Shown: positions 1-64,000 of the stretch, one piece after another
Layout: each line of letters opens with the position of its first letter
Position numbering within the stretch: the first letter of the stretch is position 1
Source of the DNA: Pseudoxanthomonas suwonensis 11-1
GTDB lineage: Bacteria > Pseudomonadota > Gammaproteobacteria > Xanthomonadales > Xanthomonadaceae
Reading direction: 5' to 3'
DNA length: 64,000 bases
NCBI RefSeq assembly: GCF_000185965.1
Contig: NC_014924.1
Span: forward strand, 2,914,001-2,978,000
The notes under the pieces: generated by a model
Seen by the model: only the letters and a program-made list of their open reading frames with translations
What the model was told of the DNA's origin: nothing
Database searches by the model: none
Program-made: the position numbers and the translations under genes

Positions 1-397
1 GATCGCGCCCGGCCGCCTGCAGCAGGAAGGCCAGCAGGCTGGTGGTGGTGGTCTTGCCGTGGGTGCCGGCCACCGCCAGGGTGGTGCGCCCGGGCAGCAC
101 GCGCTCGGCCAGCCACTGCGCGCCGGAGGTGTAGCGGCGGCCGTCGTCCAGCACCTGCTCCACCGCGGCATTGCCGCGCGACAGCGCGTTGCCGATCACG
201 ACTTCCTCCGCCGCGGCGGAGATGTGCGCCGGGTCGTAGCCCTGGCGCAGGGTGATGCCCAGCTTCTCCAGCTGGGTGGACATGGGCGGATACACCGCCT
301 GGTCGCTGCCTTCGACGTCGTAGCCGAGTTCGCGCGCCAGCGCGGCCACGCCGCCCATGAAGGTGCCGGCGATCCCGAGGATATGGATGGTGGTCAT
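1..397 (-). CDS. mpl: Mpl, murein tripeptide ligase (5' part only)
   Basis: N-terminal 132 codons of a Mur-ligase that runs off the left edge. The product starts MTTIHILGIAGTFMGG, the N-terminal nucleotide-binding pattern typical of UDP-N-acetylmuramate:L-alanyl-gamma-D-glutamyl-meso-diaminopimelate ligase. It reaches the ATP-binding loop GTHGKTTTT about 115 residues in. This family ligates recycled cell-wall tripeptide to UDP-MurNAc in the cytoplasm. The conserved VYPPMSTQLE segment near residue 38 separates Mpl from MurC. The start at 397 places the glycine-rich loop at the usual distance from the N-terminus. The C-terminal ligase domains lie outside the window. Confidence 0.93.
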   Translation of the reverse strand, partial: MTTIHILGIAGTFMGGVAALARELGYDVEGSDQAVYPPMSTQLEKLGITLRQGYDPAHISAAAEEVVIGNALSRGNAAVEQVLDDGRRYTSGAQWLAERVLPGRTTLAVAGTHGKTTTTSLLAFLLQAAGRD

Positions 398-443
398 GCC
401 GCGATTGTCGCCCACCCGCGCAGGCTTTTGGGCCGGGCCTGGT

Positions 444-1355
444 TCACGCACCCGGGCGGCGGCGCGAATGCCACAGGCCTTCGCCGGCGTACAGCGCCAG
501 GCCCAGCCAGATCGCGCCGAAGCCCAGCGCGCGGTCCAGGCCGAACGGCTCGTGGAAGAACCACACGCCCAGCAGCAGCTGCAGGGTCGGGGCGATGTAC
601 TGCAGCAGGCCGACCACGCTCAGCGGGATCCGGCGCACGCCGTAGGCGAAGCCGACCAGCGGCACCGCGGTGACCACGCCGCCGAACACCAGCAGCAGGT
701 CGGTGCCCCAGCCCCAGCCGCTGGCGAAGCTGCCGCCGTGGCCGGCTTCGGCCCACAGCACGTAGGCCAGCGAGGGCAGGAACAGGTACAGGCTCTCCAG
801 CCCCAGCCCGGCCACCGGGTCCACCGCCACCAGCTTGCGCACCAGGCCGTAGAGGCCGAACGAGGCCGCCAGGCCCAGTGCGATCCACGGCGGCGAGCCG
901 GCATTGAGGGTCAGCCAGGCCACGCCCAGAGCCGCGCAGCCGACCGCGATCCACTGCGCGCGGCGCAGGCGCTCGTGCAGCACCAGTACGCCGAGGACCA
1001 CGTTGACCAGCGGGTTGATGAAGTAGCCAAGACTGGTCTCGACCACGTGGCCGGCGTTGACCGCCCAGATGTACAGGCCCCAGTTGAACGCGATCAGCAC
1101 CGCGCTCAGGGCCAACGCTGGCAGCACGCGTGGCTGGGCGGCGAGCTTGCGCAGCCAGCCGAAGCCGTTGCTGAGCATCAGCCAGGCCACCACCAGCAGC
1201 GCGCTCCAGACCACGCGGTGGGCCATGATCTGCATGGCCGGCACCATCTTCAGCAGGTGCCAGTACACCGGCACCACGCCCCACAGCACGAAGGTGCCGG
1301 CGGTGACCAGCAGGCCTCGGCGGTCGACGGCGGGAGCCTCGGGTGCGGCGCTCAT
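444..1355 (-). CDS. rarD: RarD-type EamA transporter
   Basis: 303-aa inner-membrane protein with about ten hydrophobic segments. The early motif GTFVLWGVVPVYWHLLK and the HRVVWS segment near residue 47 are typical of RarD (chloramphenicol-sensitive protein), a member of the drug/metabolite transporter superfamily. The substrate is not known from sequence. Its start overlaps the stop of the upstream EamA gene by four bases (ATGA), so the two are probably co-translated. It ends 46 bp from the start of mpl. Confidence 0.9.
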   Translation of the reverse strand: MSAAPEAPAVDRRGLLVTAGTFVLWGVVPVYWHLLKMVPAMQIMAHRVVWSALLVVAWLMLSNGFGWLRKLAAQPRVLPALALSAVLIAFNWGLYIWAVNAGHVVETSLGYFINPLVNVVLGVLVLHERLRRAQWIAVGCAALGVAWLTLNAGSPPWIALGLAASFGLYGLVRKLVAVDPVAGLGLESLYLFLPSLAYVLWAEAGHGGSFASGWGWGTDLLLVFGGVVTAVPLVGFAYGVRRIPLSVVGLLQYIAPTLQLLLGVWFFHEPFGLDRALGFGAIWLGLALYAGEGLWHSRRRPGA

Positions 1356-2251
1356 CGGCGCAGCACCCGGGCCATGGTGATGGTCACCACGCCGGCCAGG
1401 ATCACCGCCATCGCGCCGATGTCATGCGCGCTGAAGCGCTCGCCGGCCAGCCAGGCGCCCAGGAGCACGGCGATGGCCGGATTGACGTAGGCATAGCTGC
1501 TCACCAGCACCGGGCGCACGTTGTGCAGCAGCCAGACATAGGTGCTGAAGGCGATGATCGAGCCGAATACCGCCAGGTAGGCCAGGGCCAGTGTGCCCTG
1601 CAGGGTCGGCGCCTCCGGCAGCGACTCGCCGCGCAGCAGGCCGGCGGCGACGATCATCACGCCGCCGCACAGCATCTGCCCGGCCGCGGCCATGAACGGC
1701 GGCGGCAGGTCGCGTCCGCGCGACCACACCGAGCCGAAGGCCCAGCCGATCGGCGCGATCAGCAGGAACACCAGGCCTGCCGGGCTCGCGGTCAGGCTGC
1801 TGCCGGCATTGAGCCAGACCACGCCGGCAAAGCCGATGGCGATGCCCAGCCATTCGATCCGGCTGGGGCGGTTGCCGTACATCAGGCCGAACACGCCCAT
1901 CCACAGTGGGACCGAGGCCACCGCCACCGCGGCCAGGCCGGAGGACACGCTCTGCTCGGACAGGACCACGAAGCCGTTGCCCAGCAGCAGGAGCAGCAGG
2001 CCCATCACCGCCAGGTTCTTCCACTGCGCGCGGGTCGGTGCCGGCACGCCGCGCCAGCGCAGGAAGGCGTACATCGCCCCGCCGGCGACCACGAAGCGCG
2101 CGCCGGACACCGCCAGCAGCGGCGGCCAGCCACCTTCCAGGGCGAAACGGATGCCCAGGTAGGTCGAGCCCCAGACCACGTAGACGATGGCCAGGGCAAA
2201 GACGACGGCCAGCCCGGCGGCACGTGCCGGGGCTTGCGCGGAGGCGCTCAT
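1352..2251 (-). CDS. EamA family exporter, YedA-like
   Basis: 299-aa membrane protein with ten predicted helices and two EamA repeats. The first repeat contains YVVWGSTYLGIRFALE, the usual YedA/RhaT-like opening, and the second begins near LVFLLIAPIGWAFGS. The frame is open upstream to 2590, but the start MSASAQ at 2251 is chosen because the upstream codons look non-coding and the first membrane helix begins soon after. It likely exports small metabolites. It forms a two-gene unit with rarD and is divergent from the DUF3016 gene at 2463. Confidence 0.88.
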   Translation of the reverse strand: MSASAQAPARAAGLAVVFALAIVYVVWGSTYLGIRFALEGGWPPLLAVSGARFVVAGGAMYAFLRWRGVPAPTRAQWKNLAVMGLLLLLLGNGFVVLSEQSVSSGLAAVAVASVPLWMGVFGLMYGNRPSRIEWLGIAIGFAGVVWLNAGSSLTASPAGLVFLLIAPIGWAFGSVWSRGRDLPPPFMAAAGQMLCGGVMIVAAGLLRGESLPEAPTLQGTLALAYLAVFGSIIAFSTYVWLLHNVRPVLVSSYAYVNPAIAVLLGAWLAGERFSAHDIGAMAVILAGVVTITMARVLRR

Positions 2252-2462
2252 GGGGGATCCGGGGAGGAAGCAGGTCGGCAATTCTAGCGCCGCACCCCCG
2301 GCCCGAAGCGTGCCGAAGGTGACAGAAACAGGTGGCGTGGCTGCCAAAACAGCGTTCCGTCCATGGCGGCTGAAGCCTCCCCAACGCCTTGCCCCCGGTG
2401 GCTTGCCCGGCCAAAGGCCCGGGCGCATATTCGACTGCAAGCGAACAATCCCGGAACGGACC

Positions 2463-3005
2463 ATGAAATACAGATCGATGATCCTGCTGTTGGCCTTGGC
2501 CGCCATGCCGGCGACGGTGCTGGCGGGCAGCAACGTCACCGACCCGGACGCCCCGCGTGCCCTGCAGGGCGATGGCCCGGTCACCGTCACCTGGACCGAC
2601 CCGGCCGGGTTCTCCGACCTGCGCTACAGCGGCAACCGCTGGGAGGCCGAGAAGGGCGACTGGGTGGCCGAGCTGGCCAGGCACCTGCAGAAGAGCGCCG
2701 CAAAGCGCCTGCCCGAGGGCGCGCGCATGGAGGTGACCATCACCGATATCCAGCGCGCGGGCCGCTACGAGCCCTGGCACGGCGCCGACCGCGACCACGT
2801 ACGCATCCTGCGCGACAACTACCCGCCGATGATCGAACTGCAGTTCAAGCTCACCAGCGCCGATGGCCAGGTCCTGGCCGAGGGCCAGCGCAAGCTGCGC
2901 GACACCGCCTACCTGCAGCGCAGCTCCGGCCTGGACAGCGACAACCTGCGCCATGAGAAGCGCATGATCGACGACTGGGTGAGGAAGGAACTGAAGGCGG
3001 GTTGA
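2463..3005 (+). CDS. DUF3016 periplasmic protein
   Basis: 180-aa protein with a clear Sec signal peptide ([21 protein letters not shown]). The mature part resembles DUF3016 proteins: it begins with [18 protein letters not shown] and contains a basic region around residue 60, where [13 protein letters not shown] occurs. Function is unknown in this family. The start at 2463 is the only one that gives a proper signal peptide. It is monocistronic and followed 20 bp later by a strong hairpin. Confidence 0.85.
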
Positions 3006-3025
3006 GGCCTTCGGATGGCGAGATA

Positions 3026-3059
3026 CGAAAACGGCCATCCTTCCGGGTGGCCGTTTTCG
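3026..3059 (+). terminator. Intrinsic terminator after DUF3016 gene
   Basis: Perfect 12-bp stem CGAAAACGGCCA/TGGCCGTTTTCG with a 10-nt loop, starting 20 bp after the stop codon. The downstream arm ends in a TTTTCG run. The A- and T-rich stem ends allow it to act for both strands, although the nearest minus-strand gene ends at 3146. Confidence 0.8.
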
Positions 3060-3145
3060 TTCGGGGATGCGGATCGCGCGACCGGCATGGCCGGGTGCAT
3101 TTCCGACCCTCATCCCCTTCCGCGCGGGGACAGCGGAATCCAGGG

Positions 3146-3550
3146 TCAGAAATCCGGAGCGAGCGCCTGTTCGATCTGCTCGCGGCGCAGGTTGGTGTAG
3201 TTCTTCGGCACTTCCACCAGCAGGCGGCTGCGGACTTCCTCGTGCAGCAGCGGGCGCATCTGGCCCAGTGTCTGCGGGTCGGCCGCCAGCACCAGGTGCT
3301 GGAAGCGGCTATGCAGCGCGTGCTCGTTGAGTCGGCGGGCCATCTCGCGGGCGAAGCCGGCCTCCTCGGCCTCCTTGGCGTTCACCTCCGGCGGCAGGAT
3401 CGCCGGCATCTCGCCCTCCTTGGGATCCAGGGCGATGGCCGCCTCCTGGTGCAGCACCACCTGGCCGTTCTCGCCGCCGATGTTGGTGAACAGCCGGGCC
3501 GAGGCACCATCGGCCACCAGCACCCACGTACCACGGGGAATCCTTCGCAT
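3146..3550 (-). CDS. Host attachment family protein
   Basis: 134-aa cytosolic protein of the host-attachment (AtsA-like, COG5622) family, whose fold resembles the eRF1/baeRF domain. Seen features are the N-terminal [16 protein letters not shown] strand-loop and the acidic central region, followed by [18 protein letters not shown]. Members were named for a role in Agrobacterium attachment, but the molecular activity is unknown. GGAGG lies 5 nt before the start. It stands alone. Confidence 0.85.
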
Positions 3551-3703
3551 GTCGCCTCCTGCTTCTGGGAATCGCCCGGCCAGCCTAGGCAGTGCCGCGT
3601 TAGCGTCCTGCGCAGACTATGTAACGGCGTCGTCCCGCCGCAGGCGGTTCACCCGCCGCGCCGGCTGGTGCATGCTGGCGCCCTTCCCCTGCCGGAGCCG
3701 CCG

Positions 3704-4168
3704 ATGAGCCGTTTCGACCTGACCCCGCCCGACGAGGCGCAGCTGCAGGCGCTGGCCGCCGCACTCTCGCCGGAGGAGCGCCACGTGCTGCTGCAGCATG
3801 GTACCGAGCGTCCGTTCTGCGGCGTGTTCCTGGACAACAAGCGCGAGGGCACCTACGTGTGCCGGCTGTGCGGGCTGCCGCTGTTCCGCTCCTCGGCCAA
3901 GTTCGATTCCGGCACCGGCTGGCCGAGCTTCTTCGAGCCGTACGACGAGGAACACATCGCCTGCATCCGCGACACCAGCCACGGCATGATCCGGACCGAG
4001 ATCGTGTGCGCGCGCTGCGGCGGCCACCTCGGCCATGTGTTCCCGGACGGCCCGCCGCCGACCCACGAGCGCCACTGCCTCAATTCGGTGTCGCTGGGTT
4101 TCGTCGACGACGGCGAACCGCTGCCGGATCCGCTGCGACGCGGCGGCGCCGAAGCCGGGCCGGCCTGA
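3704..4168 (+). CDS. msrB: Peptide-methionine (R)-S-oxide reductase MsrB
   Basis: 154-aa SelR-domain protein that reduces methionine-R-sulfoxide in oxidised proteins. Two zinc-binding CxxC pairs (CRLC and CARC) are present, with the family motif GTGWPSF between them. The catalytic cysteine is in RHCLNSVSL near the C-terminus. It is cytosolic, with no signal peptide and no fused MsrA domain. The start is at 3704 after GGAGCCGCCG. The YCII gene follows 41 bp downstream and may be co-transcribed. Confidence 0.95.
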
Positions 4169-4209
4169 GCCGGCCTTCGCCACATCCCCGCCATCCACGG
4201 AGGCGTTGC

Positions 4210-4584
4210 ATGAAGTTCCTGTTGCTGGTGTACATCGACCAGGACCTGCTGGGGCAGCTGCCGCCGCAGGAATACGACGACCACATGCGCTACTGCGTGC
4301 GCAAGGCCGACGAACACATCGCCAGCGGGGTCCTGCTTGGCGCCAACAAGCTCGAGCCGCCTTCGACCGCGCGCACGGTGCGGGTACGTGATGGCCAGAC
4401 CCGGGTCTACGACGGTCCCTTCGCCGAGACCAAGGAAGTGCTCGCCGGCTACAACCTGATCGAGGCCGATTCGCTGGAACACGCGGTCGAACTGGCCAAG
4501 GAGTTCCCGTGGACGCGCTACGGCGCGATGGAAGTGCGCGCGGTGGCCGACCTGGAAGCCGAGCGGGTGCGCGTCGGCGCCTGA
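4210..4584 (+). CDS. YCII-related (DGPF) domain protein
   Basis: 124-aa protein of the YCII/DGPF family (ferredoxin-like fold). The diagnostic DGPFAETKEVLAGY motif sits at about residues 60-73, and the N-terminus MKFLLLVY is the family's first strand. Many members are encoded near ECF sigma factors, but none is adjacent here. Biochemical function is unknown. CGGAGG precedes the ATG at good spacing. Confidence 0.9.
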   Translation: MKFLLLVYIDQDLLGQLPPQEYDDHMRYCVRKADEHIASGVLLGANKLEPPSTARTVRVRDGQTRVYDGPFAETKEVLAGYNLIEADSLEHAVELAKEFPWTRYGAMEVRAVADLEAERVRVGA

Positions 4585-4661
4585 ACAAGGCGCCTGCGCT
4601 TCACGCTGCGCCACGCGCGCGGCCGCTAGCGTCGCGGGACCTTTCCTGCGTGGGTGGCTCC

Positions 4662-5420
4662 ATGGCGATGCGCATACTGGTCCTGCTCTCGGCGCTGGCG
4701 ATGCCAGTGGTGGCGTACTTCGCCCAGCGCGGCGTGTTCGGGCCGGACAACAGCGAGATCTCGGCGCGCTACCCCACCCTGCTGGTGGCGGCCGGCTATG
4801 CGTTCTCGATCTGGAGCCTGATCTTCCTGCTGGACATCGTGCACGGCGTGCGCCAGCTGCGCGCGCCCTGGAACCAGGACCCGCTGCTGCGCCGGATCGC
4901 TCCGGCCACCGTGATCGGCTTCATCCTCACCACGGCCTGGATGCCGCTGTTCGCGCAGGGCATGTTCGCGCTGTGCCTGGCGATCATCTTCGGCGCGCTG
5001 CTGGGCCTGGCCTGGGTGGCGGTGCAGCTGTCCGATGCCTACGAACAGGGTGGCGAACACCGCTGGTCGTGGCTGGCAATCTCGCTGCATGCCGGCTGGC
5101 TGTCGCTGGCGGCGTTCCTCAACCTGGCGCAGTCGGCGCTGGCCTTCGGCTGGACCCACGAGCAGGCACAGCTGGTGCCCTCGCTGCTGCTGCTGGCCGC
5201 GGCCACCGCCCTGCTGCTGTGGCTCAATGCGCGCATGCACGGCAACCCCGCCTATGTCGCCGCCGCCCTGTGGGGCCTGGCGGCGGTCTGGGTGCGCCAG
5301 TCCGGCTCGGAGCTTGCGGGCTCGGACGTCACCGCCAGGGTGGCGGTCGCCATGGCCTTGCTTCTAGTGGTGCAGACCATCTGGCTGCGCCGGCGCGCAC
5401 GCCGCGTTGCACTGACCTGA
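4662..5420 (+). CDS. TspO/MBR-like (tryptophan-rich) membrane protein
   Basis: 252-aa integral membrane protein with about seven hydrophobic helices. The block RYPTLLVAAGYAFSIWSLIF near residue 40 matches the long, tryptophan-rich TspO-related proteins rather than the short 160-aa TspO. The open frame extends upstream to 4509, but the ATG at 4662 directly precedes the first membrane segment. Ligand and role are unknown. It converges on the gene at 5430 with 9 bp between the stop codons. Confidence 0.7.
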   Translation: MAMRILVLLSALAMPVVAYFAQRGVFGPDNSEISARYPTLLVAAGYAFSIWSLIFLLDIVHGVRQLRAPWNQDPLLRRIAPATVIGFILTTAWMPLFAQGMFALCLAIIFGALLGLAWVAVQLSDAYEQGGEHRWSWLAISLHAGWLSLAAFLNLAQSALAFGWTHEQAQLVPSLLLLAAATALLLWLNARMHGNPAYVAAALWGLAAVWVRQSGSELAGSDVTARVAVAMALLLVVQTIWLRRRARRVALT

Positions 5421-5429
5421 CGCGCGGCA

Positions 5430-5786
5430 TCAGGCGCAGTCGCCGCCGTCGGCCGCGGCAACGCACTGGTCGAAGTCACCGGGCAGGTCCGGCACCACGC
5501 GGCGTGCGCCTACGGCGAGGCGGAAGCGCTCCAGCTCCAGCCGCCGGCACTGGCTTTGCGCACCAGCGTCGCTTCCCTCGCAGGCATCCCGGTACAGCAG
5601 GTAGTGGCAGTTGCCGCTGCCGCTGGACAGGCAGTCGAAGGTCGCCCGGCCACCGGCCAGGGTGGCCTTGCTCAGCAGCAGGCCCTGCCCGGCCTCGCGG
5701 GCGAAGCTGATGCGGGTCTGGCTGCCGGGGCCATCGCCCCCGAGCAGCGACAGCAGGCAGGCAAGCAATGCGGCCAGCACTTGCAT
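5430..5786 (-). CDS. Hypothetical secreted protein
   Basis: 118-aa protein with a short hydrophobic N-terminus (MQVLAALLACLLSLLGG) that looks like a signal peptide. The mature part has six or more cysteines spread along its length (DCLSSGSGNCHY, DACEG, QCRRLE, QCVAA, DCA), suggesting disulfide bonds in the periplasm. No family recognised. It lies just downstream of the LytTR regulator at 5838 in the same orientation and may be part of its transcript. Confidence 0.6.
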   Translation of the reverse strand: MQVLAALLACLLSLLGGDGPGSQTRISFAREAGQGLLLSKATLAGGRATFDCLSSGSGNCHYLLYRDACEGSDAGAQSQCRRLELERFRLAVGARRVVPDLPGDFDQCVAAADGGDCA

Positions 5787-5837
5787 GGTGGCACTCCCAG
5801 GTTGGTCAGGTTGGATGCGGCCGGCGGGTGCCGGGGA

Positions 5838-6608
5838 CTACATGCCGCGGAACAGGGCCATGAACGGCGCGCTTACGGGGAGGGTCTCGCTGCGGTTGCG
5901 CAGGCGCAGCTGGCCCTTGCCGCTGTCGTCGCGCAGCACCGACTGCACGGCCGCCAGGTTGACGATGGTCGAGCGGTGGATCTGGCGGAACCGGTTGGGA
6001 TCCAGCACCGCCAGCAGTTCCTTCAGCGGCGTCCGCAACAGCGCCTCGCCCTCGGCGGTGACCACCACGGTGTACTTGCTGTCGGCGCGGAAGTAGGCCA
6101 CGTCCTCGAGCATGATCAGCCTGGTCTCGCGGCCGTTGCTGGCGGTGATCCAGGCCAGCGGCGGCGGGGCAGAGGGGGAAGGCGGACGCCGCGCCAGGTG
6201 CTGCAGCAGTGCGTCCAGCGTGGCCTGGTCGGGACCACCGCCGGCAGCGCGCGCCTGCAACCGCTGCACCGTGGCCTGCAGGCGCTCCGGTGCCACCGGC
6301 TTGAGCAGGTAGTCGACCGCGCCCTTCTCGAAGGCCTCGATCGCGTACTGGTCGTAGGCGGTGACGAACACCACCTGGGTACGCGGACTCGATCCGGCAA
6401 GCGCGGCGGCGACCTGGATCCCGGTCAGGCCGGGCATGCGGATGTCGAGGAAGGCCACGTCCGGCTGGTGCGCGGCGATCGCTTCCAGCGCGGAGGCGCC
6501 GTCCTCGCATTCGGCCACCACCCGCAGTCCCGGCCAGGCCTCGCCCAGCTGCTGGACCAGCGAGGCGCGCAGCAGCTCCTCGTCCTCGGCGACGACGCAG
6601 TCAACCAT
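5838..6608 (-). CDS. LytTR-family response regulator
   Basis: 256-aa response regulator. The N-terminal receiver has the acidic pair DE near residue 9, the phospho-acceptor D55 in FLDIRMPG and the K in YLLKPVAPE. A proline/alanine linker leads to a C-terminal LytTR DNA-binding domain (FRADSKYTVV, then FRQIHRSTIVNL). The start at 6608 overlaps the 3' end of the kinase gene by 8 bp, which points to translational coupling. It is the partner of the adjacent LytS-type kinase. Its target genes are unknown. Confidence 0.93.
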   Translation of the reverse strand: MVDCVVAEDEELLRASLVQQLGEAWPGLRVVAECEDGASALEAIAAHQPDVAFLDIRMPGLTGIQVAAALAGSSPRTQVVFVTAYDQYAIEAFEKGAVDYLLKPVAPERLQATVQRLQARAAGGGPDQATLDALLQHLARRPPSPSAPPPLAWITASNGRETRLIMLEDVAYFRADSKYTVVVTAEGEALLRTPLKELLAVLDPNRFRQIHRSTIVNLAAVQSVLRDDSGKGQLRLRNRSETLPVSAPFMALFRGM

Positions 6609-7899
6609 GGTGGATCCCTCCATCGACGGCCGCGGCCGGCACCGGCGGCGGTTGGACCGGCGCGGTGGCCGGCGCCGGCGCCGGTACGGCAATGGTGGCC
6701 GCCACGCCGCTGGGGAAGTTGGACACGATGGAGAACGAGGCGGCATCGCCATAGGTCAGGCGCAGCCGCTCGCGCACGTTCTTCAGGCCGATCCCGGTAC
6801 CGGCGCTGGCGCCGTCGCCGAAGCCGCAACCGTCGTCGGCCACGGTGACGGTGACCTGGTCGTCGACCTGGCGCGCCAGGATCCAGATGGTGCCGCCGCC
6901 GGGCTTGGGCTCCAGGCCGTGCTTGATCGCGTTCTCGACCAGGGTCTGCAGCATCATCGACGGCAGGGTCACCTGCTTCAGCGCATCGGGAATCTCGACC
7001 TGCAGCTGCAGCCGCGTACCCATCCGGATCTTCAGGATCTCCAGGTAGGCGCGGGTGCGCTCCAGCTCCTCGCCCAGGGTCGAGAGCGTGTCGTGCTCGC
7101 GCGGCAGCGAATGGCGCAGGTACTGGATCAGGTGGCCCAGCATCTGCTCGGCGCGCGGCGGATCGGTGCGCGCCAGCACCTGGGCGTTGGCCAGGGTGTT
7201 GTAGAGGAAGTGCGGTTCGACCTGCGCCTGCAGCAGGTTGAGGCGGGCCACGGTCAGGGCGTTGTCGGTGGCCTCGCGTTCGGCCCGCGCCTGCTCCTCG
7301 CGGCGCTGGGCGGCGGCCTTGCTGGACAGCGCGCGCAGCACGCTCTCGGCGTTCTGGTAGTTGCTGCCCTCGTCCAGCGCGAACAGGTCCACCCAGTGCG
7401 CGGCGTCCGGCTCGCACAGCACGGTCACGCCCACGGTGCCGTTGCCCGGGTGCACGGTCGCGAGTACCCGGTCATGGGTGACGGCGAAGCGCGCCAGCAG
7501 GTTCCAGCGCGAAGGCCGGGCACCGCCGAACGGATCCGAGCGCCGCACCCGCGCCTGCACCTGCAGGCTGCCGGGCGAGGTTTCCACGTCCCCGGAGCGC
7601 GGGAGGTGGTGCAGCACCTCCGCGACCAGTTCGTAGGCCTCGACGGTTTCCATCGGCAGTTCGATCCGCCGCTGCTGGCGGTTGGCCAGCACCGCCGCAT
7701 CCAGGCGACCGGCAAGCAGGCTGACCCGGCGCACATGGGTGATCGCGCCGAGCAGGGCCAGGGCCATCGCGCCCACGGCCAGCAGCGCGAACACGCCGCC
7801 GATGCCGTCGAACAACCAGCCCCAGAGGGAGCCGGCAAGCAGGACCGCCACCGCCCAGGCGAACAGGATGCGCACGATCAGGATGAGGCTGGAGGACAC
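6601..7899 (-). CDS. LytS/YehU-type sensor histidine kinase
   Basis: 432-aa inner-membrane kinase. Two hydrophobic helices lie within the first 65 residues, followed by a region without a recognised sensor motif. The His_kinase domain of the LytS class contains the phosphorylated histidine in QVEPHFLYNTLANAQ. The HATPase domain has an N-box (ENAIKHGL) and glycine boxes (ADDGCGFG and GTGIGLKNVRERL). The gene overlaps the start of its response regulator. The stimulus is not evident. Confidence 0.93.
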   Translation of the reverse strand: MSSSLILIVRILFAWAVAVLLAGSLWGWLFDGIGGVFALLAVGAMALALLGAITHVRRVSLLAGRLDAAVLANRQQRRIELPMETVEAYELVAEVLHHLPRSGDVETSPGSLQVQARVRRSDPFGGARPSRWNLLARFAVTHDRVLATVHPGNGTVGVTVLCEPDAAHWVDLFALDEGSNYQNAESVLRALSSKAAAQRREEQARAEREATDNALTVARLNLLQAQVEPHFLYNTLANAQVLARTDPPRAEQMLGHLIQYLRHSLPREHDTLSTLGEELERTRAYLEILKIRMGTRLQLQVEIPDALKQVTLPSMMLQTLVENAIKHGLEPKPGGGTIWILARQVDDQVTVTVADDGCGFGDGASAGTGIGLKNVRERLRLTYGDAASFSIVSNFPSGVAATIAVPAPAPATAPVQPPPVPAAAVDGGIHHG

Positions 7900-8037
7900 G
7901 GTGGGCGGCTCGCTATTGGATGCGGCCGAGGATAGCGGCCGCGCCAGCGGGCGGAACCCGGCATGCGACGAAACCCGGCATGGGCCGACGAAACGGGGGA
8001 AGCCGGCCCTCTCTCCGGGCCGGCAGGCCTGGCCTGG

Positions 8038-8358
8038 CTACAGGTCGCGCGGCCCGGCCGAGGTCGCGTCGCGGATCCGCTCCCAGACATGGGCGAACAC
8101 CTGCCCGGCCTCGGCCTCGCTCAGCAGGCTCAGGGCCACGCTCTCCCGGCGCAGGAACAGGGCCAGGCCCTCGCCCGGTTCGACCCGCGGATGGTTGAGG
8201 TAGACGTCGTAGGCCGCGCACAGCACCGGCCAGTAGCGGGCGAAGCTGCGCATCGCCCGTGCCCGTGGCAGCGACTGGTAGCGGTGGCGCCAGTGGTCGC
8301 GTTCGCGGTCGATGTCGATCATCACCGCCGGGCGTACCGGCTGGGGTACCTCGGGCAT
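8038..8358 (-). CDS. Hypothetical protein
   Basis: 106-aa soluble protein starting MPEVPQPVRPAVMID. It is rich in Arg, Trp and acidic residues (DRERDHWRHRYQSLP near residue 18). No signal peptide or membrane segment is seen and no family is recognised. The frame is open upstream to 8439, but the internal ATG at 8358 is preferred because the upstream part is low-complexity and Arg-rich. It lies between the kinase operon and the flavoprotein gene. Confidence 0.55.
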   Translation of the reverse strand: MPEVPQPVRPAVMIDIDRERDHWRHRYQSLPRARAMRSFARYWPVLCAAYDVYLNHPRVEPGEGLALFLRRESVALSLLSEAEAGQVFAHVWERIRDATSAGPRDL

Positions 8359-8498
8359 CTTGGTGTTTCCTGTTGCTGGCGCCCTCCCCCGTCGCCAGGA
8401 TTCCAACCCCTGGGCAGAGAATCCCAGCGCAGCCGTCACCCGGCAGTGAAACCAGGAACAGGAAACGCAGTCGCGGTTGAACGTTTAAGCCAGTGCGT

Positions 8499-9695
8499 TC
8501 AACCCAGCGCCTGGCCGGCGGCGTGGCCCGAGGCCCAGGCCCACTGGAAGTTGTAGCCACCCAGCCAGCCGGTCACGTCCAGGACCTCGCCGACGAAGTG
8601 CAGGCCCGGCACCTTGCGCGACTCCATCGTGCTGGAGGACACGCCGTTGGTATCCACGCCACCGAGCGTGACCTCGGCGGTGCGGTAGCCCTCGGTACCG
8701 CTGGCCACCAGCGGCCAGGCCGGCAGCACCTCGGCCGCCTTGCGCAGCTGCGGCACGTCGAGCTGGCGCATCGGCCGGTTCTGCAGCCACAGCTCGCACA
8801 GGCGCTGGGCGAAGCGCCGCGGCAGCACCTCGGACAGCACGGTCTTCAGCTCCGCGTCCGGGCGCGCCTTCTGCTGCGCCCGCAGCCACTCGCCCGCATC
8901 GCGACCGGGCAGCAGGTCCAGCAGCAGCTCGTCGCCGGGCTGCCAGTAGGAGGAGATCTGCAGGATCGCCGGACCGCTCACGCCACGGTGGGTGAACAGC
9001 ATGGCCTCGCGGAAGCTGCGGCCGTTGCAGCGCGCCTCCACCTCCAGCGCCACGCCGGAGAGGTCGGCCAGGCGTTCCTGGTGGCGGCCCGACAGGGTCA
9101 GCGGCACCAGGCCGGCGCGGGTGGGCAGCACCTCGTGGCCGAAGCGCCGCGCCAGCTCGTAGCCGAAGCCGGTGGCGCCCATGCTCGGGATCGACAGGCC
9201 GCCACTGGCGACCACCAGCGAAGGCGCGGCGAACCGGCCCTGGGTGGTGCGCAGCAGGAAGCCGCCGCCATCGGGCTGCTCCACCGCCTCGACCGTGCAG
9301 CTGGTGCGCAGCTCCACGCCGGCAGCCGCGCACTCGTCCAGCAGCATCTTCACGATGAGCTTGGAGGAGACGTCGCAGAACAGCTGCCCAGGAGCCTTCT
9401 CGTGGTAGGCGATGCGATGCTTCTCGACCAGGTCGATGAAGTGCCACGGCGTGTAGCGCGCCAGCGCCGACTTGCAGAAGTGCGGGTTGGCGGAGATGTA
9501 GTTGGCGGGCGTGGTGCCGGTATTGGTGAAGTTGCAGCGCCCGCCACCGGACATGAGGATCTTCTTGCCCGGCTTGTTGGCGTGCTCGACCACCAGCACG
9601 CGCAGCCCGCGCTGGCCGGCGGTGAGCGCGCACATCAGCCCGGCGGCGCCGGCGCCAATGACGATCGCGTCGTAGCGGACGGGTGCCTCGGCCAT
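8499..9695 (-). CDS. HI0933/YhiN-family FAD-dependent oxidoreductase
   Basis: 398-aa flavoprotein of the HI0933 (YhiN) family. It has the FAD-binding Rossmann motif VIGAGAAGLMCA at residues 12-23. The family signature KILMSGGGRCNFTN follows near residue 45, and the C-terminal FAD-binding segment GLHFVGEVLDVTGWLGGYN is present. Substrate is unknown. The start codon overlaps the yaeQ stop by one base (TGATG), so the two genes are translationally linked. Confidence 0.93.
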   Translation of the reverse strand: MAEAPVRYDAIVIGAGAAGLMCALTAGQRGLRVLVVEHANKPGKKILMSGGGRCNFTNTGTTPANYISANPHFCKSALARYTPWHFIDLVEKHRIAYHEKAPGQLFCDVSSKLIVKMLLDECAAAGVELRTSCTVEAVEQPDGGGFLLRTTQGRFAAPSLVVASGGLSIPSMGATGFGYELARRFGHEVLPTRAGLVPLTLSGRHQERLADLSGVALEVEARCNGRSFREAMLFTHRGVSGPAILQISSYWQPGDELLLDLLPGRDAGEWLRAQQKARPDAELKTVLSEVLPRRFAQRLCELWLQNRPMRQLDVPQLRKAAEVLPAWPLVASGTEGYRTAEVTLGGVDTNGVSSSTMESRKVPGLHFVGEVLDVTGWLGGYNFQWAWASGHAAGQALG

Positions 9696-10255
9696 CAGCC
9701 GCGCTTCGACTCCGGTGCCATCCGCGGCACCGGCTGCAGCACCGCCTCGGCGCCGCGCTCGTCCAGCACGCGCACCTCGCCGTCCTGCACCTGCACGTCC
9801 AGGCGCAGGCCGCGGGAGTACATGGCTACCAGCGGCTCCAGCTGCGCGGCCGGCAGGTCGAGCACGGTCAGGTTGCGATGGCGCGACAGCGCGCCTTCGT
9901 TGCGCTCCCACCACAGGTCGGCGGCGCGGCCGCCGTAGTTGAGCACCACCACCTGGGTGGAGCGGTTGCAGGCCTTGCGCACCCGCGACTCGTCCGGCTG
10001 GCCCAGCTCGATCCACAGGTCGATGTCGCCGGTGTAGTCGCGCAACCACAGGTCCGGGTCCTCGTCCGTACTCAGGCCGCGGCCGAACTCCAGCCGGTCC
10101 TGCGCGTACAGGGCGAAGGCCAGCACCCGCACCATCAGCCGCTCCTCGGTCTCGGACGGATGTTGGGCGAGGGTCAGCGAATGGGATGCGTAGTAGTGGC
10201 GATCCATGTCGCTGATCTGCAGGTCCACGCGGACCACGGTGGCCTTGAGCGCCAT
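9695..10255 (-). CDS. yaeQ: YaeQ family protein
   Basis: 186-aa protein matching YaeQ, a PD-(D/E)XK-like fold protein of unclear function. It starts MALKATVVRVDLQISDMDR and contains EFGRGLSTDEDPDLW and the IELGQPDESRVRKAC block. The start at 10255 is chosen over an upstream in-frame ATG because MALKATV is the standard N-terminus. It is first in a two-gene unit with the HI0933-type flavoprotein. Confidence 0.9.
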   Translation of the reverse strand: MALKATVVRVDLQISDMDRHYYASHSLTLAQHPSETEERLMVRVLAFALYAQDRLEFGRGLSTDEDPDLWLRDYTGDIDLWIELGQPDESRVRKACNRSTQVVVLNYGGRAADLWWERNEGALSRHRNLTVLDLPAAQLEPLVAMYSRGLRLDVQVQDGEVRVLDERGAEAVLQPVPRMAPESKRG

Positions 10256-10372
10256 GGGATATGCCTCCGGTGCGGCGACGGGGCTGTGCCGCGGGAGGCG
10301 CATGATACGCGCCCCGGGGTATCCTTCCCGCACCGCGCCGGCGGTTCCGGCACGCAACAGAAGCTTTCGACG

Positions 10373-10618
10373 ATGACCGATACGCCCCCCGACCGCCTCG
10401 CCCTGGATCCGCGCAGCCCCTTCTACGACGCCGCCATGCTCGACCGTGGCGTGGGCGTGCGCTTCAACGGCCAGGAACGCGACAACGTCGAGGAGTACTC
10501 GGTCAGCGAGGGCTGGATCCGGGTCCAGGTCGGCCGCTCGCGCGACCGCCGCGGCAACCCGATGACGATCAAGGTCAAGGGGACGGTCGAGCCCTACTTC
10601 CTCGTCGCGAAGGAATAA
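10373..10618 (+). CDS. DUF3297 family protein
   Basis: 81-aa soluble protein whose whole length matches DUF3297. The segments LDPRSPFYDAAMLDRGVGVR and VKGTVEPYF are characteristic. Function is unknown. It begins 118 bp from the divergent yaeQ start, so the two share a promoter region, and it converges with the gene ending at 10686. Confidence 0.88.
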   Translation: MTDTPPDRLALDPRSPFYDAAMLDRGVGVRFNGQERDNVEEYSVSEGWIRVQVGRSRDRRGNPMTIKVKGTVEPYFLVAKE

Positions 10619-10685
10619 GCGGGCTTCCCGCCGCCCACGCGGCGGGCTGGGCCGCCGGCCCCGGCTTCTCCCGACCGCGAAGGTC

Positions 10686-11633
10686 CTAACCGCGGCAGTC
10701 CTGCAGCTTCTGCCGCGCGTACCACAGCGCGCGACGCGCCTGGTTCCAGGCCGTGTCGGCGGTGGACGGCAGCTGGTGCTTCGCGCGCACCGGGTCCGCT
10801 CCCTTGGCCAGGGCGTGCTCCACCGCCTGCAGCTGCGCCAGCGCCTCGCGCACCGGTTCCATCAACTTCTCCAGCCGCTCGCGCGGGCAGCGGCCGTGCC
10901 CGCGTTCCAGCTCGGCCACCTGCCCGCGCAGGGCGCGGCTGGCGCTGCCATCCAACCCGGGTGCCGGCTCGTCGCTGACCGGCGCCGCCTTCCAGGCATC
11001 GCCGGTAGCCTCGCTGCCCAGGTCCGAGGGACGTTCGTGGCGGGCCGGGTTGAACGCCACCTGCGGCGGCGGCCGCGCCTCGGCGTGCTGGATGTCCTTG
11101 CCCATCAGGAACTCGGCGACCTTCTTCTGGCCGCGGGCGATCGACTGCGCCGCCACGTCGCCGACGCTGCCGTCGCTGATCCAGTCGCCTTCGAAGCGGG
11201 TCCCGCGGTAGTCCACCGGGTTGTGCGGATCCAGCGCCCGCTCGCCCTTGCCAGGCACCGGCGTGGTCGCGACCACGCCGTCGGGCACCAGCACCCGCCC
11301 CTCGGCGTCGTACAGCAACGGACCGCGTGCGGCAGGCACCGCGGGCGTGGTCGCCGGACCAGGGCCGACGGGGCTTGCCGCTGGCGTCAGCGATCCGCGC
11401 GATGCGGGAGCCTGCGCGACCTCCCGGTCGGCCGGGACCGTCGGCAACCGCGGGACCACGGCCTGGCCCGGCCGCAGCGTGAACCTCACCTCCAGCCGCC
11501 CATCCTCCGTGGCGGGTTCCGGATCCGTGGCCGGGGCACGCAGCAGCAGGACCGCGAACAGCAGCAGCACCGCCACGGTCAGCAGCGCGGATACGGCGTG
11601 GGCCAGGAACTGCCTGTCGAGGGGATGGCGCAA
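10686..11633 (-). CDS. Hypothetical single-pass membrane protein
   Basis: 315-aa protein with one N-terminal transmembrane helix (ALLTVAVLLLFAVLLL). A Pro/Ala-rich, probably periplasmic linker follows, then a charged C-terminal region with predicted helices (VREALAQLQAVEHALAKG). The two C-terminal-half cysteines could form a disulfide. No family recognised. It is divergent from the PAS kinase at 11797. Confidence 0.6.
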   Translation of the reverse strand: MRHPLDRQFLAHAVSALLTVAVLLLFAVLLLRAPATDPEPATEDGRLEVRFTLRPGQAVVPRLPTVPADREVAQAPASRGSLTPAASPVGPGPATTPAVPAARGPLLYDAEGRVLVPDGVVATTPVPGKGERALDPHNPVDYRGTRFEGDWISDGSVGDVAAQSIARGQKKVAEFLMGKDIQHAEARPPPQVAFNPARHERPSDLGSEATGDAWKAAPVSDEPAPGLDGSASRALRGQVAELERGHGRCPRERLEKLMEPVREALAQLQAVEHALAKGADPVRAKHQLPSTADTAWNQARRALWYARQKLQDCRG

Positions 11634-11796
11634 GCCGGCGGGAGGGAAACGGGGGACTCCAGCAGACCGCGTCCGGGGCCCCGCGGTTCCCGGCCACGGC
11701 CGCCCGGACCGCCGCCGGTCGGGTGGCCGCCGGCGTGATCACCGCGCCCACACCGGATGTGCCAGCATCGCCGCGTCTCCCCCGCCAGCGCCACGC

Positions 11797-14205
11797 ATGA
11801 CGCCTTCCCAGAACCTCGTCCCCGGCACCGAGTTCCTGCGGGACGGCGGCTACTCGGCCCGGCGGGTGGCGGAGCACGACTGGTCGACGCACCCCCTGGG
11901 TCCGCCTGCGGGCTGGCCGACCGAACTCAAGACCTCGCTGTCGATGATGTTCGGCTCGCGCTTCGCCATGTGCCTGGGCTGGGGCCCGGACCTGCTGCTG
12001 TTCTACAACGACGCCTACCTGCCGGTGCTCGGGGTGAAGGAGCCGACCGCGCTCGGCCGGCCGCTGGCCGAGGTCTGGTACGAGCTGTGGGAGGACGTGC
12101 GCGCGATGGCCGAGTCGGCCATGTCCGGCACCGCCACCTGGGTGGAGGACATGTACCTGCGCTTGGAGCGCAAGGGCGTGGCCGAGGACACCTGGTGGAC
12201 CTTCACCTACAGCCCGGTGCGCCAGGCCGACGGCAAGGTCGTGGCGATGCTCGCCATCACCCACGAGACCACCCGCCGGGTCGTGACCGAGCGCCGCCTG
12301 GCCGACGAGCGCGCGCGCCTGGCGCGGATCTTCGACCAGGCCCCGGCGTTCATGGCGATGCTGCGCGGGCCGGAGCACCGCTTCGAGTTCGCCAACGCCG
12401 CCTACCTGCGCCTGGTCGGTCGCGACGACCTGGTCGGGAAGCCGGTGGCCGAGGCGCTGCCGGAAGTGGTGCGCCAGGGCTGGATGCCCGTGCTGGACGA
12501 GGTCCTCGCCAGTGGACGCGCGCACGTGGAGAACGACGCGCGCTACACCGCCGAGCCCGAGGGCGGCACGCCGCAGACGCATTACCTGGACTTCGTGTTC
12601 CATCCCTTCACCGACCAGGACGGCAGCGTCGGCGGCATCGTCGTGGTCGGCATGGACAACACCGAGCGCACCCGCAACGAGAAGGCGCTGCGCGAGCGCG
12701 AGTCGGAGCTGGAGGCGCTCAACAGCGACCTGGAACGGCGGGTGGCCGAGCAGGCCCGGGAGCGCTCGCTCAACTGGCAGGTCACCCCGGACATGCTCGG
12801 CGTGCTCAACCGCGACGGCATCCTCGAGCGCAGCAACCCGGCCTGGGAGCGCGTGCTGGGCTGGACCCGGGAGGAGCTGGCGCTGATGCCGATACGCGCC
12901 CTGCTGCATCCCGACGACCGCGAGTCCGCCGCCGCCGCCCGCGAGCGCCTGCATGCCGGCGAGCCCCTGCTGGGTTTCGAGTGCCGCATGCGCACCAGGG
13001 ACGGCGGCTACCGCACCCTTTCATGGGTGGCCACGCCGCAGGAAGGCAGGTTCTACTGCAGCGCGCGCGACGTCACCGCCCATCGCATGGCGGTGGCGGC
13101 GCTGGCCGAATCGCAGGCGCAGCTGCGCAACCTGTTCGAGACCAGCTTCCAGCTGCAGGTCATGTGCGCGCTGGACGGCACCCTGCTGGATGCCAACGAG
13201 ACCGCGCTGGCGATGATCGGCGCGCGCCGCGGGGAGGTGGTCGGCCGCCCGTTCTGGGACACGCCCTGGTTCAGCGGGACTCCGGGCATGCCGGAGCGGA
13301 TCCGCGCGGGCGTGCTGCGCGCCGCCGCCGGCGAGCTGGTGCACGACGAGCTGGAGGTCGACCTGCCTGGTGGCCACCGCGTGCTGGAGCTGTCGCTGCG
13401 CCCGTTCCATGGCGCCGACGGCCGCATCACCGGCGTGGTCCAGGAAGCGATCGACATCACCCAGCGGCGCACCGCCGAGGAGGCGCTGCGCCAGTCGCAG
13501 AAGCTGGAGGCGATGGGCCAGCTCACCGGCGGCGTGGCCCACGACTTCAACAACCTGCTGGCGCCGATCATGGCCGCGCTGGACCTGGCCGCCGATCCCC
13601 AGGCCAACCCCGAGCGCCGCGCCCGCACCGTGGCGGTGGCGCAGCAGTCCGCCGAGCGCGCGGCGATGCTGGTGCAGCGCCTGCTGGCGTTCGCGCGCAA
13701 GCAGCCGCTGCAGACCGTCGAGGTGGACGTGCCGGCGCTGCTGGAAGGCATCGGCGGACTGATGCGCTCCAGCTTCGATCCGCGGATCCGGGTCGAGGTC
13801 GATGCCGACCCGGGCACGCCCCCGGCGGTGGGCGACCGCAACCAGCTGGAGATGGCCCTGCTCAACCTCGGCGTGAATGCACGCGACGCCATGTCCGAGG
13901 GCGGCACCCTGACCCTGGCCTCGCGCGGCGCCGAGATCGTGGACGGGATCGCCAGCAGCACGTTGCGCCCGGGGCAGTACGCGGTGATCACCGTCGCCGA
14001 CACCGGCGTGGGCATGGACGCGGCCACCCGCGAGCGCGCGATCGAGCCGTTCTTCTCCACCAAGGGCATCGGCAAGGGCACCGGGCTGGGGCTGTCCATG
14101 GCCCATGGCCTGGCGCTGCAGCTTGGAGGCTGCCTTCACATCGACAGTGCCCCGGGTGAAGGCACCATGATCGAATTGTGGCTGCCGGCCGCCAGCCGGC
14201 CCTGA
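11797..14205 (+). CDS. Multi-PAS sensor histidine kinase
   Basis: 802-aa soluble kinase with no transmembrane segment. Four PAS-like domains occupy roughly residues 40-560; one opens with DQAPAFMAMLRGPEHRFEFA and another with FETSFQLQVMCALDG. The HisKA domain carries H582 in GGVAHDFNNLLAP. The HATPase domain has NLGVNARDAM, DTGVGMD and GTGLGLSM. It ends 17 bp before a stand-alone receiver gene, the likely phospho-partner. The start at 11797 follows the divergent intergenic region; the longer frame from 11221 overlaps the upstream gene and is not believed. Confidence 0.92.
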   Translation: MTPSQNLVPGTEFLRDGGYSARRVAEHDWSTHPLGPPAGWPTELKTSLSMMFGSRFAMCLGWGPDLLLFYNDAYLPVLGVKEPTALGRPLAEVWYELWEDVRAMAESAMSGTATWVEDMYLRLERKGVAEDTWWTFTYSPVRQADGKVVAMLAITHETTRRVVTERRLADERARLARIFDQAPAFMAMLRGPEHRFEFANAAYLRLVGRDDLVGKPVAEALPEVVRQGWMPVLDEVLASGRAHVENDARYTAEPEGGTPQTHYLDFVFHPFTDQDGSVGGIVVVGMDNTERTRNEKALRERESELEALNSDLERRVAEQARERSLNWQVTPDMLGVLNRDGILERSNPAWERVLGWTREELALMPIRALLHPDDRESAAAARERLHAGEPLLGFECRMRTRDGGYRTLSWVATPQEGRFYCSARDVTAHRMAVAALAESQAQLRNLFETSFQLQVMCALDGTLLDANETALAMIGARRGEVVGRPFWDTPWFSGTPGMPERIRAGVLRAAAGELVHDELEVDLPGGHRVLELSLRPFHGADGRITGVVQEAIDITQRRTAEEALRQSQKLEAMGQLTGGVAHDFNNLLAPIMAALDLAADPQANPERRARTVAVAQQSAERAAMLVQRLLAFARKQPLQTVEVDVPALLEGIGGLMRSSFDPRIRVEVDADPGTPPAVGDRNQLEMALLNLGVNARDAMSEGGTLTLASRGAEIVDGIASSTLRPGQYAVITVADTGVGMDAATRERAIEPFFSTKGIGKGTGLGLSMAHGLALQLGGCLHIDSAPGEGTMIELWLPAASRP

Positions 14206-14222
14206 TCCGACCGGAGAACCCC

Positions 14223-14624
14223 GTGGCAAGTGTTGCACCCCCGTCCCAGCCCCGTATCGCCCTGGTCGTCGACGACGAACCGGGCGTGCGCATGTGTACC
14301 GCCGACGTCCTGCTGGACATGGGTTACGAGGTGGTGGAGGCCGGCTCGGCCGAGGAAGCCCTGGCGGAACTGGACCGCGGGCTGCATCCCAGCCTGCTGG
14401 TGACCGACCACCTGATGCCGGGCATGTCCGGCGCCAACCTCGCCCGCGAGGTCATTACACGCGACCCGGGCACCGCGGTGATCGTGGTTTCCGGCTACAC
14501 CAATGTCGAGCTGGACCCGGCACTGGTGCGCCTGTCAAAGCCGTTCCGGCTCAATGACCTGCGGGAGTGCGTGGTCGCCGCTACCGCGGCGCGGGATTCG
14601 GGATTCGTGATTCGTGATTCGTGA
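14223..14624 (+). CDS. Stand-alone receiver (response regulator)
   Basis: 133-aa single receiver domain starting at a GTG preceded by GGAGA. The acidic pocket is DDE at 17-19, the phospho-acceptor is D62 in LLVTDHLMPG, and the conserved lysine is in LSKPFR. No output domain is present, so it probably relays phosphate or acts by protein contact. It belongs with the PAS kinase just upstream. The last ten residues (RDSGFVIRDS) and the stop codon are read from the 7-bp repeat array that begins at 14595. Confidence 0.88.
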   Translation: MASVAPPSQPRIALVVDDEPGVRMCTADVLLDMGYEVVEAGSAEEALAELDRGLHPSLLVTDHLMPGMSGANLAREVITRDPGTAVIVVSGYTNVELDPALVRLSKPFRLNDLRECVVAATAARDSGFVIRDS

Positions 14625-14697
14625 TTCGTGATTCGTGATTCGGGATTCGGGATTCGGGATTCGGGATTCGGGATTCGGGATTCGGGATTGGGGATTA
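14595..14697. repeat. Heptanucleotide array (GATTCGG/GATTCGT)n
   Basis: Fourteen uninterrupted 7-bp units plus a partial unit: first GATTCGG, then GATTCGT five times, then GATTCGG seven times and GATTGGG. Two more units occur at 14724-14737. It starts inside the receiver gene. There are no spacers, so it is not a CRISPR array. A second array of the same kind is at 32986-33097. Confidence 0.95.
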
Positions 14698-14806
14698 CCG
14701 GACGTTCGTCCGTTGAAAGCCGGGATTGGTGATTGGGGACGGTCGGCGTTGTCGGGGCGATTCGTTTTTCACGGCTGCCGACTGGCTGGATTACGCCGGC
14801 ACCGGG

Positions 14807-14912
14807 CGTAGCCCGGATAAGGCCGAAGGCCGCATCCGGGGATGGGCGCCAATCACGTCTTCGCGTGACCGGGATTCCCGGCCCCGGGTGCGCTTCGCTT
14901 ACCCGGGCTACG
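14807..14912. repeat. Inverted pair of GTAG-type REP elements
   Basis: Two REP-like hairpins face each other (a BIME-like arrangement). The first, at 14807-14841, begins GTAGCCCGGATAAGGCCGAA and ends CATCCGGGG. The second, at 14882-14912, is the reverse form CCCCGGGTGCGCTTCGC...GGGCTAC. The foot GTAG is the hallmark of REPs mobilised by RAYT proteins. The remainder of 14700-15018 shows no gene. Confidence 0.85.
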
Positions 14913-15018
14913 CAGGTCACGACCGGTAGCGCCTGCAGAGCCGCGTGCAGCGGGCCCGGGGGCCAAAACGAAAGCGGCCGGCGCAAGGCCGGCCGCATGG
15001 GTTTGGAGCGGTAAAGGC

Positions 15019-16221
15019 TCAGCCGGCCAGGTCGACCACGTCGAACTCGGCGACCGGGTCGACGTCGGCGTCATAGTCCACGTCGTCGCGCTCGAAGCCG
15101 AACAGGCTCAGGAAGTCGTGCTTGTAGGTGGCGTAGTCGGTGACCTGGAACAGGTTCTCGTTGGTCACGGTCGGCCACAGGTCGCGGCAGGCCTGCTGCA
15201 CGTCGTCGCGCAGCTCGCGGTCGTCCAGGCGCAGGCGGTTGGACTCGTCGGGCGGCGGCGGGTTGTCGCTGTACAGGTGCTCGCGGAAGGTGCGCTCGAG
15301 CTGCTCGATCGGGCCCTCGTGCAGGCCCTTCTCCTTCATGATCCGGTAGACGATGGCGATGTACAGCGGCATCACCGGGATCGCGGCGCTGGCCTGGGTC
15401 ACCACCGACTTGAGCACGGCCACGTTCGCCGAGCCGCCCGTGGGTTTGAGCTTCGCATCGATGGCGTGCGCGGCGCGGTCCAGGTCTTCCTTGGCCTTGC
15501 CCAGGGCGCCATGCCAGTAGATCGGCCAGGTGATCTCGGTGCCGATGTAGCTGAAGGCCACCGTCTTCGCGTCCGGGGCCAGCACGCCGGCCTTCGAGAG
15601 CGCGTCGATCCACAGCTCCCAGTCTTCGCCACCCATCACCCGGATGGTGTCGGCGATTTCCTGCTCGGTGGCCGGCTCGACCGTGGCCTCGATCACCTGG
15701 TCGCGGTTGGTGTCGACCGCGGTGGCCTTGTAGGCCTGGCCGATAGGCTTGAGCGCGGAGCGCTTGAGCTCGCCGGTATCCGGCAGACGGCGCACCGGCG
15801 AGGCCAGCGAGTACACGACCAGGTCGATCGGGCCGCCCATCTCGCCGATCAGCTCGATGGCCTTGGCGCGGACCTCGTCGGAGAAGGCGTCGCCGTTGAT
15901 CGAGCGGCTCCACAGGCCGGCGGCCTTGGCTTGGCGGTCGAACTCGGCCGAGTTGTACCAGCCCGGGTTGCCCGGCTTCTTCTCGGTGCCCGGCTTCTCG
16001 AAGAACACGCCGAGGGTATCGGCGCCGTAGCCGAAGGCGGCGGTGATGCGCGCGGCCAGGCCGTAGCCGGTGGAGGCGCCGATCACCAGCACCCGCTTCG
16101 GACCGCCCTCGTGCCTGCCCTGGGACTGCACGTAGCGGATCTGGTCCTGCACGTTCTTCGCGCACCCTTCCGGGTGGGCGGTGGTGCAGATGAAGCCTCG
16201 GACTTTGGGATGGATGACCAC
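15019..16221 (-). CDS. fabV: Trans-2-enoyl-ACP/CoA reductase FabV
   Basis: 400-aa FabV, the final reductase of fatty acid elongation in Xanthomonas and relatives and an isozyme insensitive to triclosan in characterised cases. Visible motifs: N-terminal [19 protein letters not shown](P)H loop [15 protein letters not shown] at about 45-59, and the Y-x8-K catalytic pair in [10 protein letters not shown] near residues 235-244. The GTG at 16221 gives the expected N-terminus [10 protein letters not shown] and the usual length; the frame extends to 16284 without family support. Single gene with its own promoter region. Confidence 0.95.
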
Positions 16222-16365
16222 GCGGACTCTCTCTGAAGCGGACAAGGACGCAGGCGCGCACGGGCGCGCCGGCGGAAGCGCCACAGTCTAAGTGGTCCGG
16301 CCGGAAAACGGCCCTTCAGGGGCGTATGGAACGCGGCCGCCAGCGGCGGGCCGCCGGCGAGGCGC

Positions 16366-17604
16366 TCAGGCCGCGGGGCAGCAGGCCTCGGCCCGCAGGC
16401 GGCGGGCGCGGGTCCGCGCGGCCCACCAGTACAGGCCCAGGCCGGCCACCGCGGGGATGGCACCGACCGGGCCGGTCGAGGTCCAGCCGAAGCCGGCGCT
16501 GATCGCCATGCCGCCGAGCAGCGGGCCCAGGGCATTGGCGGCGTTGAACGCGGCGTGGTGCGAGGCCGCGGCCAGGGTCTGGGCACCGCCGGCCACGTCC
16601 ATCAAGTGCGACTGCAGGATCGGGCCCAGCGCACCCATCGCGCCGATGCACACCGTGGCCAGCAGCAGGCTCCACGGTGCCTGCGCCGCCAGCGGGAACA
16701 GCAGCAGCATCACCAGCGCCCAGCACAGGACCACCGGGACCGCGCGGAAACGCAGGCGGTCGAACAGCCAGCCGCCGACCATGTTGCCGATAAGGCCACC
16801 AAGGCCGAATCCGGCCACGCCCACCGGGATCCAGGCCGGAGCCACCCCGGTGACCTCGACCATGGTCGGCGCCAGGTAGCTGAACACGCTGAACATGCCG
16901 GCGAAGCCGATCGCGCCGATCAGCAGGCCCTGCCACACCGGCAGCCGGTTGAAGGCGCGCAGCTCGTCCATCACCCGGGTGCGCGGCGCCTTGCCATTGG
17001 CCGGCAGGTACAGCGCCAGCAGCAGTACGGTCACCAGCGAGACCACCGAAACCATGGCGTAGGTCCAGCGCCAGCTGGCCAGCTGGCCCATCCAGGTCGC
17101 CAGCGGGGTGCCGAGCAGGATCGCCAGGGTCAGGCCCAGCATGCTCAGGCTTACCGCGCGGCCGCGTGCCTCCGGCGGGGTGATCGCCACCGCAGTCAGC
17201 GCCGCCACGCCGAAGTAGGCGCCATGCGGCAGGCCGGCGATGAAGCGGAACAGCATCAGGCTCATGTAGTCCGGGCCCAGCGCGGTGGCCAGGTTGCCGG
17301 CGGCGTAGAACGCCATCAGCGCCAGTAGCAGGGCCTTGCGGCTCAGGCGCCCACCCAGGATCGCCAGCAGCGGCGCACCGACCACCACGCCCATCGCGTA
17401 GGCACTGATCAGGTGGCCGACCTGCGGCTCGCTGACCCCCAGCTCGGCCACGATGTTGGGCATCAGGCCCATGCTGGCGAACTCGCTGGTGCCGATCGCG
17501 AAGCCGCCCAGGCTCAGGCCGGTCAGGATCAGGGCGCGCTGGCGCGCAGGCACGGCCAGCGCCGGGGCGCCCGCGGGGGCGTCGGGGATCAGGGGAGCAG
17601 ACAT
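16366..17604 (-). CDS. MFS transporter, DHA1 (AraJ/YdhP-like) family
   Basis: 412-aa major facilitator with 12 predicted helices. The first helix region contains GGFAIGTSEFASMGLMPN, typical of AraJ/YdhP-type sugar or drug efflux transporters. The loop 2-3 motif GGRLSRKALL and an R in RFIAGLPHGAYFG in helix 4 are as expected. Substrate is unknown. The start MSAPLIPDAP at 17604 is preferred over an ATG six codons upstream. Confidence 0.88.
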   Translation of the reverse strand: MSAPLIPDAPAGAPALAVPARQRALILTGLSLGGFAIGTSEFASMGLMPNIVAELGVSEPQVGHLISAYAMGVVVGAPLLAILGGRLSRKALLLALMAFYAAGNLATALGPDYMSLMLFRFIAGLPHGAYFGVAALTAVAITPPEARGRAVSLSMLGLTLAILLGTPLATWMGQLASWRWTYAMVSVVSLVTVLLLALYLPANGKAPRTRVMDELRAFNRLPVWQGLLIGAIGFAGMFSVFSYLAPTMVEVTGVAPAWIPVGVAGFGLGGLIGNMVGGWLFDRLRFRAVPVVLCWALVMLLLFPLAAQAPWSLLLATVCIGAMGALGPILQSHLMDVAGGAQTLAAASHHAAFNAANALGPLLGGMAISAGFGWTSTGPVGAIPAVAGLGLYWWAARTRARRLRAEACCPAA

Positions 17605-17811
17605 GCGCCCATTATGCTGCATTGCACAACGAGGCGCAGCTGGGCGGAGTGCGTGGAGCGGCTCCTGAAGGGCCTCTATTCAGGAACAAGCGTCCCCTGC
17701 CCGGGAACTGCGGCCCGGCCCCGCCCGGGCTTGACCCCGATCAATGCCGCCACGGCGGCGGCGGCCGAGGATCGACCCATGGCGGCAGGCCGCCGCCAGT
17801 GGAGAAGCGGG

Positions 17812-18000
17812 ATGGATATTTCCTTCATGGGCCTGGGCCACGTGCTCCTGCTGTTCGCCCTGCCGGCGGCACTGGCCGGCGTCGGCAGACTGGTCTCGCC
17901 GGGGCACCGCGGCTTCGAGCCGGGCTGGTGCGGGGTGCTGTTCATCGCCCTGTGCGCGGCGATCGCGGCGCAGGCGGTGCTGGCGCGGGTCGCGGTCTAG
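17812..18000 (+). CDS. Small two-helix membrane protein
   Basis: 62-aa protein, nearly all of it two hydrophobic helices (GHVLLLFALPAALAGVG and CGVLFIALCAAIAAQAVLA) joined by a short basic loop. GGAGAAG lies upstream of the ATG. No family recognised. It converges with the DNA glycosylase gene, with 18 bp between the stops. Confidence 0.55.
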   Translation: MDISFMGLGHVLLLFALPAALAGVGRLVSPGHRGFEPGWCGVLFIALCAAIAAQAVLARVAV

Positions 18001-18018
18001 CCACACCCGGCTACAGCC

Positions 18019-18756
18019 TCACTCGTACAGCCGCTGGCAGACGCTGCACCAGAACGCGCGCCGGCGCGCCTGGCCCAGTTCCTTGCGGTAGCTCAGTTCC
18101 GTGCCGTCGCGCGGGCAGGTCTTCTTGGCATGCACCTGCCAGTGCTTGCGCAGCACGTAGGCCTTCTTCCACTCCAGGAAGTCGAAGCTGTACTGCCGCG
18201 CCTCGGCCACCAGCTGGCCCAGCTTGCGCGGCGGCAACGCGCCGATGCGGCTCTCGGGGTGCACCCGGATCCGGTGCAACACCTCGTTCTTGATGATGTT
18301 GCCAACGCCGGCAAACACGTCCTGGTCCAGCAGCGCGTCGGCGGCCAGCGCCTGCGGACGCGCCCGCAGCTTGCGCCGGGCCGCGGCCGGGTCCCAGGCG
18401 TCGTTCATCACGTCGGCGCTCCAGTCGTACACCTCGTCCAGCGGCTGGTCGATGAAGCGCACCGAGCAGGCGTAGAAGTTCAGCTCGCCACCGCGGCTGA
18501 ACTCCAGGCCCAGGCGCGCAGGCGTGGGCTTGCGCTCGTTGATCCGGTAGCTGCCGAACAGCATGAAATGGATGCGCACACTGAAGTCGTCGAACGCCAG
18601 CAGGAAGTGCTTGCCCCAGCTGTGCATCGCCACCAGGCGCCGGCCGGCGATGCGCTGGATCGGCTCGCGGCTGTTGCCGTGCACGGCGCGCACCTTGCGC
18701 CCGACGAAGCCCGCGGCGGCTTCCCTGAGGATGACGATGGTGGGGCCTTCGGGCAT
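18019..18756 (-). CDS. nei: Endonuclease VIII/Fpg-family DNA glycosylase
   Basis: 245-aa DNA glycosylase-AP lyase of the Fpg/Nei family (base excision repair of oxidised bases). It begins MPEGPTIVI, where Pro2 and Glu3 are the catalytic residues. It contains the helix-2-turn-helix segment LLDQDVFAGVGNIIKNEVL and a C-terminal C4 zinc finger (CPRDGT and CSVC). The MPEGP start and Nei-like length favour Nei over MutM. The long open frame upstream to 19869 is antisense to acpH and the trehalase and is not coding. Confidence 0.92.
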   Translation of the reverse strand: MPEGPTIVILREAAAGFVGRKVRAVHGNSREPIQRIAGRRLVAMHSWGKHFLLAFDDFSVRIHFMLFGSYRINERKPTPARLGLEFSRGGELNFYACSVRFIDQPLDEVYDWSADVMNDAWDPAAARRKLRARPQALAADALLDQDVFAGVGNIIKNEVLHRIRVHPESRIGALPPRKLGQLVAEARQYSFDFLEWKKAYVLRKHWQVHAKKTCPRDGTELSYRKELGQARRRAFWCSVCQRLYE

Positions 18757-18846
18757 GTCCCGGAGTATCCCGGGCAGCGCTGAGGCGGACGTCAACCCTG
18801 GCATCCGTACAGCTTCGCGCCAGCGACGCGTGCGAAAATACGCGCG

Positions 18847-19458
18847 ATGAACTACCTCGCCCACCTCCACCTGGCCGCGCCGGATCCGGAGGCGATGCTG
18901 GGCGCCCTGCTTGGGGACTTCGTGTTCGGCCTGGCGGCGCTGGCCGACTACAGCGCGGTGGAGCGGCGCGAGATCCTGGTCCACCGCCGCATCGACCGCT
19001 ATACCGACGACCATCCGGTGGTTACCGGGGCGCGTGCGCTGTTCGCGCCCGGGCTGCGCCGCTATGCCGGCATCGCCCTGGACGTGTATTACGACCACCT
19101 GCTGGCGCGCAGCTGGGAGCGGCACTCGCACGAACCGCTGGACCACTTCACCGCGCGCTTCTACCAGCACCTGCTGGCGCAGCGCGCGCGCCTGCCCGGG
19201 CGGCTGCAGGACCTGGCCCCGCGCATCGCCGCGCACGACTGGCTGGGCTCGTACCGCCAGCGTGGGAACGTCGACCTGGCCGTGACCCGCATCGCCACGC
19301 GGCTGTCGCGCAACGGCGAGCGCCTGGTCGCCTGCCTGGACGATCTGCGCAGGCACGAGAAGGCGATCGACGCCGGATTCGAGGCGTTCTTCCCGCAACT
19401 TCAGGCCTATACGGTGCAGGCACGCGCATCGCTGGTGGAGGCCGGGGCCGGGTCCTGA
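18847..19458 (+). CDS. acpH: Acyl carrier protein phosphodiesterase
   Basis: 203-aa AcpH (DUF479) protein that removes phosphopantetheine from acyl carrier protein. Full-length match to the family: MNYLAHLHLA start, GDFVFG near residue 24, VHRRIDRYTD (metal-site Asp/His), and YYDHLLARSW. These sit at their usual positions in this HD-like all-helical fold. It is divergent from the DNA glycosylase and lies upstream of the trehalase gene, from which it is separated by 70 bp. Confidence 0.92.
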   Translation: MNYLAHLHLAAPDPEAMLGALLGDFVFGLAALADYSAVERREILVHRRIDRYTDDHPVVTGARALFAPGLRRYAGIALDVYYDHLLARSWERHSHEPLDHFTARFYQHLLAQRARLPGRLQDLAPRIAAHDWLGSYRQRGNVDLAVTRIATRLSRNGERLVACLDDLRRHEKAIDAGFEAFFPQLQAYTVQARASLVEAGAGS

Positions 19459-19528
19459 CGGCAGTCTTGCCGCCTCCATCGCATGGCCGGTGCGACCATC
19501 GCCCGGTCCCGCGTCCTGGAGGCCCTTC

Positions 19529-21211
19529 ATGCCACGCCATCCCGCCCGCCGGTTCCTGTTCGTGCTGCCTCTCCTGCTTGGCGCCTGCGCGGCGCAGCCG
19601 CCCGTAGCCCACCGCCCCGCGCAGGTGCAGCCCGCCGTCGTGGCGGACACTCGGGCCGTGCGCACGCCCGACCGGGCCTGGCCGAACGTGTTTGCCGCGG
19701 TGCAGGAAGCGCAGCTGTTCGAGGACCAGAAGTTCTTCGTCGACGCGGTGCCGCGCAGCGACCCGGCCACGGTCGAGGCCGCATACGCGCGTGACCACGT
19801 CGCGCCGGGTTTCGACCTGGGTGCCTTCGTCGAAAGGCACTTCGTGCTGCCGGCCGCAGCCGCCGGCACCGATATCCCCCGGCGCGACAGCCTGCGCGCG
19901 CATATCGACGCGCTGTGGCCGCTGCTGACCCGGCGCAGCCCCGAGCCGCTGCCGCACGACAGCCTGCTGCCGCTGCCGCAGCCCTACGTGGTCCCGGGCG
20001 GACGCTTCCGCGAGGTCTACTACTGGGACTCGTATTTCACCATGCTCGGCCTGGCCGAAAGCGGGCAGCACGCGCTGGTGGGGCAGATGCTGGACAACTT
20101 CGCCCACCTGATCGACCGCTGGGGCCATATCCCCAACGGCAACCGCAGCTACTACCTGAGCCGTTCGCAGCCGCCGTTCTTCTCGCACATGGTCGAGCTG
20201 GAAGCGCGCGCCGATCCGGCCGTGGCCACGCGCTACCTGGCCCAGCTCCGGCGCGAGCACGCGTTCTGGATGGATGGCGCCGAAGGCCTGCGCCCGGGCC
20301 AGGCGCATCGCCGCGTGGTGCGGCTGGAAGACGGCAGCCTGCTCAACCGCTACTGGGACGACCGCGACACGCCGCGCCCGGAGTCGTACATCCAGGACCG
20401 CGAGACCGCGGCCGCCTCCAACCGCCCGGCCGCCGAGGTCTACCGCGAACTGCGCGCCGGCGCCGAGAGCGGCTGGGACTTCTCGAGCCGCTGGCTGGAC
20501 GACCCGATGCGCCTGGACACGATCCACGTGACCTCGCGCGTGCCGGTGGACCTCAACAGCCTGCTGCACCACCTGGAAACCACCATCGCCGGTGCCTGCG
20601 AACAGGCCGGCGACGCCGCCTGTGCCCGCGACTACACCGCCAGGGCGCAGGCCCGCGCCGCTGCGATCGAGCGCCACCTGTGGAGCGAGGACGGCTACTA
20701 CGGCGACCTCGACCTGCGCGACGGCAAGGTACGCGCACAGCTGACTGCCGCCACGCTGTTCCCGCTGCATGCCGGCATCGCCTCCCCGGAGCGGGCCAGC
20801 CGCACCGCCGCCGCCGTACGCGCGCAGCTGCTGAAGCCGGGCGGCCTGCTGACCACCGCCATCGACAGCGGCCAGCAGTGGGACGCGCCCAATGTGTGGG
20901 CGCCGCTGCAGTGGATCGCGGTCGACGGCCTGCGCCGGTATGGCGACGACGCGCTGGCCCGCGAGATCGCCGCCGCCTTCGTCGGCAACGTCCGCACCCT
21001 GTTCGAACGCGAGCACAAGCTGGTGGAGAAGTACGACGCCGATGGCGCCCTGCAGGGCGGCGGTGGCGGCGAGTACCCGCTGCAGGACGGCTTCGGCTGG
21101 TCCAACGGGGTGGCGCTGGCGCTGATGGCGCTGTATCCAGGCCTTGGCGAGACGCCGGTGTCGATCCACGAGGGGCCCGCGCGTCGCACCGAGGACACCC
21201 CGGCCCAGTGA
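19529..21211 (+). CDS. treA: Periplasmic trehalase (GH37)
   Basis: 560-aa GH37 trehalase that splits trehalose to two glucose molecules outside the cytoplasm. It has a lipoprotein-like signal (FVLPLLLGAC), so it may be anchored. Both trehalase signatures are present: PGGRFREVYYWDSYFT near residue 155 and QQWDAPNVWAPLQW near residue 450. The C-terminal GGGGEYPLQDGFGWSNGV is also typical. The start at 19529 gives the best signal peptide; an in-frame ATG at 19490 is less likely. The GST gene follows 7 bp later. Confidence 0.95.
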   Translation: MPRHPARRFLFVLPLLLGACAAQPPVAHRPAQVQPAVVADTRAVRTPDRAWPNVFAAVQEAQLFEDQKFFVDAVPRSDPATVEAAYARDHVAPGFDLGAFVERHFVLPAAAAGTDIPRRDSLRAHIDALWPLLTRRSPEPLPHDSLLPLPQPYVVPGGRFREVYYWDSYFTMLGLAESGQHALVGQMLDNFAHLIDRWGHIPNGNRSYYLSRSQPPFFSHMVELEARADPAVATRYLAQLRREHAFWMDGAEGLRPGQAHRRVVRLEDGSLLNRYWDDRDTPRPESYIQDRETAAASNRPAAEVYRELRAGAESGWDFSSRWLDDPMRLDTIHVTSRVPVDLNSLLHHLETTIAGACEQAGDAACARDYTARAQARAAAIERHLWSEDGYYGDLDLRDGKVRAQLTAATLFPLHAGIASPERASRTAAAVRAQLLKPGGLLTTAIDSGQQWDAPNVWAPLQWIAVDGLRRYGDDALAREIAAAFVGNVRTLFEREHKLVEKYDADGALQGGGGGEYPLQDGFGWSNGVALALMALYPGLGETPVSIHEGPARRTEDTPAQ

Positions 21212-21218
21212 GCCCCGC

Positions 21219-21875
21219 ATGAGCCTCGCCCTGTACGCCCATCCGTTCTCCTCCTACTGCCAGAAGGTCCTGGTGGCGCTGTACGAGAACCAGGTCCCGT
21301 TCGAGTACCGGAACCTGGAGCAACCGGGGAACATGCAGGCGCTGCGGGCCCGCTGGCCGATAGGCCGCTTCCCGCTGCTGGTCGACGGCGAGCGCAGCCT
21401 GCCCGAGGCCAGCGCCATCATCGAATACCTGCACCTGCGCCATGCCGGGCCGGTCCGGCTGCTGCCCGACGATCCGCTGCAGGCGCTGGACGTGCGCCTG
21501 CTGGACCGCTTCTTCGACAACTACGTGTCCACGCCGCAGCAGAAGCTGGTGTTCGACGTCCTGCGCCCGGAGGGCGAGCGCGATCCGCATGGGGTGGCCG
21601 AGGCCCGGCGCCTGTTGGAGACCAGTTACGCCTGGCTGGAGCAGCACCTGGCCGACGGCCGCCCCTGGGCGGCCGGGCAGGACTTCAGCATGGCCGACTG
21701 CGGTGCCGCCCCGTTCCTGTTCTACGCGGACTGGAGCCACCCGATCCCGTCCGGATGCACCCGCGTCCATGCCTACCGCGCGCGCCTGCTCGCAAGGCCG
21801 TCGATGCGGCGGGCGGTGGACGAGGCGCGGCCCTACCGCCACTACTTTCCACTGGGCGCGCCGGACCGCGATTAG
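21219..21875 (+). CDS. Glutathione S-transferase
   Basis: 218-aa soluble GST. The N-terminal thioredoxin-like domain has SSYCQKVLVALYEN, with the candidate active-site Ser/Cys, and the cis-Pro in GRFPLLVDG. Glutathione contacts are expected from the LPEASAIIEYL helix. The C-terminal all-helical domain contains the N-capping motif DFSMADC. Only 7 bp separate it from the trehalase stop, so they are probably co-transcribed, though no functional link is obvious. Confidence 0.9.
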   Translation: MSLALYAHPFSSYCQKVLVALYENQVPFEYRNLEQPGNMQALRARWPIGRFPLLVDGERSLPEASAIIEYLHLRHAGPVRLLPDDPLQALDVRLLDRFFDNYVSTPQQKLVFDVLRPEGERDPHGVAEARRLLETSYAWLEQHLADGRPWAAGQDFSMADCGAAPFLFYADWSHPIPSGCTRVHAYRARLLARPSMRRAVDEARPYRHYFPLGAPDRD

Positions 21876-21976
21876 CAGCCTCCGGAGGCTGCGGGATAGC
21901 CGGTTGCTGCACCGCAGCTGGGTTGCACCCGGAAGCGATGTTAGCGTTCACATCGACTCTGAGGGGAGCTTCCGCA

Positions 21977-24484
21977 ATGACGCAACGCCGCCGCCAGGCA
22001 TCGATCCGCACCCGTTCCATCCTCGCCGCCGCACTGGTCGCGGCCCTGCCTTCGGCCCTGGCCGAACCGCTCAAGCTCAACGAACAGGAGTACTTCAGCC
22101 GGCCCGGCCTGGACGTGCTGGTGTTCAACAACTACTACGACGGCCTGTTCTCCGATGCCAAGCACGCCGGCGTGGAGCTGATCCACCACGGCGTGCGCAC
22201 CGCCACCAATGGCGACGTGCGCCTGTCGCCCACGCCCGAGCAGTGGGACCCGGTGGCGCTGATGCTCGACCGCAAGGTCGATGCGCGCACCGGCACCGTC
22301 ACCACCCGCATGGGCTATCCGAACGAGAAGTTCGAGTACAGCATCCAGGTCTCGCCGCAGGGTGACGGCGTGCGCATCCAGGTGCTGCTCGACAAGCCGC
22401 TGCCGAAGTCGCTGCAGGGCCGCGCCGGCTTCAACCTGGAGTTCCTGCCCTCGGCCTACTTCGGCAAGTCCTGGGCGGCCAGCGCCGCGCAGGGCGAGCG
22501 CCACGGCCAGTTCCCGCTCTACCCGGCCGGCCCCACCAGCCGCGGTGCCGACGGCAAGCCGGTGCGCATGCCGATCACCAGCGGCCAGCGCCTGGTGCTG
22601 GCGCCGGAGGATCCGCAGCGCCGGGTGACCATCAGCAGCAACAGCGGCGAGCTGGGCCTGTACGACGGCCGCAACCAGGCCCAGAACGGTTGGTTCGTGG
22701 TCCGCACCCTGCTGCCGGCCGGCAAGCGCGGCGCGGTGCTGGACTGGACCGTGGAAGGCCACACCCTGCCGGGCTGGACCCGTGAGCCGGTGATCGGCCA
22801 TTCGCAGGTCGGCTACCACCCGGCGCAACGCAAGGTCGCGGTGCTGGAGACCGATCCGCGTTCCCCGGCACCGGGTGCGGCGCGCCTGCTGCGCATCGGC
22901 GCCGACGGCAGCGAGACCGAGGCGCTGTCCGCGACCCCGGCACAGTGGGGCCGCTACCTGCGCTACCAGTACTACACCTTCGACTTCTCCTCGGTGCGCG
23001 AGCCCGGCCTGTACCAGATCGAGGCCGCTGGCCAGCGCACCCACGCCTTCCGCATCGCCGAGGACGTGTACGCCGAGGCCTGGCATCCGACCGCGGACGT
23101 GTTCTTCCCGGTGCAGATGGACCACATGTTCGTCAACGAGGCCTACCGCGTCTGGCACGGCCGCCCGCACATGGACGACGCCCGCCAGGTCGCGCCCAAC
23201 CACGAGCACTTCGACCTGTTCGCGCAGGGCCCGGAGCTGGATTCGCCGTTCCAGCCGGGCGAGCACATCCCCGGCCTGAACTACGGCGGCTGGTTCGACG
23301 CCGGCGACTTCGACATCCGCACCCAGACCCACTACGCCACCGTGCTGTCGATGGTCGATACCTGGGAGCGCTTCCGTCCGCTGCGCGACGAGACCACCAT
23401 CGACCAGCAGCGCAAGCACGTGGAGATCCACGTGCCCGACGGCAAGCCGGACCTGGTGCAGCAGATCGAGCACGGCACCCTGGCCCTGATCGCCCAGCAC
23501 CGCGTGTTTGGCCACGCCATCCCCGGCATCGTCGAGCCGGACCTGGGTCAGTACACCCATCTGGGCGATGCCTCGACCAAGACCGACGGCAAGGTCGACG
23601 ACCCGAACGACCCGGACTCGCCCAGGGACGACCGCCTGGCCTTCACCAGCAATACCACCGCGCTGAACTACGGTTCGGCCGCGGCGCTGGCCGCCGCCAG
23701 CCGCGCCCTGCGCGGGCACAACGACGCGTTGGCCCACGAGTGCCTGGAGACCGCGCGCAAGGTCTGGGAGTTCGAGCAGTCGCGCGAGCCCAACCTGTTC
23801 CGGGTGGGCAACACCACCGGCGGCCACCCGGACGACGAGCAGCTGCGCGCCGCCGCCCAGCTGCTGGTCACCACCGGCGACGCGCGCTACGCCGAGGCGA
23901 TCCGTGCGCTGTGGCCGAAGGTCGAGGAACGCTTCGGCTTCAACATCCCGGCGCTGATGGCGGCGCTGCCGAAGATGGACGACGCGTTCCGCGCCCAGGT
24001 TCGCGCCCGCGCCGAGCGCCTGCGCCAGGAGATGGCGCCGATGACCGGCGAGAACCCGTACGGGGTGGTGATCACCCGTGGCGGCTGGGCCGGCAACGGC
24101 GCGGTGGTGGGCATGGCCATCGCCAACTACCACCTGCACAAGGCCTTCCCGGACCTGTTCGACGCCGAACCCACCCTGCAGGGCCTCAACTACCTCTACG
24201 GCACCCACCCGGACTCGAACCTGTCCTTCGTGTCTGCCGTCGGCGCCCGCTCCAAGCAGGTCGCCTACGGCAACAACCGCGCCGACTTCAGTTACATCGC
24301 CGGCGGCGTGGTCCCGGGCGTGCTGGTGCTCAAGCCCGACTTCCCGGAGAACAAGGAGGACTGGCCGTTCTTCTGGGGCCAGAACGAGTACGTGATCGAC
24401 CTCGCCGCGCACTACATGTTCCTGGTCCACGCGGCCCAGGACGTGCTCAAGCCGGGCGATGGCAAGCAGGGCGGCCAGCCCTGA
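21977..24484 (+). CDS. Glycoside hydrolase family 9 protein
   Basis: 835-aa secreted glycosidase with a signal peptide ending about ALPSALA. The first 310 residues form beta-rich N-terminal domains, including a CelD_N-type Ig-like domain beginning near IGHSQVGYHP. The (alpha/alpha)6 GH9 catalytic domain carries the paired aspartates in YGGWFDAGDFDIRTQ and the proton-donor glutamate in WGQNEYVIDLAAHY. The likely substrate is a beta-glucan or a derived oligosaccharide. GAGGGGAG precedes the start. It is monocistronic. Confidence 0.88.
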   Translation: MTQRRRQASIRTRSILAAALVAALPSALAEPLKLNEQEYFSRPGLDVLVFNNYYDGLFSDAKHAGVELIHHGVRTATNGDVRLSPTPEQWDPVALMLDRKVDARTGTVTTRMGYPNEKFEYSIQVSPQGDGVRIQVLLDKPLPKSLQGRAGFNLEFLPSAYFGKSWAASAAQGERHGQFPLYPAGPTSRGADGKPVRMPITSGQRLVLAPEDPQRRVTISSNSGELGLYDGRNQAQNGWFVVRTLLPAGKRGAVLDWTVEGHTLPGWTREPVIGHSQVGYHPAQRKVAVLETDPRSPAPGAARLLRIGADGSETEALSATPAQWGRYLRYQYYTFDFSSVREPGLYQIEAAGQRTHAFRIAEDVYAEAWHPTADVFFPVQMDHMFVNEAYRVWHGRPHMDDARQVAPNHEHFDLFAQGPELDSPFQPGEHIPGLNYGGWFDAGDFDIRTQTHYATVLSMVDTWERFRPLRDETTIDQQRKHVEIHVPDGKPDLVQQIEHGTLALIAQHRVFGHAIPGIVEPDLGQYTHLGDASTKTDGKVDDPNDPDSPRDDRLAFTSNTTALNYGSAAALAAASRALRGHNDALAHECLETARKVWEFEQSREPNLFRVGNTTGGHPDDEQLRAAAQLLVTTGDARYAEAIRALWPKVEERFGFNIPALMAALPKMDDAFRAQVRARAERLRQEMAPMTGENPYGVVITRGGWAGNGAVVGMAIANYHLHKAFPDLFDAEPTLQGLNYLYGTHPDSNLSFVSAVGARSKQVAYGNNRADFSYIAGGVVPGVLVLKPDFPENKEDWPFFWGQNEYVIDLAAHYMFLVHAAQDVLKPGDGKQGGQP

Positions 24485-24547
24485 TGCAAGGCGGGCGGTG
24501 CCAACCGGCACCGCCCGCTTCGTTCTACCCGGTCCCGCTTCCGCGGC

Positions 24548-26515
24548 TCAGCCGGCCGGCTTGCCGCCCAGGTGCCGCGAGAGGAAGGCCAGCAGCCGGG
24601 CGTAAAACTCGCGGCGGTGCTCAATCGTGTAGAAGCCGTGGCCCTCGGTCGGGTAGTACAGGGTCTCCACCGGCACGCCGGCCTTCTGCAGCGCCTTCTC
24701 CATCTGCCTGCTGTGCGCGATCGGCGCACGCTCGTCGGCGCCGCCGGCGGCGAGGAACACCGGCACCTTGATCCGGTCCGCCAGGTTCACCGGCGAAAGC
24801 TGCTCCAGGTCCTCGCGCGCGCCCATCCAGTCCAGTGCCCAGGTGCGGCTGACGCGACCGCGCCTGGAAGCGTCGCGGTGCATCATCGGCAGGTCGTAGA
24901 CGCCGACATAGCCGGCCGCGCAGCGGTACAGGTCCGGATCCTTCGCCACGCCCATCAGCGCCGCATAGCCGCCGTAGCTGGCGCCGTAGATGCAGATGCG
25001 CCGCGGATCGGCGATGCCCTGGTCGATGGCCCAGCGGGTCGCGTCGGCCAGGTCGTCCTGCATGGCCCCGCCCCATTCCTGTGCGCCCGCCAGCTGGTGC
25101 GCGCGCCCGTAGCCACCGGAGCCGCGGTAGTTCACCCGCAGCACCGCGTAGCCGGCCTCGGCCAGCACCTGGGCGTCGTCGTCGAACCCCCAGCGGTCCT
25201 GGACCCCGAACGGGCCGCCGTGCGGCAACACCACCATCGGCCGTGGGCCTTCGGCGCCGTCCTTCGGCTCGGTCAGGTAGCCGTGCAGCTCCAGGCCATC
25301 GCGCGCCTTGAAGCCCACGAAGCGCGAATGCGGCACCTGGGAAGGCCTGAACCAGCTGCGGCGGCTGGCCACCCGCTCGGCGCTGCGGGAGACGGTGTCG
25401 AACAGGAAGTAGTCGCCGTTGTTGCGGTCGCTGTACACGTACACCAGCGCCTCGCGGCCATCGGCGGTGACCGAGGTGATCCGCAGCGCATCGCCCTCGA
25501 AGGCCTTCTCCAGCATCCGGTACAGGCGGGCGGTGGGGGCCTGCTCGTCGAAGAAACGGTAGCGGACCCGGTCGGTCATGTACGCGGCGCCTATCGGGGT
25601 GCGACCGTCGAGGTCATGGATGATGTGCAGCGGCTCGACCACCTCGTCGCGCAGCAATTCGGTGTATTCGCCGGTCTCCGGGTCCCAGGTGCCGAGCGAA
25701 TCCGGCCCCTCCCTGTGCTCCATCTGCAGGTAGGCCAGGCGGCCATCGGGGGTGAAGCCCCGCGCGAAGGCGCGTACCTTGGCGGTGGCCTCGTCATGGA
25801 CAAGGCGCCACTTCGCCTTGTCGTCCTCGCGGTAGTAGAGCTTGTTCGAGTTGTCGCGGCCGACGCCGTGGGCGAAACGCACCTGGCCGTCCACATCGGT
25901 GGTGAACGAGGCATACGGCAGCGGCCCGGAGGCCAGGTGGGTGCGCCGCCGGGTGTAGAGGTCGAGCCGCTCGATCTGCGACACCGGATCGCTGGTCTGC
26001 GCCACCGACTGCACCAGGATGAAGTTGCGCTCGGTGGGCATCGGGTCGAGCATGAACACCGATCCCTCCAGCTCGTAGCGCAGGTGCGAGACCAGCGGAT
26101 TGCTCTCCTGCAGCCCGTACGGGCTGGCCAGCAGCTTGGCGTAGCTGCCGTCGGCATTGACCGCATGCAGCTCGCCGATGACGCCCGGCTGGTCGCGCGA
26201 ACCGTAGCGGTGCGCCATCGACACCACCACGCGCTCGTTGTTGGCCCACCAGAAATCGTCGACCTCCGAGCCGACGCCACCGGCGACCTTGGCGGTCGGC
26301 TGCAGGTCATTGCGTCGCACCACCGCCAGGACGGTGCGGTCCTCCATCGGCACGGTGATCGCGAAGTACGCGCCATCCGGCGAGATCTTCACCCGCTCGT
26401 AGCTGTCACGCCGCAGGTAGGGCTCCAGGTCCACCGTGGCCGTGCTGGCGCCGGCCGCAAACGCAAGCATCCATCCCGCCGCCAGGGCGGCAGCCATCCT
26501 TGCCAGTCCGCGCAT
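24548..26515 (-). CDS. S9 family prolyl oligopeptidase-type peptidase
   Basis: 655-aa secreted serine peptidase with a signal peptide ending near FAAGAST. A beta-propeller-like N-terminal region (residues about 30-390) is followed by an alpha/beta-hydrolase domain. The nucleophile is in GASYGGYAALMG, the acid in GGADERAP and the histidine in TEGHGFYTIEHR. Upstream GGGGAAAGGG serves the ATG at 26515. It likely cleaves oligopeptides in the periplasm. It converges with the GH9 gene. Confidence 0.93.
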   Translation of the reverse strand: MRGLARMAAALAAGWMLAFAAGASTATVDLEPYLRRDSYERVKISPDGAYFAITVPMEDRTVLAVVRRNDLQPTAKVAGGVGSEVDDFWWANNERVVVSMAHRYGSRDQPGVIGELHAVNADGSYAKLLASPYGLQESNPLVSHLRYELEGSVFMLDPMPTERNFILVQSVAQTSDPVSQIERLDLYTRRRTHLASGPLPYASFTTDVDGQVRFAHGVGRDNSNKLYYREDDKAKWRLVHDEATAKVRAFARGFTPDGRLAYLQMEHREGPDSLGTWDPETGEYTELLRDEVVEPLHIIHDLDGRTPIGAAYMTDRVRYRFFDEQAPTARLYRMLEKAFEGDALRITSVTADGREALVYVYSDRNNGDYFLFDTVSRSAERVASRRSWFRPSQVPHSRFVGFKARDGLELHGYLTEPKDGAEGPRPMVVLPHGGPFGVQDRWGFDDDAQVLAEAGYAVLRVNYRGSGGYGRAHQLAGAQEWGGAMQDDLADATRWAIDQGIADPRRICIYGASYGGYAALMGVAKDPDLYRCAAGYVGVYDLPMMHRDASRRGRVSRTWALDWMGAREDLEQLSPVNLADRIKVPVFLAAGGADERAPIAHSRQMEKALQKAGVPVETLYYPTEGHGFYTIEHRREFYARLLAFLSRHLGGKPAG

Positions 26516-26602
26516 TCCCTTTCCCCGTCTGTTTTCCCCGCCGGCATGGTGGCAAGCGGACGGCACGACTGTCCATGCCGGTGGTCGGGACGCGGGCGCG
26601 GC

Positions 26603-29266
26603 TCAGCCTGCCGGACGCACGGGATCGCGCTGGAACACCACCCGTTCCGGCCGGTGCAGGGCGAAGCCCTGGGCCAGGTCGACGCCGCGCTCGCGCAGCA
26701 GCGGCAGCATGCGCGGGTCGTCCACCCATTCGGCGACCACGCGCAGGCCGCGCTGGTGGCCGATCTGGGCGATGGCGCTGACGATGATGCGCGAGACCGG
26801 ATCGGTCTCCAGGTCGCGGATGAAGGCACCATCGATCTTGATGATGTCCACCGGCAGGTTCTTGAGGTAGCCGAACGAGGACATGCCGGCGCCGAAATCG
26901 TCCAGCGCGATCCGGCAGCCGGCCGCGCGCAGGCGTTCGATCACCGGCACCACCCGGCGCAGGTTGCGCACAGCCACCGTCTCGGTGATCTCCAGGCACA
27001 CCCGCCGCGGCTCGACCCGGTACTCGGCGATGCAGCCGAGGATGTAGTCGGCCAGGCCCTGGTCCTCGATGCTGGCGCCCGAAAGGTTGATGGCGAAGGT
27101 GCGCAGCTCGGCGCCGCGCGGATGCAGGCGGTTGGCGTTGGCCAGCGCGGTGCGGATCACCCATCGATCGATCACCGGCATCAGTCCGTAGCGCTCGGCC
27201 GCCGGCAGGAAGGCGCCCGGCATGACCACGTTGCCGTCCTCGTCGCGCAGGCGCAGCAGCAGTTCCAGGCGCGGTGCGTGGTCGCCCGGTTCGGGCGCCA
27301 GCGGCACCACCTCCTGGTAGTCCAGCAGCAGGCGGTCCTCCTCCAGCGCGCGGCGCAGGCGGGTGGCCCACTCCATCTCGCCCTGGCGGCGGGTGGTGTC
27401 CACGTCCTCGCGGTAGATGTGCACGCGGTTGCGGCCGTTCTCCTTGGCCTGGTAGCAGGCGCTGTCGGCCCAGGCCAGGATGTCCTTGAGGGTCGCGCCC
27501 GTCTCCCCGGCCACCACCACGCCGATGCTGGCGCTCACGGTGTAGGTGCGGCCCTCCCAGGGGAACACCACGTTCTCGATGCAGTCGCGCATGCGCTCGG
27601 CCAGCGCGCGCGCCTGGGCCGCGCCGGTGGCCGGGGCCAGCAGGCCGAACTCGTCGCCGCCGAGGCGGGCCAGCAGGTCCTGCGGCCGCAGCTGCTCGCG
27701 CATGGCGTGGACCAGCTCCACCAGCAGCTGGTCGCCGGCCATGTGCCCGGAGAGGTCGTTGACCAGCTTGAACTGGTCCAGGTCGATGTACAGCACGGCG
27801 AAGCTGGCCGACGGATCCTTCTCCAGCGTGGCCAGCGCCTTCTGCAGGCGGCGCTCGAACTCGCGGCGGTTGTACAGCCCGGTCAGCTCGTCGTGCGCGG
27901 CCTGGTAGCCGAGACGCTCGGTCAGCTTGCGCTGCTCGCTGACGTCATTGGCCACCATCAGCAGGTGCGGGATGCCGTCGACCTCCACCCGCGCCAGCGA
28001 GGCATGGGCCCAGAACGGCTCGCCGGCGCCCGGCACGATCAGCGCCTCGCGCCCGCTCCAGTCGCCGCCGGCCCTGGCGATCTCCAGCGCGTCACGGCCC
28101 TGGGCCGGGTCGGCAAACAGCGAGGGCAGCGGCTCGCCGCCGGCCACCCCCAGCTGCCGGCGCGCGGCCTGGTTGGCATAGGCGATGGTGCCGTCGCGCG
28201 CATCGGCCAGCAGCACCAGCGCCGGCAGCAGTTCGTTGAGCGCGCGGAAGCGGGCCTCGCTCTCGCCGAAGCGCTCGCCCATGCGCAGGCCCATCTCCAC
28301 CGCGCGCCGGCGGGTGTTGGCCAGGGTCCACAGCAGCAGGGCCAGCAGCAGGCTGATCACGGTGCCGGTCAGGCCCACCATCAGCACGCTGGTGTAGCTG
28401 GTCTTGCCCGCGCGCGGCCACATCGACAGGTGCCACTGGCGCCCGCCGAACATGATCCGCCGCTCCTCGGCATCCGCCGGCGCCACCAGGCCGGGCTCGG
28501 AGGCGTAGATCACGCCGGCCTCGCCGGGCACGTCCGGGTCGCACAGCTCCACGTGCATGAACTCGAGGATCCAGCCCTCCAGGGCGCCGCGCACCATCGG
28601 CTCCAGGCGCAGGCTGATGGCCAGCGCGCCCATCTCCCGGGCACGCCGCTGGGCCACCGTCGCCGGCGCCGCGCCATGGCTGTACACCGGCAGGCGCACG
28701 GTGACGCCCAGCACCGGCTGGCCCGGGCGGTCCTTGAACTGCACCAGGTGGAACGGCGCGGACATGGCCACCGTGTCGGTGTCGCGGGCGCGCTGCAACG
28801 CCTTGAGGTTCTCGACCTGGGAGCTGCTGTCGAAGCCGATCAGCATCTCGTTGCCGGCCATCGGCGTGACCAGCTCGTACGGATAGGACGGGCCCGGGTG
28901 CAGGCGGGCGAAGGCCGTGACCACGTGGCCGTGCATGCGCTCGTTGGCGCGCAGGTTCTGCTGGTAGCGGTCGAAGATGGCCTGGTCGACGTGGTCGCTG
29001 CCCAGGAACACGGTCTGCATCGCGCGCAGCGCCTGGGCGGCCAGGTCGAGGTCGGCGCGCAGGCGCTCCTGGGCGAAGCCGGCCATCGAGACCTGCATCG
29101 CGCGCATGTCGGCCCGGACCGAGCCCATCTCGCGGCGGACGGCCTCGGCCGTGCACAGCAGCCCGGCCAGCAGCACCAGCAGCGCCCAGGTTCCGGGCGC
29201 CAGCCGCGATGCGCGCAGGGTCTCGGCGTCGCTGGACGGCATCGCGGTGGGATCCTGCATCGTCAT
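26603..29266 (-). CDS. Membrane GGDEF-EAL protein (c-di-GMP turnover)
   Basis: 887-aa protein with two transmembrane helices (near residues 25-43 and 315-335) enclosing a CHASE-like periplasmic domain. A PAS domain follows, then a GGDEF domain with intact RLGGDEFGLL, then an EAL domain. In the EAL domain the signature reads ELLLRL instead of EALLR. The catalytic DDFGAGMSSF loop, the ITETV glutamate and the KIDGAFI lysine are retained. It could make or degrade c-di-GMP. Two in-frame ATGs (29266 and 29260) follow AGGATTGCAGGG; the first is used. It lies downstream of the S9 peptidase start in the same direction but is probably separate. Confidence 0.92.
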   Translation of the reverse strand: MTMQDPTAMPSSDAETLRASRLAPGTWALLVLLAGLLCTAEAVRREMGSVRADMRAMQVSMAGFAQERLRADLDLAAQALRAMQTVFLGSDHVDQAIFDRYQQNLRANERMHGHVVTAFARLHPGPSYPYELVTPMAGNEMLIGFDSSSQVENLKALQRARDTDTVAMSAPFHLVQFKDRPGQPVLGVTVRLPVYSHGAAPATVAQRRAREMGALAISLRLEPMVRGALEGWILEFMHVELCDPDVPGEAGVIYASEPGLVAPADAEERRIMFGGRQWHLSMWPRAGKTSYTSVLMVGLTGTVISLLLALLLWTLANTRRRAVEMGLRMGERFGESEARFRALNELLPALVLLADARDGTIAYANQAARRQLGVAGGEPLPSLFADPAQGRDALEIARAGGDWSGREALIVPGAGEPFWAHASLARVEVDGIPHLLMVANDVSEQRKLTERLGYQAAHDELTGLYNRREFERRLQKALATLEKDPSASFAVLYIDLDQFKLVNDLSGHMAGDQLLVELVHAMREQLRPQDLLARLGGDEFGLLAPATGAAQARALAERMRDCIENVVFPWEGRTYTVSASIGVVVAGETGATLKDILAWADSACYQAKENGRNRVHIYREDVDTTRRQGEMEWATRLRRALEEDRLLLDYQEVVPLAPEPGDHAPRLELLLRLRDEDGNVVMPGAFLPAAERYGLMPVIDRWVIRTALANANRLHPRGAELRTFAINLSGASIEDQGLADYILGCIAEYRVEPRRVCLEITETVAVRNLRRVVPVIERLRAAGCRIALDDFGAGMSSFGYLKNLPVDIIKIDGAFIRDLETDPVSRIIVSAIAQIGHQRGLRVVAEWVDDPRMLPLLRERGVDLAQGFALHRPERVVFQRDPVRPAG

Positions 29267-29488
29267 CCCTGCAATCCTGCATGGCCTCGTCGGAACGGCG
29301 GGTCGACGCGACTCGGCACGGGGCAAACCCCGCCTTCCGGCGAAGTGCCCGGCCACGTATGTCTCTATCGGCCCCCAGGGCGCCATTCTTGACCGGATCG
29401 CCCCGGCGCGCATCCCCCCGTGCGCTGCAGGCCCCCGGCCCTCCGGTTACGATGCCCCGCCCGAACTGCGGCCCGCCCCCGCCCCTCC

Positions 29489-30331
29489 ATGTCCCGCGCC
29501 CCGGCCCCCCTGCTTACCCTCGACCTCGCCCAGGCCCTCCTGAAGGCCCGCGACGCCGGCGCCGACGCCTGCGAGCTGTCGCTGGACCTGGGCCGCAGCC
29601 GCACCCCGGTCGTCCCCGGTGCCGGCGCCTGGAGCTGGGGCGGCCGCGACTGGCCCTACCCGGGCAAGCTCCGCGACCGGACCATCTACTGGTTCGACGG
29701 CCAGGACTGGGAACCGGTCTCGCGCTACGCCGGCTCGCTGATCAAGCTGGTGCCCACGCCCTGGGGCGCGCCGACCTTCGAGATCGACGGCATCAAGATG
29801 CTGCCCACCGCGAAGGAGTCGCCGCTGGAGGACGCCCGGCGCAAGGTCGCCCTGGTCCAGCCGCGCGGCCGCAGCATCCTCGATACCTGTGGCGGCCTGG
29901 GCTACTTCGCCGCATGCTGCCTGGAGGCCGGGGTGGCGCGGATCGTCTCGTTCGAGAAGAACGAGAGCGTGCTGTGGCTGCGCACCCTCAACCCGTGGTC
30001 GCCCGACCCGGAGTCGCCCGAGGCCGGCGGCCGCCTGGAACTGAACCACGGTGACGTCTCCAAGGAGATCGCCGGCCTGCCGGATGCCTCCTTCGACGCG
30101 TTGCTGCACGATCCGCCGCGCTTCGGCATCGCCGGCGAGCTGTACTCGCAGGAGTTCTACGGCCAGCTGGCGCGGGTGCTGCGCCGCGGCGGACGCCTGT
30201 TCCACTACACCGGCAGCCCCAACCGCCTGACCAGCGGCCGCGACGTGCCGCGCGAGGTGGCCAGGCGCCTGGAGAAGGCCGGCTTCCGCGCCGAACTTGC
30301 GCTGGACGGGGTCCTGGCGACGCGGCGCTGA
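29489..30331 (+). CDS. Class I SAM-dependent methyltransferase
   Basis: 280-aa protein with a Rossmann-type methyltransferase domain in its C-terminal two thirds. SAM motif I is ILDTCGGLGYFAA near residue 132, the acidic strand-2 residue is in IVSFEKNE, and LLHDPPRFG resembles the (D/N)PP motif IV of RNA or protein amino-group methyltransferases. The N-terminal 110 residues are unique (PTPWGAPTFEIDGIKMLPT). Substrate is unknown. The start at 29489 is the MSRAPAP codon; upstream sequence is GC-rich non-coding. Confidence 0.85.
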   Translation: MSRAPAPLLTLDLAQALLKARDAGADACELSLDLGRSRTPVVPGAGAWSWGGRDWPYPGKLRDRTIYWFDGQDWEPVSRYAGSLIKLVPTPWGAPTFEIDGIKMLPTAKESPLEDARRKVALVQPRGRSILDTCGGLGYFAACCLEAGVARIVSFEKNESVLWLRTLNPWSPDPESPEAGGRLELNHGDVSKEIAGLPDASFDALLHDPPRFGIAGELYSQEFYGQLARVLRRGGRLFHYTGSPNRLTSGRDVPREVARRLEKAGFRAELALDGVLATRR

Positions 30332-30332
30332 T

Positions 30333-30851
30333 TCAGCCGGCGCGCAGCAGGCGCGCGACATGGGCCAGTGCCACCCCGGCATCGCCCACCACCAGCGGTG
30401 CGGGAACCGAGAGCATCAGGTTCAGCGGCAGCCCGAACTCCTCGATGTTCCAGCCATGCACGTCGAGCAGGCCGTCGCCCCCGATGGCCTGCGGATGGCG
30501 CAGGCGGATGCGCTGGGCCAGGCTGCCCTGCTCGGGGATGTAGCCGTACACCGGCTTGCCCTTGGCCACCGCGTAGCCGACCTCGAAGCAGGTGCCGCTG
30601 TCCGGTTCCGGGCCACGGAAGAAGTCGAGGTTGGCCAGCACCGCGTCGGCACGCTCGATCAGGGCGATGTTGTTGCGGTAGATCCACGCCGCCTGCCCGG
30701 CCGGATCGGTGATGTCCGCCGGCACGTCCTGGTCCAGCGGGAACAGGCCTTCGAAGCCGTGGCGCGCGCACAGCGCCTTCAGTTCCTGCCCGCGACGGGT
30801 GGCGTCCGGGCGGAAGACATCGGGGCCTGCGAGATAGAGCGATCGGATCAT
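30333..30851 (-). CDS. Nucleoside 2-deoxyribosyltransferase
   Basis: 172-aa enzyme of the nucleoside 2-deoxyribosyltransferase family, which exchanges bases on deoxynucleosides. Motifs: N-terminal SLYLAGPDVFRPDA, central LANLDFFRGPEPDSGT, and the nucleophilic glutamate in CFEVGYAVAKG. The N-terminus must be close to the first strand, so the ATG at 30851 is firm. It begins only 4 nt after the T-tract of the upstream usp terminator and has no visible ribosome-binding site, so it is likely weakly or leaderlessly expressed. Confidence 0.88.
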   Translation of the reverse strand: MIRSLYLAGPDVFRPDATRRGQELKALCARHGFEGLFPLDQDVPADITDPAGQAAWIYRNNIALIERADAVLANLDFFRGPEPDSGTCFEVGYAVAKGKPVYGYIPEQGSLAQRIRLRHPQAIGGDGLLDVHGWNIEEFGLPLNLMLSVPAPLVVGDAGVALAHVARLLRAG

Positions 30852-30854
30852 CGG

Positions 30855-30884
30855 AAAAAAAGCGCGCGCCGGTTGGCGCGCGAA
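30855..30884 (-). terminator. Intrinsic terminator of usp
   Basis: On the minus strand, GCGCGCC-AACC-GGCGCGC is a 7-bp perfect stem with a 4-nt loop, followed directly by seven T. It is a textbook Rho-independent terminator about 70 bp after the universal stress protein stop. The T-tract ends four bases before the next ATG. Confidence 0.85.
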
Positions 30885-30895
30885 AGCAGGAACCT

Positions 30896-30948
30896 GGCAC
30901 GTCGCCCGGCCGAGGGATCCGGAGAGAGAGGGACCGGACGACGTGCCG
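30896..30948 (-). other. Long hairpin in the usp 3' region
   Basis: Inverted arms GGCACGTCG (30897-30905) and CGACGTGCC (30939-30947) pair perfectly, and CCGG adjacent to each arm extends the stem. A purine-rich loop (GGAGAGAGAGGGA) lies between. It sits between the usp stop codon and the terminator hairpin, so the message would end in two stacked stem-loops. Confidence 0.6.
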
Positions 30949-30955
30949 CTGCAGG

Positions 30956-31405
30956 TCAGTTGACGGGTGGCCGGTACACCAGCACCGGCAGGTCGGAATG
31001 GGTGAGCACCTTGGCGGTGACGCTGCCGAGCACCAGCGCCTTGATGCCACGCCGCCCATGCGAGGCCATCGCCACCAGGTCGCAACCACGCTCGCGCGCG
31101 GTCTGGATGATGGCCTCGTGCGGATCGTCGGCGCTGAGCGATACGACCTCGAAGGCCACCCCCGAGTTGGCCGCCAGTTCGTTGGCGTGCGCGACGCGGC
31201 GCGCGGCCTCCTCGCGGGCGTACTTCTCGTAGGCATCGCGGGTGGCGGCGACCTGCTCGGGCTCGTAGGCCACCACCTGGAAGGGTTCGATCACGGTCAG
31301 CACGGTGATGCGTGCACCCAGGCCCTTGGCCAGCCCCAGCGCCTGCTCCAGGGCATGGTCGGACAGCGGCGAACCATCGGTCGGAACCAGGATATGCGTG
31401 TACAT
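30956..31405 (-). CDS. Universal stress protein (UspA family)
   Basis: 149-aa single Usp domain. It has the N-terminal ILVPTDGS strand-loop (Asp contacts adenine) and the ATP-binding G-2x-G-9x-G-S pattern in HGRRGIKALVLGSVTAKVL, so it belongs to the ATP-binding Usp subgroup. AAGGAGGCA precedes the start. It may respond to oxygen or energy stress, as its cluster with a CBS protein and a lipoprotein on the same strand resembles low-oxygen stress clusters; this is inference. Confidence 0.93.
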   Translation of the reverse strand: MYTHILVPTDGSPLSDHALEQALGLAKGLGARITVLTVIEPFQVVAYEPEQVAATRDAYEKYAREEAARRVAHANELAANSGVAFEVVSLSADDPHEAIIQTARERGCDLVAMASHGRRGIKALVLGSVTAKVLTHSDLPVLVYRPPVN

Positions 31406-31513
31406 GGCATTGCCTCCTTACCAACGTCTGGCAAGTGTCGGCCGTGCCCGGCGTGGCGTCCTTGATCCGGATCAAGCCGGATCCAGCCGGACCAGGACGC
31501 CACGTATCCACCC

Positions 31514-32008
31514 TCAGCCTGCGGCGCGACCGTCCTGCACGCCCAGCAGGGTCTCGCCCTGGGCATCGGTCTGGCAGGTCCAGGCGCTGCGCAGCTCCTG
31601 GCGCTGGACCCGCACCTCGACGCCGGCCTGGGTGCGAGCGGTACCCGTCACCACCAGCTCGTTCTCGGGCGTGCTGGACAGACGCGCGACTTCGGCCACG
31701 CAGGTGCGCTGTGCGGCGGGATAGCGGTCGGGCGAGGCGACGCCATCGCCGGAGCCGGAGCCGGCGGAAGCGGCGGCGGAAGCGGAGGCGGAGGCGGAGC
31801 CAGCGTCGGCGGAGGCGGCACCGGCCGCCCCAGCGCCAGCCGTGGGCATCCCACTGCTATCGGCGCTGGCGGTCGCCGGGGCAGCCGGAACGGTATGTGC
31901 GGCCTGGATGGTGCCACCGTCGGTGGTCTCCGGGCCGGCGTCGCGACCACAGGCCGCGAGCGAGAATGCGGCCGCCATGGACGCGACGAGGATCATCGGA
32001 CGGGTCAT
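31514..32008 (-). CDS. Hypothetical lipoprotein with low-complexity linker
   Basis: 164-aa lipoprotein. The signal MTRPMILVASMAAAFSLAAC ends in a lipobox (LAAC). An Ala/Ser/Gly-rich linker of about 60 residues follows. A small C-terminal domain then has two cysteines (RTCVAEV and SAWTCQTD) that could form a disulfide. The start at 32008 is preferred over 32014 because GGGAGG is then 6 nt away. Function unknown. It follows the CBS gene by 14 bp and is probably in one operon with it. Confidence 0.72.
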   Translation of the reverse strand: MTRPMILVASMAAAFSLAACGRDAGPETTDGGTIQAAHTVPAAPATASADSSGMPTAGAGAAGAASADAGSASASASAAASAGSGSGDGVASPDRYPAAQRTCVAEVARLSSTPENELVVTGTARTQAGVEVRVQRQELRSAWTCQTDAQGETLLGVQDGRAAG

Positions 32009-32022
32009 GTGCATCCTCCCGG

Positions 32023-32436
32023 TCAGTGCGGACGCGCCACGCCACGCAGCAGCTCCTGCGAGGCCTGCGGGTCGTGGCTGTGGGCGAAATTGGCCAGCGA
32101 GACGATGCCGACCAGGCGCATGTCACGGTTCAACACCGGCAGGCGACGCTTCTCCAGGCCGGCCATGTTGGCGGCGACCTCGTCCAGGTCCTCGTCCTCG
32201 AAGCAGTATTTCACCTCGGGGGTCATCACCTCGCGTACCTCGGCCTTCGCGCCGAGCCCTTCGCTGATCCCACGCAACACGAGGTCACGGTCGGTGACGA
32301 TGCCAACCAGGCGGTCGTTCTCGCCCACCGGCAGGCAGCCGACGTCGCGCGCCGCCATCTGCCGGGCAGCCTCCTGCAACGAGGTGGACGGGGAAACGAC
32401 GCAGACATCGCGGCTCATGACATCGCCGATACGCAT
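32023..32436 (-). CDS. CBS-pair domain protein
   Basis: 137-aa protein made of two tandem CBS motifs: MRIGDVMSRDVCVVSP through GIVTDRDLVLRGI, and VREVMTPEVKYCFEDEDLDEV through GIVSLANFAHS. CBS pairs bind adenosine ligands and sense energy state. AGGAGC sits 7 nt before the ATG at 32436; the frame upstream of it is not coding. It is first in the CBS-lipoprotein unit, with usp downstream, and divergent from the gene at 32579. Confidence 0.92.
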   Translation of the reverse strand: MRIGDVMSRDVCVVSPSTSLQEAARQMAARDVGCLPVGENDRLVGIVTDRDLVLRGISEGLGAKAEVREVMTPEVKYCFEDEDLDEVAANMAGLEKRRLPVLNRDMRLVGIVSLANFAHSHDPQASQELLRGVARPH

Positions 32437-32578
32437 GGCAAGGCTCCTGTAGTGATAGACAGCGTCCATCGTCGGCATGCACGGATTAACCCGCCGGCAA
32501 GAAGCGCGCATGCACCTCGTTAAGTAACGGCCGCAACCCTGACACTGCCGTGACGAGCGCGCGCGGAGAATCCAGCGC

Positions 32579-32860
32579 ATGGACAACAAAGCCGCCATCG
32601 ACGCCGAACTGAAGCGGCTGGAGCAGCTGATCCCGGGCCTCAAGGACCAGGGTGACGAAGCCGCCGCACTGGAGCGCTTCGCCGAAGCCTCCGCCCCGCT
32701 TACCCGCAACGCGCCCGCCGAGCACGAGGCCTACATCACGCAGCGCCTGCAATGCATGCTGGTGGAAGCCGGCCTCGTTGCTGGCAGCCCGGAAGGCGAA
32801 CCCTGCGCCCGCGGCGAGGACGCCGCGCCGCCTGACACCCCGCGCGGAGACGAAGGATGA
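32579..32860 (+). CDS. Hypothetical small acidic protein
   Basis: 93-aa soluble protein with an amphipathic helical start (DNKAAIDAELKRLEQLIPGLKD), two cysteines and an acidic, proline-rich tail. No family recognised. Its stop overlaps the start of the following 39-aa membrane gene (ATGA), which supports both being translated as a unit. Confidence 0.6.
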   Translation: MDNKAAIDAELKRLEQLIPGLKDQGDEAAALERFAEASAPLTRNAPAEHEAYITQRLQCMLVEAGLVAGSPEGEPCARGEDAAPPDTPRGDEG

Positions 32861-32976
32861 CCAACCCGAACTCCCGCCGCCCGCTGCGGATCATGGCCAT
32901 CATCATCGGCAGCGCAGTGGTGCTTGGAGCGCTGCTGCTGTGGATCTTTTTCGACCTTGGGATCGGGGAGATGTGA
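32857..32976 (+). CDS. 39-aa single-helix membrane protein
   Basis: Short gene encoding a basic N-terminus (TNPNSRRPLR) followed by one hydrophobic helix (IIIGSAVVLGALLLWIFF) and a brief tail. GAAGGATG overlaps the stop of the preceding gene by four bases, and GGAGACGAAGG provides a ribosome-binding site. No homologue is recognised. The 7-bp repeat array begins 10 bp after its stop. Confidence 0.55.
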   Translation: MTNPNSRRPLRIMAIIIGSAVVLGALLLWIFFDLGIGEM

Positions 32977-32985
32977 TGGAGCGGG

Positions 32986-33097
32986 GATTGGAGATTCGTG
33001 ATTCGTGATTGGTGATTGGTGATTGGTGATTGGTGATTGGTGATTGGTGATTGGGGATTCGTGATTCGTGATTGGTGATTGGTGATTCGGGATTCGG
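32986..33097. repeat. Heptanucleotide array (GATTGGT/GATTCGT)n
   Basis: Sixteen consecutive 7-bp units, exactly 112 bp: GATTGGA, two GATTCGT, six GATTGGT, GATTGGG, two GATTCGT, two GATTGGT, two GATTCGG. It is related to the array at 14595 but with a GATTGGT-rich core. It lies between the 39-aa gene and the convergent clsB. Confidence 0.95.
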
Positions 33098-33190
33098 AAG
33101 AGCAGGAGCTCGTTCATGGCTCACCGACCGGAAACCCCATCACTCTTGGCATGTCGGGATCCCTACCCTCTCCCATAAGGACGGGACTTG

Positions 33191-34396
33191 TCAGTGCCCT
33201 GGGCTGGCCAGCGTGCTGGCTGCCCGCTCCGGGGCCTGCCCGCCCGAAGCCAGCGTCACGGTGCGCGGGGTGTGTGCCGGCAGCAGGCCGGCCCAGCGGG
33301 GGAACTTGCGCAGCACGTGGTAGAGCAGCACCTGCGGTACCGGCCAGCGCGGGCGCTGGTCCAAGCCTTCCAGCGTCACCTCCTCACAATGGTCCATCCA
33401 CAGCTGTTCCAGCGAGGCCGACAGTTCCCCGTTGAAGCCGCGGTCGCGGACCACCAGGTTGGCTTCGAGGTTGAGCGAGAGGCTAAGCGGGTCCAGGTTG
33501 CTGGATCCAACCGTGGCCCACTCGTCATCCACCACCGCGACCTTGCCGTGGAACGGGCGGGTGCAGTACTCGCGGATGCATACGCCGTCGCCGATCAGCT
33601 GCCGGTACAGGGTGCGCGCGGCCATCATCACCGAGGGCATGTCCGGCTCGCCCTGCAGGATCAGGCGCACGTCCACGCCGCGCCGGGCGGCCCCACGCAG
33701 GTCCGTGAGGAAGCCATGGCTGGGGAAGAAGTACGCGTTGGCGATCACGATCCGCCGTTTCGCGCCACGGATGGCCTCGCGGTAGACCTGCTCGATATCG
33801 GTGCCGTGGCGCTGGTTGTCGCGCACGATGAATGCGGTCTCGGCGGCCCCCTGGGCGTCACTGGCAGCCGTCGCATCGCCCTGGGCGTCCCCGACGCCCT
33901 GGTCCAGCACGAAGCGGTGGATATCGCCCACCACCGGACCGCGGACCTCGACCGCATAGTCCTGCTTGGCCTCCGGCCCACTGCGCAGCAGGTGGTCGGC
34001 CGAATAGTTGATGCCGCCGACGAAGGCGGTGGCGCCATCGATCACCAGCAGCTTGCGGTGCATGCGCCGGAACAGCTTGAGGCGGATGCCCATCGGCTGC
34101 GCGCCCGGATCGAAGCTGCGCACCTCGATACCCGCCTCGGCCATGGGCGCGAGGAACCCGTCCGAGAACGGCGGCGTGCCGTAGCCATCGACCAGCATCG
34201 ACACGCGCACGCCGCGCCGGGCGGCGGCCACCAGGCGCTGTTGCAGCTCCCTTCCGACCTCGTCCTCGAACAGGATGAAGGTCTCCAGCAGGATCTCGCT
34301 GCGCGCGGCCTCGATCGCCTCGAACACCCGCGGATAGAAACCCTCGCCGTTCTCCAGCAGGCGCACGCTGTTGCCCTTGTGCCAGCGCAGCTTCAT
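33191..34396 (-). CDS. clsB: Cardiolipin synthase ClsB-like (phospholipase D family)
   Basis: 401-aa phospholipase D superfamily protein with two HKD motifs: HRKLLVIDGATAFVGG near residue 112 and HGKVAVVDDEWATVGSSN near residue 285. It has no N-terminal membrane helices, as in ClsB (YbhO) rather than ClsA. It probably condenses phospholipids into cardiolipin at the inner membrane. It overlaps the ybhP-like stop by four bases, the same gene pair as E. coli ybhP-clsB. Confidence 0.9.
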   Translation of the reverse strand: MKLRWHKGNSVRLLENGEGFYPRVFEAIEAARSEILLETFILFEDEVGRELQQRLVAAARRGVRVSMLVDGYGTPPFSDGFLAPMAEAGIEVRSFDPGAQPMGIRLKLFRRMHRKLLVIDGATAFVGGINYSADHLLRSGPEAKQDYAVEVRGPVVGDIHRFVLDQGVGDAQGDATAASDAQGAAETAFIVRDNQRHGTDIEQVYREAIRGAKRRIVIANAYFFPSHGFLTDLRGAARRGVDVRLILQGEPDMPSVMMAARTLYRQLIGDGVCIREYCTRPFHGKVAVVDDEWATVGSSNLDPLSLSLNLEANLVVRDRGFNGELSASLEQLWMDHCEEVTLEGLDQRPRWPVPQVLLYHVLRKFPRWAGLLPAHTPRTVTLASGGQAPERAASTLASPGH

Positions 34397-35178
34397 GCCG
34401 CTTCCCCCGATAGCCGCGCATGCAGCGGCAGGTGGTCGGACAGCCGCGTCCAGGGCCGGCCGCGTGGGGTGGCGACCTCGTGCACCTGCAGGCCACGCAC
34501 GTAGATCCGGTCCAGCGGCAGCAATGGCAGCAGGGCCGGGAAGCTGCGCGCCAGCCGCCCGCGCTGCTGTTCGAAGGCCTCGACCAGGCCGCAGTCGAGC
34601 AGCTGGCGATGGGCGGCGCCACGCCAGTCGTTGAAATCGCCGGCGACCACCACCGGCGCGTCGGCCGGCACCTGCTCGCGCAGCAGCGCGCCGAGCAGTC
34701 CGACCTGGCTGCGCCGATGCGCATCGCGCAGTCCCAGGTGCACGCAGATGGCGTGCAGGTGCTGCGGATGGCCCGGCAGTTCCAGTTCGCAATGCAGCAG
34801 GCCGCGGTTCTCGTGCCCGGCCACGGAAACATCGTGGTTGTCGTGGCGCACGATCGGCAACCGCGACAGCAGGGCATTGCCGTGGTGGCCGTGCGGGTAG
34901 ACCGCATTGCGGCCATACGCGAACTGCGGCCACAGCGTATCGGCCAGGTACTCGTACTGGGGCGTCTCCGGCCACTGGTGCACGCTCCGCTCGCGGTCCG
35001 CGTGCCGGCCCTGCACTTCCTGCAGGAATACGATGTCCGCACCCACGCGACGGATGGCCTCGCGCAGCCGCGGCAGCACGAAGCGACGCTGCAGCATGTC
35101 GAAGCCCATGTGGATATTGGCCGTCAGCACGCCGAAACCCGGCAACGGCGCGGGGCGATCCTTGCCTGCGCGTTCCAT
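34393..35178 (-). CDS. ybhP: YbhP-like endonuclease/exonuclease/phosphatase
   Basis: 261-aa EEP-superfamily protein. It shows the catalytic glutamate in VFLQEVQGRH, the histidine in CVHLGL, the VVVAGDFNDWRG block and the terminal LSDHLPLHARL, all expected for a Mg-dependent phosphodiesterase. It is the upstream partner of clsB and likely has a lipid-linked role. The start at 35178 is the first ATG before the LTANIHMGF core; the open frame continues to 35328 through the neighbouring gene. Confidence 0.88.
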   Translation of the reverse strand: MERAGKDRPAPLPGFGVLTANIHMGFDMLQRRFVLPRLREAIRRVGADIVFLQEVQGRHADRERSVHQWPETPQYEYLADTLWPQFAYGRNAVYPHGHHGNALLSRLPIVRHDNHDVSVAGHENRGLLHCELELPGHPQHLHAICVHLGLRDAHRRSQVGLLGALLREQVPADAPVVVAGDFNDWRGAAHRQLLDCGLVEAFEQQRGRLARSFPALLPLLPLDRIYVRGLQVHEVATPRGRPWTRLSDHLPLHARLSGEAA

Positions 35179-35188
35179 GAGGGCGACC

Positions 35189-35527
35189 TCAGCCGGCGTC
35201 GCTGCCGTCGTCCGTGGCGCGATCCTTCGGGTTGCCGGCCTTGTCCAGCCCATCGGTGGTCGAAGCCTTGCCACCGGCCTGGCCGTAGCTGCCGCTCTGG
35301 CCGAAGTTGGGTTGGGTGCTGCCGTCACGCTGCGGCTGGTCGCCCGGCTCGCCCTCGCCCAGGCTTCCGCCCTTGCCGTGGCCGCGCGGATGGAAGCCTT
35401 CGTCGCTGCGCTGCTCCGGCAGTTCGGCCGAGGGGTCGTTGCGGCCGTGGCCGGTCGGATCGGCGTCGGGACCGTCGCCGCGATAGGCGGACTGGCGTTC
35501 GTCGTGGGTTTCCAGGGGCTTGGTCAT
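35189..35527 (-). CDS. Hypothetical hydrophilic, disordered protein
   Basis: 112-aa protein rich in Gly, Asp, Ser and Gln with almost no hydrophobic residues, so it is probably intrinsically disordered. It starts MTKPLETHDERQSAYRGD. No family recognised. The stop is 10 bp upstream of the ybhP start, and all three genes 35527 to 33191 probably form one operon. Confidence 0.62.
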   Translation of the reverse strand: MTKPLETHDERQSAYRGDGPDADPTGHGRNDPSAELPEQRSDEGFHPRGHGKGGSLGEGEPGDQPQRDGSTQPNFGQSGSYGQAGGKASTTDGLDKAGNPKDRATDDGSDAG

Positions 35528-35722
35528 GGGTGCATACCGTCATGGGGGATACGCGCGAGACTGCGCCGCCGGCCATGAAACGCATGTCGAGTGGATGAAC
35601 ATTTTCCGGCTGGTGTTCATCCGGACGCGCGCCGTGACATCGCATGCACCGCCGGGTCACGCGCGGATAACCGCGCCACAGCCAACCTCGCAGCTCCTTC
35701 CCCACGACACAGGAGCTGCACC

Positions 35723-36007
35723 ATGGGACTCATGCGCACCGTAGCCGTCGCCGCGCTCGGCGTGGTCGCCTACAAGGCCTGGAAGCGCCACAAGGCCGAC
35801 AGCTGGGATAGCCAGACCGGGCAGGATGACGGCGGCACCACCCCGCCGCACGGCGATCCGCGCAGCGAGGACCTCGGCACCCCGGCCCAGGCCAGCGCCG
35901 GCAACGACGTGGTTAGTCTCGGTGGCATGTCCGAGACCGGAACGATCGACGGCGAGGAGACCGAACCGCCGCGTCCCGGCCAGTCGAGCCCGGGGTTCGG
36001 CGGCTGA
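35723..36007 (+). CDS. Hypothetical small protein with N-terminal anchor
   Basis: 94-aa protein with one short hydrophobic helix (MRTVAVAALGVVAYKAW) and a hydrophilic, Gly/Pro/Asp-rich tail likely to be disordered. AGGAG is 8 nt before the ATG at 35723. Function unknown. It is divergent from the disordered-protein/ybhP/clsB operon and is followed by a hairpin at 36051. Confidence 0.6.
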   Translation: MGLMRTVAVAALGVVAYKAWKRHKADSWDSQTGQDDGGTTPPHGDPRSEDLGTPAQASAGNDVVSLGGMSETGTIDGEETEPPRPGQSSPGFGG

Positions 36008-36050
36008 TCCTCAAACCTCCGCCACGCACGGGACCAAGGTCCCAGACGAA

Positions 36051-36072
36051 GACGCCGGCTTTCGCCGGCGTC
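36051..36072. terminator. Bidirectional hairpin between convergent genes
   Basis: Perfect 9-bp stem GACGCCGGC/GCCGGCGTC with loop TTTC between the plus-strand gene ending at 36007 and the minus-strand SDR gene ending at 36103. No strong T-tract follows, so it is called terminator with modest confidence. Confidence 0.5.
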
Positions 36073-36102
36073 CCTGTATCTGCAGTTCGCCTGCGGTCCC
36101 GC

Positions 36103-36774
36103 TTACCAGGGCAGCGGCGTGCCGTTGGCGTGCCAGAAGCTGCCGCTGTCGGCCAGGCCCAGGCTGTCCAGGCGCGCGACCAGGTTGGACGCGGCCTCGT
36201 CGGGGCCGATATCGCCGTGGCCGCCGAGCATGTCGGTGGCCACGCGGCCCGGATGCAGCAGGAACACGGCGATGTTGCGCGGCGCCAGGTCCACCGCCAG
36301 CGACTTGCCGATCGCGTTCACCGCCGCCTTGGAGGCGCGGTAGCCGTAGTAGGCGCCGGAACCGTTGTCGGCCACCGAGCCCATGCGGCTGGTGATGATC
36401 CCGACCTTGCCGCCGTCGGCCAGCAGCGGCTGCAGCGCCGCGGCCACCCGCAGCGGGCCCAGGGTGTTGACCTCGAACTGGCGCTGGATGCGCGTGAACG
36501 CGTCGGCATCCATCGCATCCAGGGTCTCGTTGGTGAAGATGCCGGCGTTGAGCACCAGCACGTCGATGCGCCTGCCCTGCAGACGGCCCGGCAGCGCGGC
36601 CACGGCGGCTGCGTCGGAGACGTCGACGCCGTCCACCACCTCGGCACCAGTGGCACGCAGCGACTCGCTGGACTGGCGACAGACGCCGATGACGTCCTCG
36701 CCGCGGGCGCGCAACTGCTGCGCCAGCGACAGGCCGATGCCGCGGTTGGCGCCGGTGATCAGGTAGGTGGCCAT
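36103..36774 (-). CDS. Short-chain dehydrogenase/reductase
   Basis: 223-aa classical SDR. It has the cofactor motif TGANRGIGLSLA at 7-18, the NAG motif in LNAGIFTNE, the catalytic serine in IITSRMGS and the YxxxK pair in YYGYRASKAAV. It most resembles C-factor/CsgA-like SDRs. AGGAGT lies 5 nt before the ATG. It follows the S41 protease gene by 60 bp in the same direction. Substrate unknown. Confidence 0.92.
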   Translation of the reverse strand: MATYLITGANRGIGLSLAQQLRARGEDVIGVCRQSSESLRATGAEVVDGVDVSDAAAVAALPGRLQGRRIDVLVLNAGIFTNETLDAMDADAFTRIQRQFEVNTLGPLRVAAALQPLLADGGKVGIITSRMGSVADNGSGAYYGYRASKAAVNAIGKSLAVDLAPRNIAVFLLHPGRVATDMLGGHGDIGPDEAASNLVARLDSLGLADSGSFWHANGTPLPW

Positions 36775-36834
36775 GGGTACTCCTTGCAATACGTGGGGGC
36801 CGACATTCTAGGCCAGCCCCCGCGCATGGCCTGC

Positions 36835-38106
36835 TTATTCCTGGGCCGGACCGCGTACGTGGCGGGCGATGTCGCCATCGGCCCACAGCAGCTCCACCGC
36901 TACCGGCACGCCTCCGGCGCCGCGGTCGAAGCGCACCCGCCGGGTGGGATCGGATTCGAAATGGAACAGCCCACCCTCCAGCGCGCGCAGCCGCTGCGGC
37001 GGACGCCGCCCCACGCGCAGCTGCAGCCCGTCGGCCAGTGCCTCGATCCGCACCGTGCCGTAGTCGCCGGCCAGCGCCTGCCTGGTCGCCGCGTCCGGCG
37101 CCGGGGCGCGGTTGCGCAGGGCTTCCAGTGCCCAGCGCGCGGCCTCGCCACCCTTGCCGTCCTCCAGCAGCTGCGCCAGCGCCAGTTCCTGCGCGCGACC
37201 CAGGGCTTCGCTGGACTCGACCTCCACCTGCGGCCGCACGCCCGTGCCTTCCCAGTTGCGCCCGGTAATCGGGCTGACCGGCGAGCCGGTGGAGACGAAC
37301 ACGCTGAAGCCGCCGCCAATGTCGAACGGCCGGCCGGGATTGGCCGCGCCGCCGGTCCGCTCGCCAACCAGTACCGCGCGCTTCGCGTTGCCCAGGGTGT
37401 AGGCGAAGGCCTCGGCCGCCGATCCGGTACGGCCGCTGGTCAGCACGTACAGCGGCATCGTGGTGCGCGGCGCCGGGTACTCCTGCGGGGGAGCCTCGGA
37501 AGCGCCGCCCTCGCGCCAGCGGAAGGTGTTGTAGATGTCCGAGCCATGCTCGACTAAGGCACTGGAGAGATAGCCGACCATCGCCGGCGAGCCGCCGCCG
37601 TTGTCGCGCACGTCCACCAGCACCGCGTCGGCGTGCGCCAGCAGTTGCAGTGCCGCATCGATCGCCTTGCGCGCCGGGTCGGCCGGATCGTCGAAGTCGA
37701 TATCGGCGAAATAGCCCAGCTCCAGGTAGCCGACGTTGGCCGGCAGCAGCTGGACCTTGCGGATGCCGAAGTTGCTCCTGGCCGGGTCGGGTACCGGCCC
37801 GCGCACCGGGCCAGCCGGTTCCTTGCCGGGCGGCGACCAGCGTACGGCGAAGTGGCGATCCATCGGCCTGAGCCGGGCACTGAGTGCGGTGGCCAGTTCG
37901 CGCGGATCGGCCAGCTGGTCGAACGCGCCGAATCCAGTGGCGCGGCGCAGCTCGCCGGCGATCCGCGCCCCCTCGCTGGCGTCGAAGTACGACGCCTCGA
38001 TGGTCGCGGCCACCCGTTCGGACACCTCGCGCGGCGGTTCGGCCGCCAGCAATGGAACCGGCAACAGGGCACAGGCGCAAAGCAGCAAAGCGGCGCATCG
38101 GGACAT
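36835..38106 (-). CDS. S41 family (IRBP-type) serine protease
   Basis: 423-aa secreted protein with a signal peptide ending PVPLLAA. The S41 catalytic core (C-terminal-processing or tricorn-type) is visible: YLELGYFADIDFDD, VLVDVRDNGGGS, and the nucleophile segment SGRTGSAAEAFAYTLG. No PDZ domain is evident between the N-terminal helical region and the core, as in IRBP-like members. The C-terminal 100 residues form a separate small domain. It probably acts on peptides in the periplasm. Confidence 0.88.
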   Translation of the reverse strand: MSRCAALLLCACALLPVPLLAAEPPREVSERVAATIEASYFDASEGARIAGELRRATGFGAFDQLADPRELATALSARLRPMDRHFAVRWSPPGKEPAGPVRGPVPDPARSNFGIRKVQLLPANVGYLELGYFADIDFDDPADPARKAIDAALQLLAHADAVLVDVRDNGGGSPAMVGYLSSALVEHGSDIYNTFRWREGGASEAPPQEYPAPRTTMPLYVLTSGRTGSAAEAFAYTLGNAKRAVLVGERTGGAANPGRPFDIGGGFSVFVSTGSPVSPITGRNWEGTGVRPQVEVESSEALGRAQELALAQLLEDGKGGEAARWALEALRNRAPAPDAATRQALAGDYGTVRIEALADGLQLRVGRRPPQRLRALEGGLFHFESDPTRRVRFDRGAGGVPVAVELLWADGDIARHVRGPAQE

Positions 38107-38296
38107 CGGCCTGGCTCCGTTGGTTGGTCGCCCGATCCTGCGCCGCCCCCGGCGCCGGCCGCAGTGCCCGAAGTCATGGATCCGCGCGCGGTTGCCAATC
38201 CTTCATGCATGGCTGACACCAGCCACACGGACGCTAAACAACCGCTTTGCAAAGGTGTGCGCACCCGCCCCACGGGGCCATTGCCGGAGACGAAAC

Positions 38297-39064
38297 ATGA
38301 GCAACGAACCCCGCGACCTCAACCGTGATCCGGTGACCGGCGCCCCCGGCGCCCATCCGGTCGGCGTCGGCGTAGGCGGCACCGGTGGTGCCGTGGCCGG
38401 CGCTGCCGTCGGCTCCATCTTCGGTCCGATCGGCACCCTGGTCGGTGGCGCGGTCGGCGCCATCGCCGGGGCCGCGGCCGGCAAGCAGGTGGCCGAGCGC
38501 CTGGATCCCACCGGCGAGGCCGAGTACTGGCGCGTCGAGTACGCCAACCGCCCGTATACCGATGCGAACTTCGACTACGACAGCGACTACGCCCCGGCGT
38601 ACCGCTACGGCCTGGAAGTGCGCGAGCAGTCCGGCAGCCGGCGCTGGGACGACCATCTGGAAGCGGAAGTGCGTGGCGGCTGGGAAACCTCGCGCGGCAC
38701 CTCGCGCCTGACCTGGGAGCAGGCCCGCGATGCGGTCAAGGACGCCTTCGACCGTTCCGACCGCACCTACCGCGCCTACGAGGCCGCCGACGGCTACTAC
38801 GCCGACCAGTACGAAGCCGCCGACTACTACCTCACCGACTACGACTACACCGACTATCGCCCCGCCTACCGCTACGGCACCCGCGCCCGCAGCAACCTGC
38901 ACGGCCGGGTCTGGGACGCGGAGCTGGAGCGCGAGCTGGAGCATGGCTGGGACACCGCCCGCGGCACCTCGCGCCTGGAGTGGAACGAAGCACGCGACGC
39001 GGTACGCGATGCCTGGGACAGCGCCGAGCGGCTGTGGCCCTCGGATGGTGACGTGCGGCGTTAA
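38297..39064 (+). CDS. Glycine-zipper protein with duplicated C-terminal domain
   Basis: 255-aa protein. The N-terminus has a glycine-zipper hairpin (residues about 22-62, GGAVAGAAVGSIFGPIGTLV). Two homologous repeats of about 60 residues follow. Repeat 1 runs from APAYRYGLEVRE to ARDAVKDAFDRS and repeat 2 from RPAYRYGTRARS to ARDAVRDAWDSA; both contain RGTSRL. A Tyr/Asp-rich linker lies between them. Similar proteins are seen in stress operons of varied bacteria, with unknown function. A strong terminator follows. Confidence 0.75.
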   Translation: MSNEPRDLNRDPVTGAPGAHPVGVGVGGTGGAVAGAAVGSIFGPIGTLVGGAVGAIAGAAAGKQVAERLDPTGEAEYWRVEYANRPYTDANFDYDSDYAPAYRYGLEVREQSGSRRWDDHLEAEVRGGWETSRGTSRLTWEQARDAVKDAFDRSDRTYRAYEAADGYYADQYEAADYYLTDYDYTDYRPAYRYGTRARSNLHGRVWDAELERELEHGWDTARGTSRLEWNEARDAVRDAWDSAERLWPSDGDVRR

Positions 39065-39088
39065 GCGCCGCTGGCCGTGCGCACACGG

Positions 39089-39118
39089 AAAGGCCCCGCA
39101 CTGCGGGGCCTTTCTTCC
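39089..39118 (+). terminator. Intrinsic terminator after glycine-zipper gene
   Basis: Eleven-bp stem AAAGGCCCCGC/GCGGGGCCTTT with a 3-nt loop, followed by CTTCC. It begins 25 bp after the stop at 39064. It is strong and slightly bidirectional. Confidence 0.85.
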
Positions 39119-39324
39119 TGCCGTGTTGCCCGAACCTACGGGGCGGCCTGCGAGCACCAAGGGCTCACTACCGGTGTTCCGGGCGCGCAACCCGGTGTCG
39201 GCGGTTTTGCCTGAGCGCTGATCACCGGTTGGTCAAGGCGCAGGGGCGCTCAGAAGCAGTAGTCCCCGTGTACGCCGAGAGAAACGCCGGTGCAGGTTTC
39301 TTCAAGGCGGATCCCAAACAAACA
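39119..39324. other. Intergenic, no gene seen
   Basis: No credible reading frame, ribosome-binding site or repeat family seen in this stretch between two convergent terminators. It contains a short GC-rich inverted repeat around CCGGTGTTCCGGGCGC near 39170, of unknown meaning. Confidence 0.5.
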
Positions 39325-39351
39325 GCGGGAGGCCCCAATCGCGCCTCCCGC
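39325..39351 (-). terminator. Terminator of the PNPOx-like gene
   Basis: Nine-bp stem GCGGGAGGC/GCCTCCCGC with a 9-nt loop. On the minus strand it is followed by a T-rich run (TGTTTGTTT). It lies 25 bp after the stop of the gene at 39376. Confidence 0.75.
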
Positions 39352-39375
39352 CGCCCCCATTTCAACCTGGCTGGC

Positions 39376-39861
39376 TTAGCCCAGATCGACCTTGGCTACC
39401 TTGTCCTTGTAATCCTTTTTCGGGTCGATGCCCATCAGCATCTTCACCCCGGCCAGCATGCTGTTCTCGTTGAGCCACACCTCGCCCTGGTCCGGATCGA
39501 GGCGCAGCAGGACCAGCTTGGGATCGTCCTTGCCGGTGTACCAGGCGGCGACGAACGGATTCCACAACCGCTCGACCACCGCGCGGTCGGTATCCACCGA
39601 CAGCTGGCCGCCGATGCTGGCGAACAGGTCATGGCCCTTCGCCACGAACGCAGCGGTGGCGCGCCGGGGGCTGGCCAGGTCGCGCACCAGGGCATTGTCG
39701 ATCGAGGTGAAGAACCAGATCGGGCCATGCGACTCGTGCTCCAGCTGCGCGGTCATCGGCCGGGTGTGCCCGTCCTCCAGCCCGTCCACGCCAAGCATCA
39801 CGGTCATGTCGGACTTCAGCGCCTTCCAGAATTTGCGTTCGAGTTCCTCGGGGGTGGACAT
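39376..39861 (-). CDS. PNPOx-like stress protein (general stress protein 26 type)
   Basis: 161-aa flavin-binding split-barrel protein of the pyridoxamine-5'-phosphate-oxidase-like group. Typical features are the WKALKSDMTVMLGV first strand, RPMTAQLE, IWFFTSIDNALVRDL and the acidic turn near VWLNENS. It lacks the full residue set of a true PdxH. It probably binds FMN, F420 or heme in a stress role. The ATG at 39861 follows GGAGCAAG. Confidence 0.85.
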   Translation of the reverse strand: MSTPEELERKFWKALKSDMTVMLGVDGLEDGHTRPMTAQLEHESHGPIWFFTSIDNALVRDLASPRRATAAFVAKGHDLFASIGGQLSVDTDRAVVERLWNPFVAAWYTGKDDPKLVLLRLDPDQGEVWLNENSMLAGVKMLMGIDPKKDYKDKVAKVDLG

Positions 39862-39917
39862 CACTTGCTCCTGCGGTGGCCGAAGGCGGCCGTTGGGTTT
39901 GATGGATGGCGGGCGCC

Positions 39918-40283
39918 TTAGCGCCAGACGCGCTCGCAGCGGGTTTCGACCACGCGCTCGCCGTTCCTCTCCTGGCTGTTGCCCTGGACATTGCGGCCGA
40001 CGGCACCGCCGGCGACCGCGCCGCCGACCGTGGCCAGCTTCTTGCCGTTGCCGCCGCCGACCTGGTTGCCGATCAGGCCACCAATCACCGCACCGGCAGC
40101 CGTGCCGGCGATGCGGTTGGGATCCTTGCTGGAACGGGCGACCTCGACCTTCTCGCAGACCACGCGGCTGCCGTCGCTGAAGCGGCGACCCTCGTCCTGC
40201 GGGCCATGGGTCTGGGCGCTGGCCAGGGCGGAAGCGGCCATCAGCGGCAGGGCGGCCAGCACGGACAGGTTGGAAAGCTTCAT
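39918..40283 (-). CDS. Glycine-zipper 2TM domain outer-membrane-type protein
   Basis: 121-aa secreted protein with a signal peptide ending ASALASA. A glycine-zipper hairpin (GTAAGAVIGGLIGNQVGGGN, then TVGGAVAGGAVGRNV) covers residues about 60-97. Cysteines at CEKVEV and RCERVW flank the zipper and may pair. The layout matches SlyB/YMGG-like envelope proteins. GGAGG precedes the start. It is the first gene before the PNPOx-like gene, with 56 bp between them. Confidence 0.82.
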   Translation of the reverse strand: MKLSNLSVLAALPLMAASALASAQTHGPQDEGRRFSDGSRVVCEKVEVARSSKDPNRIAGTAAGAVIGGLIGNQVGGGNGKKLATVGGAVAGGAVGRNVQGNSQERNGERVVETRCERVWR

Positions 40284-40506
40284 GGGAGGTCCTCCGTTTT
40301 CGGTGGACCTCAGGCTTCCGCATCGACCCGCAAACCGCGGTGAAAAACCGCGTATCCAAGCGGCCACAGGGCAGGCGGGATTCATCGTGGTGAGGCGGAT
40401 GCCAAGAACGTGCCCCGGACGTGGGCGTCAGAAAAACCCGATACCGCGATAGGCCGGAGTCGTAGAGCATGGCTGCCACGGGGGACCACCAACGGATGGG
40501 GTTTTC

Positions 40507-40941
40507 ATGCACACAGCATCTCCGCGCGTCGCGGGAGACGGGCAGGCCTATGGCGCCGGTCCGTCAGGCGGTTCCCCGGATGACAGGCGCCACACCCGGC
40601 GGGCTCCCGCATGGGCCTGGGCCCTGGCCGTGCTGGGCGCGGTCGCATTCGCCTGGGGTGGGGCCTGGACGGCCGGCCACGAGGTCGCCGGACTGGCGGC
40701 CACCACCGACTTCGACGGCAGCGACAACGTCTTCCTCGGCCTGCTGTTCGGCCAGGGCGCGCTGGCGGCCACGTGGCTGGCCAGGGGCCGGGCCGCTCTC
40801 CGCCGGCGCCGCCAGCTGGTGGCGATCGCCCTGGGACTGCTGGCGATCTCCAGCCTGCTGTTCGGCGCCCGCGGCACGATCTTCATGCTGCTGGTGGAAG
40901 TGGCGATGCTCGCCTCCTTCCCCCGCCACGGACATTACTGA
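40507..40941 (+). CDS. Hypothetical membrane protein
   Basis: 144-aa protein with a polar N-terminal 32 residues and three hydrophobic helices (WALAVLGAVAFAWGG, FLGLLFGQGALAATWLA and LVAIALGLLAISSLLFG). No family recognised. It converges on the diguanylate cyclase gene at 40964, with 22 bp between the stops. Confidence 0.55.
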   Translation: MHTASPRVAGDGQAYGAGPSGGSPDDRRHTRRAPAWAWALAVLGAVAFAWGGAWTAGHEVAGLAATTDFDGSDNVFLGLLFGQGALAATWLARGRAALRRRRQLVAIALGLLAISSLLFGARGTIFMLLVEVAMLASFPRHGHY

Positions 40942-40963
40942 GGCACGGCGCCGCCGGGCGTGG

Positions 40964-42049
40964 TCAGTCCGTCGCGCCGCGCACCACGACCGCTTCCGGC
41001 GGCATCTCGTCGTCCGGCTCTTCCGGCGGCTGCGAGATCGGCTCGGCCAGGGTGACCACCGTAGTGTGGCGGCCGCTGGCCTTGGCCTCGTACAGGGCCT
41101 GGTCGGCGCGCAGCAGGGCCTCGGTGGGCGGCTTGCCGGCCTGCGGATACAGGTAGTGCAGGCCGATGCTGATGGTCAGGCGGTTGCCGGGCACGTGCGA
41201 GCCGGCGTGCTCGATGCCCAGGCTGGCGATGTCGGCATGGATCGCGGCCAGGGTGGTCTCGACCTCGGCCAGGGTGGCGTCGTACCAGACGCAGACGAAT
41301 TCCTCGCCGCCGTGGCGGGCGACCATGTCCAGCGGCCCGCGCGCATGCGCGCCCAGCACCCGGCCCACCGCGCGCAGCACCCGGTCGCCGGCCGGATGGC
41401 CGTAGCGGTCGTTGTAGGCCTTGAACCAGTCCACGTCCATCAGGGCGATGCCCAGCGGCCGCTGCTCCCCGCGCGCCTGCTGCCAGACCGCGTCGATGCG
41501 CTCGGCGAAGGCGCGGCGGTTGGGCAGGCCGGTGAGGTAGTCGCGTTGGGCCATGCCGCGCAGCTGGCGCGCCATCAGGAAGTTGCCGCGCCCCTCCTGG
41601 TCCAGCACCCAGGCGGTGATGATGCCGATGATGTTGGTGGTGACGATGAACATCGTGCGCACCACCAGTATGTCCTGCGGCAGCCCCACCCAGGCCTCGG
41701 CCAGCGGATAGACGATGGTGGTGGTGGTGCCGCAGACGATGGCGGTCCGCAGGCGCATGGCGCCGCAGCCGTACATGTACATCAGCACCAGCAGCACGCC
41801 TTCGTAGTCCAGCGGCAGGCCCTGGTAGCGGCTGCGCACCACCAGGGTGACCGCGCCCAGCGCCGCGCACAGGCAGGCGGCACCGGCGATGTGGTGCAGG
41901 ATGCTGCGCCACTGCTGGCGGTAGGAGGCGGCCAGCAACAGCAGCAGGGGCATGACCATCAGCGAAAGGCGCAGCGCCACCACCTCGGCCATGATCGGCT
42001 TCGGCGCCACGAACAGGTCCAGCACGGTGTAGCCGAACAGCACCACCAC
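40964..42049 (-). CDS. Membrane diguanylate cyclase (GGDEF), N-terminus uncertain
   Basis: At least 361 aa. Six membrane helices lie in the first 165 residues. A C-terminal GGDEF domain follows, with RDYLTGLPNRRAF, DVDWFKAYNDRYGH and the active-site motif GGEEF, so c-di-GMP synthesis is expected. The first standard start in frame is GTG at 42049. The frame stays open and protein-like upstream to 42211 (FRRFEPGLEAEYRAFQD, as in homologues), without ATG, GTG or TTG. The nearest ATG (42212) is out of frame across an octanucleotide repeat; see the separate entry. Confidence 0.88.
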   Translation of the reverse strand: MVVLFGYTVLDLFVAPKPIMAEVVALRLSLMVMPLLLLLAASYRQQWRSILHHIAGAACLCAALGAVTLVVRSRYQGLPLDYEGVLLVLMYMYGCGAMRLRTAIVCGTTTTIVYPLAEAWVGLPQDILVVRTMFIVTTNIIGIITAWVLDQEGRGNFLMARQLRGMAQRDYLTGLPNRRAFAERIDAVWQQARGEQRPLGIALMDVDWFKAYNDRYGHPAGDRVLRAVGRVLGAHARGPLDMVARHGGEEFVCVWYDATLAEVETTLAAIHADIASLGIEHAGSHVPGNRLTISIGLHYLYPQAGKPPTEALLRADQALYEAKASGRHTTVVTLAEPISQPPEEPDDEMPPEAVVVRGATD

Positions 42050-42152
42050 CGCCGCACCAAGCGCGCCACGGATGCGCTTTACCTGGGCCGCGTCCTGGAA
42101 CGCGCGGTACTCGGCCTCCAGCCCCGGCTCGAACCGCCGGAACAGCCCAAGG

Positions 42153-42200
42153 CGCCGGGGCGCCGGGGCGCCGGGGCGCCGGGGCGCCGGGGCGCCGCCA
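42153..42200. repeat. Octanucleotide tandem repeat (CGCCGGGG)5 at the cyclase 5' end
   Basis: Five perfect copies of CGCCGGGG at 42153-42192 and a degenerate sixth (CGCCGCCA). It sits between the out-of-frame ATG at 42212 and the body of the diguanylate cyclase. The unit is 8 bp, so a change in copy number shifts the reading frame. One more copy, or two fewer, would join this ATG to the cyclase frame. Confidence 0.9.
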
Positions 42201-42482
42201 GGGAATCGCCATCACTGTCGGTGCGTTGTGCAGTGGAGTTCATCAAGGCTGGTCGCTGGAAGGGATCGTGGGCGTCGGCAGGCGTGGTCCGCCACCGTCG
42301 ATAACGGCCCTCCCCCCCTGCAGAATTGAACCCGGCGTATGGGGAACGTTCACGGAGGTGATAGCGGCCACAGTCCTGAGGCGTGTCGGTCTCCCCCTCC
42401 GTATGGCGGGCCAGAGTTCGGTTCCCCCCGGCGGGGGATGAAGGGGGTGTTTGCGGGCCACGGGTTCACGCTTCCCCTGAGC

Positions 42483-42558
<76 letters not shown>

Positions 42559-42706
42559 AGCGGGGAGAGGTTTTGGGGTGAGAGGGCTGTTTCAGCGCCG
42601 CCGGACGAGCGTCGCGCAACCTTCGATATGCAGGGCGGGGTAACAGGCGCCGCCAGCCTCGCAAGCTCCCTACACTCTCCCCCTCCGCGGAGGGAGGGCC
42701 AAAGGC

Positions 42707-42735
42707 GTAGCCCGGGTAAGCGCAGCGCACCCGGG
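42707..42735 (+). repeat. GTAG-type REP
   Basis: GTAG foot followed by the hairpin CCCGGGTAAGCGCAGCG...CACCCGGGG. It is nearly identical to the copies at 42989 and 43304. Confidence 0.85.
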
Positions 42736-42988
42736 GTCTTGTCCATCTACGACAAGCAACGCCTGACGCACCCAGGTCATGCGTGCCACGCGCAGGGATT
42801 GTTCGGTCCCGGCACGGTGAAGGGCCGCATCTGCGGAGCAGGGTCAGGGCTGAGGGTCGGTTACCCAGTGCCGCCGAACGCCCGTCGCGCCCGTCGTCGA
42901 TACACACGCCGGCTAACAGCGCGGGCATCCAGCCTCGAAAAGCTCCCTACCTTCTTCCTCTCCCTCTCCAGGGGGGAGGCTTATAGGC

Positions 42989-43018
42989 GTAGCCCGGGTA
43001 AGCGCAGCGCGCCCGGGG
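42989..43018 (+). repeat. GTAG-type REP
   Basis: GTAGCCCGGGTAAGCGCAGC followed by GCGCCCGGGG. It differs from the copy at 42707 by one base in the stem. Confidence 0.85.
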
Positions 43019-43303
43019 CATTGTCCATCCACGACGAGTAACGCCCGGGGCTCCCAGGTCATGCGTGCACGCGCATGGATTGTTCCCCCCCGTCGGGGCG
43101 GGGGGTGCGTTCGCGGACCACTGGTCCGCGCACCCCTGATCGCGCGCGTGGGGGTTAGGGGTGAGGGTCGGTTGCCCGGCCCCGCCGGACGAGCGTCGCG
43201 CCAATCTTCGACACCCGGGCCGGGGTAACAGCGCGGGCACCTTCAGCCTTGCAAGGCCTCCTACCCGCTCCCCCAGCCACTCTGGAGGGAGTTGGCCAAA
43301 GGC

Positions 43304-43333
43304 GTAGCCCGGGTAAGCGAAGCGCACCCGGGG
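43304..43333 (+). repeat. GTAG-type REP
   Basis: GTAGCCCGGGTAAGCGAAGC followed by GCACCCGGGG. Third of the direct series. Confidence 0.85.
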
Positions 43334-43390
43334 TGTGGCCACGCAGGCAGTGATGGTCCAACTCATTTGGTGTGTGGACGCACGCACAGA

Positions 43391-43425
43391 CCCCGGAGGC
43401 GGCCTGCGGCCTTTTCCGGGCTACG
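43391..43425 (-). repeat. GTAG-type REP, inverted
   Basis: On the minus strand it reads GTAGCCCGGAAAAGGCCGCA...CTCCGGGG, matching the variant seen at 14807. It ends 6 bp before the tannase-family stop codon and faces the REP at 43304. Confidence 0.75.
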
Positions 43426-43430
43426 GCTGT

Positions 43431-45005
43431 CTACTTCCTGCATTCATAGCTTTCCGCTGAAGCCGCATCCCCACCCATGTAATGCGCATGGGTCGGGTAC
43501 GGGCACAGCGGGCGCTCGCCTTCCAGCGCGGCACCGCGGGCGAGCACCTGGCCGGGCGTCTGGCCCTGCTCCACCCATTCCACCAGCGGGGTCAGCAGGT
43601 CGAACTGGTCGCGCGCGGTACCGCCGCCGCAGTGGCCCATGCCGGGGACAAAGTAGAACCGCGCCGCATCGTTCCAGGCCTGGGCGCCATTGGCGGCCTC
43701 GGCGCGCTTGAAGTAGTCCAGCGTGTCCCAAGCCGAGAACCAGGGATCGCTGACCCCATGCGCGTACATGGCCTTGCCGCCGCGACCGAGGAAGCTGCCG
43801 AGGTTGGTCCAGGCATTGGTGTCGGTGAGCATCTGCACCGCGTCGGCACGCACCCGGGCGGCGGTGGCGTCGGGATCGAAGCCCTCGGCCTTCGGCATCA
43901 CCGCGGCGAGGATGTCCGGCCCTTCCGTCGGCAGGAAGCCGGGGATGCCCGGGCCCTCGTAGACAATGCCGGTGTCGTAGGGGTAGTCGACATACAGCGG
44001 CGCACCGGAGGCATCACGCGGCGCCTTGAACGCCTGGTCCAGGGCGGTGACCTGGGCGGCGGAGAGGCAGCCGTCCTGCTTGCCTGCCTTGCACTGCAGC
44101 TTCTTCGGCTCGAAGCGGCAGGCCAGCACGTTCTCGATCACCCCGTCTGCCAGGCCGTCCAGCGCGTCGCACTGGGCCAGCAATTCCTTGAGGATGAGCG
44201 ACTTGTCGCCACCCGAATAGGTCTGCGCCAGCAGCGGCCTGCCCTGCGCATCGCGCGGCGCGGCCGACATGAATTTCGTGCGTGCGTTGGCCAACGCCAG
44301 GTTGGAGAAGCCGGTGCGCATCGCCGGGGCCACCGCGATCACGCCGTCGAACAGCTCCGGATAGCGCTGGGTCGCCAGCATGGTCTCGCGGCCACCGGTC
44401 GAGCAGCCGGCCATGTAGGAATGATGCGGCGCCTTGCCGTAGTAGCGCTCGACCAGCAGCAGCGCGGCCTGAGCGGTGGTGCCGACCGAGGCGTGGGCGA
44501 AATCCAGCGCGGCACGCTGGTCCTGCATGAAGGAGGCATCGAAGCCCTCGCCCTCGTGGCCGCTGTCGGTGGAGACCACGGCGAAGCCGCGGGCCAGCGC
44601 GGGTGCATCACCGGCGGCGGTCGTGCCCAGTGCCGGCGCGATCGAGCCATTGAGCCCGCCACCGCCCTGGAACAGGAAGCGCCCGTTCCAGCCTTCCGGC
44701 AGCGCCAGCTCGAACCCGATGCCGTAGCGCGTGCCATCGACCGCGGTGCGGTCGTTGATCCGGCCGGAGACCTTGCAGTAGGCCGGCAGCTCCACCGCGA
44801 TCGGCGGCAGGTACGACGCCGCCCGCACCGTCCCCGGAGGCGCGACCGGCACCCGCTCGGCGCCAGTCACCTCCAGCTTCAGCCGCGCATCCCTGAACCC
44901 GACCAGCTCCGCGCACGCATCCGCGCCCTTGCGCGCCGCCAGCGCATCGCCCGCCACGCCACCCAGCACCACCAGCCCCAGCAGGGCCACTCCCTTCACC
45001 TGCAT
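43431..45005 (-). CDS. Tannase/feruloyl esterase family protein
   Basis: 524-aa secreted esterase with a signal peptide ending AGDALA. The alpha/beta-hydrolase triad is visible: serine in AGCSTGGRETML, aspartate in AHGVSDPWFS and histidine in PGMGHCGGG. Cysteines next to the Ser and the His form the CS-D-HC arrangement typical of tannase-family enzymes, and further cysteines suggest more disulfides. It likely releases phenolic acids from plant polymers. GGAGGAAG precedes the ATG at 45005. Confidence 0.92.
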   Translation of the reverse strand: MQVKGVALLGLVVLGGVAGDALAARKGADACAELVGFRDARLKLEVTGAERVPVAPPGTVRAASYLPPIAVELPAYCKVSGRINDRTAVDGTRYGIGFELALPEGWNGRFLFQGGGGLNGSIAPALGTTAAGDAPALARGFAVVSTDSGHEGEGFDASFMQDQRAALDFAHASVGTTAQAALLLVERYYGKAPHHSYMAGCSTGGRETMLATQRYPELFDGVIAVAPAMRTGFSNLALANARTKFMSAAPRDAQGRPLLAQTYSGGDKSLILKELLAQCDALDGLADGVIENVLACRFEPKKLQCKAGKQDGCLSAAQVTALDQAFKAPRDASGAPLYVDYPYDTGIVYEGPGIPGFLPTEGPDILAAVMPKAEGFDPDATAARVRADAVQMLTDTNAWTNLGSFLGRGGKAMYAHGVSDPWFSAWDTLDYFKRAEAANGAQAWNDAARFYFVPGMGHCGGGTARDQFDLLTPLVEWVEQGQTPGQVLARGAALEGERPLCPYPTHAHYMGGDAASAESYECRK

Positions 45006-45065
45006 CGCTTCCTCCCCAGGGCCGCCCGCGACGGGCGGCTGCACCGCCCAATCTTATCGGCCCCC

Positions 45066-45231
45066 GAAAACCGGGGTCGAAAACCGGGGTCAGAGCGAAA
45101 ACCGGGGTCAGAGTGCAATTTCCCGAGCATCGACCCAGGCAAAAACCGGGGTCAGAGTGCGATTTCTCCCTCGGACCGCTACGGCCCGCCCTTTGGCCGG
45201 ACCGGAAATCGCACTCTGACCCCGGTTTTTT
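45066..45231. repeat. Cluster of GGGGTCAGAGTGCAATTT repeats
   Basis: Four direct copies, two of them truncated, of AAAACCGGGGTCAGAG(TGCAATTT) at 45066, 45080, 45098 and 45141, and one inverted copy at 45206-45231. The copies at 45141 and 45206 can form a long stem around a 40-nt loop. Confidence 0.92.
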
Positions 45232-45238
45232 CTCTCGC

Positions 45239-45585
45239 CTACTCGCACCCCACCCCGTCATTGTCGCGGTCCAGATGCGTCCCATAGCCGGGTTCCCCAC
45301 GCCGGACTGGAGCGGCGCCGGCGGCCCGCGCCTCGGCGCAATTGCGGTACGTGCGACCGCTGCCAGGTGCGGCCTTGGCCGGGGTCGCGCGCACGGCCTG
45401 TGCCTGGCTGGCTGACTGCGCCCCGGCGGCGGACCGCGGTGGCAGTGGTAGCCACCGTTCTTGCGGTCGTTGTGGCAGCCCTTGCTGTTGAGGCCGCCGG
45501 GATGGGCTTGGGCCAACGGCGCGAGCAGCAGCACGATCAGCCCCCACCCTCCGGCCCGCGTTGCGGACCTACGCATGTCTTCCAT
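45239..45585 (-). pseudogene. Frameshifted YHYH/excalibur-domain protein
   Basis: The first frame encodes a signal peptide (WGLIVLLLAPLAQA) and HPGGLNSKGCHNDRKNGGYH, the usual start of YHYH-excalibur proteins. The Ca-binding excalibur end (YRNCAEARAAGAAPV, then HLDRDNDGVGCE) is in another frame. The switch falls in the GC run around 45421-45440 (CCGCCGCCGGGG). Joining the frames gives a standard protein of about 115 aa. It is either a real pseudogene or a one-base sequencing error. The start could be 45585 or 45576. Confidence 0.7.
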
Positions 45586-45815
45586 GGCTCCCCCCTTGCA
45601 GGCCCGTGATCCGGCGCCGGCTGCAGCAGACGCCAGTACCGCGTGCAATGCAAGCCGCATTGGCCTTCATGGGGATCGGGGGGCAAGCGCCGCTGGGCTT
45701 GACCCATGTCAGCGCGCGCGCCGACGCGGCCCGGCACAGTGCAGCCACGCCCGGGCGGCCCTCGGCCGTCCAGGTCGCAATAGTCACGAATGCGAGAAAG
45801 GCAGTCCCCCCCACA

Positions 45816-46226
45816 ATGAACATGGATCGCTACCACCGCGACCACGCGTCGATCCTGCAACAGATCGACACCCTCCGGTCCCTGTCACGGGCCGGGATCG
45901 ACGCCAACGCAGAACACATCAGCCAGGCGATCGTCGAAACCGCCAGCCTGATCAAGTTCCATCTGGCCGCCGAGGACCAGGTGCTCTATCCCCGGCTCGC
46001 CACTTCCGCCATGCCGGAAGTGGCCGCCATCAGCGCCCGCTACCAGTCGGAGATGCAGGGCCTGTCCCAGGCCTTCGGGCGCTTCGTCGAGCGCTGGCGG
46101 GTACCGGCACGGCTGCAGGAGGACCCGGAAGGCTTCCGCCGCGACGCCAACACCGTCCTGCGCGCCCTCTTCGAGCGCCTGTGCCGCGAGGACCGCGAGC
46201 TCTACCCCGCCGCCGCCGGGCTGTAG
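45816..46226 (+). CDS. Hemerythrin-domain protein
   Basis: 136-aa four-helix protein of the hemerythrin HHE type. Candidate di-iron ligands are the histidines in MDRYHRDHASIL, H in FHLAAEDQVLYP with its glutamate, and the C-terminal REDRELYP acid. It probably binds O2 or NO, or senses metal or redox state. The start may be 45816 or the ATG two codons later. A GGGGTCAGAG repeat pair begins 4 bp after its stop. Confidence 0.85.
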   Translation: MNMDRYHRDHASILQQIDTLRSLSRAGIDANAEHISQAIVETASLIKFHLAAEDQVLYPRLATSAMPEVAAISARYQSEMQGLSQAFGRFVERWRVPARLQEDPEGFRRDANTVLRALFERLCREDRELYPAAAGL

Positions 46227-46230
46227 AAGC

Positions 46231-46318
46231 AAAACCGGGGTCAGAGTCCGATTTCCCGCCCGACCGGCTTCCGAGGCGACGGGCAACGTCGGGAAAATTG
46301 CACTCTGACCCCGGTTTT
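46231..46318. repeat. Inverted GGGGTCAGAG repeat pair
   Basis: AAAACCGGGGTCAGAGTCCG at the left and its inverse (AATTGCACTCTGACCCCGG) at the right, about 38 nt apart. It lies directly after the hemerythrin stop. Confidence 0.92.
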
Positions 46319-46412
46319 CGCCTCCCTCGATGCCGACGAACGGTCAGCCGATTCGGCAACGCCAGGCGTAATGTCGAGCTTGGGGCGACCGGCCCCGCTG
46401 CAGGAGCGGACC

Positions 46413-46820
46413 ATGGCGTTCAGTACCGCAGGAAGAACCGGACCACTGGCCGAGATCAACGTGACCCCGCTGATCGACGTCATGCTGGTGTTGCTGATCA
46501 TCTTCATCGTGACCGCGCCGATGGTCACCCGTCCGATCCCGCTGCAGCTGCCACAGCGTTCGGAGCGGCCCGTTGACCGGCCCGATCCACCGCCACCGAT
46601 CGCCCTGCACCTGGATGCGGCCAACCAGCTGACCTGGGACGGCACACCGGTCGCCATGTCCCAGCTGCAGGGCCGTCTGCAGGAACAGGCCGCCGAGCAT
46701 GCCGGCAACCTGCCGCAGCTGCGGATCAGCACCGACGCCAACGCCGAGTACGAGGGACTGGTGAAGATCCTCGCCGCGGCCGAGGCCAGCGGCATGAACC
46801 GGATCGCGCTGGAGCACTGA
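46413..46820 (+). CDS. ExbD/TolR family biopolymer transport protein
   Basis: 135-aa protein with the ExbD pattern: short cytoplasmic start, one helix with the conserved aspartate (INVTPLIDVMLVLLIIFIVT), and a periplasmic domain ending with LVKILAAAEASGMNRIALEH. It energises outer-membrane transport when paired with ExbB, but no ExbB or TonB gene is adjacent, so it is an orphan here. CAGGAG precedes the ATG at 46413. Confidence 0.92.
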   Translation: MAFSTAGRTGPLAEINVTPLIDVMLVLLIIFIVTAPMVTRPIPLQLPQRSERPVDRPDPPPPIALHLDAANQLTWDGTPVAMSQLQGRLQEQAAEHAGNLPQLRISTDANAEYEGLVKILAAAEASGMNRIALEH

Positions 46821-46836
46821 CGCGCCAGCAAGACCA

Positions 46837-46923
46837 GAAACCGGGGTCAGAGTGCAATTTCTCTCCGTTCGGTCCGCGCACGCCTGCGCCGCCGGAGAGA
46901 AATCGCACTCTGACCCCGGTTTT
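46837..46923. repeat. Inverted GGGGTCAGAG repeat pair
   Basis: AAACCGGGGTCAGAGTGCAA and the inverse AAATCGCACTCTGACCCCGG around a 40-nt centre that is itself partly palindromic (CTCTCCG...CGGAGAG). It lies between the exbD stop and the convergent GST stop. Confidence 0.92.
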
Positions 46924-46934
46924 CTGCGCGGCCG

Positions 46935-47573
46935 CTATGGCACCGGCGGCAGCTCCGGGGCATCGAGTCCGGCGAAGGGGTCCGCCCAAGGCTGCAGCGC
47001 TTCGATGCGGGCGTACCAGGCGCTGATCGCGGGATAGTCCCGCAGCGGCAGGCCGGCAATCCCGTGGTGCGGGAGGAAGCTGGCCATGCGGAAGTCGGCA
47101 TAGGAGATGCCATCGGGCAGGAGCCATGGCCGCTCGGCCAGTTGCGAATCCAGCAGGGGGGCGCTTTCGGCGAACAGCTCCAGGCCCTTCGCCACCTCTC
47201 CGGCCTCGACCCGGCCCAGGCCATAGCGCTGCTTGGTCACGTATTCGAACTGGACCATGTCGCAGGCGCGGACGAAGTTCTGCTTGCCCCAGCTGATCCA
47301 CTGGATCATCCCCGGCTCGGCCAGCCCGGTCCGCCAGAACTGCGAACCCACCTCGCGCGACAGCCGGCAGGCGATGGCGTCGGCCTCCCAGAGGCTGGTG
47401 CCGTCGTCGTAGACGAGGATGGGCACCCGCAGCGCGGGGTTGAGCGGGCGGTAGCGCTCCGCCTGGCCGGGCGCCAGCGGCGCGGCGAACTCGAACTCCA
47501 CCGGCGCCCGCAGGAAGCGCGCGGTCGCCACCGCCAGGCGCGGGTTCGGGTTGCGGCTGTAAAGCAGCTTCAT
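46935..47573 (-). CDS. Glutathione S-transferase family protein
   Basis: 212-aa GST. The thioredoxin-fold half has MKLLYSRNPNPRLAVATARF and the cis-Pro in LRVPILVYDDGTSLWEADAI; the latter includes the S/T-x-W-E-A glutathione-contact region. The C-terminal helical domain contains GISYADFRMASFLP. The start at 47573 overlaps the stop of the DUF4287 gene by four bases (ATGA). Confidence 0.88.
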   Translation of the reverse strand: MKLLYSRNPNPRLAVATARFLRAPVEFEFAAPLAPGQAERYRPLNPALRVPILVYDDGTSLWEADAIACRLSREVGSQFWRTGLAEPGMIQWISWGKQNFVRACDMVQFEYVTKQRYGLGRVEAGEVAKGLELFAESAPLLDSQLAERPWLLPDGISYADFRMASFLPHHGIAGLPLRDYPAISAWYARIEALQPWADPFAGLDAPELPPVP

Positions 47574-47791
47574 GCAGCCGTCCCCCGCTGCGCCCGATGC
47601 CATGCGACCAGGGCATTGGCATGCCCATGCCCCAGGCCGTGGGTCTGCTTGAGCAGGGCGACCTGGTCCATGTGCTTCAGCCCGGCGGTCTGGTCCAGCA
47701 CCGACAGCCAGTGGGCGACCGGCTTGCCGTAGCTGCGTTCGATCGACGGGAAGTACGAGGCGGGGCCCTTGGCCGGTGTCTGCGTGCTCAT
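47570..47791 (-). CDS. DUF4287 family protein
   Basis: 73-aa protein corresponding to the DUF4287 domain: YFPSIERSYGKPVAHWLSVL, HMDQVALLKQTHGLGHGHAN and ALVAWHRAQRG. Function unknown. It is commonly found fused to or beside DUF5655-type domains. It is first in a two-gene unit with the GST. AAGGAG precedes the start. Confidence 0.88.
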   Translation of the reverse strand: MSTQTPAKGPASYFPSIERSYGKPVAHWLSVLDQTAGLKHMDQVALLKQTHGLGHGHANALVAWHRAQRGTAA

Positions 47792-47851
47792 GGCGAACTC
47801 CTTGCTTGGGAATCGCCAGTACGACGCCCAGGCCACCCCCGGATCGACACG

Positions 47852-47877
47852 AAAACCGGGGTCAGAGTGCAATTTCC
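47852..47877 (+). repeat. Single GGGGTCAGAG repeat upstream of RAYT
   Basis: One copy (AAAACCGGGGTCAGAGTGCA) with no inverted partner nearby, 93 bp before the RAYT start. Together with the pair at 48658 it brackets the transposase gene. Confidence 0.88.
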
Positions 47878-47969
47878 GGGATTCCCGACATCCCCGGCCG
47901 TACTCGCCCGACAGACCTGGGCTTGGCGGCCATCGACACTGGGGCGGTTCCACCACGCCCAGCCCCTCC

Positions 47970-48737
47970 ATGCCCCGCCGCCCCCGTCTCGACCTTCCCG
48001 GCGTCAGCCAGCACCTGATCCAGCGCGGCAACGACCGCCAGCCCTGCTTCTTTGCCGACATCGACCGCGTCCGCTACCTGCATGACCTGCGCGAACTCGC
48101 GCGCACGCACGACTGCCAGGTCCATGCCTACGTGCTGATGACCAACCACGTGCACCTGCTGCTGTCGCCCGCGCGGGTGCGGGCGGTGTCGGCGCTGATG
48201 CAGTCCCTGGGCCGACGCTACGTGCGCTACTTCAACGACCGCTACCAGCGGACCGGCACCCTGTGGGAAGGACGCTACCGGTCCTGCCTGGTCGACTCCG
48301 AGGATTACCTGCTGCGCTGCTACCGCTACATCGAACTCAACCCGGTGCGGGCGGGCATGGTGGTCGATCCTGCGGACTATCCGTGGTCGAGCCACGGCGC
48401 CAATGCGCTGGGCCGCCCGGATCCGCTGGTGCAGCCGCATCCGCGTTATCTGGCACTGGAGCGGGACGACGATACACGCCGCGCCGTCTATCGCTCACTG
48501 GTGACACGTGGCCTCGAGCCGACCGAAGTCGAGGAGATCAGGCGCGCGATGGGAACCCAGCGCGCATTGGGTAGCGACGACTTCCGTGAGGACATCCAGC
48601 GCAGGCTTGGGCGACGCGTGGCCCCAGGCCGGCCCGGCCGCCCTCGGAAGCAAAAGCCAAAACCGGGGTCAGAGTGCAATTTTCCGCTCGAGAGCCTTCG
48701 GACACCCCAGGCGAGTCGGCACGAAATTGCACTCTGA
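47970..48737 (+). CDS. REP-associated tyrosine transposase (RAYT)
   Basis: 255-aa Y1_Tnp/HUH protein. The HUH motif is VLMTNHVHLLLSP near residue 58. The catalytic tyrosine is in YRYIELNPVRAGMV near residue 120. The C-terminal basic region is RRLGRRVAPGRPGRPRK. RAYTs cut and move REP hairpins as single strands. The last 25 residues (KPGSECNF to HEIAL) and the stop codon are encoded by the inverted repeat pair at 48658. The start MPRRPRLDLPGV at 47970 is the family norm; the frame extends upstream through another repeat. Confidence 0.92.
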   Translation: MPRRPRLDLPGVSQHLIQRGNDRQPCFFADIDRVRYLHDLRELARTHDCQVHAYVLMTNHVHLLLSPARVRAVSALMQSLGRRYVRYFNDRYQRTGTLWEGRYRSCLVDSEDYLLRCYRYIELNPVRAGMVVDPADYPWSSHGANALGRPDPLVQPHPRYLALERDDDTRRAVYRSLVTRGLEPTEVEEIRRAMGTQRALGSDDFREDIQRRLGRRVAPGRPGRPRKQKPKPGSECNFPLESLRTPQASRHEIAL

Positions 48738-48748
48738 CCCCGGTTTTT
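48658..48748. repeat. Inverted GGGGTCAGAG repeat pair at the RAYT 3' end
   Basis: AAAACCGGGGTCAGAGTGCA and its inverse (AAATTGCACTCTGACCCCGG) flank a 40-nt centre. It overlaps the final 80 bp of the RAYT coding sequence. Confidence 0.92.
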
Positions 48749-48758
48749 GGCTGGCCGC

Positions 48759-49493
48759 CTACGGCCGCTTCTCCACACGGTACCGGAACCGGTAAACCTC
48801 GTCGTTCCAGTTGGCGACCACCTCGACGTCGTAAGGCATGCGGCCACGTGCGCGGCCGACGACGATCTGGCCGCCCCAGGATTCCTGCGGGCCGACGGTG
48901 GTGGTCTGCAGGATGGTGTGGCCGAGCCGGTCGAGGGTGGCGTGCAGCTCCTGGTCGATCAGGTACACGCCGCCGACGGTGATCGCGGTGGCGGCTGCCG
49001 TGCCCATCGCCGCGGTGGCCGGGTCGTAGTAGGTGGCGCGCGCCGGGCGCGGGCCGCGCGGGGTGTAGATGGTGGTGTCGACGGTCTTGTAGGCCTCGTT
49101 CGTGGCCGCCACCGCGGTGGCCACGCCGGTCAGTGCCACGGCGAACGCCGCCCAGGTCGCGGCCGATTCGGCCTCGCGCTCCAGGTCCTCGTACGAGTAC
49201 ACCGGCACCCAGGCCCCGCCCACGCGGGCGCTGAAGTTCTCCGAGCCGAAGTCCACCGGTTCGTCGAGCTTGTTGTAGCCGGCCACGGCGAAGCTGATCC
49301 GCCCGTTGACCTCCACGCCCAGCGGAGTGACCTGCACCGCGCCGTTGCGCAGCTCCAGGTCGGTGGTCGGCCGCCCGTTGTGGAAACTGACCTGGGCGCC
49401 GTGGGCCTCCAGCGGCACGATGGTGTAGCGGGTAGTGGTGCACGCACTTAGCGCGAGCGCGATCGCCGCGCCCGCCAGCAGCTTCCCGGACAT
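48759..49493 (-). CDS. Hypothetical lipoprotein
   Basis: 244-aa lipoprotein with signal MSGKLLAGAAIALALSAC ending in a lipobox. The mature part begins TTTRYTIVPLEAHG. It has a beta-rich N-terminal half, a hydrophobic, Ala-rich stretch in the middle (ATWAAFAVALTGVATAVAAT) that could be a membrane or glycine-zipper-like hairpin, and a C-terminal beta region. No family recognised. It converges with RAYT. Confidence 0.68.
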   Translation of the reverse strand: MSGKLLAGAAIALALSACTTTRYTIVPLEAHGAQVSFHNGRPTTDLELRNGAVQVTPLGVEVNGRISFAVAGYNKLDEPVDFGSENFSARVGGAWVPVYSYEDLEREAESAATWAAFAVALTGVATAVAATNEAYKTVDTTIYTPRGPRPARATYYDPATAAMGTAAATAITVGGVYLIDQELHATLDRLGHTILQTTTVGPQESWGGQIVVGRARGRMPYDVEVVANWNDEVYRFRYRVEKRP

Positions 49494-49593
49494 GCTTCCC
49501 CCTGGCCCGCCAATGTTCGTTCCGGCGACTCTATGCGTTGCCGGGGGCCCGGTGAAGCCGGCGCCCGGCAGGCGTTTGGCCGCCGTATGGGTC

Positions 49594-49684
49594 GAAAACC
49601 GGGGTCAGAGTGCAATTTCCCCTCGACTGGAGCCGACCGCCCGGGCCGCACCCGGGAGAAATTGAACTCTGACCCCGGTTTTCC
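49594..49684. repeat. Inverted GGGGTCAGAG repeat pair
   Basis: AAAACCGGGGTCAGAGTGCA on the left and AAATTGAACTCTGACCCCGG on the right, with a single mismatch (GAACT for GCACT). It is immediately followed by the first RAYT relic. Confidence 0.92.
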
Positions 49685-49885
49685 CGCGCCGCCTACCGCG
49701 CGCTGGTCATCGCCGGGCTGGACCCTGACGAAATCGGGCAGATCCGCGCGACGCTCCAGCGCCAGCACGTTCTCGGCAACGACCGCTTCCGCCAGGCCAT
49801 CGAGCGCCAGCTGGGACGCCGCGCCGGCCCGGCCAGGATCGGACGGCCGCCGAAGCCAGGCAGCCCGCAGGAAAGTGCACTCTGA
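49685..49885 (+). pseudogene. RAYT C-terminal relic 1
   Basis: About 66 codons aligned to the C-terminal part of the RAYT at 47970: YRALVIAGLDPDEIGQIRAT versus YRSLVTRGLEPTEVEEIRRA, and then DRFRQAIERQLGRR versus DDFREDIQRRLGRR. The N-terminal HUH domain is absent. The reading frame ends in a repeat copy (GTGCACTCTGA). It cannot encode an active transposase. Confidence 0.8.
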
Positions 49886-49896
49886 CCCCGGTTTCA
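49872..49896 (-). repeat. Single inverted GGGGTCAGAG repeat
   Basis: GAAAGTGCACTCTGACCCCG, the inverse form, overlaps the stop codon of RAYT relic 1. The relic therefore has a repeat on both sides, as the full RAYT does. Confidence 0.88.
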
Positions 49897-50009
49897 ACCC
49901 GTCGCCACGGCGAGTGCCCCCCGGCTCGGCCTGCTGGCGCCGGATCCCGGTCGTCGCACGCGACGCATATCCTTGCGACATCGCATCGCAACCGCCAACG
50001 GAGCACAGA

Positions 50010-50699
50010 ATGCCCTTGAAGCACGCCGCCGCCGTCCCGTTCGTCTTCGCCGCGCTTTGCACCGCTCTCCCGGCATCGGCCAGCGAGGCGGCGCCGAAGC
50101 GGCCCTCGGTGCAGACGCTGGAGCGCATCATCGCCTCGCGCACGCCGCAGACCCGCGTGGACGCGCCGGACCACGAGCGCATCACCGCGCGCCGCATCGA
50201 CATCGTCGACGAGGATGGCGTGATCCGGATGACGCTGGCCGGCCGGACCCCGGCCCCCATCATCGACGGCATCCAGTACCGGCGCGCGTTCGACGTGGCC
50301 GGCATGGTGCTGTACGACGACAAGGGCAGCGAGCGCGGCGGCTTCGGCACGGCCGACGTGGAGGCTGGCATGGCCGTCCTGGCCCTGGACCACCCGGCGA
50401 TGGATGCGGTGGGCTGGCGCGTGTCGCCGGACGGCTCGGTCGCGTTCTCGATCAACCAGGCACCCCCACTGGTGCGCGAACCGGCACTGGACAACCGGCT
50501 GATCCCCGGCGTGGCGGCCCCGACCCGGATCCGCATGCAGGTGGCGGCCGACGGCACGCCCAGCGTCGCCCTCAACGACAAGGCCGACCGCGCCCGCCTG
50601 CGCCTGACCATCACCGACGCCGGCTACGGCGCCATCGAGTTCCTCGATGCGGAGGGCAAGGTCGTCCATACGATCGCGCCGGAAGCGGGGCTTCGCTGA
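50010..50699 (+). CDS. Hypothetical secreted protein
   Basis: 229-aa protein with a signal peptide ending CTALPASASE. The mature region is beta-rich, with repeated short strands of the type RIDIVDEDGVIRMTLAG and RLTITDAGYGAIEFLDAEGK, so a small beta-sheet domain may occur twice. No family recognised. It is flanked by RAYT relics on both sides. Confidence 0.65.
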   Translation: MPLKHAAAVPFVFAALCTALPASASEAAPKRPSVQTLERIIASRTPQTRVDAPDHERITARRIDIVDEDGVIRMTLAGRTPAPIIDGIQYRRAFDVAGMVLYDDKGSERGGFGTADVEAGMAVLALDHPAMDAVGWRVSPDGSVAFSINQAPPLVREPALDNRLIPGVAAPTRIRMQVAADGTPSVALNDKADRARLRLTITDAGYGAIEFLDAEGKVVHTIAPEAGLR

Positions 50700-50792
50700 T
50701 TACCGGCAACCGGGGCGGCAAACAGCTGCTGCAGCGGGAGCACGGGCCTTGCGGTCTACCGCCGCGTCCGTCGCCAGGGATGCCGGGCGGGG

Positions 50793-50815
50793 CGCGCACT
50801 CTGACCCCTGTTTTC
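50793..50815 (-). repeat. Degenerate GGGGTCAGAG repeat
   Basis: GCGCACTCTGACCCCTGTTT, the inverse form with two or three changes. It lies just before RAYT relic 2. Confidence 0.75.
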
Positions 50816-50824
50816 GACGCCCCG

Positions 50825-51043
50825 ACTCGCCGCGCCGCCTACCGCGCGCTGGTCATCGCCGGACTGGAAGCTGCCGGGATCGAGCAGATCCGTGCGACGC
50901 TCCAGCGCGACGACCTCGGCAGCGACCGCTTCCGCCAAGCCGTCGAGCGCCAGCTGGGGCGCCGCGTCGGGCCGGGCCGGGCCGGGCCGGCAAGGATCGG
51001 CCGGCCGCGGAAGCGGAGAAGCTTCGAGGAAAGGGCGCTGTGA
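50825..51043 (+). pseudogene. RAYT C-terminal relic 2
   Basis: About 72 codons equivalent to the RAYT C-terminus: TRRAAYRALVIAGLEAAG, IEQIRATLQRDDLGSDRF and RQAVERQLGRRVGPGR. It is closer to relic 1 than to the intact gene, so both relics came from a different RAYT lineage. No HUH domain is upstream. Confidence 0.8.
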
Positions 51044-51060
51044 CCGGGCTTCTGAGGAAC

Positions 51061-51099
51061 GTGCACTCCGACCCCGGTTTCACTGACCCCGGTTTTCAA
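51061..51099 (-). repeat. Two partial GGGGTCAGAG repeats
   Basis: GTGCACTCCGACCCCGGTTT followed by CACTGACCCCGGTTTTCA, both in the inverse orientation. The second overlaps the stop codon of the gene at 51096. Confidence 0.8.
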
Positions 51100-51626
51100 C
51101 CGTCCGAGCGCAACCGCACAGGTGGTGGCGCATCCGGTGGCTGCACCTGGTAGACCACCTTCACCAGCGAGGCATCGCCGAGCTGGAACAGCAGCAGCGC
51201 CACCTGCGTGTCCGCCACCTGCCAATGCACGCGACGGCGCTCGAACGGCTCATCCTGCTGCGTGCTGCCCGCTGGTGCACCGTGCTGGGCCTCCAGCGCC
51301 GCGGCCACGTCCTGGAACACCTGCAGGTCCGCGCGCCCGGCCCGCGCGGCCCGTTGCACCAGATCCACCTGCACAAGCGCGCCGCCGGCGAAGAAGTACG
51401 AAGCCTGGAACCGGTGGCCGGCCACCTCCACGCCCTCCACCCGCAGCCCCTCGCTCTCGCCACCGGCCAACTCATCCGGGCTCTCCGGCACCCGGGCCTG
51501 CGGCACCTTCGCCTGGACCTGCGCCAGGTCCATCCCGTAGGCCGCCCCGCCCCACAATGCCTGCGCAGATGCCGCCGACGCCTGCAGCGCGATCGCTAAT
51601 ATCGTCAAGTGGATCACGGTCTTCAT
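51096..51626 (-). CDS. Hypothetical secreted protein
   Basis: 176-aa protein with a signal peptide ending SAASAQA. The mature part starts WGGAAYGMDLAQVQAKVPQA, a pattern seen in periplasmic proteins that compare predicted and measured states, and has a central FQASYFFAGGALVQVDLV strand pair. It has no cysteines. No family recognised. GGAGGG precedes the ATG at 51626. Confidence 0.7.
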   Translation of the reverse strand: MKTVIHLTILAIALQASAASAQALWGGAAYGMDLAQVQAKVPQARVPESPDELAGGESEGLRVEGVEVAGHRFQASYFFAGGALVQVDLVQRAARAGRADLQVFQDVAAALEAQHGAPAGSTQQDEPFERRRVHWQVADTQVALLLFQLGDASLVKVVYQVQPPDAPPPVRLRSDG

Positions 51627-51926
51627 GGTCCCTCCGTGGATGGGCGGTTGCAGCCGCCAGAGTTTGGCGGGGGGACGTCGCCAGAGATCAAGCAGCCCCC
51701 TATGTGTGCCGGTCGAAATCTGCCTGTAGTTCCAAGTGGTTGCAACGATTGTTCTGACTCTCGTCCTTAGCTGGCACGCGCCGTCACGTCCATCAAGGCG
51801 TTTCGGCTCACCTTCATCCCCAAGTACAGATAAGACGCAGCAGGGCGTTCAGGACCGTGTGCCCCCCTGGGCGTCTCTGCGAAGAAGGGGTCGAGGACGG
51901 GGTCAGGTTCGCTTCGCTCCAAAGAG
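51627..51926. other. Intergenic, no gene seen
   Basis: About 300 bp between the promoter side of the secreted-protein gene and the aceE terminator. The sequence has locally lower GC (AAATCTGCCTGTAGTTCCAA). It shows no ribosome-binding site plus reading frame and no repeat family. Confidence 0.5.
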
Positions 51927-51954
51927 AAAAAGGCGGCCATGAGGCCGCCTTTTC
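51927..51954 (-). terminator. Terminator downstream of aceE
   Basis: Eleven-bp stem AAAAGGCGGCC/GGCCGCCTTTT with loop ATGA. On the minus strand the stem is followed by TTTCTC. It lies 22 bp after the aceE stop. Confidence 0.85.
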
Positions 51955-51975
51955 CGTTCTAGCTACCGCTACAGA

Positions 51976-54669
51976 TCAAACCCCAACAGGATTCGCCTTC
52001 TCCGGATCGATCTTGTACAGCTTGATCGCCCTGGCCACGTCCTTGCCGGTCATCTTGCCGTCCTTGGCCAGGGCCGCGATCGCCGCGTGGGCGATGTAGT
52101 AGCGGTCCACCTCGAAGAAGCGGCGCAGGTTGGCGCGGGTGTCGGAGCGGCCGAAGCCGTCGGTGCCCAGGACGGTGTAGCTCATCGGCACGAAGGCGCG
52201 GATCTGGTCGGCGAACACGCGCACGTAGTCGGTGGCGGCGATCGCCGGGCCCTGGCGGCCTTCCAGCAGCTCGGTCACGTAGGCCTTGCGCGGGGCCTTG
52301 GCCTCCGGGTTCATGCGGTTCCAGCGCTCGGCGTCGTAACCGTCGCGACGCAGCTCGTTGAAACTGGGGCAGGACCAGATGTCGGCGGTGACGCCGAAGT
52401 CCTTGTCCAGCAGCTCGGCGGCGGCGATGGCCTCGCGCAGGATGGTGCCGCTGCCCAGCAGCTGCACGCGCAGCTCGCCCTTCTTCGGCTTGCCGGCATC
52501 CTGCAGCAGGTACATGCCCTTGATGATGCCCTGCTCCGCACCGGCCGGCATTTCCGGATGGGCGTAGTTCTCGTTCATCAGGGTGATGTAGTAGTACTCG
52601 TCGATCTGGTCCTCGAGCATGGCCTTCATGCCGTGCTGCAGGATCACCGTCACTTCGTAGCCGAAGGTCGGGTCGTAGGAGCGCACGTTCGGGATGGCGC
52701 CGGCCAGCAGGTGGCTGTGGCCGTCCTCGTGCTGCAGGCCTTCGCCGTTGAGCGTGGTGCGGCCGGCGGTGCCGCCGAGCAGGAAGCCGCGGGTACGCAT
52801 GTCGGCGGCCTGCCAGGCGATGTCGCCCACGCGCTGGAAGCCGAACATCGAGTAGTAGATGTAGAACGGCAGCATCGGCACGTCGGACACCGAGTAGCTG
52901 GTGCCGGCGGCCATCCACGAGGCGATCGCGCCGGGCTCGCTGATGCCCTGCTGCAGCACCTGGCCGGCCTGGTCCTCGCGGTAGTACATCAGCTGGTCGG
53001 AGTCGACCGGCTTGTACTTCTGGCCGAACGGGGCGTAGATGCCGATCTGGCGGAACAGGCCTTCCATGCCGAAGGTGCGGGCCTCGTCGGCCACGATCGG
53101 CACCAGGCGCGGACCCACTTCCTTGTCGCGCAGGGCGATGTTGAGGGTCTGCACGAAGGCCATGGTGGTGGAGTAGCTGCGCTCGCCGCTGGACTTGAGC
53201 AGGCGCTCGTACTTGTCCAGGCCGGGCACGGCGAAGGACTTGCTGGCCTTGCGGCGACGCTGCGGCAGGTAGCCGCCGAGGGCGGCGCGGCGCTCCTTGA
53301 GGTACTGCACTTCCGGCGAGTCCTCGCCGGGGTGGTAGAACGGCACCTGCTCGGCGTCGGCCAGCTGCTTGTCGCTGATCGGGATGTTGAAGCGGTCGCG
53401 GAACGCGCGCACGGCGTCGTCGTCCAGCTTCTTGGTCTGGTGGGTCGGGTTGAGCGACTCGCCCGCCGAGCCCATGCCGTAGCCCTTGACCGTCTTGGCC
53501 AGGATCACGGTCGGCATGCCCTTGGTGTTCACCGCCTGGTGGTAGGCGGCATAGACCTTGTGCGGGTCATGGCCACCGCGGTTGAGGCGCCAGATGTCCT
53601 CGTCCGACAGGGACGCGACCATGGCGGCGGTCTCCGGGTACTTGCCGAAGAAATGCTCGCGGGTATACGCGCCGCCGAAGGCCTTGCAGTTCTGGTACTC
53701 GCCGTCGACGGTTTCCATCATCAGCTTGCGCAGGACGCCGTTGGTGTCCTTGGCAAGGAGGGGATCCCAGTACGAGCCCCACAGCAGCTTGATGACGTTC
53801 CAGCCGCCGCCGCGGAACACGCCTTCCAGCTCCTGGATGATCTTGCCGTTGCCGCGCACCGGGCCATCCAGGCGCTGCAGGTTGCAGTTCACCACGAAGA
53901 TCAGGTTGTCCAGGCCCTCGCGGCCGGCCAGGGCGATGGCGCCCAGGGTCTCCGGCTCGTCGGACTCGCCGTCGCCGATGAAGCACCAGACCTTGCGGTC
54001 GGACGGCTCGATCAGGCCGCGGTGCTCCAGGTACTTCATGAACTGCGCCTGGTAGATCGCGCCCAGCGGGCCCAGGCCCATGGACACGGTCGGGGTCTGC
54101 CAGTAGTCCGGCATCAGCCAGGGGTGCGGGTAGGACGAGATGCCGCGGCCGTCGACTTCCATGCGGAAGTTGTCCAGCTGGTTCTCGCTGATGCGGCCTT
54201 CCAGGAAGGAACGCGCATAGATGCCCGGGGCGCTGTGGCCCTGGATGTAGAGCAGGTCGCCCGGGTGCTGGTCGGACGGGGCGCGCCAGAAGTGGTTGAA
54301 GCCCACGTCGTACAGGGTCGCCGCCGAGGCGAAGGAGGCGATGTGGCCGCCGAGGTCGCCCGGCTTGCGGTTGGCCCGGACGACGGTGGCCATCGCGTTC
54401 CAGCGGATGATCGAACGGATGCGCCACTCCAGCTCCGCGTTGCCGGGGCTCTTGGCCTCCTGGTGCGGCGGGATGGTGTTGACGTACTCCGTGGTCGGGG
54501 AGAACGGCAGGAACGCGCCGGACCGGCGGGTCAGCTCGACCATGTCCTCCAGCAGTGCGTGCGCACGCTCCGGGCCATCACGGTCGATGACCGCCTTGAG
54601 CGACTCGATCCATTCCCGGGTCTCTACCGGATCCGGATCGTTCTGCAGCACATCGTTCAGCCAGTTCAT
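51976..54669 (-). CDS. aceE: Pyruvate dehydrogenase E1 component (homodimeric)
   Basis: 897-aa E1 subunit that decarboxylates pyruvate with thiamine diphosphate and passes the acetyl group to E2. The ThDP-binding motif is GDGESDEPETLGAIALAGRE ending in VNCN (residues about 230-262). The histidines of the N-terminal GHIASFASAATLYDVGFNHF block and of the AGRTTLNGEGLQHEDGHSH loop match AceE. The N-terminus MNWLNDVLQNDPDPVET is standard. No aceF or lpd gene is next to it here, so E1 is transcribed apart from E2/E3, as in several Xanthomonadaceae. Confidence 0.97.
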   Translation of the reverse strand: MNWLNDVLQNDPDPVETREWIESLKAVIDRDGPERAHALLEDMVELTRRSGAFLPFSPTTEYVNTIPPHQEAKSPGNAELEWRIRSIIRWNAMATVVRANRKPGDLGGHIASFASAATLYDVGFNHFWRAPSDQHPGDLLYIQGHSAPGIYARSFLEGRISENQLDNFRMEVDGRGISSYPHPWLMPDYWQTPTVSMGLGPLGAIYQAQFMKYLEHRGLIEPSDRKVWCFIGDGESDEPETLGAIALAGREGLDNLIFVVNCNLQRLDGPVRGNGKIIQELEGVFRGGGWNVIKLLWGSYWDPLLAKDTNGVLRKLMMETVDGEYQNCKAFGGAYTREHFFGKYPETAAMVASLSDEDIWRLNRGGHDPHKVYAAYHQAVNTKGMPTVILAKTVKGYGMGSAGESLNPTHQTKKLDDDAVRAFRDRFNIPISDKQLADAEQVPFYHPGEDSPEVQYLKERRAALGGYLPQRRRKASKSFAVPGLDKYERLLKSSGERSYSTTMAFVQTLNIALRDKEVGPRLVPIVADEARTFGMEGLFRQIGIYAPFGQKYKPVDSDQLMYYREDQAGQVLQQGISEPGAIASWMAAGTSYSVSDVPMLPFYIYYSMFGFQRVGDIAWQAADMRTRGFLLGGTAGRTTLNGEGLQHEDGHSHLLAGAIPNVRSYDPTFGYEVTVILQHGMKAMLEDQIDEYYYITLMNENYAHPEMPAGAEQGIIKGMYLLQDAGKPKKGELRVQLLGSGTILREAIAAAELLDKDFGVTADIWSCPSFNELRRDGYDAERWNRMNPEAKAPRKAYVTELLEGRQGPAIAATDYVRVFADQIRAFVPMSYTVLGTDGFGRSDTRANLRRFFEVDRYYIAHAAIAALAKDGKMTGKDVARAIKLYKIDPEKANPVGV

Positions 54670-55322
54670 ATCACTCCCATTGCCGCGCGTGGGGACGCGA
54701 CGTGACGTTGTTCTTGTGGACCGGGGAGTTTAACGCACGGGTGCCACGCGACGCTTCGCTACGGAGGCGTATGTAGCAGGACGCTGAGTCCCCGGATGTT
54801 GCGCTGCGACAAGGGTTTGCGGAGGTTTGGAGGTGCGCGGCAGGTCGGGCTTTCGGCTTCGGATGGGTGGCGATATTGGTATCCGTGGCAACCAATCCGG
54901 TGCGTGGTTGGAGGGCGCTGCGACCAGTGCAAACGGCGAGCCTGCGGAAAGCGAGGCATATCAAGCCTCGGGCGGCGCAAGTCCGAGCCTATCCGGCGCT
55001 GTCGTGCCTGCCTTGGGACGGGATCCGCCGCCCTCCACACGCCACGAGCCCGGGGGCGGGAGCACCTGACAAACCCGCAAAGCGGATCGGAGGGAGGCCC
55101 GGAGACCGGGCAGGTATGCACAAACGCATGAATACGTATGCCATCCGGTCCTGAACGATTCGGGCCGGATCACCCCCGCATCGCAACGCTGAAACGCGGT
55201 TCAGCTGCGCCGGGAAAACACACGCGTCCTTAGCAAACCCCGCCATACGATCCAGTCTGGTCCTACCCCCGGGACCTCCGCGGCGCCCTCCCCCAGGCCC
55301 GCGGGTCTGGAGAGAAGCAGTG
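54670..55322. other. Intergenic between aceE and the STAS gene
   Basis: About 650 bp holding the divergent promoters of aceE and the STAS gene. Small frames here (60-120 codons on both strands) have irregular composition and no matching ribosome-binding sites. An imperfect inverted repeat GGTCCTGAACGATTCGGGCC occurs near 55147. No gene called. Confidence 0.5.
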
Positions 55323-55724
55323 ATGAGCCAGCTCAGGATCGACCCCACGCCCCCGCAGAACGGAGTCCAGCGCATTGCCGTTAGCGGCCGCCTGGATACC
55401 GGCAGCCACTCCGAACTGGACCACGCCATCGACCCGCTGCTTGCCGACGAGCGCGTGTCCTCCGTGGTGCTGGACCTGGAAGGCCTCAACTACATCAGCA
55501 GCGCCGGCCTGCGCTCGCTGTCGCGCGTCCGCCGCGCCCTCGCCCGCCGCCACCGCAGCGTGCTGCTGATCAACCCGCAGCCGCAGATCCAGAAGGTCTT
55601 CGACGTCGTCGACGCCGTTCCCCTCAAGGACGTCTTCGCCTCGGTGGAAGAAGCGGACCAGTACCTGGATGCGATGCAGCGGAAGCTGGTGGCGAAGGTG
55701 GCCGCCGCTCAGGTACAGGCGTAG
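55323..55724 (+). CDS. STAS-domain anti-sigma factor antagonist
   Basis: 133-aa single STAS domain related to SpoIIAA/RsbV. The phosphorylatable serine region is GLNYISSAGLRSLSRVRRAL near residues 58-77. It would bind an anti-sigma kinase or a related partner, but no such gene is adjacent. GGAGAGAAG precedes the ATG at 55323, and a GTG one codon upstream is possible. A broken copy of its 3' half lies at 56764. Confidence 0.88.
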   Translation: MSQLRIDPTPPQNGVQRIAVSGRLDTGSHSELDHAIDPLLADERVSSVVLDLEGLNYISSAGLRSLSRVRRALARRHRSVLLINPQPQIQKVFDVVDAVPLKDVFASVEEADQYLDAMQRKLVAKVAAAQVQA

Positions 55725-55864
55725 CCGTCAGGCCGCTCTTGGTTCCGCGCTCTCTCTTGGCAGGTCTTTTCCAGGACCCCCAAGAGCGCGGGCACCCACG
55801 ACCTTTCAGTACCTTGGACGGCCCCCCAGCGTTCATTCAGATGGCCCCACATCGCCAGCTGCGC

Positions 55865-56380
55865 TCAAGTCACGCCGGTCCTGAATATCGACCTGCGGAC
55901 CAGTTCAACAGTCGTGCCTATCTGTCCGACGACCGCGGCAACCGAAGCCAGGACCACGACGATGTCAGCGATGTTGATGACCCTCACCCGCTTGGTTTCC
56001 AGGTCCACCATGGCCAGGTAATCAGTCACACCTCCAAGCGCGACATACTCGGCTGCATTCAGTAGTGCAATGGCGACCAACGCGGCTGATGCCAGGAATC
56101 CCAGGCGCACCATCCAGTGATGACCAAGTCCGGGCTGCGCTCGGCCTACCCAGAAGAAAAACGAACAGAAGATCGAAGCAATCAACAGGGCGATCAGTAG
56201 CCAGGCGATAGCGCTCCACCCGAACAGCATCACCCTCGTTTCGTTGATCGTGTGCGTCAAGTACAGCGGCCCCGCCAAGTGGATAGTGCTGTCGACCTCG
56301 AGGCCTAGCCGGGCCCACGCGCGAATGGCGATCTCGAGAGCAACAAACGAGCCGACAACAAGCAAAGCTGTCCTAGCCAT
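55865..56380 (-). CDS. Signal peptidase II (LspA)-like membrane protein
   Basis: 171-aa protein with four membrane helices and an LspA-like pattern. GPLYLTHTINETRVMLFG corresponds to the FFNLTYVxNTGAAFG block, GGVTDYL to GNLIDRL, and VINIADIVVVL to FNVADxxI. Both catalytic aspartates appear retained, but the first-helix DQLTK motif is ALEIAIR. It may be a divergent lipoprotein or prepeptide-cleaving protease. GGAGG precedes the ATG at 56380. It lies last on the minus strand of the peptide island. Confidence 0.6.
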   Translation of the reverse strand: MARTALLVVGSFVALEIAIRAWARLGLEVDSTIHLAGPLYLTHTINETRVMLFGWSAIAWLLIALLIASIFCSFFFWVGRAQPGLGHHWMVRLGFLASAALVAIALLNAAEYVALGGVTDYLAMVDLETKRVRVINIADIVVVLASVAAVVGQIGTTVELVRRSIFRTGVT

Positions 56381-56427
56381 ACGTCCTCCGTAAGGCACGC
56401 TGGCGAAGCCACCGTGCCCCTAGCGCG

Positions 56428-56640
56428 TCACCTTACCCTTGCTGTGACCTCGACTTTGACGCCCTTGTCGGTCACCTCGGCGGAACCAGAGCAACCCTTC
56501 GAGACTCCATAGGCGCCACGGTGCCGATGGCAGCAACTACCACGACCGCGACCACGACGGCTCCGACGACTAGCGGTGCAACACCACGCCGCACCGGACG
56601 AGCACCCTCAGCAACGGGTGATGGGAAAGCTGCTCCCGGA
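56428..56640 (-). pseudogene. Broken small hydrophobic-peptide gene
   Basis: One frame encodes GARPVRRGVAPLVVGAVVVA and further V/A residues, a single membrane helix. A different frame just downstream continues with GAYGVSKGCSGSAEVTDKG and VKVEVTARVR before a TGA. The two halves look like one small protein split by a frameshift. No start codon or double-glycine leader is found upstream; that place is taken by the metalloprotease fragment. Confidence 0.4.
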
Positions 56641-56683
56641 AACTACGGCGAGACTCCGCTCGCCGGACGGCCACCGTCCCTGC

Positions 56684-56746
56684 TGCACGGCTCCACGCGA
56701 CTGGATCGATTGCGACATAGGCAGCGGGTGGCGGCATGTCATCCAT
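56684..56746 (-). pseudogene. N-terminal fragment of the HExxH protein gene
   Basis: Starts ATG and reads DDMPPPAAYVAIDPVAWSR, clearly related to the first 20 residues of the protein at 58745 (DGLPPPVAQVAIDSAAWTQ). After that the similarity stops and the frame runs into the broken peptide gene. It is a remnant of a second gene copy. Confidence 0.6.
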
Positions 56747-56763
56747 ACGTACTCGATTCAGGA

Positions 56764-56946
56764 GGGTTCGCTCGCCCGCCGCCACCGCAGCCTCTTCTGG
56801 TCAAACCGCAGCCGCGGATCCAGAAGGTCTTCGACGTCGACGACACCGCCTCCCTCAAAGACATCTTCGCCTCGGTGGAATAGGCAGACCAGCGCTTGGA
56901 CGCAACGCAGCAAAAGCTTGTGGCGGAGGCTGCCAAGGCCTCATAG
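56764..56946 (+). pseudogene. Partial, broken copy of the STAS gene
   Basis: About 183 bp closely similar to the last 190 bp of the STAS gene at 55323. QPRIQKVFDVDDTASLKDIF matches QPQIQKVFDVVDAVPLKDVF. A TAG interrupts the frame after FASVE and the tail ADQRLDATQQKLVAEAAKAS continues in frame. The 5' half is missing. Confidence 0.8.
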
Positions 56947-56982
56947 CGACAGGAAGTTTTGTGCGGCCGCGCCGCCTGAACG

Positions 56983-57591
56983 CTACAAGAAAAGCCCGTA
57001 CCCCTTAGTTCCATACCAGAGCAAGACCAAGAGATTCACGATCCCGTGGACCAATGCTCGCTGCAACGTGCTTACGCGCCATTTCAGTGCAAGCATGCAT
57101 AGGGCCAGCGAGAAGACCACTGGCCAGAACAGTGGGCCGGCATGGACAAAGCCAAATACAAGCGACACGAGAACGGCTGCAGTTAGGCCGTTCGTGAGCC
57201 GCGATAGCCCATCAAGCAAAAGTCCTCGCACGACCTTCTCCTCGTAGATCGGCGCGGTGACCACGGCACCGACCAAGGTCACCGCCACCGCCGTGATAGA
57301 GAGCTGAGAGACATCGAGGAACTTCGTTCTACCCCAAGCGACTGCAGCCACCCAGAAGGCGGCTAGGCCGATCGCTGCAACCACGAGCCAGATCACGAGG
57401 CTAATCGACCACCTACGAGATTCCTTCTCTGGATAGAGCCAGAGCAAGACCAGCGCGAGTGTGCCCTCGCACACAGGCTTTCCCCAGGCGAGCTCAATCG
57501 CCTCAGACAGCCACAACCCAAGCCCACCTATTAAGGTGACCAAGAAGCCAGAAGCAACTAGCTTCCAACTGTGAATATCTGGCCCCGCCAT
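56983..57591 (-). CDS. CPBP family intramembrane metalloprotease
   Basis: 202-aa protein with about six membrane helices and the Abi/CPBP motifs: EEKVVR (EExxxR) at residues 117-122, FGFVH (FxxxH) at 146-150 and HGIVN at 182-186. Bacterial members include proteases for prenylated or bacteriocin-linked substrates and some immunity proteins. The start MAGPDIHSW at 57591 follows GGTGACCGA; the longer frame to 57885 overlaps a different coding frame. GC is lower than in the core genes. Confidence 0.85.
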   Translation of the reverse strand: MAGPDIHSWKLVASGFLVTLIGGLGLWLSEAIELAWGKPVCEGTLALVLLWLYPEKESRRWSISLVIWLVVAAIGLAAFWVAAVAWGRTKFLDVSQLSITAVAVTLVGAVVTAPIYEEKVVRGLLLDGLSRLTNGLTAAVLVSLVFGFVHAGPLFWPVVFSLALCMLALKWRVSTLQRALVHGIVNLLVLLWYGTKGYGLFL

Positions 57592-57604
57592 TCGGTCACC
57601 ATGA

Positions 57605-57629
57605 GGGAAGGGGCACGAAGCCCCTTCCC
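57605..57629 (-). terminator. Hairpin upstream of the CPBP gene
   Basis: Ten-bp stem GGGAAGGGGC/GCCCCTTCCC with loop ACGAA, 14 bp before the CPBP start on the minus strand. There is no T-tract, so it may attenuate rather than end transcription. Confidence 0.45.
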
Positions 57630-57637
57630 CGCAAAAC

Positions 57638-57862
57638 TCACCTTTCGGAATTCTTGATGTAGCGCTCAATAATGCCGGGAACAGTAAACGGACTCGCCGC
57701 CAATGCCCTGTAGGTGATCGACGCGAGGTCGCTCCAGCTTGATCCCGCTCCGTTGCAAGTAATGTAGCTTTCCTTCGTGCCAATCTTGAAGGTTGCGCCT
57801 GCGCCGACGACGCCGACGCGTATTTCGATGCGATGCAGAGAAGGGTTGTTGAAAAGAGAAGC
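57638..57862 (-). pseudogene. Small peptide gene lacking a start codon
   Basis: Open for 74 codons and protein-like: RVGVVGAGATFKIGTKESY, ITCNGAGSSWSDLASITYRA and FTVPGIIERYIKNSER before TGA. No ATG, GTG or TTG lies in frame between the preceding stop (57863) and this region. It therefore looks like the body of a small exported peptide that has lost its leader. It lies between the HExxH gene and the CPBP gene. Confidence 0.4.
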
Positions 57863-57935
57863 TCAATACAAGGGGCGAGCCGCATAGCGGTTGATTTGAC
57901 GTGCCTCCAGCAACGCAGAAAACCTGTCGAGGGGA

Positions 57936-58745
57936 TTAGTGACCGACCGGAGCGGGAAGCTCCAGGTTCAGCACGGTTAGGGTCGGCGACTCGTCGAGTT
58001 GGAGACCACAGCCGTACGCTTCCGAGAACATCGCAAGCATCGACTCACCACGCACCGCCCGCTCCTGCCACGCGTTCCGGCCAAGCCTCGACTCGAGCAT
58101 CTCGGCAACTTTCACCCCCGAAGTAAACAATCGATAGCCGACATCGTCGGCAAAGAGCCGGGAACGAAATGATTCGTACTCGGCCAACGAACCTTTGAAC
58201 GCCGTGGTGTAGGCATAGAACTCTGCCGGCCATTCCCAAAAGGCTTTGTAGGTGAAGTAGGTCCGCGCTCCACCTTCCATCGATCCGATCGCAGCAGCGA
58301 GTTCGTCACATGCGGGAGAAGTATTTCCCCCAGTTGCACTGCGATGCATCTCGTCCACCGCGTCATAGACCCGCGACAAGCGCTCATCCATCGAGTACGC
58401 CTTGACCACGCGCTCGTCAATTTCGGTATATGAGAATGGAATCCGCGATCCGTAGTACTGCGCGGCAAGATGGAATGATTCATGCGCAGCGAGGAAGTCC
58501 AAGGCTTCCTCACCACCTGTGATCCCAGGCTCCAGGCCCAGAACCACGACCAGGTGATCGTCAGCTTGCCCCATACGAAACTCGTGGCGATCTCGCGACA
58601 CACGGAGTAGCGAAGTACGGGAATCACTCGCGCCGACGTACACCAGTACGAAAGCGTCCTTCGAAGGCCAACGAATTCGGTCCGTCTGGGTCCAGGCGGC
58701 GGAATCGATCGCGACTTGTGCTACTGGTGGTGGCAACCCATCCAT
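57936..58745 (-). CDS. Putative HExxH metalloprotease
   Basis: 269-aa protein with no signal peptide or membrane helix. It has a zinc-binding HExxH motif (FLAAHESFHLAAQ, H88 and H92) and, about 80 residues on, WEWPAEFYAYT, where E175 could be the third ligand as in gluzincins. The rest is unfamiliar. CGGAGA is 7 nt before the ATG at 58745; an in-frame ATG at 58769 has no such site. It lies 60 bp after the 92-aa leader-peptide gene and probably shares its transcript. It may process or degrade peptides made by the island (inference). Confidence 0.65.
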   Translation of the reverse strand: MDGLPPPVAQVAIDSAAWTQTDRIRWPSKDAFVLVYVGASDSRTSLLRVSRDRHEFRMGQADDHLVVVLGLEPGITGGEEALDFLAAHESFHLAAQYYGSRIPFSYTEIDERVVKAYSMDERLSRVYDAVDEMHRSATGGNTSPACDELAAAIGSMEGGARTYFTYKAFWEWPAEFYAYTTAFKGSLAEYESFRSRLFADDVGYRLFTSGVKVAEMLESRLGRNAWQERAVRGESMLAMFSEAYGCGLQLDESPTLTVLNLELPAPVGH

Positions 58746-58774
58746 CTTGCAGTCTCCGGATGCGCACATGGAAC

Positions 58775-58799
58775 GGGCGCGCAGGACTCCTGCGCGCCC
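58775..58799 (-). other. Hairpin between leader-peptide gene and HExxH gene
   Basis: Eleven-bp perfect stem GGGCGCGCAGG/CCTGCGCGCCC with a 3-nt loop, 6 bp after the stop of the 92-aa gene. There is no T-tract on the minus strand. It could protect the peptide mRNA or reduce read-through into the protease gene. Confidence 0.6.
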
Positions 58800-58805
58800 C
58801 TTTCG

Positions 58806-59084
58806 TCAGTTCCTTGCCCGCTCTTCTGCCGCGCGAAGATCGCCACAGGTCGTCTCAACCGTGGCCCCCTGGGTGGTGGTAGCGTCGCCACCGATTCCGC
58901 CCACCCTGCCGCCGACAGTGGCGGTGGCACCGTAGCTGATGGTCACCTTTGTGCTATCGGGAAGTCCACGGCAGTTCTGGAGGGCCGCTTGGCGGGCGGA
59001 CGAGCCAGACTGGTTGGAGGTGCCGCTGCTGCGATTGTTTCCGCCAGCAACGGAGTGGATCTCCTGGACTTTCAAGCTGCGCAT
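58806..59084 (-). CDS. Double-glycine leader peptide, 92 aa
   Basis: 92-aa peptide. The first 15 residues, MRSLKVQEIHSVAGG, match the double-glycine leaders of class II bacteriocins and similar peptides: a basic start, the L-x-x-x-E-I pattern and GG before the cleavage point. The predicted mature part is Ser/Gly/Thr-rich with two cysteines (LQNCRGLP and ETTCGDLR) and GATATVGGRVGGIGG in the centre. AAGGAGG lies 5 nt before the ATG. The HExxH gene follows. Confidence 0.7.
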   Translation of the reverse strand: MRSLKVQEIHSVAGGNNRSSGTSNQSGSSARQAALQNCRGLPDSTKVTISYGATATVGGRVGGIGGDATTTQGATVETTCGDLRAAEERARN

Positions 59085-59229
59085 AAATCCTCCTTGATGT
59101 GCGCGGGGACGGCCTATTCCGCCCCCGGAGGCAATTTATCCACCGAACAAGTGCGGTCAATCCCGGAAATCCCGATCTTCCTGTCAGGCTTTTCCGAGTT
59201 CCGCTATACCAGTCCAGTTACCCCGCCCC

Positions 59230-59340
59230 CTCTTCCAGCTGCTGGCGGAGCTGGGCTCGACCGCCACGACGGCGCCACTTCGCGGGCCATTCCCAGAGAA
59301 CCTTGCGGGTAGAGCAAGCTCGGGTGGCGTCACCCAAGCC
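59230..59340 (-). pseudogene. Central fragment of an HExxH-type gene
   Basis: The frame TRACSTRKVLWEWPAKW aligns with ARTYFTYKAFWEWPAEF of the protein at 58745, sharing R, T, K and the rare WEWPA block. The neighbouring parts and the HExxH motif are gone, and the putative ligand Glu is Lys. The rest of 59085-59555 shows no intact gene. Confidence 0.45.
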
Positions 59341-59555
59341 ACTGGAACGCTCCTCAAACGGCGCACTTACCCCCAACCTGCGCGGCACGCTCCCCGGCAT
59401 CCACCTCGTGATTGTGTCGTGGCACGCGGCGAAGCCAGGTCCCGCTAGGCGGCGCTGGACTGCCTCCGGCCAACTTCCGCACGCCTGACGTAGTCAGACG
59501 CTCATCTGGCCGGATGCCTTCCACGAAGTGCCGATGTGCATAAGCTGACGGGACG

Positions 59556-59693
59556 CTACTCGCACTCCTGCGAGAGCTGCGCGTCGGTCTCTGCGGCGAT
59601 CTGTGCGATATGCACGATGCTCGCCCTGTGATGCCACGCGTACAGGAATCCTCCAAGAACCATCAGGATCGCCAGATAGCCGCTGCGCTTCAT
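59556..59693 (-). CDS. 45-aa single-helix membrane peptide
   Basis: Short gene with AAAGGAGCAGACC before its ATG. The product is MKRSGYLAILMVLGGFLYAW, then HHRASIVHIAQIAAETDA and QLSQECE: one N-terminal membrane helix and a polar tail. The tail aligns with the end of the 56-aa peptide encoded at 60131 (RASLLAIGQAAKEEDERLSS then ECED). It has no double-glycine leader. It could be a partner or immunity peptide. Confidence 0.6.
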   Translation of the reverse strand: MKRSGYLAILMVLGGFLYAWHHRASIVHIAQIAAETDAQLSQECE

Positions 59694-59713
59694 GGTCTGC
59701 TCCTTTGGGAGAT

Positions 59714-59738
59714 GGTCCGGCCCGGGGAGGGCCGGACC
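59714..59738 (-). other. Hairpin between 70-aa and 45-aa peptide genes
   Basis: Ten-bp stem GGTCCGGCCC/GGGCCGGACC with a 5-nt loop, in the 51-bp gap after the 70-aa gene. No T-tract follows on the minus strand. Confidence 0.6.
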
Positions 59739-59744
59739 GGTTCA

Positions 59745-59957
59745 TCAATGCTGACTCACGTAGTGCCAGATCGCGCCCATGACCAGTCCTGTCGGGCTGA
59801 TCGCCCCCAGCACCCTGGCCGGCGTTGAGTTCAGGGAGTGCCACGCCTTTCCGACCGCCTTGCCGATCGCTCGATCAGCGTCTGCGTTGGTCGGCGCCTC
59901 CGCGCCCCCGCTGCCGCCCGTGACGTATGCGGATTCCGAAGTAGAGAGCGTACGCAT
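59745..59957 (-). CDS. Double-glycine leader peptide, 70 aa
   Basis: 70-aa peptide whose leader MRTLSTSESAYVTGG ends in GG. The mature part starts SGGAEAPTNADADRAIG. It then forms an amphipathic or hydrophobic helix region (KAVGKAWHSLN, ARVLGAISPTGLVMGAIWHY), resembling class II bacteriocins. There are no cysteines. Its ATG is 3 bp after the stop of the 56-aa gene, so they are co-translated. It is the second gene in the island. Confidence 0.68.
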   Translation of the reverse strand: MRTLSTSESAYVTGGSGGAEAPTNADADRAIGKAVGKAWHSLNSTPARVLGAISPTGLVMGAIWHYVSQH

Positions 59958-59960
59958 GGC

Positions 59961-60131
59961 TCAGTCCTCGCACTCGCTGGAAAGGCGTTCATCCTCCTCC
60001 TTGGCCGCCTGACCGATTGCCAGCAGGGATGCCCGGTTGGCATGCGCCCATGCGATGGCTGCACCGAGGGCGAGGACGATGCGGACACCGCCTCCGACAT
60101 GTTCCAGTTCAACGCTACTCAAAGTTCTCAT
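59961..60131 (-). CDS. Double-glycine leader peptide, 56 aa
   Basis: 56-aa peptide with leader MRTLSSVELEHVGGG, a good double-glycine type. The mature part is one hydrophobic helix (VRIVLALGAAIAWAH) and an acidic tail with a single cysteine (KEEDERLSSECED). AAGGAGGAAG lies 7 nt before the ATG. It is the first gene of the minus-strand island; the 70-aa peptide gene follows 3 bp after its stop. Confidence 0.68.
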   Translation of the reverse strand: MRTLSSVELEHVGGGVRIVLALGAAIAWAHANRASLLAIGQAAKEEDERLSSECED

Positions 60132-60234
60132 GGCACTTCCTCCTTGAAGTGGCTGGTTGATGAGAATGCGCCTTGGCGCGCCCTGAGCATGCTTCTGCCA
60201 CTGGCAGATTCAATCAGAGGAATCCAATCCCGGA

Positions 60235-60252
60235 TGTAGGATTTTTACTACA
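60235..60252. promoter_or_regulatory. Candidate operator upstream of peptide genes
   Basis: Inverted repeat TGTAG-N8-CTACA in an AT-rich stretch (GATTTTTA), about 105 bp upstream of the first leader-peptide start. It is the only AT-rich palindrome in this intergenic region, so it could be a regulator site or part of the promoter. No direct evidence. Confidence 0.3.
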
Positions 60253-60324
60253 CGAGCGGCGAAGGCTTGGGCAACTACGGGTCCAGCCCGGACGGATATG
60301 CCGCCATGCCCGTTAAGCCCAAAT

Positions 60325-60353
60325 AAAAAGGGCAGGAGCTCCCGCTCCTGCCC
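60325..60353 (-). terminator. Intrinsic terminator of maeB
   Basis: Ten-bp stem GGGCAGGAGC/GCTCCTGCCC with a 4-nt loop. On the minus strand it is followed by TTTTTATTT. It lies 35 bp after the maeB stop. Confidence 0.9.
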
Positions 60354-60387
60354 GTGTCCATTCAACCGGTCAGCTTGAAGGGTTGCC

Positions 60388-62682
<2,295 letters not shown>

Positions 62683-62863
62683 CGATCGGGTTCGGCGCGA
62701 GCGCAAGGGGCCTCGATTCTAAGCGTTCCGGTGCTCCGGCGGCCCCTTGCGCGCCGCGCGGTGCAGGCGCCGTTGCGACTTCGGACTTACGGTGCAGTGC
62801 AACAAAACGCGGCCTGGCCGGCTGAAAACCCATGACAGCGCTCGTCACGCACGATGCGGCGGA

Positions 62864-64000
62864 TCAGCGCGCGGCGCCGTCGTCGATGCGGTCGATGCGG
62901 ATGCGGTTGGCGAACAACGAGAACGCCAGCAGCCCGGCCAGGCCGCCAGCGCGCTCGATCCAGGGCGGCAGCCACTGCGGCGGCGCCAAGGTGCCATCGG
63001 TGAACAGCGGTTCGAATCGGACCACGTCGTCCAGGGTCATCTTGCCGGCCATCAGCCAGCGGCACAGGACCAGGCGGTCGCGCTGCAGGGCCAGGCGGAA
63101 GAAGGTATGCACGCCGAGCAGGCCGCGCAGGTACACCGTGTCCTTGGTGAAGGCGCAGCCGCCGGACAGCGGCACGCCGCGGAACACGCGCTGGGCCGAG
63201 GCGAAGCTCTCCTCCTCCGGCTGCCCGGCGCCGAGGAAGTAGCCGAACACCTGCAGGAAGTCGGCGCCGTCCAGGGCCATGGCCACCGCCTCGGTACGCA
63301 GGCTGATCCGCTTCATGCGGCCGATGTCGATGCTGCCGGTGATCTGCTCGGCGAAGGTCGCCAGGCCTTCCTGGGTGGCGGTGACGCGCGGCGAAGCCAG
63401 GGCCAGGCTGGGCAGCACGGCCTGGTTGCGGCCGTTGAGCGCGGTCAGCGAATGCACCAGGGCCTCGTGGTGGAACAGCTGGCGGCGGTCGTAGTCGCTG
63501 AAGGCGGCGCCGGCGCGCAGGCGGATGCGGGTGGCGCCGGCGGCGGCCTTGGCGATCAGTCCCAGGTCCAGCTCGACCTGGACCACGCGGCCGCCGAAGA
63601 ACTCGTCCAGGTCGCCCTGCAGCTGCAGGGCCAGGGCGGTGGCAGAGACCGGCACCTGCTCGGCCGGCGAGAACAGCTCGTGGTCCAGCTCGCTGGCCAG
63701 CTGGATGAAGTGGTGGGCGGCCTCGCGGGTGGTGGGGCCTTCGCCCGGCAGCGGCTGGTCGGGCCGGCCGAACAGGGCCACGGATTCGGCGCCGGCCCGG
63801 GTGGTGCCCAGCGCCTCGAGCAGGCGCGCGGCCGCAGCCCAGCTGGCGGCCGATTCGCGCAGGTAGATGCCCAGCGGGTGGTCGGGATCGGCGGCGTCGG
63901 CGATGGCCTGCAGCTCGGCGCGGGCGTCGCTGAAGTCCAGCTTCGGGTATTCGACCCGTGGCAGGCCGGCCCTGCCCTGGCGCCAGGCGGCGAGGAATTC
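62864..64000 (-). CDS. QEGLA-motif family protein (DUF1704), 5' end outside window
   Basis: C-terminal 378 codons of a protein that continues past the right edge. It has the name-giving motif TATQEGLATFAE and the HHEALVHSLTALNGRNQ segment, whose histidines and glutamates look like a metallopeptidase site. Both belong to the flavohemoglobin-expression-modulating QEGLA family (DUF1704, similar to tyrosine carboxypeptidases). Frame analysis shows it open to base 64000, so the internal ATG at 63781 is not the true start. Confidence 0.9.
   Translation of the reverse strand, partial: EFLAAWRQGRAGLPRVEYPKLDFSDARAELQAIADAADPDHPLGIYLRESAASWAAAARLLEALGTTRAGAESVALFGRPDQPLPGEGPTTREAAHHFIQLASELDHELFSPAEQVPVSATALALQLQGDLDEFFGGRVVQVELDLGLIAKAAAGATRIRLRAGAAFSDYDRRQLFHHEALVHSLTALNGRNQAVLPSLALASPRVTATQEGLATFAEQITGSIDIGRMKRISLRTEAVAMALDGADFLQVFGYFLGAGQPEEESFASAQRVFRGVPLSGGCAFTKDTVYLRGLLGVHTFFRLALQRDRLVLCRWLMAGKMTLDDVVRFEPLFTDGTLAPPQWLPPWIERAGGLAGLLAFSLFANRIRIDRIDDGAAR

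Follow-up and report, generated by a model that had tools for sequence, protein, structure and literature searches.

What do small peptides with double-glycine (GG) leaders do on the chromosome of Pseudoxanthomonas suwonensis, and why do their genes lie beside those of three protease-like proteins? The genes in question form a block between aceE and maeB. In the window (the whole stretch of 64,000 nucleotides that was analysed, to which all coordinates refer unless a locus is named), GC content at 56000-60500 is 56-64%, versus 64-75% in the flanks. An earlier note had described this lower-GC block, with three GG-leader genes and neighbours coding for HExxH, CPBP and LspA-like proteins, as a single bacteriocin-like or signalling-peptide system that relies on an exporter encoded elsewhere. 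Its inventory of genes was confirmed. Intact GG-type leaders, each preceded by a ribosome-binding site (RBS), are present on the small precursors pepA, pepB and pepD. A strict pattern, which required a GG leader, ATG as start codon and at least four matching RBS bases, gave three matches in the 64-kb window, all in the island, compared with 0.075 expected from Markov-shuffled windows. The peptide genes are conserved in relatives with an excess of third-codon-position differences; their pN/pS of 0.39-0.63, at near-saturated pS, indicates that constraint on the peptides is only moderate. Linkage of the neighbours was also found in other genomes. The idea of one peptide system held in part: the genes are real, conserved and linked, but they belong to several peptide-partner modules at a hotspot.

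In congeners, the same interval at maeB is filled with interchangeable modules, in which a GG peptide is followed by its own partner 28-103 bases downstream. We consider it probable that these are modules of class-II-microcin-like, presumably antibacterial peptides, each with a cognate proteolytic partner acting in self-immunity or maturation, that their export occurs in trans, and that they gather in a hotspot bounded by maeB on one side and the STAS/aceE genes on the other. The modules of the window, each read from one strand, would be pepD with the HExxH gene, pepE with the CPBP gene, pepH with the LspA-like gene, and pepA plus pepB with pepC. A STAS-domain gene (55320..55724, plus strand; PF01740, 57.3 bits) marks the border of the interval, outside the peptide system, and its orthologs occupy the same border in congeners. 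A STAS gene duplicate has left a decayed 3' end with an in-frame TAG at 56768..56940 on the plus strand (E 1e-17 and 69% identity against the intact protein); this remnant, pepC, the decayed pepE and pepH, and two HExxH remnants had been overlooked previously. A tRNA-linked integrative island was dropped as a candidate, since no tRNA gene is present in 50-64 kb of the window.

The pepD gene (58806..59084, minus strand; MRSLKVQEIHSVAGG) encodes a 92-amino-acid GG-leader peptide of a two-cysteine family. Alignments of this family revealed the pattern C38...LPDST...TTCGxLR, with G14, G15, C38, P42, C80, G81 and R84 invariant; two more members are encoded in the exporter locus of the same genome. 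The partner of pepD, the HExxH protein (57936..58745, minus strand), is a predicted zinc metallopeptidase with the motif AAHESFHLAAQ and has 269 amino acids when read from the likely start at 58745 (a longer open reading frame starts at 58769). HExFH, EWPAxxY and E171, the last a candidate for the third, acidic zinc ligand, are invariant over nine relatives. The AlphaFold (AF2) model is confident (pLDDT 89.4, pTM 0.90) and zincin-like: the top structural matches are nearly all zincins (M1, M9, M61, LTA4H, M4), with a best Z of only 6.1 and no Foldseek match at E<0.001. By sequence, neither the HExxH family nor the two-cysteine family matches a Pfam family or a solved structure (T-complex rows were weak and unrelated), and for the HExxH protein neither Pfam (E<=10) nor NCBIfam (E<=1) gave any peptidase family, M1 and M61 included. 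The AlphaFold model of pepD is poor (pLDDT 56.6), and no fold is therefore claimed for it.

Scanning contigs with an HExxH profile revealed eight loci, where an earlier single-sequence scan had given none. The order pepD-HExxH is kept in 8/8 loci, with a gap of 28-103 nt, and four of the eight pairs lie inside C39/HlyD loci (P. suwonensis J47, P. jiangsuensis, Lysobacteraceae NML95-0200 and betaproteobacterium AAP99). Among 297 genomes of the family, pepD occurs in 7, the HExxH gene in 10 and both in 6 (Fisher p 1.6e-9); genome G124 carries an orphan HExxH gene without pepD. Both families are rare, since a class-wide sample of 369 genomes contained no HExxH gene and no convincing pepD outside the genome studied here; among plasmid records, none carried a relative of the HExxH protein. 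HExxH relatives in exporter loci bear Sec or lipoprotein-type N-termini. Unlike in several of them, no signal peptide can be recognised in the window protein, whose site of action may therefore be the cytoplasm, unless it is degenerate. Two HExxH gene remnants were found on the minus strand: a 5' end, MDDMPPPAAYVAIDPVAWSR, at 56681..56746 (60% identity over 20 amino acids to the N-terminus of the window protein, E 3e-4), and a possible second one, VLWEWPAKW, at 59275..59358, with a weak match to the HExxH protein of locus L010 (tblastn E 0.002).

Upstream on the same strand, pepA (59961..60131, RBS AAGGAGG; MRTLSSVELEHVGGG) encodes 56 amino acids, with a hydrophobic mature part ending in KEEDERLSSECED, and is immediately followed by pepB (59745..59957, minus strand; 70 amino acids; MRTLSTSESAYVTGG). 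Homologs of pepA were found in P. suwonensis DSM 17175 (L010:7136-7309, 50% identity) and upstream of C39-HlyD at L104:3808-3972; those of pepB follow in the same order at L010:7322-7528 (45% identity) and L104:3985-4170. The two look like a two-peptide pair. Next comes pepC (59556..59693, minus strand), a leaderless membrane peptide of 45 amino acids and a homolog of mature pepA (46% identity over 43 amino acids, tblastn E 2e-7). It comes after pepA-pepB in L010 and L104 and is also present in L011, L101 and L129; pepC is a candidate immunity peptide of pepA/pepB.

The remaining two protease-like proteins had been grouped with the three intact GG peptides, beside which they are encoded, but their genes go with other GG peptides that have decayed here. 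The CPBP intramembrane protease (56983..57591, minus strand, likely start 57591; PF02517, 42.9 bits, cut-off 22.4) contains EEKVVR, FGFVH and HGIVN, corresponding to the EExxxR, FxxxH and HxxxN motifs that can also be read in its relatives. It is present in 7/17 congeners, and pepE lies upstream in 7/7. In the window, pepE is a remnant (57641..57820, minus strand) with a mature part ...SYITCNGAGSSWSDLASITYRALAASPFTVPGIIERYIKNSER and no in-frame ATG leader, 44% identical to the intact pepE of L107 (E 9e-11); another intact copy is present in L010, from 8015 on. The LspA-like protein (Peptidase_A8; 55865..56380, minus strand; PF01252, 33.3 bits, cut-off 25) has its likely start at ATG 56380, preceded by GGAGG. 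It scores 14.6 bits against the 256 of the housekeeping LspA equivalog model, and by sequence it is a divergent relative of LspA. Three Pseudoxanthomonas copies conserve GGVTDYL and N[IL][AG]D, presumably the two aspartate regions of Peptidase_A8 (lipoprotein signal peptidase II). Its partner pepH is a frameshifted remnant of a hydrophobic GG peptide (56437..56594, minus strand; GVAPLVVGAVVV... / YGVSKGCSGSAEVTDKGVKVEVTAR) that resembles intact pepH of L129 in two frames (52-54% identity, E 8e-9 and 6e-5); intact pepH-LspA-like pairs lie beside maeB in two further congeners. With pepE and pepH broken, the CPBP and LspA-like genes of the window may be orphans. Processing of lipoprotein-type HExxH precursors by the LspA-like protein was considered and rejected: in two congeners the LspA-like gene adjoins pepH, and it is missing from G003, the Pseudoxanthomonas genome whose HExxH protein is lipobox-like.

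The exporter that the earlier note had placed elsewhere was found. Exactly one C39 match above cut-off is present in the genome; the gene fits bacteriocin-export ABC models, adjoins an HlyD-family gene and lies 0.83 Mb from the island, so the modules of this strain would act in trans. Outer-membrane efflux proteins are also encoded, and convincing GG leaders occur genome-wide only at the exporter locus and in the island. In three congeners, the exporter genes stand inside the same interval at maeB, beside the same peptide families, in pepA-pepB-pepC-C39-HlyD and pepE-CPBP-C39-HlyD arrangements; in one of them, C39-HlyD comes straight after pepA-pepB-pepC. The exporter of our strain carries Ala in place of the oxyanion-hole Gln, which speaks against the export reading. 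That the HExxH protein substitutes for a crippled C39 peptidase was rejected, because the corresponding Q26A change in CvaB had minimal effect (PMC3335142) and because the Gln-to-Ala change does not track HExxH presence.

Precursors would be synthesised in the cytoplasm and cleaved after GG by the C39 domain of the single peptidase-containing ABC exporter, the mature peptide would be secreted by the exporter, HlyD and an outer-membrane channel, and the protease-fold partners would act on their cognate peptides. The most likely role of the partners is self-immunity by proteolysis. The constantly adjoining partners are candidates for the cognate immunity genes expected of class II microcins. The presence of one partner per peptide, the orphan HExxH gene of G124 and the frequent remnants favour this role, for which the CPBP immunity proteins SkkI, PlnI and PlnL (PMC8538875) and CylI, possibly a zinc-metalloprotease immunity protein (PMC3709268), provide precedents. 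Its close alternative, which we regard as possible but less probable, is that the partners are maturation enzymes making a second, activating cut after leader removal. The invariant catalytic motifs agree with such activity, the N-termini of HExxH proteins from exporter loci place them where an exported peptide would pass, in the periplasm, and the M61 zincin MfuP working with a C39 exporter (PCAT) provides a precedent (PMC10885120). The CAAX protease SilX, encoded at a bacteriocin locus, is required for production and is not an immunity protein (PMC9298176), which by analogy counts against an immunity role of the CPBP partner. On the other hand, an HExxH gene without any pepD peptide suits immunity better, the window HExxH protein lacks a signal peptide, and a separate, unrelated second-cut enzyme for each peptide family would be unusual.

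The breakage of pepE and pepH and the HExxH and STAS remnants could mean that this strain has given up the system and that the island is what decay has left of it; this is unlikely, given that pepA, pepB, pepC, pepD, the HExxH gene and the CPBP gene are intact, with RBSs and third-position excess, and that the exporter is intact too. GG-leader peptides and CAAX proteases also function in peptide signalling (SilCR/SilX, PMC9298176), and the peptides could be cell-cell signals which the partners process or degrade. We think this quite unlikely, for the modules showed neither a receptor gene nor a regulator gene, and the high turnover, the strain-specific sets and the hydrophobic glycine-rich members (L100, L099, L104) look bacteriocin-like. 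Finally, constant pairing and the secreted HExxH forms in exporter loci would fit an HExxH effector with pepD as its inhibitor or cofactor, but the remaining GG peptides of these loci are paired with unrelated proteins and nothing hints that HExxH proteins use the exporter, which makes this highly improbable.

We tentatively propose, with less assurance than the module hotspot itself, that in this Gram-negative hotspot three protease folds with no relation to one another (CPBP, a zincin family that would be new, and an aspartyl protease of LspA-like type) are each dedicated to a distinct GG-peptide family as its proteolytic immunity or maturation partner, and that zincin plus two-cysteine peptide is a new cassette, found in both gamma- and betaproteobacteria within C39/HlyD loci too. 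Both the HExxH family and the LspA-like protein would add a new type of partner. Sequence alone supplies matched peptide-partner pairs with mutable catalytic residues, so that self-immunity and activation by a protease partner can be directly tested against each other. Peptides of this kind can be encoded a long way from the exporter genes, and genome mining that requires linkage therefore misses them. Class II microcins with experimental validation are few and come mostly from E. coli (PMC9746304).

Among known systems, the gene of the M61 zincin MfuP in Myxococcus fulvus (PMC10885120) accompanies those of a C39 exporter and a peptide, as does the gene of the predicted zincin in exporter loci, and the MfuP structure (PDB 7xyo) is among the structural matches of the HExxH model at a Z of only 5.2, with no M61 match at the sequence-family level; the substrate of MfuP, however, is a lanthipeptide, and at our locus no machinery for making lanthipeptides was noticed. 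CylI, the immunity protein of enterococcal cytolysin and a possible zinc-metalloprotease, would similarly confer self-immunity to an exporter-processed peptide toxin (PMC3709268), but is a membrane protein, whereas the HExxH family looks soluble or lipid-anchored. The CPBP/Abi immunity proteins SkkI, PlnI and PlnL (PMC8538875) share the linkage of a CPBP protease gene to GG-leader-type bacteriocin genes, while the CPBP gene here belongs to a Gram-negative host and always stands beside the same peptide family, pepE. In the same bacterial family, the cvaC/cvi locus of Xylella fastidiosa has several tandem GG peptides, and a published primer gives cvaC-1 an MREL-type leader start; the passages of PMC11885251 on this locus pair the peptides with the immunity gene cvi and describe no HExxH, CPBP or LspA-like partner. 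From class II microcins such as MccV (colicin V, cvaAB-type export), the window peptides differ in having no family match, adjoining protease-fold partners and, in this strain, an exporter in trans; they share with them the GG leader, the C39 ABC exporter with HlyD and a small, presumably secreted peptide.

The lower-GC island between maeB (60388-62706, minus strand) and the STAS gene adjoining aceE (55320-55724, plus strand) has a GC content of 56-64%, compared with 64-75% around it, in a host genome of 3,419,049 bases on one contig (window at 2914001-2978000). Three genes with ribosome-binding sites and double-glycine (GG) leaders, pepA, pepB and pepD, lie on its minus strand. A strict search for such leaders with ribosome-binding sites returned three in the whole window, all inside the island, versus 0.075 on average in Markov-shuffled windows, confirming the three genes proposed in the earlier note. 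The HExxH, CPBP (PF02517, 42.9 bits) and LspA-like (PF01252, 33.3 bits) genes were also present as that note had stated. Genes it overlooked are pepC (59556-59693), which is leaderless and shares 46% identity with the mature portion of pepA along 43 residues; pepE, a decayed GG peptide upstream of the CPBP gene; and pepH, a frameshifted one preceding the LspA-like gene. The island further holds two HExxH remnants, and the end of the STAS gene is duplicated there in broken form. These decayed copies mark the island as a place where genes have been gained and lost repeatedly. RsbW-like anti-sigma gene neighbours border the STAS gene in many congeners (loci L011, L102, L103, L106, L107, L130); the window copy is without one.

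Comparison of all island genes with P. suwonensis DSM 17175 revealed more differences at third codon positions and pN/pS values of 0.39-0.63, with pS near-saturated. The island genes, the small ones included, are thus protein-coding and moderately constrained. The pepD family combines a GG leader, two cysteines (C38 and C80 in the window copy), which probably form a disulfide, and a conserved LPDST...TTCGxLR core; the predicted structure model of pepD was poor.

In all eight loci holding both genes, pepD is followed by HExxH. Four of them lie at maeB (the window, DSM 17175, P. koreensis and P. suwonensis J47); the other four are exporter loci with C39/HlyD, in J47 a second time, P. jiangsuensis, Lysobacteraceae NML95-0200 and betaproteobacterium AAP99. 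Among 297 family genomes, HExxH occurred in 10, pepD in 7 and both in 6 (Fisher p 1.6e-9, a value that treats related genomes as independent, which they are not; p = 0.005 within the genus). Every CPBP homolog in the genus (7/7) has a pepE gene immediately upstream, and the two LspA-like homologs, each beside maeB, have an intact pepH ahead. DSM 17175 and genome G010 keep the pepA-pepB-pepC order, and in G010 these genes are directly followed by C39 and HlyD; in G002 and G007, pepE and CPBP, then C39 and HlyD, occupy the same maeB site. The linkage proposed in the earlier note was therefore upheld, but relatives split its single system into separate units.

Other arrangements were also observed. 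Genome G200 encodes a glycine-zipper GG peptide (L040:5163-5462) with C39/HlyD and, on the opposite strand, a lipobox-bearing HExxH gene, the one case of HExxH alongside a different peptide family. G012, which is without HExxH, has a pepD-family peptide (L042:9587-9880) without a normal GG leader, as if decaying after partner loss. A GC-rich inverted repeat between pepD and HExxH (window 58766-58800), with a similar one in DSM 17175 (L010), perhaps sets a high peptide-to-partner ratio.

Exactly one C39 peptidase above the family cut-off was found in the whole genome, in a ~700-residue ABC exporter matching bacteriocin-export models, with an adjoining HlyD-family gene. It lies 0.83 Mb away from the window, flanked by trp genes, bearing out the prediction of an exporter encoded elsewhere. 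Since C39/HlyD genes are missing from the island of this strain, the trp-linked copy must serve; in some species the exporter is part of the maeB locus, and a C39 domain is encoded in 16 of 17 Pseudoxanthomonas genomes. The trp-linked locus also encodes two pepD-family peptides and one other GG peptide. A genome-wide search for ribosome-binding sites with GG leaders gave 22 places (5 in a reversed control), of which, judged by eye, only the exporter locus and the island held convincing leaders. In the exporter's C39 domain (L002:7968-10124; about 2.144-2.146 Mb of G000:C1, this genome), Ala replaces the usual oxyanion-hole Gln; the residue is Ser in G011 and Ala in P. jiangsuensis. The HlyD ORF (L002:10634-12133) extends past the usual 414 residues, overlapping the start of a pepD-family gene (10501-10743), as if it had lost its stop codon. 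In P. jiangsuensis, the exporter locus carries an M23-family peptidase gene (L015:10410-11285 / L050; PF01551, 71.9 bits), perhaps another protease partner, flanked by a GG peptide and the C39 gene. Next to the exporter of G008 is a tandem array of five GG-leader genes (L098:7041-8155) whose mature parts differ and are mostly rich in proline.

The HExxH protein had no family match in Pfam or NCBIfam. Nine relatives share HExFHxxxQ, EWPAxxY, one cysteine and scattered Trp, Gly and Arg residues. Its AlphaFold2 model (pLDDT 89.4, pTM 0.90) gave nothing at E<0.001 in Foldseek; in a second look with VIA-align, zinc metallopeptidases headed the list (M1 6koz, Z 6.1, rmsd 4.7 over 161 residues; then 4fgm, Vibrio collagenase 7esi, leukotriene A4 hydrolase 3fui and M61 7xyo), though Z below 8 may reflect merely a common arrangement. 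Because the motif lies in a helix (78-97) of the model and the list is uniform, the protein is nevertheless likely a zincin. By eye, its N-terminus is Sec-type or lipoprotein-type in several exporter loci, and neither in the window and DSM 17175 copies.

In the proposed mechanism, C39 would cut precursors after GG, export would proceed via HlyD and a channel in the outer membrane (the genome encodes efflux proteins), and every partner would act on its own peptide. We give about an even chance to this action being immunity; proteolytic immunity is a suggested role of CPBP proteins (PMC8538875) and a possible one of CylI (PMC3709268). The partners could instead be maturation enzymes performing second-step processing, a reading to which we assign about one third of the probability. 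Two-step processing has a precedent in the M61 enzyme MfuP, which works with a C39 exporter (PMC10885120), and SilX, a CAAX protease, is required for production, not immunity (PMC9298176); the orphan HExxH gene and the use of one partner per peptide favour immunity instead. The invariant catalytic residues say that catalysis would matter under immunity and maturation alike.

GG peptides with C39 export are already known in Xanthomonadaceae, from Xylella cvaC (PMC11885251), and candidates have been described in Xanthomonas (PMC13174018). Within the literature searched, the two-cysteine peptide family, the HExxH family, the LspA-like partner and the modular hotspot are new.
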